From Haliscomenobacter hydrossis DSM 1100 (GTDB lineage Bacteria > Bacteroidota > Bacteroidia > Chitinophagales > Saprospiraceae), in contig NC_015510.1 of the NCBI RefSeq assembly GCF_000212735.1, forward strand, positions 3,250,315-3,314,314: a stretch of DNA of 64,000 nucleotides, given 5' to 3'. The notes below the pieces were generated by a model. The model did no database searches. It saw nothing but the letters and a program-made list of their open reading frames with translations, and was not told the DNA's origin. Numbering within the stretch: position 1 is the stretch's first letter; every line of letters begins with the position of its first letter. A program made the position numbers and the translations under genes. This document shows, in pieces, positions 1 through 64,000 of the stretch.

Positions 1-1449
1 GTAGTTGCCCTCGTATACCTGATCAAAAAAATCAGAAATATGGTCTACTGCCCCGTAAAAAATCGGTCCGTCGAGGCGGATGATTTTGATTTGAGAACAT
101 TCGCGCAATTCCGGCTTGCGCTTGATGAAGGTAAGGCTGTTGTCGGGTTTAGTCGGATCAGGCGCCATCGTGGCAATATTGGGGGTGGATACTTTGTACA
201 AAAAGAAGGTCAATGAAATGATAATACCCAGGAAAATAGCGTATTCCAGGTCAACCAACAAAGTGGCAATAAACGTACTGGAAAAAACCGTCATCTCCAG
301 CCTACTCGCTTTGGCAATGCGTTTGATCTCAGGGAGGTCAATCAAATTGATCGACACCAGCACGATGATCCCGCCCATTGCCGGAATAGGCAAATAAGCG
401 GCCAGCGGGGAAATAGAGAGCATGATCACCAGCAAAATCAAAGAAGCAAAAACAACGGAAATGGGTGTTTTTGCCCCTGCTTGGTAATTTACTCCTGAAC
501 GGGTGAACGAGCCAGAACCCGCATAAGAAGAGAAAAAACTGCCAATCATATTCGCTAATCCCTGTCCAACGAACTCCCGATTGCTATCAATTCTTTGCCC
601 CGATTGACTGCCAATACTTTTTCCAATGGCAATAGCGGAAATTAACCCAATCATGGCTACCGCAAAAGCACTGGGAAACAAAGATGAAAAATCGGCAAGG
701 GCAAAACTTGGCCAGCTCATTGGGGGTAATCCTCGTGGAATGGCACCGACAAATTTGATCCCTACCGCACTTCCTCCAAGTACCGCAGCAACCAAACTCC
801 CCGCCAATAACCCCCCGATTAAATAAGGCAATTTTGGGCGCTTTATCTTGATCATTACGGCCACTAAAAAACTGATGGCTGCTACCGTAAATACTTGAAA
901 ATTTCCGGTCAGGAATTTATCAAAAAAAACGTTTATCGTTTCTGCCGCACTTAATCCGTTGGCAATTTCAATGCCCGAGACATTTTTTAATTGGCTAATG
1001 GCAATCAGGATTGCCGCCCCCGTTGTAAACCCAACGACTACCGTTTCAGAAACGAAATTCACAAAAACCCCCAAGCGAGCCAGCCCAAAGCCTAACTGGA
1101 TCAGCCCTACAAAAAAGGTAATCACCAGGGCCAGGCTAACGTATTCAGGCGTTCCCGGCATCACGATGGGGCTGAGTGCCGCAAAAATAACCAAAGAATT
1201 AGCGGTCGTTGGCCCCGAGACCATATGCAAAGAAGAGCCAAAAAGTCCGGCAATAATGGGCGGAATGATGGCCGTATACAATCCATAAACGGGCGGCAAT
1301 CCCGCAATCATGGCAAAAGCTAAACCTTGCGGGAGTACAATGATGGCACCTGTTAAGCCCGCAAAGAGATCTGCTCTCAAAGTTCGGCGATTGACGAATT
1401 TGAACCATTTCGGGTAGGGATTGATGGAGTTCCAGTAAGATTTTGCCAT
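1..1449 (-). CDS. SulP-family anion (sulfate) transporter, 3' end beyond window
   Basis: Reading the minus strand from ATG at 1449 gives 483 codons without a stop up to the window edge. The N-terminus (AKSYWNSINPYPKW) is followed by many hydrophobic segments typical of SulP permeases, including GLTGAIIVLPQGLAFAMIAG and GPTTANSLVIFAAL. The last roughly 45 residues start a STAS domain (IKIIRLDGPIFYGAVDH), the usual cytoplasmic C-terminus of this family. SulP proteins move sulfate, bicarbonate or other anions across the inner membrane. Here the neighbours are a rhodanese, a TsdA-like cytochrome and a SoxB-like enzyme, so sulfate handling linked to sulfur oxidation is a reasonable inference; the substrate itself cannot be read from the sequence. 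The C-terminal part lies outside the window. Confidence 0.93.
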   Translation of the reverse strand, partial: MAKSYWNSINPYPKWFKFVNRRTLRADLFAGLTGAIIVLPQGLAFAMIAGLPPVYGLYTAIIPPIIAGLFGSSLHMVSGPTTANSLVIFAALSPIVMPGTPEYVSLALVITFFVGLIQLGFGLARLGVFVNFVSETVVVGFTTGAAILIAISQLKNVSGIEIANGLSAAETINVFFDKFLTGNFQVFTVAAISFLVAVMIKIKRPKLPYLIGGLLAGSLVAAVLGGSAVGIKFVGAIPRGLPPMSWPSFALADFSSLFPSAFAVAMIGLISAIAIGKSIGSQSGQRIDSNREFVGQGLANMIGSFFSSYAGSGSFTRSGVNYQAGAKTPISVVFASLILLVIMLSISPLAAYLPIPAMGGIIVLVSINLIDLPEIKRIAKASRLEMTVFSSTFIATLLVDLEYAIFLGIIISLTFFLYKVSTPNIATMAPDPTKPDNSLTFIKRKPELRECSQIKIIRLDGPIFYGAVDHISDFFDQVYEGNY

Positions 1450-1451
1450 TA

Positions 1452-1488
1452 TTTGACTTGTTGAAGCGCGCGCGCGCTTGAGGTCAAA
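1452..1488. promoter_or_regulatory. Palindromic leader before the SulP gene
   Basis: A perfect 16-bp palindrome made almost only of alternating CG (AAGCGCGCGCGCGCTT, 1464-1479) is framed by TTTGAC (1452-1457) and GTCAAA (1483-1488). It sits 3 nt upstream of the SulP start codon, so the transcript leader could fold over the ribosome-entry region. The alternating CG tract could also adopt Z-DNA. The function is not known. Confidence 0.4.
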
Positions 1489-1541
1489 ATAAGGGATTTT
1501 TTTCCTGATTGAGGCTTATTTTTGAGCCAAGCAGTCTTGTT

Positions 1542-1701
1542 AAGTGCTGGGACATTATTAATCGACAGAATTGAACGCCGAGATTTTGGATTTCGGCGAC
1601 TTATTTTTGAGGCGCAATGCAGCGCATTGTAACGAAAAAATAAGGAAGCTGAAATTCAAAAGATCAAGTTGAAAATGTCGATTAATATTGTCCCAGCACT
1701 T
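1542..1701. repeat. 160-bp inverted-repeat element with GAGGCG/TAACGA core (copy 1)
   Basis: The outer 26 bp (1542-1567 against 1676-1701) pair with one mismatch. The interior continues as an imperfect stem to a 9-bp helix CTTATTTTT/AAAAATAAG. This closes an internal loop GAGGCG facing TAACGA, and then a small hairpin CAATGC-AGC-GCATTG. The same core, with different but again complementary stems, occurs at 28162-28321 and 61518-61675. It lies between two minus-strand genes and shows no coding potential. Confidence 0.75.
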
Positions 1702-1741
1702 CCAATAACGAATCTGAATTTTTATGGTATAAGCCTATCGT

Positions 1742-2074
1742 TTACATGCTTATCACACCTCCAGCGAGGTTGTACAACTTGGTGAAACCAAGCCCGGCCA
1801 TGGTGTTGCAAGCTTGTCCGCTACGGTTGCCACTGCGGCAGTAAACCAGGTAGGTTTTGTCTTTGTCGAGTTTTGCGATTTTGCTTTGAAAGTCGCGAGC
1901 GAAGATGTCGATATTGATGGCACCTTTCAGTTTTCCACCAGCAAATTCAGCCGGGGTACGTACATCCAGAAGGACTACGTCTTTGGTGTTTTCGGATAGC
2001 TTCAGGAATTCGTCGGCGGGGATGTCTTGGTATTTTTTTTCAGCCGTACCGAATAAAGATTGAAAAAAACTCAT
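1742..2074 (-). CDS. Rhodanese-like domain protein
   Basis: This is a 110-residue single-domain rhodanese without a signal peptide, hence cytoplasmic. After an N-terminal KYQDIPADEFLKL segment it shows the family core VVLLDVRTPAEF (residues ~33-44) and the active-site loop CRSGNRS (~79-85) with the sulfur-carrying Cys, then GGVISM at the end. Rhodaneses transfer sulfane sulfur, for example from thiosulfate or persulfide carriers. It lies between the SulP gene (same strand) and the divergent cytochrome/SoxB genes, which fits a sulfur-metabolism role. No Shine-Dalgarno sequence precedes the ATG, which is normal in Bacteroidota. The family call is certain; the physiological donor and acceptor are unknown. 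Confidence 0.95.
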   Translation of the reverse strand: MSFFQSLFGTAEKKYQDIPADEFLKLSENTKDVVLLDVRTPAEFAGGKLKGAINIDIFARDFQSKIAKLDKDKTYLVYCRSGNRSGQACNTMAGLGFTKLYNLAGGVISM

Positions 2075-2327
2075 GTTGCTTAATTTTTGTTTGTGTTGAA
2101 TGATGGGTCAAAAATAGGCCAGTCGGAAGCTGTGAGTCAGTAATGATGGTCACAAAAGCGAAACTTGTTTTTACACATGTATTTTGTTTCTGGAGATAAC
2201 CACCGAATAAAATTTCACCACTTTGTGATTCTCGTCACATCCATTCTAATGCTATCAAAATACCTTTGAGGGAGTTTTATTCACCTCAATTGACCTATAC
2301 AAGCTTATCTTTACTTAAAATGGTTGT

Positions 2328-3422
2328 ATGAAAAAAGAAGGGAATGACGCTTTCGATCAAGGTATGTTATCGGTTATTCAACAACTGATTTCAGCGATCT
2401 CCGTGTTGATGGTCGGTTTGATTTTGCTTACACTTGTATTCGTTTTCAACGACGAAATAACGCTATTGTTAACCCCCAAGCCACTGCCTGAAGTACCAGA
2501 TAGATCTGAAGAGGCTGTAGTTTTAGCAAGTTCGGCCGAAAGTGTATATTGGATTGCACCCGATATCACGACCATTTCCGATCAGGAAAAACGGGCACAA
2601 ATCAATTATGGCAAACAACTCATCGCCCATACTGCCAAATATTTAGGCCCCAAAGGCTCGGTAAAAGCCATCAGCAATGGGATGAATTGCCAAAACTGTC
2701 ATTTGGAGGCGGGCACCAAAGTTTTTGGCAACAATTATGGTTCAGTTGCCTCTACCTATCCTAAATTTCGGGCAAGAAGTGGGGCCGAAGAAGACATTTA
2801 CAAAAGGGTGAATGATTGTTTTGAACGCAGTTTGAACGGAAGTGGTCTGGATTCCTCAAGTAAAGAAATGCAGGCCATCAAATCCTACATCGAATTTCTT
2901 GGAAAAGAAGTACCCAAAGGAGAAAAAGCCGAAGGCTCGGGATTGAAAGAACTCCCCTACCTCGATCGCGCTGCCGATGTGGCCAAAGGTAAACTGGTGT
3001 ATGTTGACAAATGCCAGAGTTGCCACCAGGCAAACGGGGCAGGATTGCTGAACGCCGCCAGGAATGAATATGTTTATCCTCCGCTATGGGGCAAAAACAG
3101 TTACAACGATGGGGCAGGTTTGTATCGCGTGAGCAATTTTGCCAAATATGCCAAATACAATATGCCACTCGGCGTACACCATTCTTTTCCACAACTGAGC
3201 GACGAAGAAGCCTGGGATGTGGCGGCTTTTGTCAACAGCCAAAGTCGTCCCCACAAAGATGTCCCCAAGGATTGGCCGGATATTGCTAAAAAACCAATCG
3301 ATCATCCTTTTGGACCTTATGCGGATGGTTTCACAGAGCAGCAGCACAAGTACGGGCCTTTTCAGCCCATTGTCGCCGCACAGCAAAAACAAGCCAAAGA
3401 CAGTCCAGGCATTAAGAAATAA
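2328..3422 (+). CDS. Membrane-anchored dihaem cytochrome c, thiosulfate dehydrogenase (TsdA)-like
   Basis: A 364-residue protein with one N-terminal transmembrane helix (~20-40) and two c-type haem sites, CQNCH (121-125) and CQSCH (229-233), in two cytochrome domains facing the periplasm. The first domain has the TsdA/SoxA-like pattern NCHLEAGT followed by RVNDCFERSLNG. In TsdA a Cys in this second stretch is the axial ligand of haem 1, and Cys164 is placed accordingly. The second domain carries YNMPLG, a plausible Met ligand for haem 2. TsdA oxidises thiosulfate to tetrathionate or runs in reverse. The SoxB-like gene follows after 25 bp on the same strand and the rhodanese is divergent. Assignment to TsdA rather than another dihaem cytochrome is by motif only. 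Confidence 0.75.
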   Translation: MKKEGNDAFDQGMLSVIQQLISAISVLMVGLILLTLVFVFNDEITLLLTPKPLPEVPDRSEEAVVLASSAESVYWIAPDITTISDQEKRAQINYGKQLIAHTAKYLGPKGSVKAISNGMNCQNCHLEAGTKVFGNNYGSVASTYPKFRARSGAEEDIYKRVNDCFERSLNGSGLDSSSKEMQAIKSYIEFLGKEVPKGEKAEGSGLKELPYLDRAADVAKGKLVYVDKCQSCHQANGAGLLNAARNEYVYPPLWGKNSYNDGAGLYRVSNFAKYAKYNMPLGVHHSFPQLSDEEAWDVAAFVNSQSRPHKDVPKDWPDIAKKPIDHPFGPYADGFTEQQHKYGPFQPIVAAQQKQAKDSPGIKK

Positions 3423-3447
3423 TTTCCAAACGACAATCCTCCAAGTT

Positions 3448-5136
3448 ATGCTAGAGCAAAGCAGACGAAAATTTTTACGGCATGTGGGCGCACTAAGTGC
3501 AGGTGCGGGCTTGATTGGCGCCAGTTCAATCGCAGCCAAAGCGGAAACTGTAGCGGAAAACGCCGTGCCAGAAGCAAATAAACCTTTCACTATCAACATC
3601 CTGCAAACCACCGATGTTCATTGCCAAGTCCACCCTCATGATGAATTGTTTTGGGAAAATGAGCAGATCGTTTTTCGCAAAACGGGTGGTTATGCACAAC
3701 TTGCAACCTACCTCAAAAAAGAGCGCAAGAAGAATCCCTATACTTTTGTGCTGGATACGGGTGATATGTTCCAGGGCAGCGAGCTTTCCATCAAAACTAC
3801 CGGAAAGGCGATGGTGCCCATTTTGAATCAATTGGAGTATGATTTGTACCTGCCCGGAAACTGGGAAGTGATTTATCATAAAAAAATGATGCAAACCCTG
3901 CTCGGTTCACTCAAAGCGCCCAAAGTGTGTGCGAACATGTACCACGACCTGGGGGACAAAAAAAAGGGTGAGCTAATTTTTCCACCATACTACATCTGGA
4001 ACGTAGCCGGGGTAAAAATTGGCTTTCTGGGTTATACCGATCCTCTGGTGCCCTTGCGGCAGTCGCCCATTTACAGCAAGGGAATCATCTATACCCAACC
4101 AGAGGAAAACCTTGCGCATTATGTTGATGTATTGCGCAATCAGGAGCAGTGTGCCTATGTACTCATTGTTGCACACCTGGGTTTATCTCAGCAAATTGCC
4201 CTGGCAAACAAGCCAGAATGTGCCGGAGTGGATTACATTTTAGGCGGCGATACGCATGAACGGGTACGCAAGCCCATCCAATGCCAGTATTCAAAGGTCG
4301 TGGAGCCGGGTGCTTTTGGTTCTTTTGTTGGCAAACTGGAATTGACCATTCTGAACGGAAAAGTCATTGCTGACAAGTACAGCCTGGATGAAATAGATGC
4401 CGACAAATTCAAAGCGGATAAAGAAATGACCGCTTTGGTCCAAGCCAATGAAAAGCCTTTTTCCGAGGACATCTATAAAGTGATCGGATACAGTACCATC
4501 CCATTGTACCGCTATTTTGTGGTAGAAAACCCCATCGACACCCTGGTGTTGGATGCATTGAAGTGGAAAATGCCAGAGGTCGATATCGTGTTATCCAATG
4601 GATTTCGCTTTTGTCCACCTCGCGCCACCCCAGATCATACGGGCAATATCCCGATCACGAATGGCTTCATCTTCGACATGTTGCCCGTTGATAGTACCGT
4701 GCGTACCGCTAAAGTAAGCGGGCAGCAAATCATCAATTGGCTGGAGGCTGAGTTGAATAATGTTTTTGCCAAGGATGCCTCACAACGCTTCGGAGGATGG
4801 TTGATTAAATTTAAGGGGATGGAAATCTCTTTCAATGCTTTTGCAGACAAAGGAAAACGTGTTCAAAGCGTAGAAATAGGCGATCAGCCCCTGGATTTGA
4901 CCAAAATGTACAGCATTTCCGCCTGCGAACGGGAAGGAGACCCCATGGACATGCTTTGCCGAATCCGCAACGTAGCAGATGCCAAAAACACGGTTTATAC
5001 CCTACATTCCGTGATGCGGGAATACCTGGCGACCAATTCACCCGTCAGCCCCAAGCCCCCGCTGAATGCAAAAATATTGGATGCACCCCAAACCCTGCTT
5101 ACCCAGGTCACTGGTGTAGATTATAAATTTACCTAA
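3448..5136 (+). CDS. Tat-exported SoxB-like metallophosphatase (5'-nucleotidase superfamily)
   Basis: Start chosen at 3448 because it yields a twin-arginine signal (RRKFLRHVGALSAGAGLIG) after MLEQS; an in-frame start farther upstream lies inside the cytochrome gene. The product has 562 residues, the usual size of SoxB. The calcineurin-like metallophosphatase part shows QTTDVHCQVHPHD, DTGDMFQGS, GNWE, VAHLGLS and GGDTHE; the C-terminal 5'-nucleotidase domain follows. GNWE instead of GNHE is the hallmark separating SoxB-type thiosulfohydrolases from nucleotidases. SoxB removes sulfate from a SoxY-bound sulfur chain in the periplasm, but no soxY, soxZ, soxA or soxX is visible here. An alternative is an ordinary 5'-nucleotidase/UDP-sugar hydrolase. 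Likely co-transcribed with the upstream cytochrome and the downstream DsrE-like gene. Confidence 0.78.
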   Translation: MLEQSRRKFLRHVGALSAGAGLIGASSIAAKAETVAENAVPEANKPFTINILQTTDVHCQVHPHDELFWENEQIVFRKTGGYAQLATYLKKERKKNPYTFVLDTGDMFQGSELSIKTTGKAMVPILNQLEYDLYLPGNWEVIYHKKMMQTLLGSLKAPKVCANMYHDLGDKKKGELIFPPYYIWNVAGVKIGFLGYTDPLVPLRQSPIYSKGIIYTQPEENLAHYVDVLRNQEQCAYVLIVAHLGLSQQIALANKPECAGVDYILGGDTHERVRKPIQCQYSKVVEPGAFGSFVGKLELTILNGKVIADKYSLDEIDADKFKADKEMTALVQANEKPFSEDIYKVIGYSTIPLYRYFVVENPIDTLVLDALKWKMPEVDIVLSNGFRFCPPRATPDHTGNIPITNGFIFDMLPVDSTVRTAKVSGQQIINWLEAELNNVFAKDASQRFGGWLIKFKGMEISFNAFADKGKRVQSVEIGDQPLDLTKMYSISACEREGDPMDMLCRIRNVADAKNTVYTLHSVMREYLATNSPVSPKPPLNAKILDAPQTLLTQVTGVDYKFT

Positions 5137-5148
5137 AATCGCTGTATC

Positions 5149-5586
5149 ATGAAACAATTGCTTGTTTTGCTTTTTGTGCTTTCGATTGCCCAACTTGCCG
5201 GTGCCCAGTCCCACCAAACCCTTAGCGACGAGGGCTACCAGGACAATAAAATCGTATTTCAGGTGGTAACGCAGGATACCTTAGCACACAAGGCTTTGAT
5301 GAAACAATTGAACAATATCCGTTCGGTAGCTCCCAACACGCCCATTGAAGTGGTGTGTCACGGACCTGGTTTGTACATGTTGGTAAAAGACCGCTGTGTC
5401 GTCCAGAAACAGCTCAAAGAACAAAGTGCAAAAGGCATCGTTTTCGTGGCTTGCGAATTTTCCCTGAAAGAACGGAATGTAGCCAAAGATGATATCGTCG
5501 CGGAAGCCAACTTTGTAAGATCCGGTGCCTTGGAAATTGCCACCAAACAGACCAAAGGCTGGAGTTATTTGAAGGCAGGATTTTAG
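5149..5586 (+). CDS. Secreted DsrE/DsrF-like protein
   Basis: A 145-residue protein with a signal peptide (MKQLLVLLFVLSIAQLAGAQ). The rest has the DsrE-like alternating pattern: KIVFQVVTQDTLAHKALMKQ, then a strand IEVVCHGPGLYML and FVACEFSLKER. The Cys in VACEFSL lies where DsrE-family proteins have their conserved sulfur-binding Cys. DsrE/DsrF/TusD-type proteins relay sulfur between enzymes, usually in the cytoplasm; export would place this one next to the SoxB-like enzyme. It starts 12 bp after that gene and ends 43 bp before a strong hairpin, so it is probably last in the operon. Family call is moderate, function inferred. Confidence 0.7.
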   Translation: MKQLLVLLFVLSIAQLAGAQSHQTLSDEGYQDNKIVFQVVTQDTLAHKALMKQLNNIRSVAPNTPIEVVCHGPGLYMLVKDRCVVQKQLKEQSAKGIVFVACEFSLKERNVAKDDIVAEANFVRSGALEIATKQTKGWSYLKAGF

Positions 5587-5628
5587 GCCACCCATTTTTA
5601 CACGCTATCCTAACCGTGTATTCGAAAA

Positions 5629-5673
5629 AGCTTGTTTAAATTTTTGGTTTGCAGCCAAAAATTTAAACAAGCT
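5629..5673. terminator. Perfect 19-bp hairpin downstream of the sulfur operon
   Basis: AGCTTGTTTAAATTTTTGG (5629-5647) and its exact complement (5655-5673) enclose a 7-nt loop. It lies 43 bp after the DsrE-like stop codon. No long T-run follows, so termination is likely but not certain. The rest of 5674-5925 shows no gene and no clear repeat. Confidence 0.55.
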
Positions 5674-5925
5674 ACAAAAAGCCAAAACCAGTGTTTTACG
5701 GCTTATTCCCAAAAAGGTTTCACTTTATTCAGCTTATTCGACCAGTTGATTCCCTTCATGTCTACCACCCGACGGTAGCGGATTATTGCCTTTAATACAT
5801 TAAAACTAATTGGTAAATAAAGTCCGAATTCCATATTTTGTCCATCATTTCCAGAAAGAGCCAACCGAAATTATCTCATCCGTCAAGGGCAATTGTATTT
5901 CCAAAATCCATAAAATTTTTCAGCC

Positions 5926-6699
5926 ATGAAATTAGTAAATGTAACCGTACGTGGCGGCAACACTGCGGATGGAGCCACGGGTGTATCTTTTTCGGTATTG
6001 CCCAATGAGGTAGTTGTGCTCATTCCTGGTAGCCGGGAACCCATTCTAAATGTTCCCTTAGTAGACAATCCACTGCTCAATCGCCAGGCCTACAGTTTTG
6101 GAGTAGACGGTTTTGAGGTTGACATCGAAGTGCTGCAAGTAGCCGATGAAGTGGGCGGGGATTGTGGAGCAGAAGGGGAAACCGAGCTGGAGTATGAGAC
6201 CGATGAAATCAACACCATCGAGGAAGAAGAAGCCATTGAAGCGCTACATGAAGTTCTCGGTGAACCCGAACTCGAATCCGAAACCACCGAATCAGGGGAG
6301 TCAACAGCCTTGGAGATGCTACTGGCCAATACACCCGAAAGTGCGGAGACAGCAGAATCCCCTTTGGATGAAGCAACGGTACCCATTGTTGCGGATGACT
6401 TGGCCCTTGAAGACGCCATTCCGATTGAGTTGCATGTCCCAGATTCGGCAGCGGAAACGGCAGCACAGGAGGAAATTGTTCACGAAACATCGGCCAGCAT
6501 CGATGCTCCCCAGGAGGAGGAGAAACCGGAAACGGCTTTTTTTCCGCATCTTGATGGAGGAACTGACCTTGCTGTGGAGACAGATCCGGATGTGGTTCAG
6601 CTAGAAGACGAATCCAAAAATGCCGATGAACTAAGACATTTGTTGGAACAAACCCAGGCTTTGTTGAAAAAATACGATTTGAACAGTGTAGAGCATTAA
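5926..6699 (+). CDS. Acidic protein of unknown function
   Basis: 257 residues, not recognised. The first ~70 residues look like a compact beta-rich domain (MKLVNVTVRGGNTADGATG, VLPNEVVVLIPGSREPILNV). From ~70 to ~215 it is a long, very acidic, low-complexity stretch rich in Glu, Thr, Ser and Ala. The last ~25 residues (ADELRHLLEQTQALLKKYDL) form a plausible amphipathic helix or short coiled coil. There is no signal peptide, so it is probably cytoplasmic. It stands alone between two hairpins. Base composition and codon use resemble the flanking genes, arguing against a recent arrival. Confidence 0.8.
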   Translation: MKLVNVTVRGGNTADGATGVSFSVLPNEVVVLIPGSREPILNVPLVDNPLLNRQAYSFGVDGFEVDIEVLQVADEVGGDCGAEGETELEYETDEINTIEEEEAIEALHEVLGEPELESETTESGESTALEMLLANTPESAETAESPLDEATVPIVADDLALEDAIPIELHVPDSAAETAAQEEIVHETSASIDAPQEEEKPETAFFPHLDGGTDLAVETDPDVVQLEDESKNADELRHLLEQTQALLKKYDLNSVEH

Positions 6700-6720
6700 C
6701 ACCACACAGATTAAAGATTA

Positions 6721-6758
6721 AGAGCCGTATTCCACACTTGATGCTGGAATACGGCTCT
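6721..6758. terminator. Bidirectional terminator hairpin
   Basis: AGAGCCGTATTCCA (6721-6734) pairs perfectly with TGGAATACGGCTCT (6745-6758) around a 10-nt loop. It lies between the convergent acidic-protein gene and nadA, so it can serve both. Confidence 0.75.
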
Positions 6759-6786
6759 TCCCGTTCTATCCTTTCGTAGTAGAATG

Positions 6787-7797
6787 TTAGTGGATGTGTC
6801 CCGCCTTTTGCGAAATCTCCAACATCCGATCAATACACACCCGACCTTGCTGGATTACCCAGTCCGGGAGTATGATTTCCGGCAATTCGTGTTTCATGCA
6901 CAGGTACAGTTTTTCCAGGGTATTGAGGCGCATGTAGGGGCATTCGTTGCATGCACAATTGTTTTCGGGCGGCGCGGGGATGAATACTTTATCCGGTGAC
7001 GCTTTTTGCATCTGGTGCAGGATACCGGCCTCGGTAGCCACGATAAATTCTTTAGCTGGGCTTTTTTGGGTGTATTTGAGCAGCCCAGTAGTAGAGCCGA
7101 TGTAGCTTGCTTTAGCGAGGATGTGTTCTTCACACTCCGGGTGTGCAATGAACTCTGCATGGGGGTGCCGCAGCATCAATTTCGTGATTTTTTCATTGGA
7201 AAAAATCTCGTGCACCATACAAGCGCCGTTCCAAAGTACCATGTCACGACCCGTCTTTTTGATCAGGTACGCGCCGAGGTTTTTATCGGGAGCGAATATA
7301 ATTTTTTGATCCAGAGGGATGCTGTTGATCACGTCCACTGCATTGGTCGAAGTACAACAAATATCGGTCAGGGTTTTGAGTTCTGCCGAACAATTGACGT
7401 AGCTCACCACTACGTGATCGGGGTATTTTTCCAAAAACTTTTTGAACAAGGGAGCTGGAGCGGAATCGGCCAGCGAGCAACCTGCCTTTAAGTCGGGCAA
7501 CAACACCTTTTTTTGTGGAGAAAGCATTTTGGCGGTTTCGGCCATAAAGTGTACTCCGGCAAAAACGATGATATCGGCATCCGTATTGGCCGCTTCCCGT
7601 GAAAGCCCGAGGCTGTCGCCAATGTAATCGGCAATGTCTTGAATGTCGGGTTCCTGGTAGTAGTGGGCCAGGATGATGGCATTTTTTTCTTTCTTCAGGC
7701 GATTGATTTCCTCGAAGAGATCCAGGGTAGGATCTACCTCCAGGTCGAGGTAGCCTTTTTGCGTCAAGGTTTGTTGTGCAACTGCGATGGCATCCAT
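6787..7797 (-). CDS. nadA: Quinolinate synthase NadA
   Basis: A 336-residue protein of full NadA length. NadA condenses iminoaspartate with dihydroxyacetone phosphate to quinolinate in NAD synthesis and holds an oxygen-sensitive [4Fe-4S] cluster. Visible motifs are [21 protein letters not shown] at ~40-60 (substrate site), [22 protein letters not shown] (first cluster Cys), NGACMVHE (second) and [18 protein letters not shown] (third). The cytoplasmic enzyme is encoded alone; its usual partners nadB and nadC are not in the window. The divergent response-regulator gene starts 222 bp away, and this AT-rich gap must hold both promoters. Confidence 0.97.
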
Positions 7798-7967
7798 GGT
7801 CGGAGATTGAAAAGGATTTATAACTCTGCGGTTAAAATTACTTTAGATTACATTCTAACGCAAAGGTAACGAAAAAAGTTTAGTACTTATTTTAGAAACC
7901 AAACTAAGTCTTTTAAAAATTTTACTGCTCAATTAAAAAAGTAGTAAATTCAACGTTGGATTTAATA

Positions 7968-7983
7968 CCACATCAACATGTGG
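7968..7983. promoter_or_regulatory. Dyad operator-like site CCACAT-N4-ATGTGG (copy 1)
   Basis: CCACATCAACATGTGG is a perfect 6-bp dyad with a 4-nt centre, 35 bp before the response-regulator start. It is followed by GTACCCTCGCTGCCCTTTTT. A near-identical dyad followed by a similar GTACAATCGCTGCACTTTT block occurs at 12601 in front of the next gene cluster. This suggests a shared operator or promoter, possibly for the regulator encoded here (inference). Confidence 0.5.
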
Positions 7984-8018
7984 TTGTACCCTCGCTGCCC
8001 TTTTTTCAACTTTGTGGT

Positions 8019-8660
8019 ATGGAAAAGATCAATTTGGCAATCGTGGAAGACGACCCCCTGATTCGGGAAAGTCTGGAAAATTTTCTAACGGAGCACCCCT
8101 CGCTGAAAATAGGGCTCATTGCCAAAAGCATGGAGGAGTTCCTGGAAGCCATCAAAGATGCAGCTTCCAGGCCCGCGCTGGATCTACTACTCCTGGACAT
8201 TGAACTGCCCGGCATGTCGGGCATCCAGGGCATCTACCACATCAAACAAAAATACCCGGACTTGGACATCGTCATGCTGACCACCTTTGAAGAAGAAGAA
8301 AAAATCTTCAATTCCCTGTGTGCCGGCGCTTGTTCTTACATTTCCAAACGAACGCCTCTGGTCACAATCAGGGAGGCCATTTTTACGGTTCACCGTGGGG
8401 GATCGTACATGTCGCCCTCCATAGCGCGCAAAATTGCCCAGCATTTTATGCCCAAAGAGCGAAAAGAAGGTGAATTGCTATCGCTGCGGCAAAAGGAAAT
8501 TGTACAAGGCATCGTAGACGGCTTGAGTTACAAAATGATTGCCGACAAACTCGACATTTCCATCGACACCGTACGCGACCACATCAAGCGGATCTACCGG
8601 GCACTGGAGGTAAACAGCAAGGCGGAGGTGATCCGGAAGTCTTTGGAAGGGGAGATTTGA
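8019..8660 (+). CDS. NarL/FixJ (LuxR)-type response regulator
   Basis: Start taken at 8019 (MEKINLAIVEDDPLIRES), because the 21 residues upstream of it do not belong to a receiver fold. The product has 213 residues. The receiver domain holds acidic VEDD near the N-terminus, the phospho-acceptor Asp in LLLLDIELPGMSG and the Lys in SYISKRTP. The C-terminal LuxR HTH runs LSLRQKEIVQGIVDGLSYKM through TVRDHIKRIYRALEV. Such regulators pair with HisKA_3 kinases, and the kinase at 9549-12587, one gene downstream, is of that class. A dyad lies just upstream and may be its binding site. Confidence 0.95.
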   Translation: MEKINLAIVEDDPLIRESLENFLTEHPSLKIGLIAKSMEEFLEAIKDAASRPALDLLLLDIELPGMSGIQGIYHIKQKYPDLDIVMLTTFEEEEKIFNSLCAGACSYISKRTPLVTIREAIFTVHRGGSYMSPSIARKIAQHFMPKERKEGELLSLRQKEIVQGIVDGLSYKMIADKLDISIDTVRDHIKRIYRALEVNSKAEVIRKSLEGEI

Positions 8661-8713
8661 CAATTTTAACTGGAAACCTACATCTTTAAATATGCTCTAA
8701 AACACCTAAAAAC

Positions 8714-9499
8714 ATGGCTTTTCACAAAAATGACGAACCAGGGAAAAAAATTTCTTTTGCGAAAGCAGAAAAATTGATCGAAGAAAACGTGATAGACTTG
8801 GGGAGCGAACTTGGAATAACCTCACTTTCAGGGTTCTTATCCGCAGATATTCTGAACGAAGTGCTCAATGATCGCCCTGATTGTGTCGGAATTCGCATAT
8901 ACAATGCGACCGAAATTAATGGTTTGATATTGGTTGGCGTTTTTAGTGAAGGAGATGAACTAGATGAAAATCCTCGTGGTATGCCTGGGTATGTTATCTC
9001 TCGGGGTACTCCCGAACAAATGCAATTTGATCGGGTAACACGACGATTTGCCGCTGATACCGTTTGGCACTTTTGGAAACTTGTAACCGTCTTCGATGGA
9101 CAAGATGCTACTTTTGCTTCCTACTTTAGCGCACGGGTTATTCGTGAATTGTTGCAGGCCGAGGACTGTAACGGGATCAAGTTTTATACCGTTGGGCTAT
9201 TGGAAAGTGGAAAATTTCCATTTACCCATCTGGCGGTACCTGCCAAGCATACGCCGCTTATCGGGATTGAATTACGTGGGCAAGCAGGGAATTGCATTAT
9301 TTGTCCTGATCCTTGTCCACCGCGTTGTGCACCAGATGCGCCAATCGGCAATGACATTCAGGATGTTGCGCTAACTGAGTCTGAACTCAGGGCGGCGATT
9401 CAATCAATGGAACCAGCTGAAGATGTATTCGAAACTATTGCCGGAACAAAATATTTGATAGCCTGGCAGCAGGTACAAGATGAATCCGATATAGCCTAA
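8714..9499 (+). CDS. Unknown protein with an internally duplicated domain
   Basis: 261 residues, family not recognised. Two similar halves are visible. FLSADILNEVL followed by CVGIRIYNATE and LILVGV (~41-76) matches YFSARVIRELL followed by NGIKFYTVGLLE and HLAVPA (~135-175). Each half pairs a helix with a strand-rich segment, suggesting a tandem duplication of one module. A short Cys-rich stretch (CIICPDPCPPRC, ~195-206) follows, which might bind metal. There is no signal peptide. The gene lies between the response regulator and its likely kinase, 53 bp after the former and close before the latter, so a role in that signalling pathway is possible but only inferred from position. Confidence 0.8.
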   Translation: MAFHKNDEPGKKISFAKAEKLIEENVIDLGSELGITSLSGFLSADILNEVLNDRPDCVGIRIYNATEINGLILVGVFSEGDELDENPRGMPGYVISRGTPEQMQFDRVTRRFAADTVWHFWKLVTVFDGQDATFASYFSARVIRELLQAEDCNGIKFYTVGLLESGKFPFTHLAVPAKHTPLIGIELRGQAGNCIICPDPCPPRCAPDAPIGNDIQDVALTESELRAAIQSMEPAEDVFETIAGTKYLIAWQQVQDESDIA

Positions 9500-9548
9500 G
9501 AGCTTGTTTAATCAAGTTTTACCCAATAAGTTGCCACAACCTATGTGG

Positions 9549-12500
9549 ATGTCAAAAAAATGGATAGTTATCTGGCTGTTGGGTTTTATGCAGACATCTT
9601 TTGCTCAGCATAAAACCCAACTTCATTTTGAGCACCTCAGCAAGGAACATGGGTTTATCGCTGGCAATCGTACGTATATGTACTTGGACCATGATGGCTT
9701 GATGTGGCTTAGTGCGCGGGATGGATTAAATAGTTTTGATGGTCAAAAAATTAAAGCATACCCTGAGCTAGCCAATAAAAAGATTACCAGTACTTTTTTT
9801 GAAGATGATAAAAAAGACCTATGGTTTTCAACTGCTGAATCAATTTACTGCTATCAACGCAAGCGTGGTGTTTTTGAGTCATTTCAGTTTAAATCACCAG
9901 GAAAAGCTCCAGTTACAAAAAAATATACGGCCTTTCATTTTCATAAAAATGGGGATTTGTGGGTAAAAATTGAGCAAAGTAGAGGCGCTTATCTTTATGG
10001 GTTTAATGTAAAAAGTAAAAAATTCAGGCCACTTTTCCCTTTGGAAGGAAATCTCCATTATGCAATTGTTGATCAGTTAGGTGAAGTTTCGCATATCGTT
10101 TCCACTCAACTTGTTGGCCAATGGGATCTGCAAATCACAGCCATCAAGACGGGAAAACGCCAGCAAAAAGCCTTTACAAATTATGCGAATGGCACCGAGG
10201 TGCTCAATAATCTGAATACCTGGACAAATAGTGCTTATCCCGAAGGTGATAGTATCATTTGGGCGGCTGTAAATGTAGGTTTAGGGGTTTATTACCCTAA
10301 AAGAGATACCGGGTGGATCATCAATGGTTATACCGATAAGGTAAAAATAACCGACCAAGGAATTGGAGAAACCTGGGCCATCGTTCCTTTGACAACCCGT
10401 TATCTCTTGGTGTCCAGCGAAGAAGCTGGGCTATTGGTTTTTGATAAACAAAGTATGAAGTTCGTTGATCAGTTTTTAGTAGATCGCAACACCCAATTTG
10501 GTCTCACCAGTAATTCGCTGCAAGAACTATACCTGGATCGATTGCATACCCTCTGGGTTAGCCAAAAAGATAGGGGTATTGCCTATACAAGTTTAAGCAA
10601 TCAAAAATTTGAGCGGATTCCCGAGCTTGAAAACAAATCCGTAACCGCTGTTTATGAAGATAAAAAGAAAAAAATTTGGGCCAGCACGCTTGATTCTGGA
10701 TTCTATTTGCTCAACTCAAACCGGGAATTGCTTTTGCAGGATACAAAGTTTAAAAACAGTGCTTACGCAATGGTATCCACCTTGCCAGAATTTACTGCTT
10801 TTGTGGAAAGTAGTCAGGGTCACTTGTGGGCAAATTATCGCAATAGCCTATTGTTTTGGAACGCTAATGAGAAAAAATTCCATTTTAAACTAGCGTACTT
10901 TTTAGGTCAATACGAGGTAATCAACCACATTGGACACAGTCGATCCCAAAAATTATTGATTGCGATTCAAAACACCATTGATGAATTAACCTTCAAGGGT
11001 GATTCTTTTGCTCGTCGTCCTTTTCTAAATCTCAAACCTTTTCAACTCCAAAACATTACCACTTTTTATCAGGATGCGCAGGGCTACTATTTTATTGCAG
11101 ATAACTATCACCGCTTGCTCATTATTCAGGCAAAAAAAGGGCAGCTAAAAAAAGTGCTTGACCTGGACAACGTTGGCGAGTGCTATGCTTTTTATGAGGC
11201 ACAAAACAAGATTTGGATCGCCACGAGTAAAGGCCTGTATAGCTTGGATCAACACGCGATCAGCGCACAACAAAAAAGCAAACTCCAGTCTGCCCCCAAC
11301 CTGCCCCGGGAAACCTTCTACACCGTCATCCCTGATGCCAAAGGCTACCTTTGGCTGAGTGGCAACAATGGACTGATTCGCTACCATATCCAACAAAAAA
11401 ACTGGGATCGTTTTTCACAAGTCGACGGTTTACAAGGCCCAGAGTTTACTCCGCGTGTCTGGCTCAAGGCTTCCAATGGTGAAATTTGGCTGGGAGGCCC
11501 GAATGGGTTAAACGTTTTTCACCCGGATTCCATCAAAAACAGCCAAAGTTTTCCCCCTTTGATGATTGAACGCATCAAGGTAAACGACCTCGATTACAAG
11601 GCTGATCAGAATATCCTGCGGCTACAAAAAATCCCTAAACTTCGGCATCAAGAAAACACCTTGTCTTTTGATTTTTTGGCCATTGAATACAACGATCCTG
11701 CAGCCATTCAGCTTAAATACCGACTGCGGGGGCAAGATGATACCTGGGTTGAAACCGCTAATCCAGGTTTTGTGCGTTTTTCCAAATTGCCACCCGGAGC
11801 TTACACCCTGGAAGTGATCTCGACCAATTCGGACGGCATTTGGATGCCGGAGCAAAGGGCCAAACAACTGTCTTTTTACATTCAGACCCCCTGGTGGCGC
11901 ACCTGGTGGTTCTACGCCCTCTGCATCGCCACCATCACCGCCACCGCCTACGGCATTTTTACCTACCGCCTGCAGCAAGCCTTAAAAATTGAACGCATCC
12001 GGGTAAGAATCTCCAGCGATTTGCACGACGACGTGGGCACCATCCTGTCCGGCCTGGCTATGCAATCCGAAATCCTGGAATTGACCGCCCCCGAACCCAG
12101 CAAACCCAAACTCCAGCGCATCAGTGAGCTGAGCCGTAGTGCCATGTCGCGCATGCGCGATACCGTCTGGGCCATCGATGCGCGCAAAGACAAACTCGAA
12201 AACCTGATCGACCGCATGCGCGAGCACGCCGAAGAAACCCTCACGCCCAAAGACATTTTGCTCGACCTGCAAGTAGACCAATTGGCGATGCACAAAAATG
12301 TATCCTCTCCAATCCGGCAAGCTTTGTACCTCATTTACAAAGAAGCCATCACCAACATCGCCAAACACTCCACAGCGGATAAAGTGAGCGTAAAACTCCA
12401 AAAGCTGGGCAACCAGGGCCTGGAAATGACCATCCACGACAATGGGCAGGTCAAAATCAAAGACTACAAAACAACGGGCTCCGGCCTGGCCAACATGCGC

Positions 12501-12587
12501 ATGCGTGCTGAGCAGATTGGAGCTACTTTTCAGGTGGATACCACCAATGGTTTTTTGATTTCCATCCAACTGCCGCGACTTTCCTGA
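9549..12587 (+). CDS. Sensor histidine kinase with Reg_prop propeller, Y_Y_Y domain and HisKA_3 kinase core
   Basis: About 1012 residues from the start giving a signal peptide (MSKKWIVIWLLGFMQTSFAQ); in-frame ATGs at 9504 and 9543 are alternatives. A periplasmic Reg_prop beta-propeller covers ~25-690 (MYLDHDGLMWLSARDGLNSF is a typical blade). A Y_Y_Y domain follows (NTLSFDFLAIEY through YTLEVISTNSDG), then one transmembrane helix (WWFYALCIATITATAYGIF). The cytoplasmic HisKA_3 motif RISSDLHDDVGTILSGLA carries the phospho-His, and the HATPase part shows IHDNGQ and GSGLANMRMRAEQIGA. This architecture lacks a fused receiver, unlike Bacteroides hybrid sensors, and fits the NarL-type regulator two genes upstream. 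The ligand is unknown. Confidence 0.95.
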   Translation: MSKKWIVIWLLGFMQTSFAQHKTQLHFEHLSKEHGFIAGNRTYMYLDHDGLMWLSARDGLNSFDGQKIKAYPELANKKITSTFFEDDKKDLWFSTAESIYCYQRKRGVFESFQFKSPGKAPVTKKYTAFHFHKNGDLWVKIEQSRGAYLYGFNVKSKKFRPLFPLEGNLHYAIVDQLGEVSHIVSTQLVGQWDLQITAIKTGKRQQKAFTNYANGTEVLNNLNTWTNSAYPEGDSIIWAAVNVGLGVYYPKRDTGWIINGYTDKVKITDQGIGETWAIVPLTTRYLLVSSEEAGLLVFDKQSMKFVDQFLVDRNTQFGLTSNSLQELYLDRLHTLWVSQKDRGIAYTSLSNQKFERIPELENKSVTAVYEDKKKKIWASTLDSGFYLLNSNRELLLQDTKFKNSAYAMVSTLPEFTAFVESSQGHLWANYRNSLLFWNANEKKFHFKLAYFLGQYEVINHIGHSRSQKLLIAIQNTIDELTFKGDSFARRPFLNLKPFQLQNITTFYQDAQGYYFIADNYHRLLIIQAKKGQLKKVLDLDNVGECYAFYEAQNKIWIATSKGLYSLDQHAISAQQKSKLQSAPNLPRETFYTVIPDAKGYLWLSGNNGLIRYHIQQKNWDRFSQVDGLQGPEFTPRVWLKASNGEIWLGGPNGLNVFHPDSIKNSQSFPPLMIERIKVNDLDYKADQNILRLQKIPKLRHQENTLSFDFLAIEYNDPAAIQLKYRLRGQDDTWVETANPGFVRFSKLPPGAYTLEVISTNSDGIWMPEQRAKQLSFYIQTPWWRTWWFYALCIATITATAYGIFTYRLQQALKIERIRVRISSDLHDDVGTILSGLAMQSEILELTAPEPSKPKLQRISELSRSAMSRMRDTVWAIDARKDKLENLIDRMREHAEETLTPKDILLDLQVDQLAMHKNVSSPIRQALYLIYKEAITNIAKHSTADKVSVKLQKLGNQGLEMTIHDNGQVKIKDYKTTGSGLANMRMRAEQIGATFQVDTTNGFLISIQLPRLS

Positions 12588-12600
12588 GCGCTGCTTCTGA

Positions 12601-12616
12601 CCACATCAAGATGTGG
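12601..12616. promoter_or_regulatory. Dyad operator-like site CCACAT-N4-ATGTGG (copy 2)
   Basis: CCACATCAAGATGTGG starts 13 bp after the kinase stop codon, upstream of the IS-split gene. A GTAC..TCGCTGC block follows as at copy 1 (7968), but 9 bp farther away, close to one helical turn. Shared regulation is inferred. Confidence 0.5.
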
Positions 12617-13043
12617 ATGCGCGAGGGGTACAATCGCTGCACTTTTGTAAGGCAAACAAGATCTAAAAAACCTTACAAAAGCATCTGTTATGTTACTGCT
12701 TCCAAAATTCAATAAAATCAACACCACCCAAGCACTTGACGTATTTGCTGATACTTACACCCAGTGCTCGGGTTTCAAGGTCAATCGCGACTATTACGAA
12801 AACAATCAGGTTTTTGGCATCTACTGGCAAAGCCGGATGATCGGTGGTTTTGTACTTGGCACGGGCGAAACCCTGCGCACCCTGGAGGTTTTTGTGGGTA
12901 GCGAACACCGTGGTGGACTTTACACACACGTAAAATCCTCAGTACCGCACACCGAAATGTGTTGCTTCTGGATGGACCCCAGCACGCGTAAAAAAACCTG
13001 GCTCAATTTTTTTGTATGGTTTTGTGTGGCCTATGCCCTGCGG

Positions 13044-14275
13044 CAGGGCAAACGCATTAAAATTTGGAGGCTAGAGGAGAAAGATTAGTTTTGGAAAAAA
13101 ACCAATGTCAAGATCAAAGCCATCCGAACAAATCAAAGCGCTAATAGCGCGATTTGAGGGCATCACAGATATACGGATAGAAAGGAAGAAGCTCTATCCG
13201 CTCAATGAAATCTTGTTTTTGAGCATTAGTGCGGTGATCAGTGGTTATAGTGAATGGGATGAGATTGTAGATTTTGGAGAAGAAAAACAGGAATGGCTAC
13301 GGCAATATTTACCATACAAAAACGGAATTCCATCGCACGACACGGTTAATCGGGTTTTGGGTTTGATCGATTATCGAAGTTTCGAGACATTTTTCATTGA
13401 CTGGGTGGAAAGTTTAAGTGTTAGCCTGGGCGGTAAAGTGATTAATATAGACGGGAAAAAGCTAAGATCGAGCGTGGATAAACAGCTCCAACAAACCCCT
13501 CACAAAGAAGGTGGAAAATCAGCCATCCATCTAGTAGAAGCGTGGTGCTCAGAAGTGAATCTATGCTTAGGGCAATACAAAACGGAGGATAAATCCAATG
13601 AAATTACGGCTATTCCAGCTTTACTGGATTTGCTGGAAATCGCTGGAAGCACCATTACGATTGATGCGATGGGTTGCCAAAAAGAGATTGCGGGGAAGAT
13701 TATCAAAAAAGAGGCAGACTACATTCTTGGCCTCAAAGATAATCAACCCACTTTACATGCCGCTGTCCAACAATTGTTTGCACAACAACAAGACTTTGAA
13801 GACAGTGATGTTCAGGAAAGTTTTGGACACGGTCGCTTTGATGTTCGGCACTGCCGCACCTTGAGTGCAGCGCTTTTGGATGAATCCATTCGTACTCAAT
13901 GGCCAGGGTTAAATACGATCATTGAGATTGAAAGTGAACGTTTTATTCAAACATCAAAGCAATATTCAGCAGAATATCGCTACTATCTGGGCAGCAGTAT
14001 TCAAAGTGCTGCACTATATAATGAACAAATCCGACAGCATTGGGGAATTGAAAATCAGCTCCATTGGACGATGGATGTTACTTTTGGGGAGGATTATAGC
14101 CGAAAAAGAAAAAACAATGCCGCACAGAATTTTGGACTCTTTCGGCGAATGGCGCTCAATCTGCTTAAAACAAATGGGGAAAAAGAAAAAGTCAGCATTA
14201 ATCGCAGAATGAATCGATGTGCTTTATCCGACAAGTATCGCGAGAACACCCTCAAATTTTAATGCGTTTGCCCTG
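13044..14275 (+). mobile_element. ISAs1-family insertion sequence, 1232 bp, complete
   Basis: The terminal inverted repeats begin CAGGGCAAACGCATTAAAAT at both ends (13044 inward and 14275 inward, at least 22 bp). An 11-bp direct repeat ATGCCCTGCGG flanks it (13033-13043 and 14276-14286). ISAs1 elements are described as making duplications of 8-10 bp, so one of the 11 bases may match by chance. The single transposase gene is intact. Confidence 0.93.
13105..14262 (+). CDS. ISAs1-family DDE transposase
   Basis: 385 residues, full length for the family. The N-terminal region has YPLNEILFLSISAVISGY and GIPSHDTVNRVL. The DDE core shows INIDGKKLRSS (first Asp), ITIDAMGCQKEIA (second Asp) and GIENQLHWTMDVTFGED (Glu region near 310-325). 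It ends 13 bp before the right terminal repeat. The frame is uninterrupted, so the element may still be active. Confidence 0.95.
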   Translation: MSRSKPSEQIKALIARFEGITDIRIERKKLYPLNEILFLSISAVISGYSEWDEIVDFGEEKQEWLRQYLPYKNGIPSHDTVNRVLGLIDYRSFETFFIDWVESLSVSLGGKVINIDGKKLRSSVDKQLQQTPHKEGGKSAIHLVEAWCSEVNLCLGQYKTEDKSNEITAIPALLDLLEIAGSTITIDAMGCQKEIAGKIIKKEADYILGLKDNQPTLHAAVQQLFAQQQDFEDSDVQESFGHGRFDVRHCRTLSAALLDESIRTQWPGLNTIIEIESERFIQTSKQYSAEYRYYLGSSIQSAALYNEQIRQHWGIENQLHWTMDVTFGEDYSRKRKNNAAQNFGLFRRMALNLLKTNGEKEKVSINRRMNRCALSDKYRENTLKF

Positions 14276-14619
14276 ATGCCCTGCGGGTATACGGCACTCA
14301 GCAATTGATTTTTGGCACCAATTCAATTCGCTTGGCCGCGTTGTATAGTGCCACGCCCAAATGCACACTCCTGCATTCGGATTACCTCAATCAGAAGCAA
14401 ACTTTCGTTTTTACGGGCCCGCGTAAGGATTGTTTGTTGGGGGTGGCACAGATTCTGAGCTATAAATTTCGGCGGGTAATGAAAATCGCCAGTAAGCGCA
14501 GCAAATCGCGGATCATTCCGTCAAAACAAGACAATGGCGATACTATTGCTAGGCACGCGCTATCGTGATGAGCATTGGAAGCTGATGGGGAAAGATATAA
14601 CGTTAGGCTTGATGCCCTA

Positions 14620-14967
14620 TCACTCTTTTTCTTCCACCTTCTTTTCATTCGGTTTGTAAAATGCCATTGCTGCTGCAACAATAAAAATGCCTTTGGATAA
14701 AAATGATTGTTCAACCATGGTTTCATTGTACCGCAGGGTATCGTAAATTTGTGGAATCAGCCCCAGTCCATAAAAGGTTAAGAAGGCAACTAAAGGTACA
14801 TTTTCCAGGGTCTCCTTCTTGAATTCCATTTCCTTTTTCCAATACAATGCCGCAATGATTGCCGGACTGGCCACGTACAGCAAATTTTTAGGATGCAGCT
14901 CAAGTTTGAACAGGAGTGCTGCCGCGATGATAAAATAGACAATGAGTGTTGTTTTGTGTGAAGGCAT
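14620..14967 (-). CDS. Small membrane protein of the peptide-secretion locus
   Basis: Start at the ATG 14967 (MPSHKTTLIVYFIIAAALLF), giving 115 residues; a TTG start at 15021, overlapping the CPBP gene stop, is possible. At least three hydrophobic segments are seen: LIVYFIIAAALLFKLEL, LLYVASPAIIAALYW and LSKGIFIVAAAMAFY. The tail is highly charged (KPNEKKVEEKE). I do not recognise a family. It follows the CPBP protease gene by about 50 bp on the same strand, at the 3' end of the double-glycine peptide locus, so an immunity or membrane-partner role is possible by position only. Confidence 0.65.
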   Translation of the reverse strand: MPSHKTTLIVYFIIAAALLFKLELHPKNLLYVASPAIIAALYWKKEMEFKKETLENVPLVAFLTFYGLGLIPQIYDTLRYNETMVEQSFLSKGIFIVAAAMAFYKPNEKKVEEKE

Positions 14968-15017
14968 GGTTGTGTATTTTGAGTTAAAAGATTCAGTGAA
15001 TGAAAGCTGGGGATTGC

Positions 15018-15710
15018 TCAAAATAAAAAGTCAAAAAATGAACTGTGGCCATAACTCATGTACAAATAAGTTAAGGCATTGTGTGCAATATGAACCAGAA
15101 TTGGGACAAAAATCGAATGGGTTTTGACATATAGATAACCCAGCAACAGACCCGCCAAAAACGTTTGAATTACCTGATCTGGACTGACGTGAACAATCGC
15201 AAACAACATTGATGAATACAAAATAGCTGTATTGGTCGAAGTTTTGGCTAAAAAGTACCTCATATAAAGTCCCCGGAAAATCATTTCTTCAATAATCGGA
15301 CCTATAAAAACCGCAGTCAATAAAAATGAAATATCCCTACTGTCTACTTGCTTGATAAATTCATTATTAGTGAAAGAGGGTAATGGTAAGAATTCACATA
15401 TTGTATCATTCAATATTTCAAATAAAACAAACAACAAAACATAGAATGGAATTTGACTTGTTTTAAAGACTATTGGATATTTTGGCAAGGTATTTATTTT
15501 TAAAAATTTGATCAAAAACAAACAGGCAAGCCCATTTATCATTATTTGTGAAATAAAAAATAATAAGCCATCTTGATTTGTAAAGCCGGAGAATATAGGC
15601 ATTAATACCAACATGGCAGCAAAGAAAATTAGTATTGAAAAAACCGCCGCTTTTATCAAGAGGTATAACCCCTGAAAAAAAATGGACTCTTGTATTTTTT
15701 GCGCAAGCAT
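15018..15710 (-). CDS. CPBP-family intramembrane metalloprotease (Abi/CAAX-like)
   Basis: 230 residues with about seven hydrophobic helices. The diagnostic motifs are GPIIEEMIFRGLYMRY (EExxxR, ~136-151), FAIVHVSP (first motif His) and PILVHIAHNAL near the C-terminus (second motif His/Asn). These are CPBP (CAAX protease and bacteriocin-processing) proteases of the inner membrane. Members next to bacteriocin genes often give self-immunity. Here the gene starts 54 bp after a double-glycine precursor gene on the same strand, so immunity to, or processing of, the encoded peptides is the leading inference. Confidence 0.9.
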   Translation of the reverse strand: MLAQKIQESIFFQGLYLLIKAAVFSILIFFAAMLVLMPIFSGFTNQDGLLFFISQIMINGLACLFLIKFLKINTLPKYPIVFKTSQIPFYVLLFVLFEILNDTICEFLPLPSFTNNEFIKQVDSRDISFLLTAVFIGPIIEEMIFRGLYMRYFLAKTSTNTAILYSSMLFAIVHVSPDQVIQTFLAGLLLGYLYVKTHSIFVPILVHIAHNALTYLYMSYGHSSFFDFLF

Positions 15711-15764
15711 ATTGAAAAATTTAGTCGCGCAAAGAAATATTCCTTGCGCGACATTAAAACATCG

Positions 15765-15995
15765 TTATTTCCCTCCGGCTCCTTTAGAACCTGCTCCGAC
15801 TGGACTTGCCATAAAACCACTCTCTTGAGTCGTTTTAGCAATGGCATTATAAGTGTCAGCGACCTTATGTGAAACATATCCGATAGTCCATGCCAAATCG
15901 TACCAAAAGCTACCTCCTTCGATATCGTTCATTTGGTCAGGAGATAAAATTTCAATGGATTGATGGTCATTTACAGTTGAAATAAACTTTTCCAT
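15765..15995 (-). CDS. Double-glycine leader precursor peptide A (bacteriocin-like)
   Basis: A 76-residue peptide. The leader of 28 residues ends IEILSPDQMNDIEGG, a classic double-glycine leader with hydrophobic positions at -4, -7 and -12 relative to the cut. The predicted mature peptide has 48 residues. It begins SFWYDLAWTIGYVSHKVADT and ends in a Gly/Ala/Lys-rich tail (VGAGSKGAGGK). It has no Cys, so lantibiotic-type or disulfide cross-links are unlikely. The C39-peptidase ABC exporter at 16670-18835 is the expected maturase/exporter. It lies 29 bp downstream of precursor B, likely in one transcript. Antimicrobial activity is an inference from layout. Confidence 0.85.
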   Translation of the reverse strand: MEKFISTVNDHQSIEILSPDQMNDIEGGSFWYDLAWTIGYVSHKVADTYNAIAKTTQESGFMASPVGAGSKGAGGK

Positions 15996-16024
15996 TCTTT
16001 TGATTTTTTATGTTGAAAAATTAT

Positions 16025-16222
16025 TTATTTACCAGCAGCTTCCCAGCCTGCTTGCAAGCCTTCTTTCAAATCATCCCAATTCTCAATAACTGCCAAAGCA
16101 GCCACTCCGTAGACGCTTTTTTTAACAAAAGACTTTGCCGCAGTGATCCAGTCTCCCCCTTCAATCATCCCCATTTCATCCACAGAAAGTGCGCATAGCC
16201 CTTCTTGATTAAATTGTTCCAT
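16025..16222 (-). CDS. Double-glycine leader precursor peptide B (bacteriocin-like)
   Basis: Start taken at 16222 (MEQFNQEGL); an in-frame ATG at 16234 would add four residues. The 65-residue precursor has a 23-residue leader ending ALSVDEMGMIEGG. The predicted mature peptide has 42 residues. It begins DWITAAKSFVKKSVYGVAAL and ends LQAGWEAAGK. It is amphipathic, has no Cys in the mature part and several small residues. Its leader resembles that of precursor A (Met/Ile-Glu-Gly-Gly) although the cores differ. Two different double-glycine peptides side by side recall two-peptide class II bacteriocins, but cooperation is not proven. Confidence 0.83.
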   Translation of the reverse strand: MEQFNQEGLCALSVDEMGMIEGGDWITAAKSFVKKSVYGVAALAVIENWDDLKEGLQAGWEAAGK

Positions 16223-16310
16223 AGCAATATACATTTAGGAATAAAAAAATTGTTGCCTACTATTTTCTGCGGGTATTCGGCATCTCCCTACCATGAATCA
16301 GCGCTGATGT

Positions 16311-16649
16311 TCATTGATGATACAAATATCTGGTGGTTCCGTCCAATTGCCTTGGACGTTCGATATTTTTCACAAATTTTCCGCCATAAATGCGCTCTGC
16401 GCCCTGTGGAGTAATAAACTCTACATAGGCTACCGTTACGATTCTGAAAGTACTGCGGTAATAAAAGCTGCGCGCACTGCGGTCGTATTCAATGGGGGCA
16501 CCCAGATCTTTCAGTTCATCCAGGATATTGTACAATTGGCTGCGACTCAAGTCCAGTCTGCGGGCCAGTTCATCGGGTGCCCCCGTTTTGCCTTGATGGA
16601 TCAGGGTATCCAGTCTTTTTAAACGATCCAGTTGTTTGATGGCCATCAT
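16311..16649 (-). CDS. HTH-domain regulator of the peptide locus
   Basis: Start taken at 16649 (MMAIKQLDRLKRLDTLIHQG), just after the exporter stop; a longer frame would overlap the exporter gene. 112 residues. The N-terminal winged HTH (DELARRLDLSRSQLYNILDELKDLGAPIEYD) is of the DeoR/HTH_11 type. The C-terminal part (YYRSTFRIVTVAYVEF) is short, with no effector domain visible. It lies between the exporter and the precursor genes on the same strand and is probably their local regulator. Its ligand or signal is unknown. Confidence 0.8.
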   Translation of the reverse strand: MMAIKQLDRLKRLDTLIHQGKTGAPDELARRLDLSRSQLYNILDELKDLGAPIEYDRSARSFYYRSTFRIVTVAYVEFITPQGAERIYGGKFVKNIERPRQLDGTTRYLYHQ

Positions 16650-16669
16650 GTTTCGGTCTGATTTTGGGT

Positions 16670-18835
16670 TTACCTGCTGGTTTGGAGCAGCATGGGGAAT
16701 TGTTTGGCCCACAAAGAAAAATACGCTCCTCTTTGCTCAAGTAATTCCTGGTGGTTTCCTTCCTCCATGAGTTTGCCATCGTGTAGTACGATGATTTTGT
16801 CGGTATCCATGACGGTGCTTAAGCGGTGGGCAATAATGATGATGGTTTTACCCTGTTGTTGTAAAGCGTGGATCGTGTTTTGCACAAAAGCTTCCGAGCT
16901 TGAATCCAGCGAAGAAGTTGCTTCGTCCATGATCAGGACCTCGGGGTCACGATACAGTGCCCGGGCGATGCCCAAGCGTTGTTTTTGACCGCCAGACAAA
17001 TTCGCCCCGTTTTCGCCCAACAAAGCCCCAAAACCTCCCGGAAGCGACTCAATAAAGGGCAGAATACCCAATTGATGACAAAGGTCGATGACCCGCTCAA
17101 AATTAGGATATGGGTCACCTATCGCGATATTTTCCAGCACAGTACCTGCAAAAATGTCGATCTGTTGGGGCACCACAGCTACAATTTTGCGCAAGGAACG
17201 ATTGGAAACATAGTGCAAATCAATGTGGCCAAAGCGGATTTTGCCGCCATTGATGGGGTACAGTTTTTGTAGCATCGACACGATCGTCGATTTACCACAG
17301 CCACTTTCACCCACGATGCCCGTGGATGCACCTTTTTTGAAGGTGAGACTCAGGTTTTTAAAGACCATTTTTCGGGTACCGTAATTAAAATCTACGTTGT
17401 CGAGCACAATGTCTCCCACTTGTTCGGAATTCAAGTCAACGGCGTGCACGGAAGATTCGGTCTCCAGATCAATGATCTCAAACAAACGGTCGGCAGCGAT
17501 CCAGGCATTTTGAATGGTGCGGTTCATGCCAATCAGGCTACTGACTGGCCCATTGAAATAGCCAATCAGGGCATAAAAGGACAATAGTTCGCCAGGAGTG
17601 ATGTGCCGATCCAAAACGAAATAAGTACCCGCCCACAGCAACACAATGGTAAACAGCCGACTGACCAGCTCGGAAGCATTGCCCAATACCAATTGGTTTT
17701 TACCAGATTGAAAAATGGTATTGAGTAAGGATACAAATTTTTGCTCGGTTTTGACATTCGTAAATCCCTCCAGTCCAAATTGCTTGATGGTGCGGATATT
17801 GTTCAGGGACTCCACCAGTTGGGTTTCCAAACCAGCGGAGTCTTCCATTAATTTGCGCTCCCACACCTTGTTTAATCGATTGGAAATCCAATAAATGAGC
17901 AGGTACAAGGGCAAGGTTAACAGCATCAAGGCGGCAAACTTCCAATAGTACGTAAACATCAAGAGCAGGGAGAAAACCAAAATCAGGACGTTTACGACAA
18001 TGTTGATCGCGACATCATTGATAAAAGTGCGAATTTTCACGGCATCACCAATCCTGGAGAGAATTTCACCAATCCGCATGGTATCAAAAAAACGCTGGGG
18101 CAAACTGAGCAGGTGTTTGTAATACCCCAGAATTAGCGCAGCATCAATCATCTGGCCGGTTTTTAATACAAAAATCGACTTCAACCAATTGATGGTCAGT
18201 TGTACAAAAACCAGGCACAGCATCACCACACTCAACAAATTCAAAAGGCTGGTATTGCCGGTACCCAGCACCTGATCAGTGATTTTCTGAATGTAAATCG
18301 GCGAAGCCAAACCCAACAAAGTGTAAACAATAGCACCCAAAAGGGCCTGTACCAGGATAAAACGGTGGGGTTGGAGGAGATGCCAGAAGCGCTTTCCTAC
18401 CGAGATTTTTTGGGTGCCGGTTTCAAAGGTATCGTTGGGTGCCAACAGCAGCAAAACCCCTGTCCACATTTCCTGGAATTTTTCGGTTGGCCACTTTTCT
18501 AACCTGCCCATCCCGGGATCCATTACCAGAACCGAGGATTTTTCTACCTTATACAGCACGACATAATGGTGCAATTGTTTGTTCACAATCACATGGGCAA
18601 TCGCAGGCAAGGGGATTTTGGATAGGGCTGCCATTTGGGCTTTTACCCCTTTGGCCGAGAAGCCCAACTGTTCTACCGCCGCAATCATGCCCAATAGATT
18701 GGTCCCTTTTTGATCCGTACCCGCTTTTTGGCGTATACGGGCGATGGGCAATTTCAACTTGTAATGCGCACAAATAGAAGCAATACAAGCCGCTCCACAA
18801 TCGGTGATGTCATGCTGTTTGATTTTTACACCCAT
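16670..18835 (-). CDS. Peptidase-containing ABC transporter (C39 peptidase, PCAT/bacteriocin exporter)
   Basis: 721 residues in three parts. The N-terminal C39 peptidase has catalytic Cys in ITDCGAACIASICAHY (~9-24), His in QLHHYVVLYKV and Asp in VLVMDPGMG. Transmembrane helices occupy ~155-430. The nucleotide-binding domain has Walker A GESGCGKSTIVSML, signature LSGGQKQRLGIARAL, Walker B VLIMDEATSSLD and an IIAHRLSTV switch. Such proteins cut double-glycine leaders and export the mature peptide across the inner membrane. All catalytic residues are present. The HlyD-type gene precedes it by 14 bp, and precursors A and B lie downstream in the same direction. Confidence 0.97.
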   Translation of the reverse strand: MGVKIKQHDITDCGAACIASICAHYKLKLPIARIRQKAGTDQKGTNLLGMIAAVEQLGFSAKGVKAQMAALSKIPLPAIAHVIVNKQLHHYVVLYKVEKSSVLVMDPGMGRLEKWPTEKFQEMWTGVLLLLAPNDTFETGTQKISVGKRFWHLLQPHRFILVQALLGAIVYTLLGLASPIYIQKITDQVLGTGNTSLLNLLSVVMLCLVFVQLTINWLKSIFVLKTGQMIDAALILGYYKHLLSLPQRFFDTMRIGEILSRIGDAVKIRTFINDVAINIVVNVLILVFSLLLMFTYYWKFAALMLLTLPLYLLIYWISNRLNKVWERKLMEDSAGLETQLVESLNNIRTIKQFGLEGFTNVKTEQKFVSLLNTIFQSGKNQLVLGNASELVSRLFTIVLLWAGTYFVLDRHITPGELLSFYALIGYFNGPVSSLIGMNRTIQNAWIAADRLFEIIDLETESSVHAVDLNSEQVGDIVLDNVDFNYGTRKMVFKNLSLTFKKGASTGIVGESGCGKSTIVSMLQKLYPINGGKIRFGHIDLHYVSNRSLRKIVAVVPQQIDIFAGTVLENIAIGDPYPNFERVIDLCHQLGILPFIESLPGGFGALLGENGANLSGGQKQRLGIARALYRDPEVLIMDEATSSLDSSSEAFVQNTIHALQQQGKTIIIIAHRLSTVMDTDKIIVLHDGKLMEEGNHQELLEQRGAYFSLWAKQFPMLLQTSR

Positions 18836-18849
18836 AGCTTTAAGAGGTT

Positions 18850-19998
18850 TTAGATGTTTCTTGGGTCGAGCCAGTCTTCGGCCTTATCGTACAAAAGGGC
18901 AAAAAGCGAGCGTTTTTGCAAAAAGAATTGAGCGCGAATGATCATTCCTTTTTTTAGTTTACCCACGTAGCCATTTTTTAGTTTCAACTCTTTTTGGTGC
19001 AATTTTACCTGGGTCACAAAAACGGGAGTTTCATTGATGATTTTCACCTCGTTGGGCACCTGGTGTACCGTCCCACTAATGGCACCCCATTCGTGATAGT
19101 TATAGGCATCAACCTGTAAACTTACGGGCATACCACGCCGGATGTAGCCAATTTGAGCCGTAGGAATATGGATTTCTGCCAATAGTGAATCGTGGGTTGA
19201 GATAAATGCAAGTTGTTGCCCGGGCATGACGTAACTACCCGGTTTCAGGCCCGTAGTTTGCACCAATATCCCGTCGCATGGAGCATAAATGGCGTAGTCT
19301 TTGCTTTGTCGTTCCAGCAGGGCTAATTTGCTTTTGAGATCCAGCAGTTGCTGATGAACTTGTTGGGACTCTAGCTCCCAACTTTTGCGTTGTTGCTCCT
19401 CCAGCAAGCGCAATTCACTGGCCGACAAATCTGCATCCAGTTGCGCTTTTTCAAAATCAACTTTGGCCACAACATGTTCCTTGTAGAGTTTGTGCACCCT
19501 TTCCAGGACCGTGAACAAATACTGCTTTTTGATGTCCAAATTGCTGAACTCGCGGGAATATTGACTAAAAGCCTGTTGGTAAACACTGGTGCGCAGGGCT
19601 GGTTTCTGTTCCGACTTAAGCAGTAAAATGGCTAAATCGTGCCAGGCATTTTCAGCTTCTTCGATTTGCAGCAATAATTTTTCTCGTTCAGCATCGAGTA
19701 TTCCGGTATTGAGGGAAATGAGTTTTTGACCCTTGGCAACTGGTCGATCTTCAACTAAATTGTGGGCTATAACCTGCCCCTGGATCAAGGCAGTAATTAA
19801 GGTATTGTCTTGTACATCCCTGATTACCCCAGGAGCTTGACCGCCCACCTTGATTTTTATTACTGGTAAAACGCCAATAGAAAGGAAAAATAACCCAAGT
19901 ACAAACAGGTAAATCACCTGACTCTGTCGATTGGTTTTTGCGCTGAGCGTCTCAACGCTGGGATAAGCTAATTCGAAGGGAAAAATGAGCTGGGACAT
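18850..19998 (-). CDS. HlyD-family periplasmic adaptor (secretion membrane-fusion protein)
   Basis: 382 residues. One N-terminal transmembrane helix (QVIYLFVLGLFFLSIGVLPV, ~28-47) is followed by a half-lipoyl strand region (VIAHNLVEDRPVAKGQKLI). A long coiled-coil hairpin follows (~115-225, EREKLLLQIEEAENAW through LLDLKSKLALLER), then the second lipoyl half (YAPCDGILVQTTGLKPGSYV) and a beta-barrel domain. It bridges the C39 exporter to an outer-membrane channel of TolC type, which is not encoded here and is presumably supplied elsewhere. It is the first gene of the peptide locus; the operon promoter should lie in 19999-20104. Confidence 0.95.
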   Translation of the reverse strand: MSQLIFPFELAYPSVETLSAKTNRQSQVIYLFVLGLFFLSIGVLPVIKIKVGGQAPGVIRDVQDNTLITALIQGQVIAHNLVEDRPVAKGQKLISLNTGILDAEREKLLLQIEEAENAWHDLAILLLKSEQKPALRTSVYQQAFSQYSREFSNLDIKKQYLFTVLERVHKLYKEHVVAKVDFEKAQLDADLSASELRLLEEQQRKSWELESQQVHQQLLDLKSKLALLERQSKDYAIYAPCDGILVQTTGLKPGSYVMPGQQLAFISTHDSLLAEIHIPTAQIGYIRRGMPVSLQVDAYNYHEWGAISGTVHQVPNEVKIINETPVFVTQVKLHQKELKLKNGYVGKLKKGMIIRAQFFLQKRSLFALLYDKAEDWLDPRNI

Positions 19999-20104
19999 GT
20001 GACGAACCGTTTAGGTTATGCAATTTCTGCATGTCACAAATATCACGGTCTATTGCAGCCATATCAAGTCACTTTTGCGTCCTGATAACCACCCCAAATT
20101 TGCG

Positions 20105-20530
20105 CTATTGTATCCCTTTATTCTTCTTCCCAATGGTATCAATTTTTACCTTTTTCCTTTTTCCCTCAAAAAGTGGCTTAAGTTGGATGGTGTCCGGACC
20201 TTTGATTTTAGGGATATCTTCGTTAGGTTTGACGGGTTTGGGGGGCCGGGACAAGGTGTCGCGCTCAAAATAAGCTTCAACGATGAGCAGTGAATCTACA
20301 ATACGGGTCGCTTCGCGGAGTGCCTCTTCTTGACAAGACTTGATTTTGGCATTGCGGTATTCGGAAATTTTCCGGTTTAACTCCCGATCGATCAGGGTTT
20401 TGATCTCTTCTTCAGTGTATTCTTTTTTTGAAAGACAGGCGGTGCAGAGCAGAAACAGACTGGCAATCAGCGTACTGCACAGGCAATATTTAACCAAAAT
20501 CCTCCATCTTTTTCCCATCCTACGCATCAT
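20105..20530 (-). CDS. Putative lipoprotein, unknown function
   Basis: A protein of 141 residues with a hydrophobic N-terminus and a lipobox (IASLFLLCTAC, Cys ~32), so probably a lipoprotein. A charged helical stretch follows (EEEIKTLIDRELNRKISEYR), then a Pro/Lys-rich tail (RPPKPVKPNEDIPKIKGPD). It overlaps the stop of the preceding lipoprotein gene by 4 nt, implying coupled translation in an lptB operon. I do not recognise the family. The neighbouring lipoprotein has a similar charged helical segment, so the two may be related. Confidence 0.75.
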   Translation of the reverse strand: MMRRMGKRWRILVKYCLCSTLIASLFLLCTACLSKKEYTEEEIKTLIDRELNRKISEYRNAKIKSCQEEALREATRIVDSLLIVEAYFERDTLSRPPKPVKPNEDIPKIKGPDTIQLKPLFEGKRKKVKIDTIGKKNKGIQ

Positions 20531-20802
20531 TTTGAATATTTATCCCTCAACGCTTGTTCTTCAGCCCGACGAACCTGGAGCATGGAGTCTATCAAAATTT
20601 TGATCTCAATTTCGCGCTTTGCTTGGCAGAGGCTGTCCATTTCGGCAGCTAGTCCCCCTTTGTTGATGGCCCGGAGATAGAGGGTATCCACTTGATCGCG
20701 TTGGATTGTGGTGAGTCGGAGTGGTGGCTTCTCACCGCAAGAAACCAGCAGTACAAGCAGCAGCATCAGCCCCATCGCTACCTTAGTTCCTTTGTGATTC
20801 AT
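20527..20802 (-). CDS. Small lipoprotein downstream of lptB
   Basis: Start chosen at 20802 ([20 protein letters not shown]), because it gives a proper lipoprotein signal with lipobox LLVSC and overlaps the lptB end by only 20 bp; a longer frame would lie inside lptB. 91 residues. The mature part is mostly helical and charged ([34 protein letters not shown]). Its placement after lptB suggests, but does not prove, a role in the cell envelope. Confidence 0.7.
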
Positions 20803-21559
20803 GTTCGCCCGGTTGTCTCGAAACATCAATAACTTTTCTGCGCAATTCGAAATGTTGCCCCAAATATACTTTGCGTACCATTTCATCGGCGGCAAGTTCT
20901 TCGGCGGTTCCGGCTTTGAGGATGTTACCTTCAAACATCAAATAAGCCCGATCCGTGATGGAAAGCGTTTCTTGTACGTTGTGGTCGGTGATCAGGATGC
21001 CAATGTTTTTGGTTTTGAGCTTGGCCACGATGTACTGAATGTCTTCCACCGCAATGGGGTCGATGCCGGCAAAAGGTTCGTCGAGTAAAATAAAGGTGGG
21101 GCTGGTGGCCAATGCCCGGGCAATTTCCGTACGGCGACGCTCCCCCCCGGAGAGGGTATCCCCCCGGCTTTTGCGCACTTTGTGCAGGCCAAATTCGTCC
21201 ATGAGCTCTTCGAGTTTGTCCTTTTGCTCTGCTTTGGACAGGTTGGTCATTTCCAAAACCGCCTTGACGTTGTCTTCTACTGTCAATTTTCGAAACACCG
21301 AGGGTTCTTGCGGCAAATAACCGATCCCCTTTTGGGCGCGTTTGTACATGGGCAGGTTGGTGATTTCCTCATCATTGAGGAATACCTTGCCTTCATTGGG
21401 TTGAATAAAACCTACCACCATATAAAAGGTAGTGGTTTTGCCCGCACCGTTTGGGCCCAGGAGTCCAACAATTTCTCCTTGATTGACATTGATGCTCACA
21501 CCTTTTACCACGTGACGGCGGCCGTATACTTTGATCAGGTTATCGCTGCGAAGAATCAT
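20783..21559 (-). CDS. lptB: LPS export ABC transporter ATP-binding protein LptB
   Basis: 258 residues. The single ABC ATPase domain shows Walker [22 protein letters not shown]-loop [13 protein letters not shown], signature [16 protein letters not shown], Walker [17 protein letters not shown] and the His switch ITDHNV. The stretch [20 protein letters not shown] at the N-terminus and the [12 protein letters not shown] motif are typical of LptB. It powers LptFG in pulling lipopolysaccharide from the inner membrane toward the LptC-A-D bridge. It is first in a short operon with two lipoproteins. A hairpin of heptamer repeats lies just upstream of its start. Confidence 0.96.
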
Positions 21560-21568
21560 AACGTTTAA

Positions 21569-21633
21569 GGTTCGGGGGTTCGGGGGTTCGAGGGTTCGGG
21601 CTTAACCCCCGAACCCCCGAACCCTCGAACCCG
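21569..21633. repeat. Hairpin of GTTCGGG heptamer repeats
   Basis: Four consecutive GTTCGGG-type heptamers read forward, a 4-nt spacer follows, and then the complementary CCCGAAC units. The arms can pair in several registers. It lies between lptB and an outer-membrane protein gene, both on the minus strand. The same heptamer forms a one-sided tract at 56830-56883 in front of uvrA. Confidence 0.8.
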
Positions 21634-21642
21634 TTTTAAGTT

Positions 21643-22392
21643 TTAATCTATGTAAATCACCTTGCGCAAAAAGCGGAAACCAAACGAGAGTTCAAACGTA
21701 AGGTTGGTGCTGCGGCGCTGGGGCAAACTGATGTTTCCTCGCGGCGCCCAGGGGTTGGGATTGATGATGTTTTCCAAGGGGGGCTGGTCATATTGGTAAG
21801 AAAAATCAGGGTTCACCGTAAATTCCACCAGAACGCCGACCAATTCATCAAAAGGAATTTCAATACCTCCACCCATGGTAATCCCATAATTGAGCTTGCG
21901 CACAAATTCAGGAATGGGGTAATAGATCGTATAAATGTCGTACTCATTGGGAATCCGCGGTCCCAAAAGGGTATTGATGGTATAATCGCCGCGGATGCCA
22001 AACATATAGTACAGCTTTTTTTCGCCCAAATCCAGATCCAGGCGCTGTTTGGCGCCTACCGTTAGGGATACATTGCGGTACTCAAAAGAAATTTGTTGAG
22101 CTGGAACATCAAAAATTGTACCCCCTGAACCCGTTACCGCACTGCGGGGCGTGCGTATGGCACTCCCTTTAATGTGGTATCCACCTTGTGCAAACAGGGC
22201 AAAGCGTGAATCTTCGGAAGCAGATTCGATAAAAGCAATCCCGTGGTAACGCAAAAGCATATCCCGTTCAAAGGTGTTGTCCCAGCGCTGTCTGCCCGCC
22301 GTCAGACCACCCTTGATGCCGAATGCGGTGTTTTGAGCGAGCCCAAATACAACGGTACCACAAAAAAATAAGCCGATAAAAAAGGAGCGCAT
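21643..22392 (-). CDS. Outer-membrane beta-barrel protein (PorT/OMP_b-brl-like)
   Basis: 249 residues with a signal peptide (MRSFFIGLFFCGTVVFGLAQ) and a series of alternating beta strands (FGIKGGLTAGRQRW, FALFAQGGYHIKGSAI, VSLTVGAKQRLDLD, YMFGIRGDYTINTL, YGITMGGGIEIPF, VGVLVEFTVNPDFSYQY). It ends LTFELSFGFRFLRKVIYI, a typical last strand for BAM insertion. It resembles the small 8-stranded outer-membrane proteins common in Bacteroidota, such as the PorT family. The exact role is unknown. The gene is monocistronic in appearance, divergent from acpP, with the hairpin at 21569 directly downstream. Confidence 0.8.
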   Translation of the reverse strand: MRSFFIGLFFCGTVVFGLAQNTAFGIKGGLTAGRQRWDNTFERDMLLRYHGIAFIESASEDSRFALFAQGGYHIKGSAIRTPRSAVTGSGGTIFDVPAQQISFEYRNVSLTVGAKQRLDLDLGEKKLYYMFGIRGDYTINTLLGPRIPNEYDIYTIYYPIPEFVRKLNYGITMGGGIEIPFDELVGVLVEFTVNPDFSYQYDQPPLENIINPNPWAPRGNISLPQRRSTNLTFELSFGFRFLRKVIYID

Positions 22393-22598
22393 AGCTGTTA
22401 CTTTAAAGAAATGATCCAGTCCAAAGGGTCAAAGCTTGATGAAATTCATACTTTTGTCCCCAAACTTATCCCCCAACAAAGGTGGGGAATTGGAGTGGAT
22501 TGTGCAAGAGTTCCACTGAATTCAACAAAATCAGGCTTTTGAACCAACGTATACCCGGGACTGCTTGGTACAAGTTATTAAAAATTTACCTTAAAAAC

Positions 22599-22630
22599 TT
22601 TGTTTATCAATGGAGTTCTACGTTTCTTTG
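22599..22630 (+). promoter_or_regulatory. Bacteroidota-type promoter of acpP
   Basis: TTTG (22599-22602) is separated by 20 bp from TTTCTTTG (22623-22630), close to the Bacteroidota consensus TTG near -33 and TAnnTTTG near -7. The predicted transcript would start around 22636, leaving a ~30-nt leader before the acpP ATG. Based on pattern match only. Confidence 0.45.
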
Positions 22631-22664
22631 CGGGTGCATTTATAAATCAATAAAGCTTTCTAAC

Positions 22665-22904
22665 ATGTCAAGCATTGCAGAAAAAGTAACCAAAATCATT
22701 GTTGAGAAGCTGGGAATCACGGAGTCCGAAGTTACTCCAGAGGCGAGCTTCACGACCGATTTGGGTGCGGACTCTCTGGACACCGTTGAGCTGATCATGG
22801 AATTCGAGAAGCAGTTCGATATCTCCATCCCGGACGAGCAAGCGGAAAACATTAAAACGGTTGGTGACGCAGTTGCCTACCTTGAGGCCAACGCTGGTAA
22901 GTAA
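22665..22904 (+). CDS. acpP: Acyl carrier protein
   Basis: Start at 22665 ([17 protein letters not shown]) gives the standard 79-residue ACP; the frame upstream is not ACP-like. The phosphopantetheine attachment Ser lies in [15 protein letters not shown] (Ser ~38). The protein is small, acidic and four-helical, and it carries growing acyl chains for fatty-acid and lipid A synthesis in the cytoplasm. fabF follows after a terminator hairpin, the classic acpP-fabF-rnc order. Confidence 0.98.
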
Positions 22905-22920
22905 TTTCAGTGTTCGGGAA

Positions 22921-22956
22921 AATCCACAGGTTGAAGTTTTAGCCTGTGGATTTTTT
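22921..22956 (+). terminator. Rho-independent terminator between acpP and fabF
   Basis: AATCCACAGG (22921-22930) pairs with CCTGTGGATT (22943-22952), followed by a T-run. The hairpin probably lets acpP be transcribed more than fabF, with partial read-through. Confidence 0.8.
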
Positions 22957-22993
22957 ATAACAATACTCTTGTTTCTGCTAATCAATACCGAAT

Positions 22994-24247
22994 ATGAGAA
23001 GAGTTGTTGTAACCGGGTTGGGAGCAGTTACCCCCATTGGTAATACCCTGTCGGCATACCAGGAAGGTTTACAGAAAGGAGTCAGCGGTGCAAATCTGAT
23101 CACACTGTTCAATGCTTCAGAATTCAAAACCCATTTCGCGTGTGAAGTCAAAGACTTCAATCCCGAGGTGGCTATTGATAAAAAAGAAGTTCGAAGAATT
23201 GACCGTTTCACCCAATTTGCCCTCGTGAGCTCCGATGAGGCCATGATTGATTCGGGTTTGGCGGCTCAATTGGAGGAACTCAACCCCGATCGGATCGGCG
23301 TTATTTGGGCATCCGGCATCGGTGGATTGCGTTCTTTGGAAGAAGAAATTGAAACCTTTACCTCCGGCAATGGTACTCCGCGCTACAATCCGTTCATGAT
23401 TCCCAAGATGATTGCGGACATTGCGGCTGGGCACATTTCCATCAAATACGGTTTTCGAGGCATCAACTACGCTACCGTTTCGGCTTGTGCCTCGGCATCT
23501 CATGCCATCATGAATGCCTTTGATTACATCCGTTTGGGCCGCAACGACATCATCGTTACCGGAGGTTCCGAAGCGGCCGTAACCAAAGCGGGCATTGGTG
23601 GTTTCAACGCCATGAAAGCCCTTTCTACCCGCAACGACGACTTCAAAACCGCCTCCCGGCCTTTCGACAAAGACCGCGATGGCTTCGTCTTGGGTGAAGG
23701 AGGCGGCGCTTTGATCCTCGAAGCATACGAGCACGCCAAAAAGCGCGGAGCAAAAATATACGCCGAAATTGTGGGCGCAGGGGCTACTGCCGACGCCTAT
23801 CACATTACTGCACCACACCCGGATGGTTTGGGCGCGCTGAATGTGATGCGCATGGCGCTGGCCGATGCCAACATGAATCCGGAAGAAATTGATTACGTAA
23901 ACGTACACGGCACGTCTACTCCTTTGGGGGACATTGCCGAAACCAAAGCCATCAAAGGGGTATTTGGGGAACACGCTTACGGCCTCAACATCAGTTCGAC
24001 CAAATCCATGACTGGTCACCTCCTGGGTGCAGCGGGTGCCATTGAGGCCATTGCGGGTATCCTGGCCATTAAAGGTCAATTCATACCCCCAACCATCAAT
24101 CATTTTACCGACGATCCAGAAATCGACAATCGCCTGAACCTGACCTTCAACGAGGCTCAGGAACGTAAAGTCCGGGCGATTTTAAGCAATACTTTTGGCT
24201 TCGGTGGCCACAATTCGTCTTTGATCTTTAAGCAGTTCGCAGAATAG
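22994..24247 (+). CDS. fabF: 3-oxoacyl-ACP synthase II (FabF)
   Basis: 417 residues, normal length for KAS II. It starts MRRVVVTGLGAVTPIGN. The catalytic triad is visible: Cys in TVSACASASHAIM, His in YVNVHGTSTPLGD and His in STKSMTGHLLGAAG. It ends with the thiolase-fold strand SNTFGFGGHNSSLIF. It condenses malonyl-ACP with acyl-ACP during chain elongation and controls temperature adjustment of unsaturated chains in other bacteria. It lies between acpP and rnc on the same strand. Confidence 0.98.
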   Translation: MRRVVVTGLGAVTPIGNTLSAYQEGLQKGVSGANLITLFNASEFKTHFACEVKDFNPEVAIDKKEVRRIDRFTQFALVSSDEAMIDSGLAAQLEELNPDRIGVIWASGIGGLRSLEEEIETFTSGNGTPRYNPFMIPKMIADIAAGHISIKYGFRGINYATVSACASASHAIMNAFDYIRLGRNDIIVTGGSEAAVTKAGIGGFNAMKALSTRNDDFKTASRPFDKDRDGFVLGEGGGALILEAYEHAKKRGAKIYAEIVGAGATADAYHITAPHPDGLGALNVMRMALADANMNPEEIDYVNVHGTSTPLGDIAETKAIKGVFGEHAYGLNISSTKSMTGHLLGAAGAIEAIAGILAIKGQFIPPTINHFTDDPEIDNRLNLTFNEAQERKVRAILSNTFGFGGHNSSLIFKQFAE

Positions 24248-24457
24248 GACTGTAAGTAGTCTATTGAGAAAAGAACGAAAACTACCCATTTCCCAGTGAT
24301 ATGAACTCATGTTCAGCAATTTTGGCAATTCACACGATTGCTAAACATGATTTACCAGGCAAAACCCAATTTGGTTTTGTTGTTTTTACCCGCTGTAGTT
24401 TCTTTCTTTTCATTCTACTCTTTACAGGCCGTTTCTGTACGTACTTTATAATCAGCA

Positions 24458-24495
24458 CCCTGCAAAAATTTGACAGCCATCAAATTTTTGCAGGG
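24458..24495. terminator. Strong hairpin between fabF and rnc
   Basis: CCCTGCAAAAATTTGA (24458-24473) is perfectly complementary to 24480-24495 around a 6-nt loop, 31 bp before the rnc start. It could be a terminator, or an RNase III-processed site in the rnc leader as known in other bacteria (inference). Confidence 0.55.
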
Positions 24496-24526
24496 CCGTA
24501 TTATTTACACTCTTAACTAAACGGCC

Positions 24527-25273
24527 TTGCGGTTATTATTCAAATTTTACAACTATTACCTTTCGCCGGATAAGGAATTGGCCCGTAAGCTCAAGCCTTT
24601 ATTGGGGTACACCCCGGCGAATCTGGGTATTTTCAAGTTGGCGTTTTCCCACAAATCCACCAGCAACTCCGGGGATAAAGCCTATCCCATGCAAAACAAC
24701 GAACGCCTGGAATACCTGGGCGATGCGGTACTCGGTACCATCGTTGCGGAGTACCTCTTCAAAAAATACCCGGATAGCAATGAGGGCTTCCTCACCAAAA
24801 TGCGCTCAAAACTGGTGAAACGAAAATCGCTCAACCGGATTGGGGACAAAATGGAGCTCGAACTCCTGCTCTCCGAGTACAATACCACCCGTCTCAGCCG
24901 GTCCATGCTGGGCAACGCCGTAGAAGCCCTGGTGGGTGCCGTGTACCTCGACCGGGGTTACGCCTCCACCAAAATCTTCGTGATCAACCACATGCTGCGC
25001 AAGTATGTCAACATCCACGAACTCGAACGCCTCGACGACAACTACAAGAGCCAACTGCTGGAATGGTGTCAAAAAAGTGGCAAAAATGTAACCTACAAGC
25101 TACTGGCCCGTTATAAGTTCGAAAAACGCGATCGCTTCAAAGTCGCGGTCATGATCAACAACAAACGGGTAGCCACCGCCGACGATTTTAATAAAAAAAG
25201 CGCCGAACAAATGGCTTCGGAAAAAGCCATGATTGCCTTGGGCATCCTGATTGAAGAAGAAGACGAAGATTGA
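24527..25273 (+). CDS. rnc: Ribonuclease III
   Basis: 248 residues starting at a TTG codon (24527); no ATG gives a full N-terminus. The endonuclease signature NNERLEYLGDAVLGTIVAEY lies at ~58-77. The second acidic site is in LGNAVEALVGAVYLDRGY. The C-terminal dsRNA-binding domain spans ~170-245 (DNYKSQLLEWCQKSGKNVTY, KKSAEQMASEKAMIALG). It cuts double-stranded RNA in rRNA and mRNA maturation. The weak start codon and the large hairpin just upstream may hold expression low, possibly by self-cleavage. It is third in the acpP-fabF-rnc cluster. Confidence 0.97.
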   Translation: MRLLFKFYNYYLSPDKELARKLKPLLGYTPANLGIFKLAFSHKSTSNSGDKAYPMQNNERLEYLGDAVLGTIVAEYLFKKYPDSNEGFLTKMRSKLVKRKSLNRIGDKMELELLLSEYNTTRLSRSMLGNAVEALVGAVYLDRGYASTKIFVINHMLRKYVNIHELERLDDNYKSQLLEWCQKSGKNVTYKLLARYKFEKRDRFKVAVMINNKRVATADDFNKKSAEQMASEKAMIALGILIEEEDED

Positions 25274-25279
25274 TGGCTT

Positions 25280-25394
25280 TGGGGTTGAGAAGGTTTAGGA
25301 AGGTTTAGGCTAACGCAGCGTTTTTGATAAGGACATTGTCTAAGTTGCTGCGGCAGCCTAAACCTCCCTCAACCTTCTCAACCTCCCTCAACTC
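25280..25394. repeat. Hairpin of GGTTGAGAAGG-type repeats (copy 1)
   Basis: GGGTTGAGAAGGTTTAGGAAGG on the left is answered by CCTAAACCTCCCTCAACC and TTCTCAACCTCCCTCAAC on the right. The centre includes GCTGCGGCAGCCTAAACCT, matching GCTGCGGTAGCCTAAACCT in the element at 51685-51783. It lies between rnc and the next gene. Confidence 0.75.
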
Positions 25395-25401
25395 ATATTC
25401 C

Positions 25402-26325
25402 ATGAAATCTCCCCTGGATAAGCGCATCGAAACCATGACCCAAGGAGCCAAGGAGCTCCAGCTTTGGGTACTGGATGCCATTCGCCAGGGTTTTGGCCAC
25501 CTGCAAAGTCAACCCAATTCCACCTGGGATACCATCGCAGCGCGGATGACCGATGCCAAGTTGGGCTCCATCTCGCGGCGCCTCCGCATCCTGCGCGACC
25601 GGCGCAACGAACCAGACTGGCCAACCTTGTTTTTCAACGAACTTGCCGATTATTACCTCTTCGCCCAAGCTTTTTTACAACTGGATGCCTTACCCGCTCC
25701 GATGCAGGAAGAGTTGCTGTTGCAGGGCGGACGCAGCATTCGCCGCACTGATTTGCTGCAACAAACACCCGAACACGACATTTGGCTGGTGATGGGGCAA
25801 AACTTTGGCGTGGAAGAGGATTTGCGCTGGCGGCGTACCTGGTTTTGGGCCGAAAAATTACAAAAGCCGGCCTTGGTACTCGATTATGCCTTTCGCGATG
25901 CGCCCTATGAACAAGAATGGATCGTGGGTGCGGCCTTTGCCGCCGACCTGTTTTATTTCCCGGGAGTGGATCCCCTGCGCGCGGTGGTGGGCGAATTTGC
26001 TTTTTCTGCTGAACCTGTTGCCGATTTGGTCGGTTTTACCGATTGTCATACCATCGCCAATGCCTACGCCGCGGCCTTGAGTAAAAATCCTTTTTTGCAA
26101 ATTTTCCCGCTTATCCTGGATGGTTTTGGGATTGTTTTGCACGAAAAGCAATTTTATGCCCTGGATCAGCAGCGCCATTTTCTTCCCCTGAGCAATCAGG
26201 AGGAAAAAAACTGGAAACTGCTGGCTTATAGTGCTGGCCACCCCATTGGGTTGTTTGCCGAATGGGACGGCCAACACTTGAATCCGCTTGCGCTGCTCGA
26301 TGAGCACAGGGTGATTAAACTTTAG
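25402..26325 (+). CDS. Unknown conserved-looking protein
   Basis: Start at 25402 (MKSPLDKRIETMTQGAKELQ); upstream sequence in frame is the repeat hairpin. 307 residues, not recognised. It begins with a helical charged domain (WDTIAARMTDAKLGSISRRL, residues ~38-57). Later parts are rich in aromatic residues (GVEEDLRWRRTWFWAEKLQK, EWIVGAAFAADLFYFPGVDP). There is no signal peptide or transmembrane segment. GC-rich codon use resembles the surrounding housekeeping genes. The N-terminal pattern recalls proteins encoded next to SWIM zinc-finger genes, but no such gene is adjacent, so no function is assigned. Confidence 0.8.
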   Translation: MKSPLDKRIETMTQGAKELQLWVLDAIRQGFGHLQSQPNSTWDTIAARMTDAKLGSISRRLRILRDRRNEPDWPTLFFNELADYYLFAQAFLQLDALPAPMQEELLLQGGRSIRRTDLLQQTPEHDIWLVMGQNFGVEEDLRWRRTWFWAEKLQKPALVLDYAFRDAPYEQEWIVGAAFAADLFYFPGVDPLRAVVGEFAFSAEPVADLVGFTDCHTIANAYAAALSKNPFLQIFPLILDGFGIVLHEKQFYALDQQRHFLPLSNQEEKNWKLLAYSAGHPIGLFAEWDGQHLNPLALLDEHRVIKL

Positions 26326-26414
26326 TAAAAGTTGAGTATCCCGCCTGCGGCGGAGTTTCATAACGCACATTACGCAATTCTTGTAAGAGCGTTTTGGAAG
26401 CATAAGTTTTGGAA

Positions 26415-26587
26415 GCAGCTGCGCTGCTTGTTTTTTAACACGACGACGCGACGAAACGACGACACGACGTTAGCTACCGCTACAACCCAACGCCATGCGT
26501 TGGGATCGGAAAGTGCGAAGCACTTGGAGAACGTCGTGTCGTCGTTTCGTCGTGTCGTCGTGTTAAAAAGATTTGGCGAAGCCGAAT
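26415..26587. repeat. Long hairpin of CGACACGACG repeats with flanking mini-hairpins (copy A)
   Basis: The arms at 26433-26471 and 26530-26569 consist of (A)CGACGACACGACG-type units and pair almost perfectly. The centre holds two smaller palindromes (CCAACGCCATGCGTTGG, AAGTGCGAAGCACTT). Outside the arms sit GCAGCTGCGCTGC (26415-26427) and ATTTGGCGAAGCCGAAT (26571-26587). The same plan recurs at 54555-54712 and, as a half, at 27558-27620. The stretch 26326-26684 has no gene. Confidence 0.8.
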
Positions 26588-26684
26588 CAAGAAAAATCGT
26601 TGTGTTTATATACTACGATCTGCGGGAGAAAATAAAAAAAATCCGACGAAGTCGGGGCACTAAACGTATACAAACGCGAATATC

Positions 26685-27518
26685 ATGCCATTCAGTAAAA
26701 TGCTATCTCTGCCTTTTGCATTGGCCATGGCGCTGGGCTTTTACCTCGCCTTGCAGGTCAATACCACTTACGCCTATTTGGTCGTACCCTGCGTACTGAT
26801 ACTGGCCTTGATTTACATTTTTTCGCCCCAGATCGACTGGTTCTGGTACCAACGTTATCCGCCGGAATTGCCGGAAAAACTGCGGGCCTTTTTTGAAAAA
26901 CACAGCGTTTTTTACCAGCAATTGCGACGTGAAGACGATCGCCGCCTCTTCCGCCAACGGGTGGCCATGTTCAAAATAGCCACGGATTTTAAAAGCCCTG
27001 AAGAAGGTACCGAAGTCAGTGAAGACCTGAAAGTAGCTGCCTCCGCCAGTGCGGTATCGCTGACCTTTCAAGGCCCCAATTTTTTATTGCCGCCTTTTGA
27101 AACCGTGGTGGTTTTTCCCCAGGCTTTCCATTCGCCCCAATACCAAAAACACGTTCATGCCTCCGAGTTATTTGAGGAAGACGGGGTTTTGTTGTTTTCT
27201 GCCCCGCACTTGATGAAAGGCTTCATGAGCCCCAAGGAATATTACGATGTGGGTTTGCACGAGTGGGCCCGCGCATTTGTGCTCAGCTTCCCAGAACTGG
27301 CCTGGCCAACGGATGACCCACAACGCTGGCATGATTTCAGTCGCATCAGTGGTTTTCCGGCTCAGGCCATCCAGCAATGGATCAATCGGCCGGATGTGGA
27401 ATTGTTGCCCGCTACGATTGTGCATTATTTTCATTTTCCGCAGCAGTTTAAGGCGGTCTTGCCGGAGGTGTATGGGGCGTTGGAGGGGATTTTTAGGTTG
27501 GAGGCGAAGCGGGGGTGA
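26685..27518 (+). CDS. MtfA-like (peptidase M90-like) protein with a degenerate zinc site
   Basis: 277 residues. An N-terminal membrane anchor of two short helices (ALAMALGFYLALQ, YLVVPCVLILALIYIF) precedes a cytoplasmic domain. Segments such as PEKLRAFFEKHSVFYQQL, RRLFRQRVAMFKIATDF and ETVVVFPQAFHSPQY match the layout of MtfA. MtfA is the zinc aminopeptidase that binds Mlc in enterobacteria. Where MtfA has HExxH, this protein reads GLHEWARAF, so the second His is replaced by Arg and zinc catalysis is doubtful. It may be a non-catalytic relative. No partner gene is near. Family call moderate. Confidence 0.6.
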   Translation: MPFSKMLSLPFALAMALGFYLALQVNTTYAYLVVPCVLILALIYIFSPQIDWFWYQRYPPELPEKLRAFFEKHSVFYQQLRREDDRRLFRQRVAMFKIATDFKSPEEGTEVSEDLKVAASASAVSLTFQGPNFLLPPFETVVVFPQAFHSPQYQKHVHASELFEEDGVLLFSAPHLMKGFMSPKEYYDVGLHEWARAFVLSFPELAWPTDDPQRWHDFSRISGFPAQAIQQWINRPDVELLPATIVHYFHFPQQFKAVLPEVYGALEGIFRLEAKRG

Positions 27519-27557
27519 GGACTGCCACGGATGTTTTACCACCACTACGATGTTTGG

Positions 27558-27620
27558 ATTTGGCTTCGCCAAATTTTTTTTTAAACACGGCGACTCGACG
27601 GTACGACGACACGACGTTTA
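27558..27620. repeat. Half copy of the CGACACGACG hairpin family (copy B)
   Basis: The flanking mini-hairpin ATTTGGCTTCGCCAAAT (27558-27574) is followed by T-rich sequence and one arm of CGACGACACGACG units. The opposite arm is missing, so this is a decayed or truncated copy of the element at 26415-26587. Confidence 0.6.
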
Positions 27621-27723
27621 GTGCTGCGCACTGGCGATGCTTCGCATCTTGGTGCAAAAACCGCCACATTTAGTAGAACATCAGCCCTCCCGAATTTTTT
27701 CAGCGTATCACCAAAGCGACATT

Positions 27724-27889
27724 TTTTAACACAAAGGACACCAAGAAAAGCACAAAGATCACAAAGATATGACGTTGACGAGGCTTTCTGCTCAAGATAA
27801 AGGTTAAACCAAACGTAGATGCGTCGCTTTGTCAAATTCTCGCCTTTGTGATCTTAGTGCTTTTCTTGGTCGTCCTTTGTGCTAAAAAT
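27724..27889. repeat. Hairpin of CACAAAGGA/CACAAAGATCA-type repeats (copy 1)
   Basis: TTAACACAAAGGACACCAAG with AAAAGCACAAAGATCACAAA on the left is mirrored by CTTTGTGATCTTAGTGCTTT with TCTTGGTCGTCCTTTGTGCT on the right. The gap between the arms is about 70 bp. The gene-free stretch 27519-28118 contains this, the half copy at 27558 and no open reading frame I can support. A relative of this element is at 62971-63194. Confidence 0.75.
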
Positions 27890-28118
27890 TGTGTCTCTCT
27901 TCGCCGTAGGCGAAAAAGTGTGCTCCCATGATGAAAAAAAATTACTACCCCCGGGAACTCTTCCCCAACGCTACTGGTTATTGGGGCATAACCTTCAAAA
28001 ATGATGATTCTTCACAACATTCGCATCCAGATTCAACGACAACGTTAATCGCCACTTCGCTCAGGCATCCGCCGCTGAAGTGAAGCAGTGGCGATCTATT
28101 TATCCTCCATTTCAATTT

Positions 28119-28358
28119 CTTGGTGTAGCTCAATTGGTTAGAGCACTGACCTGATACGTCAGCGTGTGTTTGGATTTCTGGTTCGCAAGCGAAAATGAGC
28201 TGAAATTTGCCCCAGTGAGGCGCGAAAAGCGGAGTGTAGCAGCGCTACATGAGCATTTTCGGAACGAAACTGGGGTGAATTTTAGCCATTTGTAGCGCGA
28301 AGCAGAAGTCCAAACACACGCTCAAGGGCTGGAAGTTCAAGTCTTTCCATCAAGACCA
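28119..28358 (+). tRNA. tRNA-Ile(GAT) interrupted in its variable loop by a 160-bp element
   Basis: The acceptor stem CTTGGTG (28119-28125) pairs with CATCAAG (28348-28354) with one G-U. Discriminator A and encoded CCA (28356-28358) follow. The D arm is GCTCAATTGGTTAGAGC. The anticodon arm CTGAC-CTGATAC-GTCAG (28146-28162) has anticodon GAT at 28153-28155 and A37. The T arm GGAAG-TTCAAGT-CTTTC (28331-28347) is intact. Between the anticodon and T arms, where about 5 nt are expected, lie 168 nt, nearly all a single rod-like inverted-repeat element. All conserved arms survive, so the gene may still be used with a giant variable arm or after removal of the insert. C1-G72 is unusual for Ile. Confidence 0.78.
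28162..28321. repeat. 160-bp inverted-repeat element with GAGGCG/GAACGA core (copy 2, inside tRNA)
   Basis: The ends CGTGTGTTTGGA and TCCAAACACACG pair. The arms continue almost without break (ATGAGCTGAAATTTGCCCCA against TGGGGTGAATTTTAGCCAT) to an internal loop GAGGCG facing GAACGA. An inner hairpin closes with GTGTAGC-AGC-GCTACAT. Length and core match the elements at 1542-1701 and 61518-61675 although the outer arms are unrelated. Confidence 0.78.
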
Positions 28359-28386
28359 CTGGCTTGTTGCGCAACAAGCCCAACCA

Positions 28387-28458
28387 TGCGCGGTAGTATA
28401 AGGGTTAGTACGTGGGACTCATGATCCCAAGTTAGGAGTTCGAATCTCCTCTGCGCGT
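28387..28458 (+). tRNA. tRNA with anticodon CAT (Met type)
   Basis: The acceptor TGCGCGG pairs with CTGCGCG (28451-28457) using a T-G pair at position 1:72 and one inner G-U. The D arm is GTAT-AAGGGTTA-GTAC, the anticodon arm TGGGA-CTCATGA-TCCCA and the T arm AGGAG-TTCGAAT-CTCCT. The anticodon reads CAT. Position 37 is G rather than the A expected for Met or Ile2, and the discriminator is T with no encoded CCA, so amino-acid identity should be treated with care. Confidence 0.8.
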
Positions 28459-28476
28459 CTATTTTGAGTTTCTTTT

Positions 28477-28548
28477 TGACCAGTCGTCCAATGGTGAGGA
28501 TACTTGAGTTTGAGTCAAGTGATGTAGGTTCGAATCCTGCCTGGTTAG
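28477..28548 (+). tRNA. tRNA-Gln(TTG)
   Basis: The acceptor TGACCAG pairs with CTGGTTA (28541-28547) with the U1-A72 pair typical of Gln; the discriminator is G. The anticodon arm CTTGA-GTTTGAG-TCAAG gives anticodon TTG (28510-28512) with A37. The T arm is GTAGG-TTCGAAT-CCTGC. It lies 18 bp after the CAT tRNA, likely in one transcript. Confidence 0.93.
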
Positions 28549-28602
28549 CAAATTTGAGTTGAAAAATAAAGATGATTGCCAACATGGCCGAGACCAATAC
28601 AC

Positions 28603-28929
28603 CTACTTCAACCTCTCATCCAACCGCTTAATCATTTCCTGCATTTCATCCAGCCTGGTCTCTATCCGTTCCAGCCCTTCTTGAACCATTTGTGTCAAGG
28701 TAATACTCTGCTGATAAATGTCTTCGTGCGTAAAATTGTATTCACGCATCAGCAGGTCAACAATGCGTTGAAAGGATTTTTCATTTTTCCCGTTTAATGC
28801 GGAACTGATCACCGGCTCACTCAGGTTAAGCTTTTTAGCTAACTCAACTTGATCTAAACCCACTTGTCGCAAAAGCATTCGAACCTTTACGTGAGGAGTT
28901 TCTGAGCCGCTCGTTTCGTTGTTCATCAA
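28603..28929 (-). CDS. XRE-type HTH protein with C-terminal coiled coil
   Basis: 108 residues. The HTH region VRMLLRQVGLDQVELAKKLN followed by LSEPVISSALNGK (~16-49) is of the XRE/Cro type. The C-terminal third (LTQMVQEGLERIETRLDEMQ then EMIKRLDERLK) is a heptad-patterned coiled coil, probably for dimerisation. A small DNA-binding regulator is likely. It lies convergent to the tRNA genes and divergent from the gene at 29046, at the border of the accessory region. It might repress the adjacent 29046-30061 pair, but no operator is obvious. Confidence 0.85.
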   Translation of the reverse strand: MMNNETSGSETPHVKVRMLLRQVGLDQVELAKKLNLSEPVISSALNGKNEKSFQRIVDLLMREYNFTHEDIYQQSITLTQMVQEGLERIETRLDEMQEMIKRLDERLK

Positions 28930-29045
28930 AATAAATTTTGATTATTAGAAATAAATTTTGTATTTTGAGATCCGGTTCCTGAACCCTCCAAAATTATCAA
29001 ATTTGAAGTTAATGCTTCCCTAACAAACCTCTATTTAACTGAACA

Positions 29046-29573
29046 ATGAACGCTGTAGTCACCAAACCAGTCATTACTCCTCCAAACAAAGATCCCAAAC
29101 CTTCTCAAAAGGGACGGAATTTGCTTTTGATTGGAATAGTCCTTACTTTTATATTGTTCTCAGCGCTGAAGATCGGTGATTATCTGGAATGGGATGAAGA
29201 TGGAACTCCAAAGTTATCTGCGAAAAGAGAAAAGAAACTACAGAAAGCACTCCGTGAATTAGCAGAGGCGGAGCAATATGCTTTGATCATTGATGTACCA
29301 GGGTATTACCCATGTTTTAACTGTGACTCAACCCACATTTACATGTACAAAGGTGAATCTTGGAGGTTCGGTTCAACAGTAAAAAAACAAAAAGGGAGGT
29401 ACCCTAAATACCGCAAACCAGTGGGAATGACTTATGAGGTTCAGTTTGAAGGCAATATTTTTGAGTGCAAAAAGCAGGAGTTACTAAAAATCTACAGTTA
29501 TCCAATGATGCCGGAGAACTTGAAAAGGGCTAAACCGTTAAAGCGGCCACCTGGCAACAAAAATGACCAATAA
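29046..29573 (+). CDS. Membrane-anchored unknown protein, weak GIY-YIG-like pattern
   Basis: 175 residues. A basic N-terminus and one transmembrane helix (NLLLIGIVLTFILFSALKIG, ~28-47) are followed by a charged helix (LSAKREKKLQKALRELAEAE) and a compact domain. That domain shows ALIIDVPGYYPCFNC, THIYMYKGESWRFGSTV and GRYPKY. The arrangement of Tyr, FGST and Arg-Tyr recalls GIY-YIG nuclease folds, but the match is weak and no catalytic Glu is certain. A small gene follows 14 bp downstream, suggesting a two-gene unit such as toxin and partner. That idea is speculative. Confidence 0.7.
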   Translation: MNAVVTKPVITPPNKDPKPSQKGRNLLLIGIVLTFILFSALKIGDYLEWDEDGTPKLSAKREKKLQKALRELAEAEQYALIIDVPGYYPCFNCDSTHIYMYKGESWRFGSTVKKQKGRYPKYRKPVGMTYEVQFEGNIFECKKQELLKIYSYPMMPENLKRAKPLKRPPGNKNDQ

Positions 29574-29587
29574 TCCAAAGCAACACC

Positions 29588-30061
29588 ATGCAAATACCAG
29601 GCACACATAACACAGAAGATTTCTTCTTCACCGCCATCACTTGGCATGAAGTCAGTGCTAAAATCATATCTACTAATCTTGATTTAATCCGCCAGTCCCT
29701 CAACCAGAATATTTCCCTTCGTTCCTACGGAACAGGCGTCTACGAAATTGCCTATATCTTTGTAGCGTTGCGCCCTACCAACACCTTACACGGCGAAATG
29801 ATGCGCTACTACAAAGCCAAAAAGGAAATCTTCATTCAGAAAAAATTACCTTTTGCATTGGTCGAAGCGTATTCCGAAGCCGAAGTACTCATTTTAATGG
29901 CCAATACCTACCTACAAAGCCTACAGGATTTGAGCAAGCGCAAAATCAGCGATTTTGATAGTGAACAACTGTGTACCGATGTCCAGCAATTGTTTCAAGC
30001 AGAAGGATGGTTGACTGTGCTGGAAACTTCCAACCCTATTCCTTGGCGTCTTTCCACCTAA
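29588..30061 (+). CDS. Unknown small cytoplasmic protein
   Basis: 157 residues, family not recognised. The sequence is mostly helical (EVSAKIISTNLDLIRQSL, YSEAEVLILMANTYLQSLQ), with a central strand (TGVYEIAYIFVAL) and a conserved-looking TNTLHGEMMRYYKAKKEIF. No signal peptide. It lies 14 bp behind the membrane-anchored gene and overlaps the convergent AIPR gene by 26 bp at the 3' ends. An immunity- or antitoxin-like partner role would fit the layout but is unsupported by motifs. Confidence 0.7.
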   Translation: MQIPGTHNTEDFFFTAITWHEVSAKIISTNLDLIRQSLNQNISLRSYGTGVYEIAYIFVALRPTNTLHGEMMRYYKAKKEIFIQKKLPFALVEAYSEAEVLILMANTYLQSLQDLSKRKISDFDSEQLCTDVQQLFQAEGWLTVLETSNPIPWRLST

Positions 30062-32381
30062 ATCCATATTTTTCTGCGGTTCTCAAATTCTGTCTGGCAA
30101 GAAATTTATTCCTGTCAGTAAGAGGCTTTCTTCCTTCAAGAATGTCTACCATAAATTGATATTTGTAAGCATCAAGTCTTTTATTTTTCTTGTCCCATTG
30201 AACGATTATATTAATCAAATCTAAAGTGATTTCAACTTCCTCTTTTGTGCTCCTATTATGATCTTCGTTAAAGAAATCATCCATATCAAAAAATAGTTCA
30301 GGGTTGAGGTTTACAACAATGTTTAGTATAGCTTCTCCCTGATTTCTCTCAATATCAGTAATATTTCGATTGTCTCTTATTTTACTGCTTAAAGTAGAAA
30401 CTATATTACATTCATAATGAGAGAGATTTTGAGTTTCTCTGCCCCAGTCTTCCACTTTTTTCCAGGTTTTTATGTGGATTGACTTTAATCTTCCAATAGA
30501 GGCTTCGATTACAGCTTTTTGAGTGTCATCTTCTTCTAATTTTTTTCTCTTTTCGGATGATTTGTTTTCTAAATCTAAATTTAAATCCTCTAAATCAATA
30601 TTGAAATCCTCATTCTTTATAGCATTCCAGCATTCTTCCTTTTTTGCCCACTCACCATATAAAGAACCAGGAGCTTTGGATTTTATATGATTTTCAATCT
30701 TTGACATTATTTCATAAAGTTTGCTTTTAAGAGCACCACTAAGGGATTGCTGTTTCCATATTTTGAATAGGTCGAGCCTGTAATCCAGCTTAAAACCTAA
30801 CCAAGCTAATGAATATGGTACAGTGATATAACGCATATCTCCAATAGCATTTGGTTTTACACCATAAATTTTTTCACCAGTAGAAAATAAAATTGCTTTG
30901 GCTATAGCGTCTTCAAACCAAATATTATCAGGCTTAATACTAAAGTTGTAATTCAGAAATTGGGCATAGTTTTTCTGACCTCCCCTTACGACAATATGTG
31001 GGCCTATTACTAATTTCTTTCCAAAATAGACCTCCATGTAAGAATTAATATATTTCGCTAAAGATTCTTTGGTAAACATTTGACTTCTAGGATTCTGTTT
31101 GTCAAACTGCTTTCTTTTTGATGGTGTTATACCAGAACGAATACGCTCATTTTTGTATTGACCTCTTGAGCGCTCAAAGAACCAACGTGTTTGATTATTT
31201 TCACCTGAAATAGGGGGAGCCCAAGTTGTTCTTGATAGCTTTTCCAATAAAACGAGATTTTCACGATTTGAGCTTAAATCAGCTGTAGAAACTTTATTTT
31301 GCGTATTTGCGTATTCAGCAATTCTTCCTACGATTTTGGAAAAATTACTTCTGTCCTTTACGATAGTGAGTTTAACCGGGACAAAGACATTAGAAATATC
31401 CACTTTATCCTTTTTCCAAGTATGATAAATAGACGCTGTGGTTTGACCACCATTTACTATTTGAAAATCCTTAACTTGACCAAATGCCTTTCCTTGATTA
31501 TTGGGTAAATCTATTATGGTTACCTCTTCTGCAGTTGCTGCAATACCATTGTTAAAGGCCATAAACATATGTTGTTCTGTCAGAATCGTATTTCTTATGC
31601 CTTTATTTATTTTCCCTGTGAATTGAAGAAATGACCGTACATTTTGCTCTAGTAATCTTGATCCGTATTGCTCATACATATCAACTAAGGCAATACCAGG
31701 AATAATTGCCAACCAGGATTGGTAATGAGAATTTTCAATTTCATTGGCAATACAAGGAACTTTATGACCTAATTGTTCAAAATTGATTTCGATTGGAACT
31801 CTTGACTTATCCGAAAGATTAAAGAGGTAATTAATGTCAATTATTCTGAAGTAAACAGGATACCCTGCGATAGTTTCAGAAATCTTCAAATCCGCCTTTA
31901 CTTCTCCATTGGTAATTAAAAAAATATTTACTCGAGTCAAATACTCCTTTACTTCTGGAATATTGGCTAAGGTATGAGCAAGATCAAATATCTCGGAACT
32001 TTCTTCTATCTCATTTACGTAATCTTTATAAACTGCATTTCTGAAAAATTTTACAGCCCTTTCAATTGCTTTTTCTGCTTCACCTTTTGTGGTGCTTTGA
32101 ATTGTGGATCCACCTCCATTATATAGAGTCACAAACAAATCAAGTGTTTCGTAATTTTCATAAAGTGAGTAGCCATTGATTTTATGCTCAACACCTCTTT
32201 TACTAATCTTTTCATCAAAACATACACGGTAATTTTCAGTTTCGCCAGCTTCAGATAAAAAAGAAAGGGCTAACTCTGTAAAAACCTGTTCAGGATTTGT
32301 TCCTTCTTCTTCTGAAATCAGAATGGCATTTATTTCCTCTTGTAGGTCGATGTAAAACTGGCTTAGTTCTTTATTTCCCAT
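30036..32381 (-). CDS. AIPR-family (abortive infection phage resistance) protein
   Basis: 781 residues. The AIPR core is clear: RLLEQNVRSFLQF, INKGIRNTILTEQHMFMAFN followed by NGIAATAEEV, and KDFQIVNGGQTTASIYHTW (~260-345). AIPR proteins occur in phage-defence loci; their biochemical action is poorly known. It overlaps the end of the PD-(D/E)XK gene by 11 nt, so it is the last gene of the Z1/MORC operon. Codon use is AT-rich like the rest of the operon and unlike the flanks, suggesting lateral transfer. The gene appears intact, although IS insertion upstream may affect its transcription. Confidence 0.93.
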   Translation of the reverse strand: MGNKELSQFYIDLQEEINAILISEEEGTNPEQVFTELALSFLSEAGETENYRVCFDEKISKRGVEHKINGYSLYENYETLDLFVTLYNGGGSTIQSTTKGEAEKAIERAVKFFRNAVYKDYVNEIEESSEIFDLAHTLANIPEVKEYLTRVNIFLITNGEVKADLKISETIAGYPVYFRIIDINYLFNLSDKSRVPIEINFEQLGHKVPCIANEIENSHYQSWLAIIPGIALVDMYEQYGSRLLEQNVRSFLQFTGKINKGIRNTILTEQHMFMAFNNGIAATAEEVTIIDLPNNQGKAFGQVKDFQIVNGGQTTASIYHTWKKDKVDISNVFVPVKLTIVKDRSNFSKIVGRIAEYANTQNKVSTADLSSNRENLVLLEKLSRTTWAPPISGENNQTRWFFERSRGQYKNERIRSGITPSKRKQFDKQNPRSQMFTKESLAKYINSYMEVYFGKKLVIGPHIVVRGGQKNYAQFLNYNFSIKPDNIWFEDAIAKAILFSTGEKIYGVKPNAIGDMRYITVPYSLAWLGFKLDYRLDLFKIWKQQSLSGALKSKLYEIMSKIENHIKSKAPGSLYGEWAKKEECWNAIKNEDFNIDLEDLNLDLENKSSEKRKKLEEDDTQKAVIEASIGRLKSIHIKTWKKVEDWGRETQNLSHYECNIVSTLSSKIRDNRNITDIERNQGEAILNIVVNLNPELFFDMDDFFNEDHNRSTKEEVEITLDLINIIVQWDKKNKRLDAYKYQFMVDILEGRKPLTDRNKFLARQNLRTAEKYGFRWKDAKE

Positions 32382-32967
32382 TTGAATCCAATTTTATTTC
32401 GCTAAACAAAGATTGTTGATCTATTTTCCATTCTTCCGATTCAGATAGAACAATTGAGTATTTTACATCCCCGACACCAGTGGGAATTTGATTTTCAGTG
32501 ATTCTAGGAAAATTTCCAGAAACACGATAAAGGTTTTCCTGACGGATAGTATATCCAACCTCATCGTATAATGCCCTATGAACTTCATAGTAACCAGCTT
32601 CCAGTAGTTTCATTTTTAACAAATTTGAAGCAATTGTGCTGTCAATCAATAGTTTTGAAACTTCGTCAATAAGAGTGTTTAATGATTCTCCATGACCAAT
32701 CCTGACCTCTAGTGAGAGATGATAAAGGAATATTTTTTCAACAAGGGAATCATCTAATTGCCTTTCACTAGCGATATGAATTTTCTGATGATTATTTCCA
32801 TGAGTAGTTTTTACCTCTACGCCCCAACTAGAATACTGAAAATCTTGGATTGATTTTTCGGGCCCTAGCCAAGATTGGATACAATAGTTTTTATCAGATG
32901 AATTATTTAAGAAAATACGCAGAAAATAAATTTCTCCATAAAGACCTCTCTGAGCTTCGTCGGATAA

Positions 32968-33838
32968 GAGTATGTTCGGAAATTTTGTTTTGCCTAGCGT
33001 TCAAACTCTCCTCAAGATTCGGTAAATATTGGAGCAAATCGTCCAGCTAACCGAATTTTGTATGGTTCGCTCATAATCTTTGACTAATCTGCGGCAAAAA
33101 TTACTCCAGGAAATGGTTCTTTCGATGACCCAACGAATGGGAATGACCTCGAATCCTTTGGCGTCTCCGATCTTACCTCTGATCTCAAAATGAATGCCCA
33201 GATCGGTTGCCATGACCGAAAAAGTACCTTGATAGTGTTGATCAGTGAGAAACTTTTGTAGCCTTGGCCACCAAAGTTCCATTCGGCTTTCGTCAAAAAG
33301 CAGGCTTGCTCCGTCAGCATCATATAGGTTCGCAGCATGGGCACATGCGTCCCAAATACGTCCTTCTGAATCAGTCAAAAGTTGCCGTTTGCGGCCGTTA
33401 ATTTTTTTATGCGCATCAAATCCGCGATCAGTCCCGATCATAGGTGCTAATTTAACACTCTGGCTATCAACTAACAAAAGTGAAGGCTTGGCCTCTTTCC
33501 CTTGGTTAATCCGATCCAACTCATTCAACGCTGCGTTGAGGCGAAATAGGGTTTGGTCTGCTGTCCACTTTTGAAAATAGTAGTATACAGCATTCCATTT
33601 CGGGAAATATTCGGGTAGATTACGCCATTGAATGCCTGTACAAACTATAAACCGGATTGCATCCATTACGTCTCGTAGATTTATCTCCCGTTTTCTTTGC
33701 ACAGGTAAGTATTTTGCGATAACTTCCCATTGAGGATCGGTCATGCGCTGGTACTTTCCAGTCATTGCTCTTTAATTTTGGACAAACTAAAGATAGCAGC
33801 CGATCCTTATTTTTCAACAAAAAATTTTGAACATACTC
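32968..33838 (-). mobile_element. IS5-family insertion sequence, 871 bp
   Basis: Terminal repeats GAGTATGTTCGGAAATTTTG (32968 inward) and GAGTATGTTCAAAATTTTTT (33838 inward) match closely. A 3-bp TAA flanks both ends (32965-32967, 33839-33841), as expected for IS5-family elements that duplicate TNA. One intact transposase gene is present. Confidence 0.92.
33001..33765 (-). CDS. IS5-family DDE transposase
   Basis: 254 residues. The N-terminal DUF4096-like domain (YQRMTDPQWEVIAKYLP, FIVCTGIQWRNLPEYFPKW) is typical of the short IS5/IS1031-type transposases. The catalytic region has LLLVDSQSVKLAPM (Asp), YDADGASLLFDE (second Asp) and IPIRWVIERTISWSNFCRRL (Glu with YREK-like Arg). The frame is complete with no programmed frameshift needed. 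Confidence 0.94.
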   Translation of the reverse strand: MTGKYQRMTDPQWEVIAKYLPVQRKREINLRDVMDAIRFIVCTGIQWRNLPEYFPKWNAVYYYFQKWTADQTLFRLNAALNELDRINQGKEAKPSLLLVDSQSVKLAPMIGTDRGFDAHKKINGRKRQLLTDSEGRIWDACAHAANLYDADGASLLFDESRMELWWPRLQKFLTDQHYQGTFSVMATDLGIHFEIRGKIGDAKGFEVIPIRWVIERTISWSNFCRRLVKDYERTIQNSVSWTICSNIYRILRRV

Positions 33839-34244
33839 TAAGCCCTGTTTCCCTATTTTTTCAAATAAGGACTGCCATTTGGCTAATCTATCGAGCAACC
33901 TTTCTACTAAAGCTTGCTCGGTAGTTACTTCCGATACTCCAAAAATCAAATCTTCACTAAGCGTAGAAAATATATCTTTATGTTGTTTGTTGAGCAAAAG
34001 AATTAATAAAAACTTCTTTGAGTTATCTCCTTCAATAGGAAGTGTTTCGACCTTAATATCTTTAAGTCTATTCCACCGACCTTCATCAAAAGGAAGTAAA
34101 GCATTTATTTTAAAGGCAATGCACCTGAGTTTTTCTGGAATCTTTAGAGCAATAAAAGCGTCAGGTAGTATTTCTGCCGCATACCGCTTGTAAAGAAAAG
34201 TAGAATAAACAGATGGAGTGCTTTCCAAATCTGCCCATATTTTT

Positions 34245-37028
34245 TCAATCTTGTTCATCTCCATAATCTTCAAAATCTTCTTCAGTTACATCGAATCTAT
34301 CCAACAACTCTTCGTTGACGGCATACGATACTGGTGCGTTGAAGTTACTTTTGGGAAAGCTTATTGCATAGCCTACAAAAGGATTAGTACCCTTTGGCAC
34401 TGCTGTTTTATCCTTGATACTTTCTTCTTGGTCAAGTAAATAAATCAATAGTAAGGGGTTTTTAGGGTCTCTTAAAACATTTCTAACTAACTGTCCATTT
34501 GGATATGTTGCTTCACCTTCTTTTTTCCTAGAAAGATTAGTTAATTCCATAGCTCTAGATTCTTCCTCTGGAGAAAAATCAATAAATTCATCAGAAGGAC
34601 TAATAATGTGTGATTTTCTCAAATAATAAATCTGTTCGTTTGAATTCTTTTCATCTTCGGTTCTTTTCCATTGGCCAATTGGAATATTATTACCATCAAC
34701 TTCAAATTGCGAGTAGTTTTTAGCATTTGGTTTAGACATTAGTGCAATTCGCCATGCAGTCAATTCATTATTTCGCAACTGAGCAGAAATAAATTGAATT
34801 AACTTTCTAGGCTCTGCTCTTTTCAAGTTTTCAACGGATTGAATTCCTTCAAAAAAGTTGATTACTTGGTCAGCAGGAATATCATACCAAACAAATGTAT
34901 TTGGTTTGGACACGTAATTGGAGGGGAGTGTAGATATAAATTTTTGAGTGCTACCAAAATTACTATCGATTACGGAGGGATCCTTCTTAAATTCATAAGA
35001 TTCAACTAATCGACCTGCCCAAGAAATTTGAACAGTTGTAGCTGACCGCATTTTATTGGCTGCCGAAATTTGCAGAACGCCAGGATGCGTTCGAACTTTT
35101 AGAGCATATTGCTCTGGAGTAGACCCAGCATCATTTGACATATAGTCAAACTCCTCTCTAAGCTCTTCAGACGCTTGCGTAATATGACAAAACCATTCAT
35201 TTAATTCTCTGCTCGTGAAAAGCCGACATAAATCAATATAACCACCACGATAACCAAACCAACGCCCCATTTGCATCAGAGTATCATACATCTTAGAGGC
35301 GCGCAAATAATAGCTTATGGAAAGACCTTCTAATGTCAATCCTCTTGATAACTTATTACCTCCAACTGCAATTACAGATAGCCCATTTTTGTGGTCAAAA
35401 TAGTCAAGAGCTTCACCTGAACCGCCATGGATTGATTTGACTTTAATGCGTGAAACAGCATCATTTAAATGCTGCAAAACTTCGCTCCATTTATGGATTT
35501 GTATTTGCGAATCTAGGCTTTTGAGTTCGGAATCAATAATTTGTTGTGAAACTGAAACAAAAGATTTGTAGCCATTCTCATCTTGGTCATAAGTTTGCTT
35601 GAACTCCTTGATAACTACATGGTCATTTTGATCAATTCCTCTTCTGTAATAATTGAATTGGTTCGATACTAGTTCTGCTATATGATCCTGCCAACGCTTA
35701 AAACGAGATACATGAACCAGCATTGAATTATGGACGTTTGTTTGCCCTCTTAATCGCCTAATAGCACAAGTAATGATGAAACAACGAATGGCTTTTTTTA
35801 AGGATTCAGGAAGTGAGGAAGGTAACTGATCATCCTTTTTATGTTTATCTGGTACAAAATCTCCGTAATCATCTATTCTCGTTACAATTGGGAGGACACT
35901 ATCAGACGTTTCATCTTCTTCTAAAGGGCTAAAACCAAAAACTTTTTCTGGGCCAATATAATTTGAAGGCGCAGGGATGTTCTTTATAAAGTTCCTTGGA
36001 AATAAGTTTTGGTCATCCAGGGGAATAAATATATTGGCAAATGGAGTTGCCGTATAACCTACGTATGCATTTTTTCCAAAAAGGTTTAATATTTGAGTAA
36101 TCCAGCCATTGATGGAACTTTGCTTTTCAGGATCATTTGAAATATTAATAGAAGCGTTATCTGCTTCGTCATCGATCAATAATAATGATTTGTTTCTAAT
36201 GACTCTACTAAGTTCTGTATCATCACTTGCTTGGGCAGCCAGCCAATGATATATTCGTCTAAGCACGTTCGGGTTCTTCTTTATTATAGCAACAATTGGT
36301 TCTTTTGTGTCAAAGTTCAGACCTATTGCATTTGCAGCGCCTTGAGTAAAATCGCCCTTCTCAAGACTTGAGGTCAATGAATGTGCCACATTTGTTTTTC
36401 CAAATTCAGGTTTGCCTACACCAATTTTAATGCTCTGTTGGTTAAGTGCTCTTGTATGCTGAGTATCAAATCCTAAAAAACTCTCATCTATTCTTAGTTG
36501 GGTTTGGCTTCTCAAATTGTTATGTATCCCAGCCATAACTATAATCAAACCAAAGCCTGCATCCGCGGCTTTGCATATCAACCCAGTATAATTTGCAGTT
36601 TTCCCGGATTGTACTTGACCAACCACCAAACCTTTTTTGTTTACCTTAATTTTCAAAGTTGGATCAAAAAGGTTATCCAAAATATCATTTGTCAAGTCAT
36701 TAAGACGATCTACAATTTCTGGTGCAAATCCTTTTTCATCTTCGAGGTATTGTCTGTAATTTCCCCAAAACCCATTAGAAAAATCAATTGAACCTTTTTT
36801 TTCATCTAGCCAAGGATTATTTTCCTCTTTTTTTACAATTGACCGCCATTCGTCTTGACTAATCGTAAATAATTCTTCTATTTTTCGGATTAACATTTGC
36901 CTGCTATCCGGAATAGGTAATCCCATTTTTAGAAATGTATCAACTGCATTTTCAATCTCCTGAATGGTTACAGAAGTTTTACCCATTAATAATTGACGGA
37001 TTATTTTGATTGGATCTATGTTACTCAT
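34245..37028 (-). CDS. Z1-domain helicase-like ATPase
   Basis: 927 residues. A superfamily II-type ATPase core is seen: Walker A GQVQSGKTANYTGLI (~137-151) and Walker B LLLIDDEADNASIN (~290). Later motifs include YVGYTATPFANIF and GGNKLSRGLTLEGLSISYYL, then MQMGRWFGYRGGY. The last pair is the Z1 domain hallmark. Z1 proteins are found with MORC-type ATPases and DNA methylases in restriction-like defence operons (described by Iyer, Abhiman and Aravind). The gene overlaps the GHKL ATPase gene by 8 nt and the PD-(D/E)XK gene by 14-29 nt. All motifs are intact. Confidence 0.95.
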   Translation of the reverse strand: MSNIDPIKIIRQLLMGKTSVTIQEIENAVDTFLKMGLPIPDSRQMLIRKIEELFTISQDEWRSIVKKEENNPWLDEKKGSIDFSNGFWGNYRQYLEDEKGFAPEIVDRLNDLTNDILDNLFDPTLKIKVNKKGLVVGQVQSGKTANYTGLICKAADAGFGLIIVMAGIHNNLRSQTQLRIDESFLGFDTQHTRALNQQSIKIGVGKPEFGKTNVAHSLTSSLEKGDFTQGAANAIGLNFDTKEPIVAIIKKNPNVLRRIYHWLAAQASDDTELSRVIRNKSLLLIDDEADNASINISNDPEKQSSINGWITQILNLFGKNAYVGYTATPFANIFIPLDDQNLFPRNFIKNIPAPSNYIGPEKVFGFSPLEEDETSDSVLPIVTRIDDYGDFVPDKHKKDDQLPSSLPESLKKAIRCFIITCAIRRLRGQTNVHNSMLVHVSRFKRWQDHIAELVSNQFNYYRRGIDQNDHVVIKEFKQTYDQDENGYKSFVSVSQQIIDSELKSLDSQIQIHKWSEVLQHLNDAVSRIKVKSIHGGSGEALDYFDHKNGLSVIAVGGNKLSRGLTLEGLSISYYLRASKMYDTLMQMGRWFGYRGGYIDLCRLFTSRELNEWFCHITQASEELREEFDYMSNDAGSTPEQYALKVRTHPGVLQISAANKMRSATTVQISWAGRLVESYEFKKDPSVIDSNFGSTQKFISTLPSNYVSKPNTFVWYDIPADQVINFFEGIQSVENLKRAEPRKLIQFISAQLRNNELTAWRIALMSKPNAKNYSQFEVDGNNIPIGQWKRTEDEKNSNEQIYYLRKSHIISPSDEFIDFSPEEESRAMELTNLSRKKEGEATYPNGQLVRNVLRDPKNPLLLIYLLDQEESIKDKTAVPKGTNPFVGYAISFPKSNFNAPVSYAVNEELLDRFDVTEEDFEDYGDEQD

Positions 37029-38502
37029 TTGCTAAGAAATTAATGTACTGTGGATAAAAATTAAAGGGCTCGGTATTTAGTATTTTTGCCTTTGCTTTTT
37101 CAACAGATAAGCCGCTGGAGACAAATCCATCAAAAAGCTTTTGCATTGCTTCTTGAATGGCATTATTGTCTACTCCTTCAAATGGTTGCCCATGTGGTTT
37201 TTCGTTTTCGTTCTCTTGCAGTGTGATTAAAGGAACAGGAATAGTTTCCTCGATAAACTGAATTACTTTTTCAAGTTCTTTTTTTAAATCTCCAGACTTG
37301 GAAAGTAATTCATACACTAAAGGATGGTTCCGATTGATTTTATAAAAACGTTTGCCATGTCTTGCCCTTTCTTCCCAAAAGGGAAAATATTCATCGGAAG
37401 CTAATTTTCGTTTAAGTACTTTACCCTTGTGCCGATACACTTCCACGGCTTGATTCCGAACATCTTTTGCAAGAGCTAAAATTTGTTCACGATAAATTGA
37501 GGGTGGTCTGGCAAAAGATTTTTTGATATCGATTTGCCACTCACTATCAAAATGGTTAGGCAAATCAATTTTAATCCTACAAAGGTCGTAATGCGGTTCT
37601 CGTTTAAATAGCCCTAGCCAATCGCCAGCGACTAAAAGCCTACGATTTCGATAAACATAAAAGCCTTGATGAGCTGTCCAATTATCCTTTGGACCCTTTC
37701 CGTAGTTGTATTGTTCTGCTGAAAGTTTAGAACGATGTGGCAAAACAAACCCTTTAATTCTAATAGAATCACCCTCTAGTCTCATTTCAGGCTTAGTTTG
37801 TAGGCCATCCATTCCTATCATAAAAGGATCCCAAGATTTAATCAGACGATCACGGAAATAAATTTTTAAACCATCATCTATATATTTGTGAAAAACCATA
37901 GATAAGTGGGATTTGAGGGAGTCCATGACGCCCAAAAACTTACTTTTTGCTTCTTGATTGTCTTCTGATGTACCTCTTGTAAGCCTATCTAAATCCCACC
38001 AAATAATACAGGTGCCAGTTTTTAAAGATTCAACCTTTTTAATCCAATGGTCTTCGTTTGGAATAAATCGAACTAACTTCCACGCTTTTTCTTTGGTTAC
38101 ATAGTCTAAATCCCAAGTCCAAAATGCAGGTTTGCAATCAGACGCCTTTGAAACAACTGTAAATTTTTTTGATTGTGAAAAGGAAGCTGTCTTCAATCCC
38201 AATCCAAACCTGCCTAAATCGTCACTAGCTCTCTCATCTAGAGGGTTTTTACTGCCAGGGCGCATGGCCTGGATAAGTTCATCATTACTCATTCCAATCC
38301 CATCATCCAGAATAGAAAGAGTTGTGTTCGAACCGCTCCAATCGTAATCTATCCAAATGTTCTTAGATTTAGCAGCTACGGAGTTGTCAATAATATCAGC
38401 AATTGCAGTTTCGATGGAATAACCTATTGCTCGAAAGGTTTGAATCATCGAACTAGCTTCTGGCTCAGCAGAAGTTGATTGTATGTTAGCGTAATCAATC
38501 AT
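37021..38502 (-). CDS. MORC-like GHKL (Hsp90-type) ATPase
   Basis: 493 residues. The Bergerat ATP-binding fold shows IGYSIETAIADIIDNSVAAK (Asn of motif I), LSILDDGIGMSNDEL (motif II) and DLGRFGLGLKTASFSQSKKF (motif III). The ribosomal-S5-like domain follows (~220-330), then a charged C-terminal region. These proteins resemble MutL/MORC ATPases found in Z1-linked restriction-modification operons. It overlaps both neighbours by 8 nt, so translation is coupled. It probably acts on DNA as an ATP-driven clamp, by analogy to MORC. Confidence 0.94.
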   Translation of the reverse strand: MIDYANIQSTSAEPEASSMIQTFRAIGYSIETAIADIIDNSVAAKSKNIWIDYDWSGSNTTLSILDDGIGMSNDELIQAMRPGSKNPLDERASDDLGRFGLGLKTASFSQSKKFTVVSKASDCKPAFWTWDLDYVTKEKAWKLVRFIPNEDHWIKKVESLKTGTCIIWWDLDRLTRGTSEDNQEAKSKFLGVMDSLKSHLSMVFHKYIDDGLKIYFRDRLIKSWDPFMIGMDGLQTKPEMRLEGDSIRIKGFVLPHRSKLSAEQYNYGKGPKDNWTAHQGFYVYRNRRLLVAGDWLGLFKREPHYDLCRIKIDLPNHFDSEWQIDIKKSFARPPSIYREQILALAKDVRNQAVEVYRHKGKVLKRKLASDEYFPFWEERARHGKRFYKINRNHPLVYELLSKSGDLKKELEKVIQFIEETIPVPLITLQENENEKPHGQPFEGVDNNAIQEAMQKLFDGFVSSGLSVEKAKAKILNTEPFNFYPQYINFLANE

Positions 38503-39757
38503 TGCCTTTGAGTGCTTTTAAAATTTCTTTGCCAATTATTTTTGCCATTAAAGGAGGGACCGCATTTCCAATCTGTTTGAATGCAGGAGTTCTATTAAAG
38601 CCTTCTTTTTCTCCTTCAAAATAATAGTCATCTGGAAAAGATTGTAAACGAGCAGCTTCTCTTACAGTGATCGACCTATTTTGTTCTATATCCGGATGAA
38701 TAAAATAATGCCCATCTTTTGCAATATGGGCAACTACAGTTTGTGAGTAAGGTAAATTAGCTGCCACAACTTTAAATCGGTCATAGAATGAAGTGCGATT
38801 TTGATGCGTTTTTAGTCGTTCTGGTAAGTCATTATAGTTTAATCTCTCTTGTTCTTTTTCCCATTTCTGAACGGCAATTTTGTAAATCTCTTTGTCTTGT
38901 TCACTATGTGGTCTAGCAACATGTTGCGTTAAAACATCTATACCATTACGTAAAGAGTGAAATTCTAGGTATTCAGAAGTTTTGGTCCTATATTTTAAGA
39001 ATCTGTCTATTCCTTGTCCAGCCTTTATTATTGGTAAATCGTTTAATAAATCCGCTACAAGGTAGTTGCCCTTAATCTTTATATCTTCAAGATCTGGAAT
39101 ATTTAATTTTGCACTTTCTTGCCATCCTAGAATAATAATTCTCTTCCTGTTTTGAAGCACACCAAAGTTTATCGCTTCAATGGTAAACAATTTTATTTGA
39201 TAGCCTTTTGCATTAAAAAGCTTCTCCATTTCAGAAAGATAATGCCCTTTTTTTGCCGATTTTAGCCCTAAAACGTTTTCAAAAACAAACATTTTTGGCT
39301 GATATTTTTCCAGATAAGCTGAGTATTGGACAAATAGGTAGTTTCTTGGATCGCCCTCCATTTTAGTTTTCGACCTTGACCTTCCTGCTACAGAATACGC
39401 TTGGCAAGGCGGCCCTCCAATGATCAAATCCACCGCCCCTTTTCCTAAATAACTGTCAATTTGGTTAAAAATTAAATTATTGTTTTCGTCCCCAATAGAA
39501 AGATTTATAACCGATGCTAAAATTTCGTTTGGAACATTATCGTAAAGTTCTGCACGAGTAATTTCTCCTTTAAGATATGAAATGTAGATTTCGTGTCTTT
39601 TATTGGACTTTAAATAATGATACGCAGCCCTAGTCTTTAGAGTATTACATGCGGATTTTTCAAGTTCAACATGTGCAATCGGCTCAAATCCAGCTTGAAT
39701 AAATCCTTCTGAAAGCCCACCCGCTCCTGCAAATAAGTCAATGAAATTATAATCCAT
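38495..39757 (-). CDS. C5-cytosine DNA methyltransferase (Dcm-type)
   Basis: 420 residues with the ordered motifs of m5C methylases: I FIDLFAGAGGLSEGFIQAGF (~4-23), IV GGPPCQAYSVAGRSR with catalytic Cys (~115-129), VI FVFENVLGLKS, VIII QNRKRIIILGW and X FKQIGNAVPPLMAK near the end. The recognition region lies between motifs VIII and IX. It marks host DNA in the Z1/MORC defence operon. Its start codon shares one base with the stop of a 51-codon upstream frame. The gene is intact although the nuclease of the operon is broken. Confidence 0.96.
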   Translation of the reverse strand: MDYNFIDLFAGAGGLSEGFIQAGFEPIAHVELEKSACNTLKTRAAYHYLKSNKRHEIYISYLKGEITRAELYDNVPNEILASVINLSIGDENNNLIFNQIDSYLGKGAVDLIIGGPPCQAYSVAGRSRSKTKMEGDPRNYLFVQYSAYLEKYQPKMFVFENVLGLKSAKKGHYLSEMEKLFNAKGYQIKLFTIEAINFGVLQNRKRIIILGWQESAKLNIPDLEDIKIKGNYLVADLLNDLPIIKAGQGIDRFLKYRTKTSEYLEFHSLRNGIDVLTQHVARPHSEQDKEIYKIAVQKWEKEQERLNYNDLPERLKTHQNRTSFYDRFKVVAANLPYSQTVVAHIAKDGHYFIHPDIEQNRSITVREAARLQSFPDDYYFEGEKEGFNRTPAFKQIGNAVPPLMAKIIGKEILKALKGND

Positions 39758-39912
39758 TACATTAGTGTCTGTAGGTTCAACATTAGATTATTGAGCTGTG
39801 CTTCAGCAAAATCTAGAGCCATTTCGTTGCGAAGCGACCGCTTGTGTATTAGGGCAGCAAATCTGCCTAAATACGTGATTTGCATTTTATTCTTGATGTT
39901 CATTCTCCACAT
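39757..39912 (-). CDS. Small upstream frame coupled to the methylase gene
   Basis: A 51-codon frame from ATG at 39912 (MWRMNIKNKMQITYLGRFAA) ends with TAA that overlaps the methylase ATG by one base (TAATG). The peptide is basic at the start and helical at the end (EMALDFAEAQLNNLMLNLQ). It has no recognised family and could be a leader peptide, a small control protein or chance. The tight TAATG junction is the main support. Confidence 0.4.
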   Translation of the reverse strand: MWRMNIKNKMQITYLGRFAALIHKRSLRNEMALDFAEAQLNNLMLNLQTLM

Positions 39913-40379
39913 AGTGATTGTCTTTTAATGTTGACCGCACTAATTCAGGGTTTACGCAAATGTGGTTTGGAAATCCTAATTCGAAAAGATTGGAACAAAA
40001 CTCTCTCCGCGAGGCATAGTAATAAATTAACTGATATGGTGTTACCTCCTATGCTTGGCTCTCTTTTTTAGCTAAAGTATTTTAGCAACGATATTACGTT
40101 CGTTTACAAAGATAGCATCTTTAATCAAATATAGCAACTTACAAACATGTTAAATGTTCGAATCTGCAACAGATTCATTGAGTAGCTAGTCCAGATCGCC
40201 CAATCAACACAGTTAGTCCACCACTCCTCCGGCCCCTCCCGAATCATCAATTTTCCCCGTTCAATCTCCGCCAACAGCTCTACTTCTGTCGAAAGATACG
40301 ACAGATATTTCGTAGCAAAAAGCAGTTGATTTTCTCACAATACCGAGTATTTGGTGCTGATGTGATCCCTTTTGCAGGA
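39913..40379. other. Gene-free stretch upstream of the defence operon
   Basis: AT-rich sequence between the defence operon and the divergent HipB-like gene. It must contain the operon promoter. Short frames on both strands have no plausible start or recognisable product. I see no repeat or RNA gene here. Confidence 0.5.
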
Positions 40380-40488
40380 CATTTTCACCCCCTTTTTTAC
40401 CGCCCAAGCAGCAAATCCCACCCCAAATCCCTCCCCCCCCTTACATCTCACCATTTTCACCCCTAATTTTACCGTCAAAGCAGTAAAA
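40380..40488 (+). promoter_or_regulatory. Tandem operator-like repeats before the HipB-like gene
   Basis: Two imperfect direct repeats of ~37 bp, 40380-40416 and 40452-40488, share CATTTTCACCCC and then TTTTACCG followed by AAGCAG. The second holds a dyad TTTTAC-N10-GTAAAA (40467-40472, 40483-40488) ending one base before the start codon. XRE regulators of the HipB type bind such sites and repress themselves; autoregulation is inferred. Confidence 0.5.
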
Positions 40489-40489
40489 A

Positions 40490-40846
40490 ATGAACACCAC
40501 TCAATTGGGCGAGCTAATTTTGTTTCACCGCAAACGAGCCGGTTTATCCCGCGAAGCTTGCGCCTTATTGGCTGGAGTGGGCAAAACTGCGGTATACGAT
40601 CTGGAGCATGGCAAGGAGACCATTCGGATGGATACCCTGCTGAAGATACTACAGGTCCTCAACATCAAAATGCAATTCAGCAGTCCATTAATGGAAGAAT
40701 ACAAGCAGAAGCAAAGCGAGTATTTTGAACAAGCCATCCAAAACAGCCAGGCCACTCAAGAACAAATTGACGAATTGGCCAGGGAGGCCAAAAGTGGCTG
40801 GTGGGAACGAAATAAAGATCGATTTCCAGGGCTAGAGGATGTTTAA
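40490..40846 (+). CDS. HipB-like XRE transcriptional regulator, no HipA partner
   Basis: 118 residues. The HTH domain (LGELILFHRKRAGLSREACA, LLAGVGKTAVYDLEHGK, ~6-45) matches HipB-type antitoxin regulators, and TLLKILQVLNIKMQF ends the domain. The C-terminal tail is helical and charged (YKQKQSEYFEQAIQN, QIDELAREAKSGWWE). HipB normally precedes the HipA kinase. Here a repeat hairpin and a gene-free stretch follow instead, so the toxin gene was lost or was never linked. Tandem operator-like repeats lie directly upstream. Confidence 0.88.
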   Translation: MNTTQLGELILFHRKRAGLSREACALLAGVGKTAVYDLEHGKETIRMDTLLKILQVLNIKMQFSSPLMEEYKQKQSEYFEQAIQNSQATQEQIDELAREAKSGWWERNKDRFPGLEDV

Positions 40847-40960
40847 ATGGGTGCTTGCTTTGCTCTAAAATTATGCTTGAAAGTCATTTTTGCATTAGCC
40901 ACGTTTATGCGCTTCGCGCTTTTGAGGCTTCGCCTCTCTTTGCTAAAAGCGACGCAATTG

Positions 40961-41091
40961 GAAAACGGATGAAACGGATTTAACGGATGAGAACGGATTC
41001 TGACTCACCTTCGGCTCGTCCTTTCCGCCGCAGGCGGAAAAAATCCGTTTTTATCCGTTTAGTCCGTTTAGTCCGTTTCATCCGTTTTCCA
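40961..41091. repeat. Hairpin of AACGGATGA-type repeats
   Basis: The left arm GGAAAACGGATGAAACGGAT followed by TTAACGGATGAGAACGGATT is mirrored by AATCCGTTTTTATCCGTTTA and GTCCGTTTCATCCGTTTTCC. The loop holds CCGCCGCAGGCGG. Just before it is another small palindrome around GAGGCTTCGCCTC (40924-40936). The gene-free stretch 40847-41317 holds only this and the palindrome at 41266. Confidence 0.75.
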
Positions 41092-41265
41092 TCATGCCGC
41101 TTTGGTTGAATTAAATCGAGCAGCGAAGCTGTGAGCAATTGTCATTATTATTTCTTACCACTCGTTGCCAGAGTGATTCAATCTTGCATAGCTGCGGTTT
41201 GTGTGTCAACATTGGGGGTGACTTATGTTTGAATGGATCCCAAAATCGGGGCCAACCCGCACAGA

Positions 41266-41285
41266 AGACGCACGGCCGTGCGTCT
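41266..41285. repeat. Perfect 20-bp palindrome AGACGCACGGCCGTGCGTCT
   Basis: A loop-free perfect palindrome 33 bp downstream of the adenine methylase stop codon. Similar GACGCACGGCCGTGCGTC palindromes are, from memory, scattered in other bacterial genomes as extragenic repeats; I cannot verify that here. It might act as a terminator stem. Confidence 0.55.
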
Positions 41286-41317
41286 CTACAATCCGGAACC
41301 TTTTGTTAAACTTCTGC

Positions 41318-42211
41318 TTAGCGCCCCTTCCCCTCTACCCACCACTCAAAATTATCCGAAACAATGATTTCGTTCTTCTCAAAATGCAGTGTTGTCTTCA
41401 TGGGAATGGTCCGGTATTGTAACCTGTATTTATCGGCAAGTTGGCGTATTTCCGGGGTGTCGTCATAGGTCAACATGAATTTTCCCTGGAGTTGCGCCGT
41501 CAATGCAAAAAGCCGTTCATGGTCGATGTCGAAATAGGTGTACAGTCGTTTGCCTGCTACGGTGTAGGGCGGGTCAATAAAGAAATACGCATTTTTATTC
41601 TCGATGTTCTGCTCCAAAACCTCAAATGCATCACCAGGTATAAATTTGATTTTGTCCTTCACGAAATTGATGGCGAGGATTCTGTCGCGTAAAGTTTTAG
41701 GGTACCAGCGGGAAGTAATACCTTTTCCATTCTCGCCATTTTTGATCATTCCCGAACCTTTGGCAAGGATGCCACCATGAAAAACCCGGTTTTTTAAAAT
41801 GGTACAAAAGGCAACATCCTGAAGTGCTTTGTTGGGGTTTTCCAGTTCAGCTTTTACGTTGGCATGGGTCAGGTCGTAAGTATAAATTTTATCGGCCAAC
41901 CATTGGTTTTTTTCATTGAGGATCACTTCCCAAACGGCCGCAATTTCTTCGTCCATTTCAACCATGGTAATTTGTTCAGCCAATTTCTCAAAGGCAGCGG
42001 TCAAACTTACAATGCCACCGCCAGCAAAAGGCTCAATCAATTCCCTGGTTATTTTATTTTCTTGTTTCAGCCACTGTCTAACCGTGGGGATTAGCCAGGT
42101 CTTTCCACCTGGATAACGGAAAGGGCTGCGTTGCGGTACCGATGCGACATTGATGATAGCTTGTCCGCTTGATACTTGGTCAATGTCGAACATAGACATT
42201 TGATTTTTCAT
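41318..42211 (-). CDS. D12-class N6-adenine DNA methyltransferase
   Basis: 297 residues. The D12 (Dam-like) order is visible: SPFRYPGGKTWLIPTVRQWL (~29-48), motif I LIEPFAGGGIVSLTAAFE, GGILAKGSGMI in the middle and catalytic motif IV FFIDPPYTVAGKRLYTYFD (~218-236). It methylates adenine in a specific DNA sequence. Its start overlaps the end of the NotI-like nuclease gene by 4 nt (ATGA type), so the two form a type II restriction-modification operon. The methylase is intact while the nuclease carries a frameshift. Confidence 0.95.
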   Translation of the reverse strand: MKNQMSMFDIDQVSSGQAIINVASVPQRSPFRYPGGKTWLIPTVRQWLKQENKITRELIEPFAGGGIVSLTAAFEKLAEQITMVEMDEEIAAVWEVILNEKNQWLADKIYTYDLTHANVKAELENPNKALQDVAFCTILKNRVFHGGILAKGSGMIKNGENGKGITSRWYPKTLRDRILAINFVKDKIKFIPGDAFEVLEQNIENKNAYFFIDPPYTVAGKRLYTYFDIDHERLFALTAQLQGKFMLTYDDTPEIRQLADKYRLQYRTIPMKTTLHFEKNEIIVSDNFEWWVEGKGR

Positions 42212-43093
42212 TCTGCAACGGTATTATCGAGGTGATCAAGGTCAGGTGCGCCCGCTCTTTTCGCGTCCAATTTCTTCTGTAATATTGCGGTGAACTGGCT
42301 GATGGGCCCAGCTTCAAATTGAGCAATCTGTTCCAAGGCACTTGCAAATGTGGTGTACACAATTCGTTGAAGTTGTAACGACAGCACTTGCGTTTTCTGG
42401 TCCGGTACCAGGTCGTAGAGAAAGAAAGCAAAATCTGATTCCGATTTGTCAACCTCGGGAAGCGCTGGCAAGGTGTGGTAAAAACTTGTTTGTAAGGCAA
42501 CCACTTGCTTTTTGTTCCATTGCTTCAAGATTGAACCTTTGGCAATGATCTGCGGGATTAGTCTTTTTCGGGAGGATGAAAGATAGTCTGGCTTTGGATA
42601 TTTAAATGCCTGTGTCCAGGCGAAGTCAGGTGTTGGATTTTCCAAATAAGCGGTGAACGGTCCGGTTAAATTCCCTGAAATGTATACGGCTTGCACTTCA
42701 AGCGAACCCAAAGTCTACTACCCGACCTTTGTCATCATAAGCCACTAAAACGTAGTCAATGTTTCCGGCGGATTTGCCATGCTTGTCTTTCAATCTTACT
42801 TCGCCAACGTGGGTCCAGCTTGCTTTGCCGTCAAAAATGAAGTTTGCCGCATCGCTGATGATGGTCCAATCTTCTCTGAATCTGATCGGGCAAACAATCA
42901 CAGGTTTGCCTTTGTGGTGTACACTACAAACGCCTAAAGGAAACTCAATGCTGTTTTTGGTGCAATTGGAAACGATGTTATTGTAGGGGCACAGTTTATT
43001 GTCCCGATAACGCTTTGCTCTATCACTTTCATTGGCAATAGGAAAGCCAAAAACTTCGCCCAAAGGTTGTACATCTTTTTTGTCCGAACTCAT
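42208..43093 (-). pseudogene. NotI-family type II restriction endonuclease, frameshifted
   Basis: The first frame (43093-42698) covers GEVFGFPIANESDRAKRYR, the four-Cys metal site (KLCPYNN, NCTKNS, GVCSVHH, VCPIRFREDW) and GEVRLKDKHGKSAGNIDYV. It ends prematurely after DFGFA. The second frame (42711-42208) continues SLEVQAVYISGNLTGPF. One extra G in TTTGGGTTCG (near 42711) causes the shift; without it the protein reads VVDFGSLEVQAVYISGN, as in NotI-type enzymes, about 294 residues long. It could be a true inactivation, a sequencing error or, less likely, +1 recoding. It is paired with the D12 methylase downstream. Confidence 0.88.
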
Positions 43094-43329
43094 TCGTCAA
43101 AAATAGTAATTATTGCTCGGCTTTTGGTGGGTCGTGGAAGGAATTTTGCTCAGCACCGAAGTACAACTTTCCCCAAAATCCCCTACCTTTCCATCAAATC
43201 AGACCATCAACCAACAAATTCGCTCAAGTTTTAAGCCTGATCGTCCTTGGATTTTTCCAAGTTTTTTCACACCCCTTTCTTTTTCATTGAAAACCAAGTC
43301 ATTATAAGGCCCTCATCTATCCTACCTGC

Positions 43330-43644
43330 TTAGCTCCTTGATTGTATATCCCGATAGCACTCCCCACACCAGTAACTGGTTTTCACCACCAAATAAGAAG
43401 CATTCAAATTTTCTTCAATTTCTTCAAGCTCCGCATCCGTACGTTCAGCTAAAGCCGAAAAATCGAGGTCTTTGAATTTTTCAAAGTCGATTTTTCCGTA
43501 ACAGGCCGCACATAATTTTATCCAAAAAATAGGATCGATGTGTATTTCTCCTGGGAAATGACCAGCACTCAGTTCGGCATGGATGTGCTCACAAACCTGA
43601 ATGGTATCGCTTAACCCGTGTTCAGCACAGTTGATTGGACTCAT
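43330..43644 (-). CDS. Small Cys-rich protein, probably zinc-binding
   Basis: 104 residues. Cys/His pairs occur at both ends: CAEHG...CEHI near the N-terminus, LCAACYGK in the middle and SYWCGECYRD near the C-terminus. They could hold one or two zinc ions. An acidic helical segment (ERTDAELEEIEENLNAS) separates them. No signal peptide. Family not recognised. It stands alone between the restriction-modification genes and a repeat-filled stretch. Confidence 0.75.
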   Translation of the reverse strand: MSPINCAEHGLSDTIQVCEHIHAELSAGHFPGEIHIDPIFWIKLCAACYGKIDFEKFKDLDFSALAERTDAELEEIEENLNASYLVVKTSYWCGECYRDIQSRS

Positions 43645-43734
43645 TTTGGAGAGAGTTGAGTATATCCTCCAAAGTTAAGCTTTTCTTTGCTGTTTTTTTA
43701 GGTTTTATACCCCGCGCGACGGGATAAGATCTTA

Positions 43735-43824
43735 TTTTTTCTCCCGCAGATTTCGCAGATCTACGCAGATTTTTCCAAGAAATCACCTGATCTGCGGGAA
43801 TCTGCGAAATCTGCGGGAGAAAAT
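43735..43824. repeat. Hairpin of CGCAGATTT-type repeats
   Basis: TTTTCTCCCGCAGATTTCGC plus AGATCTACGCAGATTTT on the left are mirrored by TGCGAAATCTGCGGGAGAAA on the right, after ATCTGCGGGAATC. The repeated unit is CGCAGAT with 2-5 bp spacing. Part of the gene-free stretch 43645-44120. Confidence 0.75.
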
Positions 43825-43888
43825 TTCTAACCTAGACCCGCCGCAGGCGGGATGCTAAATGGTTACGTGCTTTTTTGGTTTTGATACC

Positions 43889-44110
43889 TAACGTGAGTTC
43901 TGAATTAATGCGGAAGGAAGGTGCGACTTCTCCGAAGTCGGAACAACTTACGATCAACATGTTCTACAAACGTGTGACTTCTCCGAAGTCATTCGGTCGA
44001 CTTCGGAGAAGTCGCATGTTTGTAGTAGCATTGGCAATCTAAGTGTTTTACGACTTCGGAGAAGTCGCACCGCTTTGATTATCAACAGAATTAATTCAGC
44101 ATTCACGTTA
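43889..44110. repeat. 222-bp inverted-repeat element with four GACTTCTCCGAAGTC palindromes
   Basis: The ends TAACGTGAGTTCTGAATTAA and TTAATTCAGCATTCACGTTA pair with few mismatches. Inside are four copies of a palindrome-rich block GCGACTTCTCCGAAGTC or its complement, arranged so that outer and inner pairs can fold on each other. It ends 11 bp from the stop of the outer-membrane receptor gene and may terminate that transcript. Confidence 0.75.
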
Positions 44111-44120
44111 CCTCCGTAGC

Positions 44121-46562
44121 TTATTCCGACTTCACCCGCTTCTGCTCATCCTCCAAACCCGTGCTCCGCCTCCGGGCGGCTTTCACCTGGTCGTTACCAA
44201 GATTGTAGGTGAAATTCAGTTTCAGGCGGCGACTGTCCCAGCCCCCGGTGATGTCGAGGTTCAGGGCACCGAAGCGGCTCGTTCCGGCCCATTTGTTGCT
44301 GCGGAATACGTCGCCAACGCCCAGTTTGATGTTGCCTTTGCCTTCCATAATTTTCTTCTGGATGCCCATGTCCATGCTCCACATGGCGTTCATTTTGAAG
44401 GTGCCGCCCCAGAGGCTGGGGGCGTTGTACCAACCCGATACTTCGGCGCTCCAACCTTTGGGCAAGGTAAAGGTATGTTGGCTGTAGATGTTGAAGGTGG
44501 TAGCCGCCAGAGCAACCGTTTTACCCTCGCCAAAATCGGCCTGGTTGCGCACATGTGAACCCGTCATATTGGTGAAACTGCCCCACCATTTGCGGATTTG
44601 AATCGGCGCACTGAAGGCCAGGCTATAAGCGTATTGATTGGCCAGGTTCAGCCAGGTGATGTAGTTGGCGCTGGTGCCTGCCGTATCCAAAAACCGGGTG
44701 ATCTGATCCTGGGTATGGCTGTAGCTCAGGGTCGTGTTGAAACGGTGGTTGAACGTGTGCCGCAACTGCAAATTATTGGCGTATTCAGGGCGCAAAAATG
44801 GGTTGCCTTGCTCGTAAGTCAATTCATCCAAACGGTTTTGGAAGGGGTTCAAATCCTGGTACGAAGGACGATTGACGCGGCGGCTATAGTTTAGGGCGAA
44901 GGTGTTTTTCGGGGAGAGGTTGTAAGTGATGCCGCCCGAGGGGAAGAAGTCCAGGTAGTGGCGCTGTACGTTGTCGTCGTTGACGGGTTTGTAGGCTTCC
45001 AGGTCACCCTCCGAGTTGGTTTGTTCGGCGCGTAGGCCCGCATTGAAACCCCATTTTTTCAATTGACGCGAGTACGATACATAGGCTGCATTGACGTTTT
45101 CGGTGTAGACGAACTGATTGCTCAGGTCGGTATTCAACACCTTGACATTGTCCAGTACGTTGAAAAAATCGAAGGTATTATCGGTGCGTACGTAGGTCGC
45201 CTTGATTCCGGCACCCAACTGACCGCCCCAAAGTTTGTTTTCAAAATCCGCTTTGAAGGTGTAGATGTCGATATCGGTTGGCGTCGAACTGGCAAAAATG
45301 CGTTCGGACAATTTCACCTTTTCCAGGGCATCGTAGTAGTAATTGGGCTGAAACTCCTCGCCCGTATTGCGGAACATCCCGTAGTCGGCATCCAGGTTCA
45401 GGCTTTTGCCCTTGCCGTTGTCGAAGCGGTAGTTGAGGTTGAAGTTGAGGTTGTTGCGCAGGCCAGCATTGTCGCTTTGGGCAATGAGGATGCTGTCGAT
45501 GGCCGTTTGGCCCACTCGACTGATCACGGTGCGGCCATCGCCATGGTAGTTGTTGTTGCCCAGGAATCCACTGGCCAACACGCCGATGGTCTCTTTTTGA
45601 TTGAGCGTCCAGTCGGCACCCACTTTGAAGTTGTGGTTTTGCGTCACACTGTTCTGTTCGTTAATTTGGTCAAAACGGGAACCCAACTGGCTGCGGTCGA
45701 TGGTCATGAAATTCAAAAACTCATTGTCGGAGTAGTTGTAGCTGCCAAATACGTTGGTTTTTTTGTTGCGGTAATTGGCGCTGACGCCTCCGTTGTACCA
45801 GGCCTTTTCGCCTACGGAGTAGCCCAGATTGACGTTGCCATTGGCACCCAGTTTTTTGTCTTTTTTCAAACGGATGTTGATGATCCCCGCGTTGCCCTGG
45901 GCATCGTATTTGGCCGAGGGGTTGGTGATCAGTTCAATGGCTTCGATCTCGTTGCTTTGCAGGTTGCGCAGAAACTGCGCCAAGTCGGCACCCTGCATGG
46001 GCGAGGGACGGCCATCGATGTAAATGCGAATGCCGGCACGACCCAGCATGGTGATGTTGTCGTTGTTGTCGATCACGACCCCGGGCGATTTGCGCAGCAG
46101 GTCAAAGGCATTGCTGCCCGAGGCGGTGATGCTGCCCTCTACGTTGAAGATGGTTTTGTCAGGCCTGATTTCCAGCAAAGGCTTTTGGGCTTTTACGGTC
46201 ACACCCTGCAGTTCGTTGGCTACAGGTTGCAATTTGATCTCGGCTACACTCAAGGTTTGACCCGCTTGTACATCATGGATTTGGGAAAGAAAGTTTGGAT
46301 ACCCCACAAAAGATACGGCCAGGCGGTATTGGCCCGGCTCAAGGTTGGCGATGAGGAACGATCCGTCGGCCAGGGTGTATTCCAGCTTCACAATCGAGGA
46401 GTCGGCGGCCTTTTGCAGCAGTACATTGGCGTATTCCAGGGCTTGACCCTCAGCGCTGAGTACACGCCCCTTGATGCTGCTGGCAATGGTTTGAGCTGCT
46501 GCATTCCCGCATAACAATAGCAGGGCAGCTGCCCACAATACAGTGGTGAGTTGCTTCTTCAT
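44121..46562 (-). CDS. TonB-receptor-like outer-membrane protein with N-terminal CarboxypepD_reg domain
   Basis: Start at 46562 (MKKQLTTVLWAAALLLLCGN) gives a signal peptide ending AAA-Q; in-frame sequence upstream is not signal-like. About 813 residues. A carboxypeptidase regulatory-like domain comes first (SSIKGRVLSAEGQALEYANV). A plug-like domain follows (ITASGSNAFDLLRKSPGVVI, GRAGIRIYIDGRPSPMQG, IEAIELITNPSAKYDAQGNA), then a large beta barrel of the OMP_b-brl_3 type (INYSRRVNRPSYQDLNPFQN-like strands). No TonB box is obvious. It probably imports or binds an unknown ligand at the outer membrane. No SusD partner is adjacent. Confidence 0.92.
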   Translation of the reverse strand: MKKQLTTVLWAAALLLLCGNAAAQTIASSIKGRVLSAEGQALEYANVLLQKAADSSIVKLEYTLADGSFLIANLEPGQYRLAVSFVGYPNFLSQIHDVQAGQTLSVAEIKLQPVANELQGVTVKAQKPLLEIRPDKTIFNVEGSITASGSNAFDLLRKSPGVVIDNNDNITMLGRAGIRIYIDGRPSPMQGADLAQFLRNLQSNEIEAIELITNPSAKYDAQGNAGIINIRLKKDKKLGANGNVNLGYSVGEKAWYNGGVSANYRNKKTNVFGSYNYSDNEFLNFMTIDRSQLGSRFDQINEQNSVTQNHNFKVGADWTLNQKETIGVLASGFLGNNNYHGDGRTVISRVGQTAIDSILIAQSDNAGLRNNLNFNLNYRFDNGKGKSLNLDADYGMFRNTGEEFQPNYYYDALEKVKLSERIFASSTPTDIDIYTFKADFENKLWGGQLGAGIKATYVRTDNTFDFFNVLDNVKVLNTDLSNQFVYTENVNAAYVSYSRQLKKWGFNAGLRAEQTNSEGDLEAYKPVNDDNVQRHYLDFFPSGGITYNLSPKNTFALNYSRRVNRPSYQDLNPFQNRLDELTYEQGNPFLRPEYANNLQLRHTFNHRFNTTLSYSHTQDQITRFLDTAGTSANYITWLNLANQYAYSLAFSAPIQIRKWWGSFTNMTGSHVRNQADFGEGKTVALAATTFNIYSQHTFTLPKGWSAEVSGWYNAPSLWGGTFKMNAMWSMDMGIQKKIMEGKGNIKLGVGDVFRSNKWAGTSRFGALNLDITGGWDSRRLKLNFTYNLGNDQVKAARRRSTGLEDEQKRVKSE

Positions 46563-46772
46563 TTTTAACAGTCGGTTGAAATCTGAGGGTGAGTTTGGAA
46601 TGCTTGCCCATGGGCCGTGCATTCCAAACTCATCCGAATAGACGGCAAAACTAGGCGCAAGGTGGCAGCCTGTATTTGCTTTTCGATCAGTACAAGTAAA
46701 AGTGGGACAAAAAGGAGAATGGTATGGATGAGGGGGGATGCCCTATCCTATCAATACGGGGGTAAAACATTC

Positions 46773-47408
46773 TTATTTGGGCAATCTTTTTTTGTACCAG
46801 GTCATTTGTCCGCGGTGATTGGCATAATGTTCTGCCACATGAAACCATTTACAGTAGTTGTTCCAATCCCATGCTTTGGTTTCCCCCGAAAGCAACCATT
46901 TATCGTCTCTCTTTTTCATCTCTGCTTTAGTGCTTGCTCTTACTGCGTTCATGGCTTCAAGGTAATAGTCAATTTTATTGCCCTTTATTTTGTCTCTAGC
47001 CTCTGGACCGAGTTCCATGGCCACATTCCATTTGTCTTTGTTCTCTTTTGAAAAATCTTCCAACTTGTGAAAGGTAATGTCCTGATAAACAACTTCCGTA
47101 GCGGCCAAATGCAGGATTAAGGAACCAATGGTGTTTGAATCTTCGTCGTGCAAATAATCCAATTGTTCCACCGTCAAGTTTTTTGTAACATTAACCACCG
47201 TTTCATTAAGCCAATCGAGCATGGAAATTAACGTGCCAATTTGTGGTGTAAAACCTTTTTTTGGCCCAATGTAATTGATGTTATCCTCAATGGATACAAC
47301 GCTTGAATGGGCATTCCCAAACCTGGGTAAAATCAAATTACTGGCAGCAAACGTCGAGACTCCAGCAACGCTGATGAATTTTCGGCGACTAAAATTTTCT
47401 TTTTTCAT
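46773..47408 (-). CDS. Tat-exported DinB-like (DinB_2/DUF1572-type) protein
   Basis: Start at 47408 (MKKENFSRRKFISVAGVSTF) yields a twin-arginine signal; the frame upstream adds 15 residues without sense. 211 residues. The helical-bundle domain contains QIGTLISMLDWLNETV, IGSLILHLAATEVVYQDITF and HVAEHYANHRGQMTWYKKRL. His residues in HLAAT and HVAEHYANH are arranged as the metal triad of DinB-type proteins. Export is unusual for this fold. No partner gene is evident and the role is unknown. Confidence 0.85.
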   Translation of the reverse strand: MKKENFSRRKFISVAGVSTFAASNLILPRFGNAHSSVVSIEDNINYIGPKKGFTPQIGTLISMLDWLNETVVNVTKNLTVEQLDYLHDEDSNTIGSLILHLAATEVVYQDITFHKLEDFSKENKDKWNVAMELGPEARDKIKGNKIDYYLEAMNAVRASTKAEMKKRDDKWLLSGETKAWDWNNYCKWFHVAEHYANHRGQMTWYKKRLPK

Positions 47409-47689
47409 GGTGTTGAAATTATAGGGTTGAAATTTTTTGGAAAAAAGAATCAATGTACTTGAAAAAAACAGTTCTTCTACCTCCTGGTCAGCGGTTTTGC
47501 TGGGAGTTACTACAATCGAGTGTGGTTTACTTTGGATAATTGATTATCTTAACCTCTGGTAGGTAAGCGTTCCTTTTTATTTTCGTCTTATTCAAATTAT
47601 GGCATAGTCGTTGGGGTTGATACTTTGTAAATTTCGATATTCTTTGTATCATTTACAAGAAAAATAAGTTGGGGCTTTGGGGCAGTTTT

Positions 47690-47759
47690 TTTACAACGGT
47701 TGCTTCCTTGTAATACCGCTGCGCCTAGCGAGCGGTTGACAAGGAAGCGTTAGTTGGGC
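47690..47759 (-). other. attC-like dyad after the Rpn-type nuclease gene
   Basis: On the minus strand, 9 bp after the Rpn gene stop, GCCCAAC starts a dyad. GCTTCCTTGT (47748-47739, minus strand) pairs with ACAAGGAAGC (47711-47702), and an inner CCGCT/AGCGG pair lies within. Position and the first 7 bases fit integron attC sites (RYYYAAC), but the far end (GTTGTAA) matches GTTRRRY poorly. The stretch 47409-47768 holds no gene. Confidence 0.35.
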
Positions 47760-47768
47760 GACTACTAT

Positions 47769-48638
47769 CTATTGAGTAAGGCTATCAGCTATCCTTTGAA
47801 CTTCCTCTATCGTCAATCCGGTAATATCAGCAACAATATCAACTGCGAAGCCTTTTTTCAGCGCTTCCTCTGCTCTACTTTTCAATGCTTCATTTACAGC
47901 CGACGAAATTTCCAACTTCACTGTCTCTACAAAACTCGCATCACTCCGTTGCGCCTCCATATATCTATCATACTCCTTGCGGTCGGCAGGGTTCAATTTC
48001 AAAATGTCGAGTTTTTGACTGGCGGCTTTCAAGCCTTTTGCCGTGAATTCATCTTTGATTTCTGCCGTTTTCAGAAAGTATATCCACTCATCCAGTGTAT
48101 CCTTGGCGACTTCGTTGAAACGATTGGTTTTTATCACATAATATTCCGGGTACAACGCTGATACCGATGACTTTTTGAAAAGATCTTTCTGCTTTTCAGA
48201 CAATTCCAGTTCATGGTTGCTATGGATACCGACGAATGTGGTTGTACCGTGGTACACATAGTCATCACCCTGACCGAGGTCAAAGTACACAATGTTTACG
48301 GAGTATACTTTTTTGACTTTGGAATACGGCTGTCCCTCAGCGATATGTTCAACAATAACCTTGGCTGTTCCATAAAGCATTCGCTGAAAGTAGTCTGCCT
48401 CTCGAGTGTTCTGGATTTCGACGATGACTAACTCACCCTTTTTGTTTTCCACAAGTATGTCCACCCGGTTGAACTTGTCATCCTCGGTTTCTTTGTTTCC
48501 TTCGCTTTCAAGGATTTGCTTTATTTTGAAATCATCGTGGAGCAACTCGGAAAGGAAGCCCTCCAAGATGTCGAAATTGGCTTTGTTGCGGAGCAGTCGT
48601 TTCATCGCCCAATCGAATCGAACCAGTTTTTTTGCCAT
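47769..48638 (-). CDS. Rpn/PDDEXK_2-type nuclease (transposase-associated PD-(D/E)XK family)
   Basis: Start at 48638 (MAKKLVRFDWAMKRLLRNKA) is the canonical beginning of this family; the frame upstream is not. 289 residues. The nuclease core runs FDILEGFLSELLHDDFKI, then DKFNRVDILVENKKGELVIVE with EIQN (D...ExQ motif), then YFQRMLYGTAKVI. The C-terminal part has the conserved NPADRKEYDRYMEAQRSDAS and an ALKSRAEEALKKGF tail. Relatives promote recombination (Rpn proteins in E. coli) and spread as single genes. An attC-like dyad follows directly. Probably a cytoplasmic DNA nuclease. Confidence 0.93.
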   Translation of the reverse strand: MAKKLVRFDWAMKRLLRNKANFDILEGFLSELLHDDFKIKQILESEGNKETEDDKFNRVDILVENKKGELVIVEIQNTREADYFQRMLYGTAKVIVEHIAEGQPYSKVKKVYSVNIVYFDLGQGDDYVYHGTTTFVGIHSNHELELSEKQKDLFKKSSVSALYPEYYVIKTNRFNEVAKDTLDEWIYFLKTAEIKDEFTAKGLKAASQKLDILKLNPADRKEYDRYMEAQRSDASFVETVKLEISSAVNEALKSRAEEALKKGFAVDIVADITGLTIEEVQRIADSLTQ

Positions 48639-48914
48639 GTAGCACGATTTTGACACAAAAATACAGCAAAAATTACTGTTTTCCAACTTTTTTCGAATGG
48701 ATATGACCGTAAGGTTGAGGTATTTGTGTCGATCTGGCTTTGACGGAACGCTGCCAGTTGTTTAACAGCGCTGGTATACAAGCCTTAATCTTTACAATGT
48801 GCATACTCATGCGTCAGAGACGAGGAAATAATTGGTTCAAGTCAGGGAGACATTGAACCAGCAGCAGTTGTTGGGGCATTGGAGACTTGCACTAGCGGGT
48901 TTACGAAGTCGCAT

Positions 48915-49005
48915 CTGTCCACCGCTAACTGCGCGTTGAACGAAGATAAATATTAGAAACTTAAAACTGAACCCCACCATTGAATAATATGCATTGTTGG
49001 CGGCG
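48915..49005 (-). other. attC-like site after the gene at 49021
   Basis: On the minus strand CCGCCAAC (49004-48997) and GTTAGCGG (48929-48922) form near-complementary ends about 83 bp apart, beginning 16 bp after the stop of the unknown gene. AGTTAGCGGTGGACA at the far end resembles TAGTTAGCGGACA (49832-49844) upstream of that gene, as expected for the two borders of one cassette. The rest of 48639-49020 contains a TGGTTCAA/TTGAACCA hairpin (48833-48860) and no gene I can support. Confidence 0.4.
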
Positions 49006-49020
49006 TTTACTTCAAATAAC

Positions 49021-49800
49021 TCAAACGTTAATTCTCGATAACTCACGATAGTTCAATCCCCATTTATCAGTTAGCATATTTGCCTTGTCAGCAATCTCTC
49101 TATTAATAAAGTCTATCATGAGTGGAACAACTTTATCCCCCAGTCGATTCAAATTTGGTGACTCCTCAAAATCTCCAGGTAAATGAATTTGATTCCTTAA
49201 CTTTCTATAGTCTTCAATTATTCCTAGTAGATCTGTTGATAAATTCAAAGTCTCGTAATATTTAACCTTAGAGATTAAACTAAAATCAAGACTCTTTTCA
49301 GTTATTCCTTTCAAAATATTTTTTTGAAGACTTGCGTCATAAAAGTAACCTGAAATATTAAATAATTCATTTTTATGAATTGGTCTTTCCCTTTGGTCTT
49401 TTCTTAATTCTTTAAACTCATTTTTGTCCTCCAACACATTGACTAAAAAATCATTCTCTAATAGTTTCGATTTAAAGAATAATTCAAATCCAGTAGCAAT
49501 ATAAAAATTCTCTAAGTTAATATACTCCATTCTTTGCCATTGCGTCTTTGATATTTGACTATTTCTTATGTCAAATGTACCATTATCTAAAGCATCTTGA
49601 ACCTTACGCGATTCCTCTCTCAGCGTTGGAAATTGTCCAATTAGAACGGACGTTAAAAATATTTTATACGACTCATGGTAAAGCGAGACTACAAACCCGT
49701 CACGATTTAAATCGTCTTTGTAGGCTAATTGTGTTCGTTTAAATACGTCACAACCAGGTAATTTTTTTTCTCTCGCTTCCGCTTCAGTGATTGTCAACAT
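49021..49800 (-). CDS. Unknown protein, possible HEPN-like motif, in a cassette-like setting
   Basis: 259 residues, AT-rich compared with its neighbours. All-helical in appearance (FVVSLYHESYKIFLTSVLIG, QRMEYINLENFYIATGFELF). Near residue 210 it reads IEDYRKLRNQIHLPGDF; the RKLRNQIH segment fits the R-x(4-6)-H pattern of HEPN ribonucleases, though a single short motif is weak proof. No signal peptide. It starts just inside GTTAGCGGACA and ends just before an attC-like dyad, so it may be a mobile gene cassette. HEPN proteins often act as RNA-cutting toxins or in defence. Confidence 0.75.
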   Translation of the reverse strand: MLTITEAEAREKKLPGCDVFKRTQLAYKDDLNRDGFVVSLYHESYKIFLTSVLIGQFPTLREESRKVQDALDNGTFDIRNSQISKTQWQRMEYINLENFYIATGFELFFKSKLLENDFLVNVLEDKNEFKELRKDQRERPIHKNELFNISGYFYDASLQKNILKGITEKSLDFSLISKVKYYETLNLSTDLLGIIEDYRKLRNQIHLPGDFEESPNLNRLGDKVVPLMIDFINREIADKANMLTDKWGLNYRELSRINV

Positions 49801-50005
49801 AACTATGATTTGTGCTGTGTCGTCCCGTAAATGTCCGCTAACTATTGCACTACCGTAACACTCCCTCCTACATCCAACGCATTACCACAGTGCTATCTGC
49901 ATTGGCGGCAATGCGCTTAAAGCTATAGAAAAAAACGCATCTAACTTTCGTTTTACACACGAAAAAGTCAAACGATCCTCATTTTCACACAACCTGAATA
50001 CCACC

Positions 50006-51676
50006 TCACACCTCCGCCAAATACTCGTGCACAAACTTAATCGCCATTGCCCCTTCCCCTACGGCTGAAGCGACCCGATTCATCGCCCCCGATCTTACAT
50101 CGCCCGCTGCAAAAATCCCCGGCTGGCAGGTTTCCAACAAAAAGGGTTCGCGCTGGTGTTTCCAGATCGATTTGAATTGGGGATATTGCTTGAGTTCCTT
50201 GCCGGTTTCGATGAACCCTTTGTCGTCGAGTAGCAGATTGACGGGCAGCCAATCGGTGGCTGGACGGGTACCGATGAAAATGAACAAGGAATCCGCTTTG
50301 ACCTGTTCGGTGGCTTTGGTCTCAATATTTTCGAGAACGATGCACTCCAACGATTCGTGGCCCAGGGCTTCGACGACCTCCGTTTTGCCCAACACCTCAA
50401 TATTGGGAATGGCGTTGATTTGATCAATCAAGTAAGCCGACATGGTCGAACTCAGGTCTTCACGCCGAATGACGATGTGTACTTTTTGGGCAAATTTGGA
50501 GAGGTATACCGCTCCTTGGCCCGCTGAATTCCCGCCGCCTACCACATAAATCTGCTTGTTGCGACAGGCATTGGCTTCGGTGATGGCCGCGCCGTAATAC
50601 ACCCCGGCGCCCGTAAACTGATCGGCTCCTTTGGCGGGCAATTTGCGGTAATCCACCCCGGTTGCAATGATCACACTTTTGGCATAAACGTGGTTGCCAT
50701 CGCTAAAGCTCAGTTTTTTGTAATTGTTTTCAAGTTCAATTTTATCCACCCCCTGGGTCGACAAAAACTCGGCCCCCAGACGGGTGGCTTGGGTCAAGGC
50801 GCGGTGGGTGAGGTCAGACCCACTGAGTCCGTTGGGGAAGCCCAGGTAATTTTCGATGCGCGAGCTGGTGCCCGCTTGCCCACCGGGAGCCCGGCGCTCG
50901 ATCAAGAGGGTTTTTAAACCCTCCGAGCCGCCGTAAACCGCTGCCGCCAGCCCGGCAGGCCCAGCGCCAATGATGGCTACATCGTACATCTCTTCGCGAG
51001 CCTGGGTCACCAGGCCCAATTTGGCCGCCAACTCGCTGGTGCTTGGGCTGGGGAGTACCGAACCATCCTCCAGTAAAATTGCAGGCAAATCTTTGTGCTC
51101 CAGTTGGTGCAAATCCATCAGTTCTTTGGCGCGCTCATCGCCGGCTACATCCAGCCACTGGTACGGAAAGAGGTTTCCGGCCAAAAAATCCTTGATTTCG
51201 TGCGATTTGGGAGCGTACTGGTAGCCGATCAATTTGATGCCGTGAAACTCCGGCGTATGGTTGCTTTCCCAGTTGTCCAGCAGGTCGTTCAACACGGGGT
51301 ACAATTTTTCCACGGGTGGGTCCCAGGGCTTGAGCAGGTAATGGTCCAAACCTACGTTGTTGATGGCGCGGATGGCAGCTTCGGTATCGGAATAGGCGGT
51401 GAGCAACACCCGTTTTGCTTCGGGAAAAATGACCTTGGCCTGCTCCAAAAAGTCTACACCCAGCATTTCTGGCATGCGTTGGTCAGACAAAAACAGCGCT
51501 ACCGTTTCGCCTTGCTTCTTGAGTTCGGGCAAACTGGCCAGGGCATCCCGGGCAGAATCGGTGCTGATGATGCGGTAATCGTTTTTGAATTCGTTGCGCA
51601 GGTCGCTTTTGAGCGAGCGCAATACCTGGGGGTCATCGTCGATGGAAAAAATGATGGGTTTTTTATCGGTAGCCAT
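50006..51676 (-). CDS. Fused receiver domain / thioredoxin-reductase-like flavoprotein
   Basis: 556 residues. Residues ~1-130 are a response-regulator receiver: IIFSIDDDPQVLRSL, phospho-Asp in VALFLSDQRMPEMLGVD, LLTAYSD and LLKPWDPP. Residues ~230-550 form a two-domain flavoprotein with FAD site VAIIGAGPAGLAAAVYGGSE, NADPH site IYVVGGGNSAGQGAVYLSKF and C-terminal GIFAAGDVRSGAMNRVASAV. Where thioredoxin reductase has CATC, this one reads VYYGAAITEANAC, so the redox disulfide is absent and electrons must go elsewhere. It lies after a sensor kinase and a UBP zinc-finger gene, a recurrent trio. Probably a phospho-controlled oxidoreductase (inference). Confidence 0.95.
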   Translation of the reverse strand: MATDKKPIIFSIDDDPQVLRSLKSDLRNEFKNDYRIISTDSARDALASLPELKKQGETVALFLSDQRMPEMLGVDFLEQAKVIFPEAKRVLLTAYSDTEAAIRAINNVGLDHYLLKPWDPPVEKLYPVLNDLLDNWESNHTPEFHGIKLIGYQYAPKSHEIKDFLAGNLFPYQWLDVAGDERAKELMDLHQLEHKDLPAILLEDGSVLPSPSTSELAAKLGLVTQAREEMYDVAIIGAGPAGLAAAVYGGSEGLKTLLIERRAPGGQAGTSSRIENYLGFPNGLSGSDLTHRALTQATRLGAEFLSTQGVDKIELENNYKKLSFSDGNHVYAKSVIIATGVDYRKLPAKGADQFTGAGVYYGAAITEANACRNKQIYVVGGGNSAGQGAVYLSKFAQKVHIVIRREDLSSTMSAYLIDQINAIPNIEVLGKTEVVEALGHESLECIVLENIETKATEQVKADSLFIFIGTRPATDWLPVNLLLDDKGFIETGKELKQYPQFKSIWKHQREPFLLETCQPGIFAAGDVRSGAMNRVASAVGEGAMAIKFVHEYLAEV

Positions 51677-51684
51677 GTTATTGA

Positions 51685-51783
51685 TGTTGAGAAGGTTGAG
51701 GGAAGTTGAGAAGGTTGAGGGAAGTTGAGAGGGTTGAGTTTGTCGCTGCGGTAGCCTAAACCTCTCTCAACCTTCTCAACCTT
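51685..51783. repeat. Hairpin of GGTTGAGAAGG-type repeats (copy 2)
   Basis: Repeated GTTGAGAAGGTTGAGGGAA units are answered by CCTCTCTCAACCTTCTCAAC on the other side of GCTGCGGTAGCCTAAACCT, the same centre as in the element at 25280-25394. It separates the sensor kinase from the receiver-flavoprotein gene within the same gene set. Confidence 0.75.
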
Positions 51784-53227
51784 AAATAGGAATACAAACC
51801 GTAAAAATGGTTTCACCGGGTTTGGATTTTAAGCTGATTTCGCCGTGGTGTTTGAGCACGATGCGGCGGGCAATTTCCAGCCCCATACCCGTGCCTTTGC
51901 CAATTTCTTTGGTGGTAAAAAAAGGATCAAAAATCTTGTTGCGGATCGCTTCAGGAATCCCCGGGCCGTTGTCAATAATGTCAATCACTGCCTTTTTGTT
52001 TTTCACATAAGTGCGCACTTTGAGCATACCACCTACGGGGGCAGCATCCACGGCATTGTCGATCAGGTTGGTCCAAACCTGGTTCATTTCACCGGGATGA
52101 ACACACACCATTGGCATGTCTTCCGCAAATTCTTTAACGACCTGGATGCTTTTTTCCTTAAACTGGTGTTTGAGCATGATCATGGTGCTGCGAATGCCTT
52201 CGTGCAAGTCGGTCGACTGCATGTCCTGGCTTTGGTCCATGTGGGTGTAGGTCTTGATCGAACTGACCAAACGGCCAATGCGATCGGCAGACTCGCGGAT
52301 TTCTTTCACCAGGCGCTCCAGGCTCAGGGTACTTTCAATCCACCACATCATGGCATTGAGGGCTTTGCCATTGAGGGCCTCCTTCATGGCTTCCAAATCT
52401 TCCAAACGCAGGCCAAAATCGAGAAAGGTTTCGGCAATATCATCGGCATTGTCGATGTCATGGTCTTCCAACCAGTCCAAAATATCGTCTTTGCAGGACT
52501 CCCGCTCCAACAATCCCAGCTCTTTTGCCTGACCCTCGCTGGCTTTCCTGAACAATATTGCATTGAGGGCATCGGTTTCTTCGGGGCTGACCCGCATGGT
52601 GATCACCGATTTGAACCGTTCAGGAGATTGGTGTATTTTTTGGTACAACTCATCGGCACTGCGCACGAGGGCGGAGGCGGGGTTGTTGAGTTCATGGGCC
52701 AAACCAGCCGACAATTTGCCCAGCGACATCAGTTTTTCATCTTGTAGGCGCTGTTCAGTAAAGGTTTTGATCCGGCTCGACATGACCCCAACCAGGTTCT
52801 GGGTCAACTCATAACTCACTGTCGCCATTTCGGTAAAACAGTTGCGGTGCAAGGCCAATATTTCTAGGGGTAATACGGCTATGCCATAGGCCACCGTTTT
52901 TTTCATCCGCGAAAAAGGCAAAAGCCCGGTGACATAGCCAGCACCCCATTGGCCAATGTCGCGGAATTCATTGCCTTGCTGCATGCGCAAAGCGTACTCC
53001 CCTTTTACAATCAACAGCATGTGTTCCGCATCCATATTGGGACGGATAAAATTTTCACCTTCTTCGTAAAATTGGTATTCCGAATGGTCGATCAACCATT
53101 GGATGGCCGAGGGTGCAACTCCTTCGAAGAGTTCAAATTCGGCCAGGATTGCGGGTAGCTCTGGGTGTTTTTCAAGTATTTGCACGGTAAAATTTTCGGA
53201 TGGTTTGGGTAAATAGGGATTCATCAC
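51782..53227 (-). CDS. Sensor histidine kinase with cyclic-nucleotide-binding-like domain
   Basis: 481 residues, no transmembrane helix, so cytoplasmic. The N-terminal cNMP-binding-like domain (~20-140) has IRPNMDAEHMLLIVKGEYAL and FRDIGQWGAGYVTGLLPFSR; the phosphate-binding cassette is not canonical. The H-box is LSAGLAHELNNPASALVRSA (~173-192). The ATPase part shows NLIDNAVDAAPVGGMLKV, IIDNGPGIPEAI, FDPFFTTKEIGKGTGMGLEI. Its likely partner is the receiver of the flavoprotein gene directly downstream. It overlaps the UBP zinc-finger gene by 4 nt. Confidence 0.94.
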   Translation of the reverse strand: MMNPYLPKPSENFTVQILEKHPELPAILAEFELFEGVAPSAIQWLIDHSEYQFYEEGENFIRPNMDAEHMLLIVKGEYALRMQQGNEFRDIGQWGAGYVTGLLPFSRMKKTVAYGIAVLPLEILALHRNCFTEMATVSYELTQNLVGVMSSRIKTFTEQRLQDEKLMSLGKLSAGLAHELNNPASALVRSADELYQKIHQSPERFKSVITMRVSPEETDALNAILFRKASEGQAKELGLLERESCKDDILDWLEDHDIDNADDIAETFLDFGLRLEDLEAMKEALNGKALNAMMWWIESTLSLERLVKEIRESADRIGRLVSSIKTYTHMDQSQDMQSTDLHEGIRSTMIMLKHQFKEKSIQVVKEFAEDMPMVCVHPGEMNQVWTNLIDNAVDAAPVGGMLKVRTYVKNKKAVIDIIDNGPGIPEAIRNKIFDPFFTTKEIGKGTGMGLEIARRIVLKHHGEISLKSKPGETIFTVCIPI

Positions 53228-53499
53228 AAAGTATACGGGTAAAACACTTTATCGGCATAACACCACAACCAGTTTTCACCTGGCTCAGCCGAACTGACTA
53301 CAGGGTGCTCGGTGGCATGATAGTGTTTGGTGGCATGTTTATTGGGAGACGAGTCGCAACAATGGGTTTCGCCACAGGTTTGACAAGTGCGCAAGTGCAG
53401 CCAACTGCTCCCGGTTTTGACACAGTCCACACATTCGTAGGCAGTGGCTCGTTTCAGGTCTTCAAGATTGGGTAAGTGAGTACATGTTTCTACAGGCAT
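53224..53499 (-). CDS. UBP-type zinc-finger protein
   Basis: 91 residues, essentially one UBP (ZnF-UBP) domain: CTHLPNLEDLKRATAYECVD (first Cys and second pair CVDC), WLHLRTCQTCGETHCCDSS, NKHATKHYHATEHPVV and WLWCYADKVFYP. In eukaryotes this fold binds the ubiquitin C-terminus; bacteria lack ubiquitin, and here the protein probably senses or binds something for the kinase/flavoprotein pair it is coupled to (4-nt overlap). All zinc ligands are present. Confidence 0.93.
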   Translation of the reverse strand: MPVETCTHLPNLEDLKRATAYECVDCVKTGSSWLHLRTCQTCGETHCCDSSPNKHATKHYHATEHPVVSSAEPGENWLWCYADKVFYPYTL

Positions 53500-53511
53500 A
53501 ATTCCTCTTTT

Positions 53512-54483
53512 TTACTCGACGATAAATAGCACGTCCGTGAAATATTCTTTTTGGTCTTTAAAATACATCAATACTTGTAAATGAGTTTGCTCAGCGAGTA
53601 GTTCAATTTCGGCTTGGTCGAATTTTTTCGAAAGTTCCATATCGATAGCTTCCCAAGCCGCAAAATCTACCTGGAGCTCGAGTGCTTCAATGTATACACT
53701 TTGCGCAATGGTGCTGAGCAAATAACTTTTGGCATGCCCGGTTACGGGATGGTACAAAGGCCAGTGTTGAAAATGCTCTGGTTTAAAATTCCCCCCCAGC
53801 TCTCGATTGATGCGCAGCAAGTGGTTGTGATTGAATGCACGGGTTACTCCAGCAGAATCGTTGTAAGCAGCCAAAATCAATTCGGGTTTTTTTTTCAAAT
53901 CAAAACCCACCAGAATCAAATCACCCGGCGCAAGCTGCGCGCGCAATTGCTGCAGGAATGCTTCGGAATCGGCCAGTGACATGTTGCCAATGGTAGACCC
54001 CAAAAACAACACCACTTTGCGGATCGGCGGATCGTTGACAGGTAGTTTTTTTAAGGCTGTAAAATACTCTCCTTCCAATGGAATGACCGATAAACCTGGC
54101 CATTCCTGGTGCAATTTTTCTTGCAAATGCATCAGGATGTTGCGCGAAATATCGACCGGAAAGTAGCGGTATTGCAGTTTGCGCTGCTGGAAATGCTCCA
54201 ATAAGACCCGGGTTTTGAGTCCGTCTCCGGCACCCAGTTCGATGAGGTCAAAAGGCTGGTTTCCCAAAAAGTCGGCCAAATTTGCGCTATAGGTCCGCAG
54301 TATTTCCTCTTCGCAGCGGGTGAGGTAATACTCGGGCAATTCCATGATTTTTTGGAAAAGGCGATCGCCCTCTGCGTCATAGAAGTATTTGGAGAGCAAA
54401 TATTTTGGGCTGCTGCTCAGGCCTTTGTGGACGTCCTGGGCAAAAGCAGACAAGGCGGTAGTGGTTTTAGTAACAGATATCAT
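53512..54483 (-). CDS. egtD: L-histidine N-alpha-methyltransferase EgtD
   Basis: Start at 54483 (MISVTKTTTALSAFAQDVHK); upstream sequence in frame is non-coding. 323 residues. EgtD landmarks: SSSPKYLLSKYFYDAEGDRL (~23-42), FQKIMELPEYYLTRCEEEIL, SAM site FDLIELGAGDGLKTRVLLEH and VVLFLGSTIGNMSLADSEAF, then DLKKKPELILAAYNDSAGVT and AFNHNHLLRINRELGGNF. It trimethylates histidine to hercynine, first step of ergothioneine synthesis. egtB lies upstream on the same strand, separated by a repeat hairpin. Confidence 0.94.
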   Translation of the reverse strand: MISVTKTTTALSAFAQDVHKGLSSSPKYLLSKYFYDAEGDRLFQKIMELPEYYLTRCEEEILRTYSANLADFLGNQPFDLIELGAGDGLKTRVLLEHFQQRKLQYRYFPVDISRNILMHLQEKLHQEWPGLSVIPLEGEYFTALKKLPVNDPPIRKVVLFLGSTIGNMSLADSEAFLQQLRAQLAPGDLILVGFDLKKKPELILAAYNDSAGVTRAFNHNHLLRINRELGGNFKPEHFQHWPLYHPVTGHAKSYLLSTIAQSVYIEALELQVDFAAWEAIDMELSKKFDQAEIELLAEQTHLQVLMYFKDQKEYFTDVLFIVE

Positions 54484-54554
54484 TGTGCTTATTTGTGAAT
54501 GTTTAGCCCCGCCTGCGGCCAGGGTCAATCAGCTCTAATTTGAAATGCTATCGT

Positions 54555-54712
54555 GCAGCTTCGCTGCTTATTTTTCACCACGACGACACGACGAACACGA
54601 CGATTTGCTCCGCACAACACGACGCAAGCGTCGTGTTCAAAACGCGCAAAGCGCGTAAAACGTCGTGTTCGTCGTGTCGTCGTGGTGAAAAAACATTTTG
54701 GCGCAGCCAAAA
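54555..54712. repeat. Long hairpin of CGACACGACG repeats with flanking mini-hairpins (copy C)
   Basis: Arms TTTTTCACCACGACGACACG with ACGAACACGACG (from 54570) and CGTCGTGTTCGTCGTGTCGT with CGTGGTGAAAAA (to 54692) pair. Mini-hairpins GCAGCTTCGCTGC (54555-54567) and TTTTGGCGCAGCCAAAA (54696-54712) flank it, as in copy A at 26415-26587. The centre has its own palindromes (ACACGACGCAAGCGTCGTGT, ACGCGCAAAGCGCGT). It sits between egtB and egtD. Confidence 0.8.
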
Positions 54713-54741
54713 TTCACTCTTTGTGTTTCAAAAAATCAAGG

Positions 54742-56007
54742 CTACCGCGCCAAACGGATGCCCGTAAATTGCCAACGTTTATCCGTCTGGAAAAAATTTC
54801 GGTACGTTATCCGCAAATGCGATTGGGGTGTAGCCACCGAGCCACCGCGCAACACCATTTGGTTGATCATGAATTTGCCGTTGTATTCCCCCAAGGCTCC
54901 TTTGAAACGTGGATAATGCGGGTAAGGCAAATAAGCGCTGGCCGTCCACTCCCACACATCGCCCAGAAACTGGGTGGCAGGAGCCATGCCGACACTTTGA
55001 GGATGTCCTTTTTTTTGTTCCAAAAAATTGCCCCGGATCAGCGGTTCGGTCAATCGACAGGCGGCTTCCCATTCTTGTTCGGTCGGCAGGCGCAGGCCTT
55101 TCCAACGGGCAAACGCATCGGCTTCAAAGTAGCTGACGTGGCAAACCGGTTCCTCAATATTCAGCGGTCGAAAGCCTTGCAAGGTGTAGTTGAACCATTG
55201 TCCATCTTGTTGAAACCAATACAATGGTGCCTTACATTCCAGTTGTTTGGCCCAATCCCAACCCTCGGCCAGCCAATGGTCGTAGTGTTCGTAACCACCC
55301 GCCTCTATAAATTCAAGGTATTCTCCGTTGGTGATCAGGCGGTCTTGAATGGCGTAATCTTGGAGGTACACCTGATGCGCACTCAATTCGTTGTCCCAAC
55401 AAAAATCTTCACCTTGATGGCCAATGGCGTACAGCCCGGCAGCCATCTCGATCCACTCCGCTGGTCGGGCGGGTATTGCTTCTGTCGTTGATTCTCCAGC
55501 AGCATAAACCGGAAACAAAGGATTGTTACCGAGGATGTATTTGATGTCAGTCAAGAGTAACTCCTGATGCTGCTGCTCGTGTTGCAAGCCTACTTCCAGG
55601 GTAAACAAAGCTTCCTGAGCTGCCTGGTCGGTTCTTTTTTGCAACTGTTCGATCAATTCCAGGAGGTGCAGGTCAACGTATTGCCGAAACTGGTACACCT
55701 CTTCTACCGAAGGCCGCGTCATATTGCCCCGGTTGCTGCGGTGGATGCGTGGGCCTTGGCTTTCGTAGTAACTATTGAAAAAATAGGGATAGGCCGAATT
55801 GAACACCTGATAGCCCGGAAAATGAGGGATCAACAGAAAATTTTCAAAAAACCAGGTCGTATGTCCTAGATGCCACTTGGGCGGGCTGACATCGGTGATG
55901 GGTTGTACCACGTAGTCTTCGGTGGCCAAAGGGGCGCAAATTTGCTCCGATTGTAGTCGAATGTGGCGGTAACGGGTAAGTAAATCGACAGAAGTAGCAG
56001 TTTGCAT
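54742..56007 (-). CDS. egtB: EgtB-type sulfoxide synthase (ergothioneine biosynthesis)
   Basis: 421 residues. The N-terminal DinB-like domain has PPKWHLGHTTWFFENFLL and the iron ligands in GLQHEQQHQELLLTDIKYIL (H-x3-H-x-E, ~131-150). The C-terminal FGE/sulfatase-modifying domain (~190-420) has NELSAHQVYLQDYAIQDRLI, NGEYLEFIEAGGYEHYDHWL, RLPTEQEWEAACRL, GDVWEWTASAYLPYP and VLRGGSVATPQSHLRITYRN. EgtB joins hercynine to cysteine or gamma-glutamylcysteine with O2. With egtD nearby, the organism probably makes ergothioneine; the C-S lyase EgtE is not here. It starts convergently to nothing and ends before a hairpin element. Confidence 0.94.
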   Translation of the reverse strand: MQTATSVDLLTRYRHIRLQSEQICAPLATEDYVVQPITDVSPPKWHLGHTTWFFENFLLIPHFPGYQVFNSAYPYFFNSYYESQGPRIHRSNRGNMTRPSVEEVYQFRQYVDLHLLELIEQLQKRTDQAAQEALFTLEVGLQHEQQHQELLLTDIKYILGNNPLFPVYAAGESTTEAIPARPAEWIEMAAGLYAIGHQGEDFCWDNELSAHQVYLQDYAIQDRLITNGEYLEFIEAGGYEHYDHWLAEGWDWAKQLECKAPLYWFQQDGQWFNYTLQGFRPLNIEEPVCHVSYFEADAFARWKGLRLPTEQEWEAACRLTEPLIRGNFLEQKKGHPQSVGMAPATQFLGDVWEWTASAYLPYPHYPRFKGALGEYNGKFMINQMVLRGGSVATPQSHLRITYRNFFQTDKRWQFTGIRLAR

Positions 56008-56050
56008 AAATATAAATATGGGTTGATGTACAGCGATATTACGTGGGTTT

Positions 56051-56695
56051 TCACTTCACAAAGGTCAGCTCTATCCGCTGGTTTGCTTCTCTTCCTTCGG
56101 GCATGGTATGGTCGGCGATGGGCAGTTCATCCCCATAGCCCCGCGCTTTCATGCGCGATTTGGCTACCCCCATTTTCTCCAGTGCTTCCACAATCGAGGT
56201 AGCGCGGTGGTGAGAAAGGGTCAGGTTCAATATATGGTCACCCACTCCTGCGGTATGGGCAGCGATCTGGAATTTGAATTCGGGAAATGCGGCCATGATG
56301 TTGGCCAATTGGGTCAATTCTGGCTTCATCGCAGGCAAAACATCGGCTTGCTCAGGAACAAAATTGAGGGTTTTGAACAAAAACACTTCCATTTTCAGGT
56401 CTTTACCCGCTAAAATGGCCTGGTACAATTTTTCCCCCACGGTCTCCGGGTCAAATTTCACGCTGCGTAAACTTTCCAGGGCTTTTTGGGTTTTTTCATC
56501 TACCCTCGCCGCTTCTTCTTTGGCCAGGGCTTTGGTTTCGTTCACCATGTCCTCGATGGCACCTAAAGGATCTTCTTCAGGGGAAACAGGTTCCTTGGGC
56601 GTTTGGTTCTTACAACTTATACTTAAAACCACTACTAGCAAAAGACAGTTCAATACTGCCCAAAGCCTGGAATATTTTTTAACCGCTGATTTCAT
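56051..56695 (-). CDS. OmpA-family lipoprotein
   Basis: Start at 56695 (MKSAVKKYSRLWAVLNCLLL), because it gives a lipoprotein signal with lipobox LSISC; the longer frame adds a second unrelated N-terminus. 214 residues. A helical acidic region (LGAIEDMVNETKALAKEEAA) follows the lipid anchor. The C-terminal OmpA domain has FKFQIAAHTAGVGDHILNLT, LSHHRATSIVEALEKMGV and RMKARGYGDELPIADHTMPE ending NQRIELTFVK, the peptidoglycan-binding fold. It probably tethers the outer membrane to the wall. Confidence 0.9.
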   Translation of the reverse strand: MKSAVKKYSRLWAVLNCLLLVVVLSISCKNQTPKEPVSPEEDPLGAIEDMVNETKALAKEEAARVDEKTQKALESLRSVKFDPETVGEKLYQAILAGKDLKMEVFLFKTLNFVPEQADVLPAMKPELTQLANIMAAFPEFKFQIAAHTAGVGDHILNLTLSHHRATSIVEALEKMGVAKSRMKARGYGDELPIADHTMPEGREANQRIELTFVK

Positions 56696-56829
56696 GGTAA
56701 GATTTGTGATTACAGGTAAATTTCGCTTCATTAAGAAACGCTTTTTCCTGGAAAAAAGCACGAAGAATTTAAACAAACATCTATTTAAATTCATTCTCTT
56801 TTGAAAAAAATTGATTTAAGTTTTATTTT

Positions 56830-56883
56830 TACCCCCGAACCCCCGAACCCCCGAACCCTCGAACTCCCGAACTCCCGAACCCA
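56830..56883 (+). repeat. Tandem CCCGAAC heptamer tract
   Basis: Seven consecutive heptamers of the form CCCGAAC or CTCGAAC lie in the uvrA leader, ending 17 bp before its ATG. They are the complement of the GTTCGGG units at 21569-21633. There is no second arm, so it cannot fold alone. Confidence 0.8.
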
Positions 56884-56899
56884 CAAACCAATAAGTTTT

Positions 56900-59749
56900 A
56901 TGTCTGACCGCCACAACGGAATCGATAGCCAGGAATTCATCGAAGTGATTGGAGCCCGCGAGCACAATCTCAAGGACATCGACGTGCGCATCCCGCGCAA
57001 CCGGTTGGTGGTCATTACGGGCATTAGTGGCAGTGGCAAATCTTCCCTGGCCTTTGATACCATTTATGCCGAAGGGCAACGGCGCTACATGGAAACGCTT
57101 TCTTCGTACGCCCGACAATTCATCGGTGAAATGGAGCGCCCGGATGTGGAGCGCATCGACGGGCTGAGTCCGGTGATTTCCATTGAGCAAAAAACCACCG
57201 GACGCAACCCCCGTTCAACCGTGGGTACGATCACCGAAATTTATGATTTTCTGCGTTTGTTGTACGCCCGCGTTGGGGAGGCCTATTCGTATGCTACGGG
57301 CAAAAAAATGGAACGCTTCAGCGAAGAACAAATGCGTGAGCGTTTGTTGATTGACCTGGCAAGCAAAAAAGTTTCCCTCCTGGCACCCATGGTGCGTGGC
57401 CGCAAGGGGCATTACCGCGAATTGTTTGAGCAGGTGCGCAAACAGGGTTTTACCAAAATCCGGGTAGACGGCGACATTCTGGATGTGGTGCCCGACATGC
57501 AGGCCGACCGCTACAAGGTTCACGACATCGAGGTGGTCATCGACCGCTTGAGCATTAATCCACAAAACCCGGGTCGACTTTTCGAGTCCCTGGCTTCGGC
57601 GCTCAAAATTGGCAATGGGGTGGTGATGATCCTGGATATGGATACCCAGCGCATGACGACCTACAGCAAACACTTGTTCGATTTTGATTCGGGCGTTTCT
57701 TACGAGGAGCCTTCCCCCAATACGTTTTCCTTCAACTCGCCCTACGGCGCTTGTCCCAGCTGCAATGGCCTGGGTTTTATCAACCAGGTGGATGAAGACA
57801 AGGTCATTCCTGATCCCAATAAGAGCATCAGCGAGGGTGGTTTTGCTCCCCTGGGTGAGCTGCGCGAAAACCTGGCCTTTAAACAACTGAAAGTCATCGC
57901 CAAGGAATTCAAATTTTCGGTGACGACCCCCATCAAAGACATTCCCCAGGAAGCCATGGACATTATCCTGCGTGGCGGCGGGCAGAAATTTGCCATCAAA
58001 CTTGGGGCTGGCGCTGATGATGACGCCATTTACAACCTGGCGCACGAGGGTTTACTCAAAATGTTGGGGCGCTGGTACGACGAAACCACTTCCGAAAAAA
58101 TGCGCATGTGGGCCGAAGAGTTCATGACCATCAACGAATGCCCGGAATGCCACGGTTTTCGCTTGCGCAAAGAATCCTTGCACTACCGCGTCCACGATCG
58201 GAACATCGGCGAATTGGCCAGCATGGACATCGCCGAACTGGTCGACTGGATGAATAACCTCCACGTGTTCCTCAGCGATCGGCAACAAGTCATTGCCAAA
58301 GACGTACTCAAAGAAATCAGCCTGCGCCTGGGCTTTTTGATGCACGTGGGGCTGGAATACCTCACCCTCAATCGGGCTTCGCGTACCCTTTCCGGAGGGG
58401 AATCACAACGCATTCGCCTGGCCACTCAAATTGGCTCCCAGCTTACGGGGGTCACCTACATTTTGGACGAACCCAGCATTGGCCTGCACCAGCGCGACAA
58501 CCAAAAACTGATTGAAGCCTTACAACAACTGAGTGACATTGGCAATACGGTGTTGGTGGTCGAACACGACAAAGACATCATGATGGCCTCCGATTACCTC
58601 ATCGACCTGGGGCCAGGAGCGGGCAAACACGGTGGCGAGCTGGTGGCCGAGGGCAAGCCGCACACATTTTTGGAAAAACATACCCTCACCTCTGAATACC
58701 TCAGCGCCCGGCGCAGCATTGAAGTGCCCAAAACACGACGCGCGGGCAACGGCCAGGCCCTGGAATTGATTGGAGCCAAAGGCAACAACCTCAAAAACGT
58801 TTCGATCACCATTCCCCTGGGTACTTTTTGCTGTGTAACCGGGGTGTCGGGCAGTGGCAAATCCACGCTGATCAACGAAACATTGTACCCCATTTTGCGG
58901 CAGTACATTTACAAAAGCCTCAAACCGCCGATGCCTTACACTGAAATTCGCGGTTTGGAGCACCTGGACAAAGTCATCGAAATTGACCAATCGCCCATTG
59001 GACGTACGCCGCGCTCCAACCCGGCTACCTATACGGGCGTGTTTACCGATATCCGCAACATTTTTGCGGAATTGCCCGAAGCCAAAATCCGGGGCTACAA
59101 ACCGGGGCGTTTTTCTTTCAATGTCAAAGGTGGGCGCTGCGATGTGTGCGAAGGTTCCGGCATGCGGGTCATCGAAATGAACTTTTTGCCCGACGTTTAC
59201 GTCCATTGCGAAAACTGCCAAGGCCGCCGTTACAACCGCGAAACCCTGGAAGTACTGTACAAAGGCAAATCGATCAACGATGTGCTGGACATGCCTGTAA
59301 GTGAAGGCGTGGAGTTTTTCCAAAACATCCCCAAAATTTACCGCAAACTCAAAACCCTGGAAGAAGTGGGATTGGGTTACATTACCCTGGGCCAACAGGC
59401 CACAACCCTTTCGGGTGGCGAAGCTCAACGGGTAAAACTGGCCGAAGAGTTGGCCAAACGCGACACGGGGCGCACCATTTATATTTTGGACGAGCCGACC
59501 ACCGGGCTACACTTTGAAGACATCCGCCACTTGTTGGAGGTATTGAACAAACTGGTGGAACGTGGCAATACCGTGCTGGTCATCGAGCACAACATGGACG
59601 TAATCAAGGTGGCGGACTATATCATCGACATGGGCCTGGAAGGCGGGCAACGCGGGGGAGATGTGGTGTGTACGGGCACGCCGGAATTGATCGCCAAGCA
59701 CAAAAAGAGCCATACCGCCCGCTTCTTGAAGCTCGAATTGAAAGGGTAA
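56900..59749 (+). CDS. uvrA: Excinuclease ABC subunit A (UvrA)
   Basis: Start at 56900 (MSDRHNGIDSQEFIEVIGAR); an upstream in-frame start would translate the heptamer repeats. 949 residues, standard length. The first ATPase has Walker A TGISGSGKSSLAFDTIY and signature LSGGESQRIRLATQIG; the second has TGVSGSGKSTLINE and LSGGEAQRVKLAEELAKRDT. Zinc modules are CPSCNGLG/CPECHGFRL and CDVCEGSG/CENCQGRR. ERIDGLSPVISIEQKTTGRN is the typical UvrB-contact region. It recognises DNA damage for nucleotide excision repair. Confidence 0.98.
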   Translation: MSDRHNGIDSQEFIEVIGAREHNLKDIDVRIPRNRLVVITGISGSGKSSLAFDTIYAEGQRRYMETLSSYARQFIGEMERPDVERIDGLSPVISIEQKTTGRNPRSTVGTITEIYDFLRLLYARVGEAYSYATGKKMERFSEEQMRERLLIDLASKKVSLLAPMVRGRKGHYRELFEQVRKQGFTKIRVDGDILDVVPDMQADRYKVHDIEVVIDRLSINPQNPGRLFESLASALKIGNGVVMILDMDTQRMTTYSKHLFDFDSGVSYEEPSPNTFSFNSPYGACPSCNGLGFINQVDEDKVIPDPNKSISEGGFAPLGELRENLAFKQLKVIAKEFKFSVTTPIKDIPQEAMDIILRGGGQKFAIKLGAGADDDAIYNLAHEGLLKMLGRWYDETTSEKMRMWAEEFMTINECPECHGFRLRKESLHYRVHDRNIGELASMDIAELVDWMNNLHVFLSDRQQVIAKDVLKEISLRLGFLMHVGLEYLTLNRASRTLSGGESQRIRLATQIGSQLTGVTYILDEPSIGLHQRDNQKLIEALQQLSDIGNTVLVVEHDKDIMMASDYLIDLGPGAGKHGGELVAEGKPHTFLEKHTLTSEYLSARRSIEVPKTRRAGNGQALELIGAKGNNLKNVSITIPLGTFCCVTGVSGSGKSTLINETLYPILRQYIYKSLKPPMPYTEIRGLEHLDKVIEIDQSPIGRTPRSNPATYTGVFTDIRNIFAELPEAKIRGYKPGRFSFNVKGGRCDVCEGSGMRVIEMNFLPDVYVHCENCQGRRYNRETLEVLYKGKSINDVLDMPVSEGVEFFQNIPKIYRKLKTLEEVGLGYITLGQQATTLSGGEAQRVKLAEELAKRDTGRTIYILDEPTTGLHFEDIRHLLEVLNKLVERGNTVLVIEHNMDVIKVADYIIDMGLEGGQRGGDVVCTGTPELIAKHKKSHTARFLKLELKG

Positions 59750-59793
59750 AATCTTCAGGTCAAAAAATCTAAGTCAAGGATTTAAGATTTTAC
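59746..59793. terminator. Hairpin between convergent uvrA and rpoN
   Basis: GTAAAATCTT (59746-59755, overlapping the uvrA stop) pairs with AAGATTTTAC (59784-59793), with T-rich sequence after it. Probably serves both genes. Confidence 0.5.
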
Positions 59794-59816
59794 TTTTAAG
59801 ATTCATGAGTGGGGTA

Positions 59817-61370
59817 TTACATCTGCTTGCGCAGGCTGGCCTTAGACACATTGAGCTGTTCGCGGTATTTGGCTACAGTGCGGCGGGCGATGTTGTAGCC
59901 CTTTTCTTGCAGCAATTGGGTAAGTTTATCGTCGGAGAGTGGTTTGCGTTTATCCTCCGCCGCAATGATTTCGGTGAGGATTTTTTTCACTTCGAGGGTC
60001 GATACCTCTTCGCCGTCACTGGTTTGTAGGGCTTCGGAGAAAAACTCCTTCAATCTTCGGGTGCCGAACTCCGTTTGTACATATTTGCTGTTGGCTACCC
60101 GGGAAACCGTAGACACATCCAGGCCGGTCCGGTCCGCGATGTCTTGCAAAATCATCGGGCGGATCTTCTTTTCGTCCCCGCTCAAAAAATACTCGGTTTG
60201 GTAATCCATGATGGCGTACATGGATTTGTACATCGTTTCGTGGCGCTGCCGGATGGCGTCGATGAACCAGCGGGCGGATTCTATCTTTTGGCGAATGAAC
60301 TGTACCGTCTCTTTTTGGCTACGGGTCAGTTTTTGATTGAGGCGTCGCTGGTCGTTGTAGCCCCGCAGCATATCCCGAAATGAATCACTGATCCGCAAAT
60401 CGGGGGCGTTGCGCACGTTGAGGGTTAGTTCCAACTCCCCGTCGCGGTTAAGTACAATAAAATCAGGGATGATGTATTGACTGGAGCGTTCCATTGACCC
60501 GGCAATGTATCCACTGGCGGGTTTGGGATTGAGCTTCATGATTTCGTGATAGGCCGCCTTCAGTTGTTTTTCACTGAGGTTGAACTGGCGTTGCAGTTTG
60601 TCATAGTGCCTTTTAGAAAACGCTTCAAACTGGCGGAGGATGATTTTGCTCGCCGCTTTGAGGGCGATCAGCTCTTCATCTTCCAGTTCCTCTCCTTGTT
60701 CAATGCGCAATTGTAATTGGATGTACAAACATTCCTGCAGGTCGCGGGCACCGATGCCCGGAGGATCCATACGCTGAATTTTTTTGAGAATATCGATCAC
60801 CTCTTTTTCCTCCACCATGAGGTTTTGGGAAAAAAGCAGATCGTCGGCAATCGCGTAAGGCTCCCGGCGCAAATAACCATCCTCATCAATGCTGCCGATG
60901 ATTTGTAGTGCGATGATTTTTTCTTTTTCATCGGTCAGGTTGAGCAAGCCAATTTGTTGCTCCAGGTATTCATGAAAACTGTTTTCAATGGCTACGGGCA
61001 TGGTTTTTTCCTCTTCCTCGGGTTGGTAACTATCCCCCCGTTCTTTGTAAGAGGCCGGATCATCTTCCATGTAGCCATTGAGGTAATCATCCAGGTCAAA
61101 ATTCTCGTCACTGTATTGGGTTTCTTCTGATTCGGCCTCGCTGTTGGCGGCGGCGTCCTCGGCACTGGCAGCGTCGGTATTGGTATCAAAATCTGCTTGT
61201 TCCTCCGGGAATTCGTCGTCCGTTTCTTCCAAAGCGGGGTTTTCCTCCATTTCTTCCTTGATGCGTTGTTCAAGAAGGGCAGTAGGAATTTGCAGCAGTT
61301 TCATGAGCTGAATCTGCTGAGGTGATAATTTTTGAAGTAAAAGTTGACGTTGTCCTAAACTTGTTTTCAC
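59817..61370 (-). CDS. rpoN: RNA polymerase sigma-54 factor RpoN
   Basis: 517 residues with all sigma-54 regions. Region I is Gln/Leu-rich (QRQLLLQKLSPQQIQLMKLL, ~7-26). Region II is acidic (~45-120). The core-binding domain includes IQRMDPPGIGARDLQECLYI. The HTH lies around ~385-405 (ADRTGLDVSTVSRVANSKYV), and the RpoN box is ARRTVAKYREQLNVSKASLR near the C-terminus. It directs RNA polymerase to -24/-12 promoters with enhancer-binding ATPases. None is encoded in this window. It is encoded alone, with a 160-bp-type element upstream. Confidence 0.98.
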   Translation of the reverse strand: MKTSLGQRQLLLQKLSPQQIQLMKLLQIPTALLEQRIKEEMEENPALEETDDEFPEEQADFDTNTDAASAEDAAANSEAESEETQYSDENFDLDDYLNGYMEDDPASYKERGDSYQPEEEEKTMPVAIENSFHEYLEQQIGLLNLTDEKEKIIALQIIGSIDEDGYLRREPYAIADDLLFSQNLMVEEKEVIDILKKIQRMDPPGIGARDLQECLYIQLQLRIEQGEELEDEELIALKAASKIILRQFEAFSKRHYDKLQRQFNLSEKQLKAAYHEIMKLNPKPASGYIAGSMERSSQYIIPDFIVLNRDGELELTLNVRNAPDLRISDSFRDMLRGYNDQRRLNQKLTRSQKETVQFIRQKIESARWFIDAIRQRHETMYKSMYAIMDYQTEYFLSGDEKKIRPMILQDIADRTGLDVSTVSRVANSKYVQTEFGTRRLKEFFSEALQTSDGEEVSTLEVKKILTEIIAAEDKRKPLSDDKLTQLLQEKGYNIARRTVAKYREQLNVSKASLRKQM

Positions 61371-61517
61371 GGTAGAGTACGGTCTGTTGTTCTAAGAACT
61401 TGTCTAATAAATACGGAAAACCAAGACAATGGTTGCATGGTTTAGCAAAAATCATTCCAATTTTTCAAATGTAAGGGCTATTCCAACAAAAATCAAGTTC
61501 ATCAAGTAAATAATTAA

Positions 61518-61675
61518 GGAACGATGAAGAAATAACTACCACCTTTTCACTTTGCTCTTTTGTGCTTAGTCAACTATCTTTTGAGGCGAATAGCAAGCCT
61601 ATTTAACGAAAAAGATAGGAAGAATAAGCACAAAAGAGCAAAGTGAAAAGGTGGTAGTTATTTTTTCATCGTTCC
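61518..61675. repeat. 158-bp inverted-repeat element with GAGGCG/TAACGA core (copy 3)
   Basis: The arms GGAACGATGAAGAAATAACT (61518 inward) and AGTTATTTTTTCATCGTTCC (to 61675) pair. The stem continues over CACCTTTTCACTTTGCTCTT to a 9-bp helix CTATCTTTT/AAAAGATAG closing the internal loop GAGGCG/TAACGA. An inner AATAG-CAAGC-CTATT hairpin follows. Its last base is also the final base of the glycosyltransferase stop codon. Part of the 304-bp gap between rpoN and that gene. Confidence 0.78.
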
Positions 61676-62676
61676 TAATGGGAGGGCGCGGTTTCTAAAC
61701 ATTTCTGCAAGTCAAAATCGGCTTGATCCGACCAGGGATAAAGACCTTCATTGCCGAGTTTGCGCGCCAGGTAATACTGCTCGGGCTGGCCGGGAGTGGG
61801 TACCAGGTAGGCTGGCCGCTCCGTATACGCCAAATCCATCAAAGTGCTATATCCTGAACGGCATATAATCAAGGCGCTTTGGGCAAAAAGCAAAGAGAGT
61901 TTGGCGGTGTCCAGGTGAGGAGAAATAAGTAAATTTCCATCCTGGGTTTCAAAAAAAGGCACTTCAGGTTTGCCCTGCAACAGGAAAAAATGCTCCTGTG
62001 GGAAAGCTCGTACCTGCTCCCGAATCTGTGCTTCCCAGATGCTGCGTTGCGGCTCAGGGCCAGAAAGAATAAAGGCAATGCGGTAAACAATCTGCGCTTC
62101 CATTTTGTGCAGACGCGACAAAGGCCCCAAATAACGGGTTTTCGCGCCAGGTAAGGGAGGATGGCTCAAATCCCCAGCCAAACCAGGGTACTCTTCCCAG
62201 TCCGGGATCCAGGACTCCTGAAAATATGTTCGAATCCAGAAAGCATTGATCCACTGCACGGTGCGCCCTCCAACCCAATGCTGGGCAGGTAAGTGAATCT
62301 GATGGGAAATAAAAGCGTTGAAAATCCCAGGGATGTAGCACCCAAAACGTTGGTCAGAAATGACTGTATTGAACTGAAATTGTTGGTGTAAGGCTTGCAC
62401 CACCCGGTATTCGCGCATAATGGCCAGGAAAACTTTAGGCAATTGCCGCAACAGGGGCCAATACAAGTTGGCTTTGGGATAGGTAACAGCATAGTCTGGC
62501 AGTTCATGGCAAGGCAATTTCGGGAAAGTTTGCCGCAAAAAAGCCAAGGCCCGTCCACTGGAGGCTAGGTGTACTTCATGACCCTGTGCAAGTTGCGCCT
62601 GGATGAGTGGCACGCAACGGGTAGCGTGGCCGAGGCCCCAGTCGAGGGGGGTAATGAGGATTTTTTGAGCGGGCAT
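61675..62676 (-). CDS. Glycosyltransferase-like protein (MurG/GT28-type fold)
   Basis: 333 residues. The N-terminus ILITPLDWGLGHATRCVPLI (~5-24) is the Gly-rich GHxxR-type loop of GT-B enzymes. HLASSGRALAFLRQTFP and FNTVISDQRFGCYIPGIF follow in the first half. The donor-binding half has ILSGPEPQRSIWEAQIREQV, LIICRSGYSTLMDLAYTERP and LVPTPGQPEQYYLARKLGNE, close to the UDP-sugar site of MurG-like proteins. Probably cytoplasmic and acting on a lipid- or protein-linked acceptor that cannot be named. The C-terminus is slightly short and its stop codon coincides with the border of a repeat element, so the end may have been altered by that insertion. Confidence 0.88.
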   Translation of the reverse strand: MPAQKILITPLDWGLGHATRCVPLIQAQLAQGHEVHLASSGRALAFLRQTFPKLPCHELPDYAVTYPKANLYWPLLRQLPKVFLAIMREYRVVQALHQQFQFNTVISDQRFGCYIPGIFNAFISHQIHLPAQHWVGGRTVQWINAFWIRTYFQESWIPDWEEYPGLAGDLSHPPLPGAKTRYLGPLSRLHKMEAQIVYRIAFILSGPEPQRSIWEAQIREQVRAFPQEHFFLLQGKPEVPFFETQDGNLLISPHLDTAKLSLLFAQSALIICRSGYSTLMDLAYTERPAYLVPTPGQPEQYYLARKLGNEGLYPWSDQADFDLQKCLETAPSH

Positions 62677-62825
62677 GGTGAATCCGATTATCGCATCAAG
62701 ATCGGCGCTTTTTTTTAGCAGCCCAATGATCTTTATTCACTTGTTGCTAAAACACTAGTGGATAATTTTTCGCGATAGTGTACTTTTGGAAAATGGATTA
62801 GACTTGTTGTATAACCCAATTGAAG

Positions 62826-62975
62826 ATGGACAAAAACAAAAGGATAATTTTTTGGGGATTGATCATTCTGCTCAGCACGCTAAGTGCTTGCCGTTCGGGC
62901 TGTGGCTGCCCGATGGCAAAAGAAAGTGGGGTAAAAGTATTCTGGACGAGCACCTTAGTAGTGGGGCAAAAATAA
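62826..62975 (+). CDS. Very small lipoprotein (49 residues)
   Basis: ATG at 62826 reads MDKNKRIIFWGLIILLSTLS followed by AC, a complete lipoprotein signal with lipobox LSAC. A 28-residue mature part follows, starting CRSGCGCPMAKESGVKVFW. Three Cys within five residues after the lipid Cys are notable. The stop codon TAA lies within the first bases of a long inverted repeat at 62971, so the original protein may have been longer. Product not recognised. Confidence 0.6.
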   Translation: MDKNKRIIFWGLIILLSTLSACRSGCGCPMAKESGVKVFWTSTLVVGQK

Positions 62976-63194
62976 GTGTTCATTTTTTCTGAGCCAAACA
63001 TGAGTCATCCCGAATTTTTAAAAAGACCAAAGCGGATCAAAAAAGTAGCACAAAGGACACAAAGGAAAGCACAAAAACAAGCGCTGCCTTGTGTTCTTTG
63101 TGCTTTCCTTTGTGTCCTTTGTGCTAAAAAAAGTGTCGCTTTTGTTGTACTAAAAAATTCGGGATGACTCATGTTTGGCAAAATGAACACTTAT
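62971..63194. repeat. 224-bp nested inverted repeat with CACAAAGGA units (copy 2)
   Basis: Outer arms: AATAAGTGTTCATTTT then CCAAACATGAGTCATCCCGA on the left, and their complements on the right (ending 63194). Inside lies a second hairpin of GCACAAAGGACACAAAGGAA against TTCCTTTGTGTCCTTTGTGC. The inner unit matches the element at 27724-27889; the outer arms are unrelated to it. Nothing else is seen before 63229. Confidence 0.8.
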
Positions 63195-63228
63195 TTTTTT
63201 ATCACCCCTTAGCTGGACTTTATCCCTT

Positions 63229-64000
63229 TTAGGCAGAAGCGCCAATAAGGACATTCCAAAGATACCTGATGTTATGAATATAATTATCAACAAGGGTATT
63301 TTTGGAGGAGGTTAAAAATTGATTATGCCTCCAGATAGCCGTTTTTACAGCACGGAGGACATCGGAAAAAGAGACGATATGCTTAGGATACCAAGCGGTG
63401 GTAAATGGTTTGATAGGGCTGCTTTGATGAAGGGAATGCGCCAATAAGGTTGTGATGGAAAAACGGAAAAGAGCAGAGGAGTTGAACGTTCAATCGCCAA
63501 GTCAGACCATTGTCGTTGGGTTTCGACCCCCAGATGTCTGCGCACTTCAGCAAAAGTAACTTCAATGCGCCAACGGCGAACAAAGAAGTTGATGATTTGC
63601 ACCGGATCGAGTTTGAGATCAGTAGTAGCGAGCAGCGCGGGCTCCATTTCATTCAAAGGGTCTTTGATGAGTACCCATTGAATGGGAACAATGGGCGAAG
63701 AAGCCTTATACCAGAGCGCTTTACCGGAGGTAATGAGCATGGTTTGGTTAGTTCGATCATACCATTGACTAAAATGAACTTTAGTCCACTTGATGCGCCC
63801 GTCGTTGAGTCGTTGTTCCATATCCATGATTCGCTTGCCAATGATGGGTTTGGGGCCTCTTTTGTGAGGCGGATTGGGGGTAGGAAAATGGAAGAGCCGA
63901 GCGTCAAGGCGCATGCGCACGATGAGGTTGATGTTTTGTCGGATACCTTGATCGAGTAGTTCGTAGGTGGCATACGAGCCATCCCCGACCAGATAAACAG
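63229..64000 (-). pseudogene. Transposase of IS4/IS701 type, frameshifted and cut by the window edge
   Basis: From the window edge the minus strand reads VYLVGDGSYATYELLDQGIR (catalytic-type Asp), then LIVRMRLDARLFHFP and VQIINFFVRRWRIEVTFAEV followed by RRHLGVETQRQWSDLAIERS (Glu region). Around 63465, just after TPLLF, the meaningful frame changes: SITTLLAHSLH and LRAVKTAIWRHNQFLTS, down to the stop at 63229, lie in another frame. The shift maps to a TTTT/TTTTT-rich stretch. The element is therefore inactive unless recoded. Terminal repeats were not identified. Confidence 0.75.

Follow-up and report, generated by a model that had tools for sequence, protein, structure and literature searches.

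A tRNA-Ile(GAT) gene of Haliscomenobacter hydrossis with a MITE-like palindromic element in its variable loop and probable loss of tRNA function

The genome of Haliscomenobacter hydrossis DSM 1100 (G000; 8,771,651 bases, 4 contigs) has a trio of tRNA genes, Ile-Met-Gln, the first of which is interrupted by a long palindrome. Coordinates are positions in the window, the whole stretch of 64,000 nucleotides that was analyzed (C1:3250315-3314314), unless a contig is named. The features at and near the trio are:

27927..28118, + strand, leader upstream of tRNA-Ile, common to three species, with a hairpin AATCGCCACTTCGCT...AGTGAAGCAGTGGCGAT recognized by eye
28119..28161, + strand, 5' part of tRNA-Ile(GAT): acceptor 5' strand, D arm, and anticodon arm through base 42
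28162..28321, + strand, palindromic MITE-like element, 160 bp, GCGTG...CACGC, 65 predicted pairs
28322..28324, + strand, right copy of the 3-bp target-site duplication TCA
28325..28358, + strand, 3' part of tRNA-Ile(GAT): remaining variable loop, T arm, acceptor 3' strand, discriminator A, and CCA
28387..28459, + strand, tRNA with a CAT anticodon, second gene of the trio, 73 of 73 bases the same in G004
28477..28549, + strand, tRNA-Gln(TTG), third gene of the trio, 6 of 73 bases different from G004
32968..33838, - strand, insertion sequence of 871 bp with an IS4/5-type transposase (DUF4096 and DDE_Tnp_1), terminal repeat GAGTATGTTC, and a TAA/TAA duplication

Outside the insert, the tRNA-Ile gene reads as complete. 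The acceptor stem CTTGGTG/CATCAAG pairs at 7 of 7 positions (G-T counted), the D stem is GCTC/GAGC, the anticodon stem CTGAC/GTCAG encloses the loop CTGATAC with GAT at 28153-28155, the T stem GGAAG/CTTTC encloses the loop TTCAAGT, and the discriminator A is followed by an encoded CCA at 28356-28358. The gap from base 43 to the T stem is exactly 168 nt, so the variable region has neither class I (4-5 nt) nor class II dimensions. Reading and folding bear out the original prediction that all arms and the CCA are intact on either side of a 168-nt separation, and that a 160-bp inverted repeat occupies the variable loop. The rod of about 75 bp that it proposed is shorter; folded alone, the insert forms 65 pairs at -95.7 kcal/mol.

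The interrupted gene is called neither by ARAGORN in default mode nor by Rfam at the gathering score, and its 5' half reaches 23.8 bits in Rfam, under the cut-off of 29. With introns allowed, ARAGORN reports for the same span a tRNA-Ala(cgc) with a 143-nt intron, which we take as a misplacement of the insert. The check that had been proposed, calling the tRNA with and without the insert, was made with ARAGORN, which finds tRNA-Ile(gat) once the element and one target copy are removed. The fold of 28119-28359 has a predicted energy of -116.6 kcal/mol versus a shuffled mean of -68.8 (z of -10.8; 0 of 200 shuffles as low), and adopting a cloverleaf with the rod costs only 3.7 kcal/mol relative to the predicted minimum. 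Predicted pairing probabilities are about 0.32 for the D stem, 0.05-0.31 for the anticodon stem, and 0.13-0.17 for the T stem. This folding test carries little weight because the predicted minimum of the uninterrupted tRNA-Ile of G004 is likewise not a full cloverleaf.

The empty site is found in the sister species G004, in which the same Ile-Met-Gln trio (locus L079) has the uninterrupted relative that the original prediction proposed to look for, a 77-nt tRNA-Ile (66.4 bits) with a 5-nt variable loop. Where G000 reads GTCA, the 160 bp, and then TCAAGGGCT, G004 reads GTCAGGGGCT; the difference comprises a 3-bp TCA duplication and one adjacent G-to-A change. TCA flanks the insert on both sides, the left copy at 28159-28161 being the end of the tRNA 5' part, and 12 of 12 terminal bases of the insert pair, as expected of the terminal inverted repeats of a MITE. 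Because the inserted unit is 160 bp plus a 3-bp duplication, tRNA base 43 (28162) is now the element's own first G. The four arms and the cloverleaf persist because the target lies at the border of anticodon stem and variable loop and because this G replaces base 43. Instead of a giant arm in need of tolerance or removal, as first envisaged, the comparison points to a dispersed mobile palindrome, flanked by a TCA duplication and absent from the G004 tRNA.

The insert is a copy of a dispersed transposon-like family of this genome, also present in sister species, and neither an intron nor a native arm. A search of the own genome with the insert gave at least 47 matches (self and reverse-strand matches included; the best 40 of 66 first-look candidates were scored), and among the matches scored, 13 besides the query are nearly full length with 81-92% identity. 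Dispersed copies together with the empty site in G004 are features of MITEs. The core motif, with up to 3 mismatches, is present at 38 places in the own genome versus 0 for a reversed control. Core relatives also occur in other genera (G020, G023, and G025), and the exact 37-base core occurs 0 times in viral contigs. A match of the insert to MIR5998 in Rfam (33.6 and 31.2 bits on the two strands, versus a cut-off of 180) was rejected as a mere long-hairpin match.

We aligned 56 copies (alignment A1); 40 belong to the own genome, and the remaining 16 to sister species, to other genera, or to one of three named MAG contigs. Copies were gathered by similarity to the whole element or core and filtered at no more than 9 mismatches in a 39-base core with a fixed AGC; conservation of the 39-base core therefore comes partly from the selection of rows, and bases outside the core and covariation of the arms are unaffected. 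Filtering removed two nearly full-length copies of the own genome that show, by eye, no exact duplication (L009 and L014), six copies of relatives (L091, L093, L098, L102, L103, and L108), and L096, which is the cut copy of G002. L050 was removed by hand because it is a cut copy of L027, and other omitted loci repeat rows already in the alignment. The copies on MAG contigs (L085, L086, and L087) are identical over 120 bases to copies of G001 or G004 and are thus probably from the same genomes. The border script seems to have misplaced the ends of L028 and L139.

By the border rule, 50 of 56 copies are 159-161 bp in length, yet their ends differ (GAGTGTGTTTGG, GAGCTTGTTTAA, GAGCATGTCTAAA, and others). 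An exact 3-bp duplication flanks 22 of the 56 copies, 18 of which are among the 40 own-genome copies. The duplicated triplet is TTA in 14 cases, TAA in 5, and TCA, CAA, and TGA in one each; at three shifted registers, serving as a control, exact duplications number 3, 0, and 1 of 56. The 34 copies that have no exact duplication count against transposition. None of the 40 own-genome copies is wholly inside an ORF of at least 120 aa, and 7 overlap the end of an ORF. When flanks were joined at fixed 160-bp borders, a tRNA spanned the junction in 1 of 56 copies, the one in tRNA-Ile, and a preference of the family for tRNA genes was thus not seen. Copy L009 is located 5 bases upstream of a tRNA-Val gene.

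The consensus fold of the 56 copies has 60 pairs, 46 of which have changes on both sides, and 96.4% of cells pair versus 77.9% in shuffles. The covariation score is 0.505, compared with 0.162 for shuffled alignments and no more than 0.110 for slid partners. The sequences scored in this way also served to derive the consensus structure, and some effect of relatedness remains after the controls. In the copies of G003, which were filtered out, the core stem shows one more paired change (TTATGC/GCATAA). Covariation alone is no proof of function because conversion between the arms of a palindrome may keep them alike. The asymmetric internal loops are nearly invariant, however, and conversion should erase such loops. 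We view this as evidence, not proof, that a folded strand, of RNA or of DNA, is under selection. Terminal repeats vary within the family, but its palindromic elements have in common a size of about 160 bp, a single covarying fold, and a core that is nearly invariant and includes asymmetric internal loops. The family makes it possible to ask why palindromic repeats retain a single fold and core when their transposon ends differ.

The insertion sequence at 32968-33838 is 4.6 kb from the insertion in tRNA-Ile. The T-N-A duplications of the element resemble that of this insertion sequence, and the termini of the two are similar, not the same. Among the matches listed, none is an insertion sequence with the element's exact terminal repeat, which counts against the route proposed here, and a scan allowing 3 mismatches gave 186, close to the 152 of the control. 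We suggest that a transposase, presumably of the IS4/5 type and acting in trans, moved the 160-bp non-autonomous palindromic element; the element landed in the variable loop of tRNA-Ile(GAT) with a 3-bp T-N-A target duplication. The insertion sequence at 32968-33838 illustrates what sort of transposase could do this. The insertion sequence itself cuts off the reading frame of a DUF4420 gene in an Mza-like defense operon (30036-39757), which also has a methyltransferase gene and matches to MzaB, MzaC, and MzaE.

The insertion is common to two species, not private to one strain: the tRNA of G002 is interrupted at the identical base, and the element's left half follows, with 74 of 76 element bases identical up to where the contig ends; the right half was not found in G002. 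Across G000, G002, and G004, the tRNA 5' half (28119-28162) is identical at 44 of 44 bases, and from 28326 on, the tRNA is identical to that of G004 at 33 of 33 bases. When the stretch to the right of the element was searched against 100 genomes including its own, strong matches were limited to G000 and G004, and five other genomes had weak matches of 24-62 bases, mostly inside one tRNA. Neither the right part nor the tRNA-Ile pattern was found in G001 (86% complete) or G003, the two other members of a genus of five genomes. The six differences in tRNA-Gln between G000 and G004 (L079) are all in or beside the anticodon arm, and its stem still pairs.

The trio and leader are 92-94% identical between species versus 81% for a stretch with ketoacyl synthase and RNase III genes (22994-25273), which suggests horizontal transfer or strong constraint. 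The leader (27927-28118) has blocks that are invariant across three species and lies in differing gene neighborhoods. Between G000 and G002, the tRNA 5' half has 0 differences in 44 bases and the leader has 26 in 190 aligned bases plus 69 gap columns; invariant blocks of the leader alternate with variable ones and its outer edge is possibly non-homologous, so this contrast supports no conclusion on purifying selection after insertion. The neighbors of the trio are a gene for an M90 peptidase and one for an HTH protein in the H. hydrossis window, an ORF of 151 aa and an ORF with a weak EAD11 match under the cut-off in G004, and, in G002, an upstream Lrp/AsnC-type regulator and candidate defense genes (PDC-M30) about 3 kb from the tRNA. 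As for a phage or plasmid origin, there were no plasmid matches, and six phage records each match one tRNA at 75-78% identity.

The trio is accessory and probably redundant, and the cell could presumably dispense with it. Rfam identified at least 45 tRNAs in the genome (best 150 of 402 candidates scored), which were then read by ARAGORN. They include one tRNA-Gln(ttg) and three CAT tRNAs besides those of the trio, and it is these that make redundancy of the trio likely. Against dispensability of the interrupted gene, no other Ile(GAT) was visible among the same tRNAs, nor was any Ala(TGC), and a scan of the genome for the tRNA-Ile pattern found this gene and two other places, at neither of which ARAGORN reads a tRNA. 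Genes for tRNA-Ile(GAT) and tRNA-Ala(TGC) usually sit in the spacers between 16S and 23S rRNA genes. The fetched stretches ahead of the two 5S genes contain 4.5 and 5.0 kb of N, and one account gives the type strain 2 rRNA operons (PMC3156403). We infer that Ile(GAT) and Ala(TGC) of this genome lie in masked 16S-23S spacers, since the cell should need Ala(TGC) and both operons have long stretches of N. Another cluster (G000:C1:7884375-7885222; L064) contains tRNAs that duplicate isotypes present elsewhere, and its tRNA-Leu(tag), at 74 nt, is too short for the usual long variable arm.

With considerable confidence, we favor a history in which an IS4/5-type transposase acting in trans inserted a MITE-like element into a probably redundant tRNA-Ile(GAT) gene, whose product is most likely non-functional. 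A transcript carrying the 65-pair rod should be a substrate of RNase III, and loss of function is the most likely fate of the interrupted tRNA. Two observations speak against inactivation: the arms are undecayed where comparable, and two species have the insertion. The refuting condition set at the outset, under which the gene would be a dead pseudogene, came out against simple decay, given the intact relative and the undecayed arms where comparable. If the tRNA is dead, the locus is a clean case of a spare tRNA hit by a MITE-like element and a warning that function does not follow from intact arms.

It is unlikely, in our estimation, that RNase III cuts the rod and the unligated halves stay joined via the acceptor stem, tertiary core, and rod stub as a usable tRNA. 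Such processing is consistent with the predicted 65-pair rod, the 3.7 kcal/mol separating the cloverleaf with rod from the minimum, the absence of decay in comparable parts of the tRNA, and an RNase III gene encoded in the window itself (24527-25273). It also has a parallel in rRNA intervening sequences, which one source describes as excised without ligation and with function kept, by RNase III in several bacteria (PMC4990558). Weighing against it are the low predicted probabilities for the D, anticodon, and T stems and the presence, elsewhere in the genome, of tRNAs with the anticodons of the other two genes of the trio. More doubtful again is that a two-piece tRNA, the counterpart of fragmented rRNA, has been kept in two species with its rod removed by RNase III without ligation, and that the element family, with its covarying arms and nearly invariant internal loops, is perhaps selected as RNA for being harmless inside structured RNAs.

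We consider it very unlikely that the tRNA is functional while keeping the rod in the form of a giant variable arm like that of class II. The four arms and CCA are all intact, and isoleucine identity determinants are placed by one source in the discriminator, anticodon, position 37, stems, and D loop (PMC9976931), but a duplex of 65 pairs should be cut by RNase III and the arm far exceeds class II length. A literature search, covering titles and abstract openings of the best matches, returned no insertion in a tRNA variable loop, no such giant arm, and no paper joining MITE, Saprospiraceae, and inverted repeat. Least probable is an intron or self-splicing element, for which the precise interruption of the tRNA gene speaks, but no intron family, such as group I or II, is among the matches of 28100-28380 to Rfam at E values up to 10, the position is in the variable loop, and dispersed copies with target duplications lie outside genes. 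Were the tRNA alive, contrary to the inactivation that we favor, it would be a tRNA that a mobile element has split in two or given a giant arm; we know of no earlier one.

Among known systems, MITEs are described as having terminal inverted repeats and target duplications, and transcripts of Correia elements as cut by RNase III (PMC10969869). Like the MITE-like palindromic repeats (Correia, ERIC, RUP, and Rickettsia palindromic elements), the H. hydrossis elements are short, repeated, and palindromic and occupy many insertion places. They differ in that the family keeps nearly the same length, fold, and core despite different ends and that one copy sits in a tRNA gene. With IS4/5-type insertion sequences, represented by that at 32968-33838, many copies of the family share GAG...CTC termini and the 3-bp T-N-A duplication, but the element has no transposase, and an exact partner was not among the matches listed.

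Intervening sequences of 23S rRNA resemble the insert in being stem-loops within a structured RNA gene, the remainder of which is foldable, as described in PMC4990558. Here, the host RNA is instead a tRNA, and any processing or function of its transcript is hypothetical. Class II tRNAs (Leu, Ser, and bacterial Tyr) likewise have an additional arm separating anticodon stem and T stem, but that of the interrupted gene has 65 pairs and belongs to a tRNA of isotype Ile.
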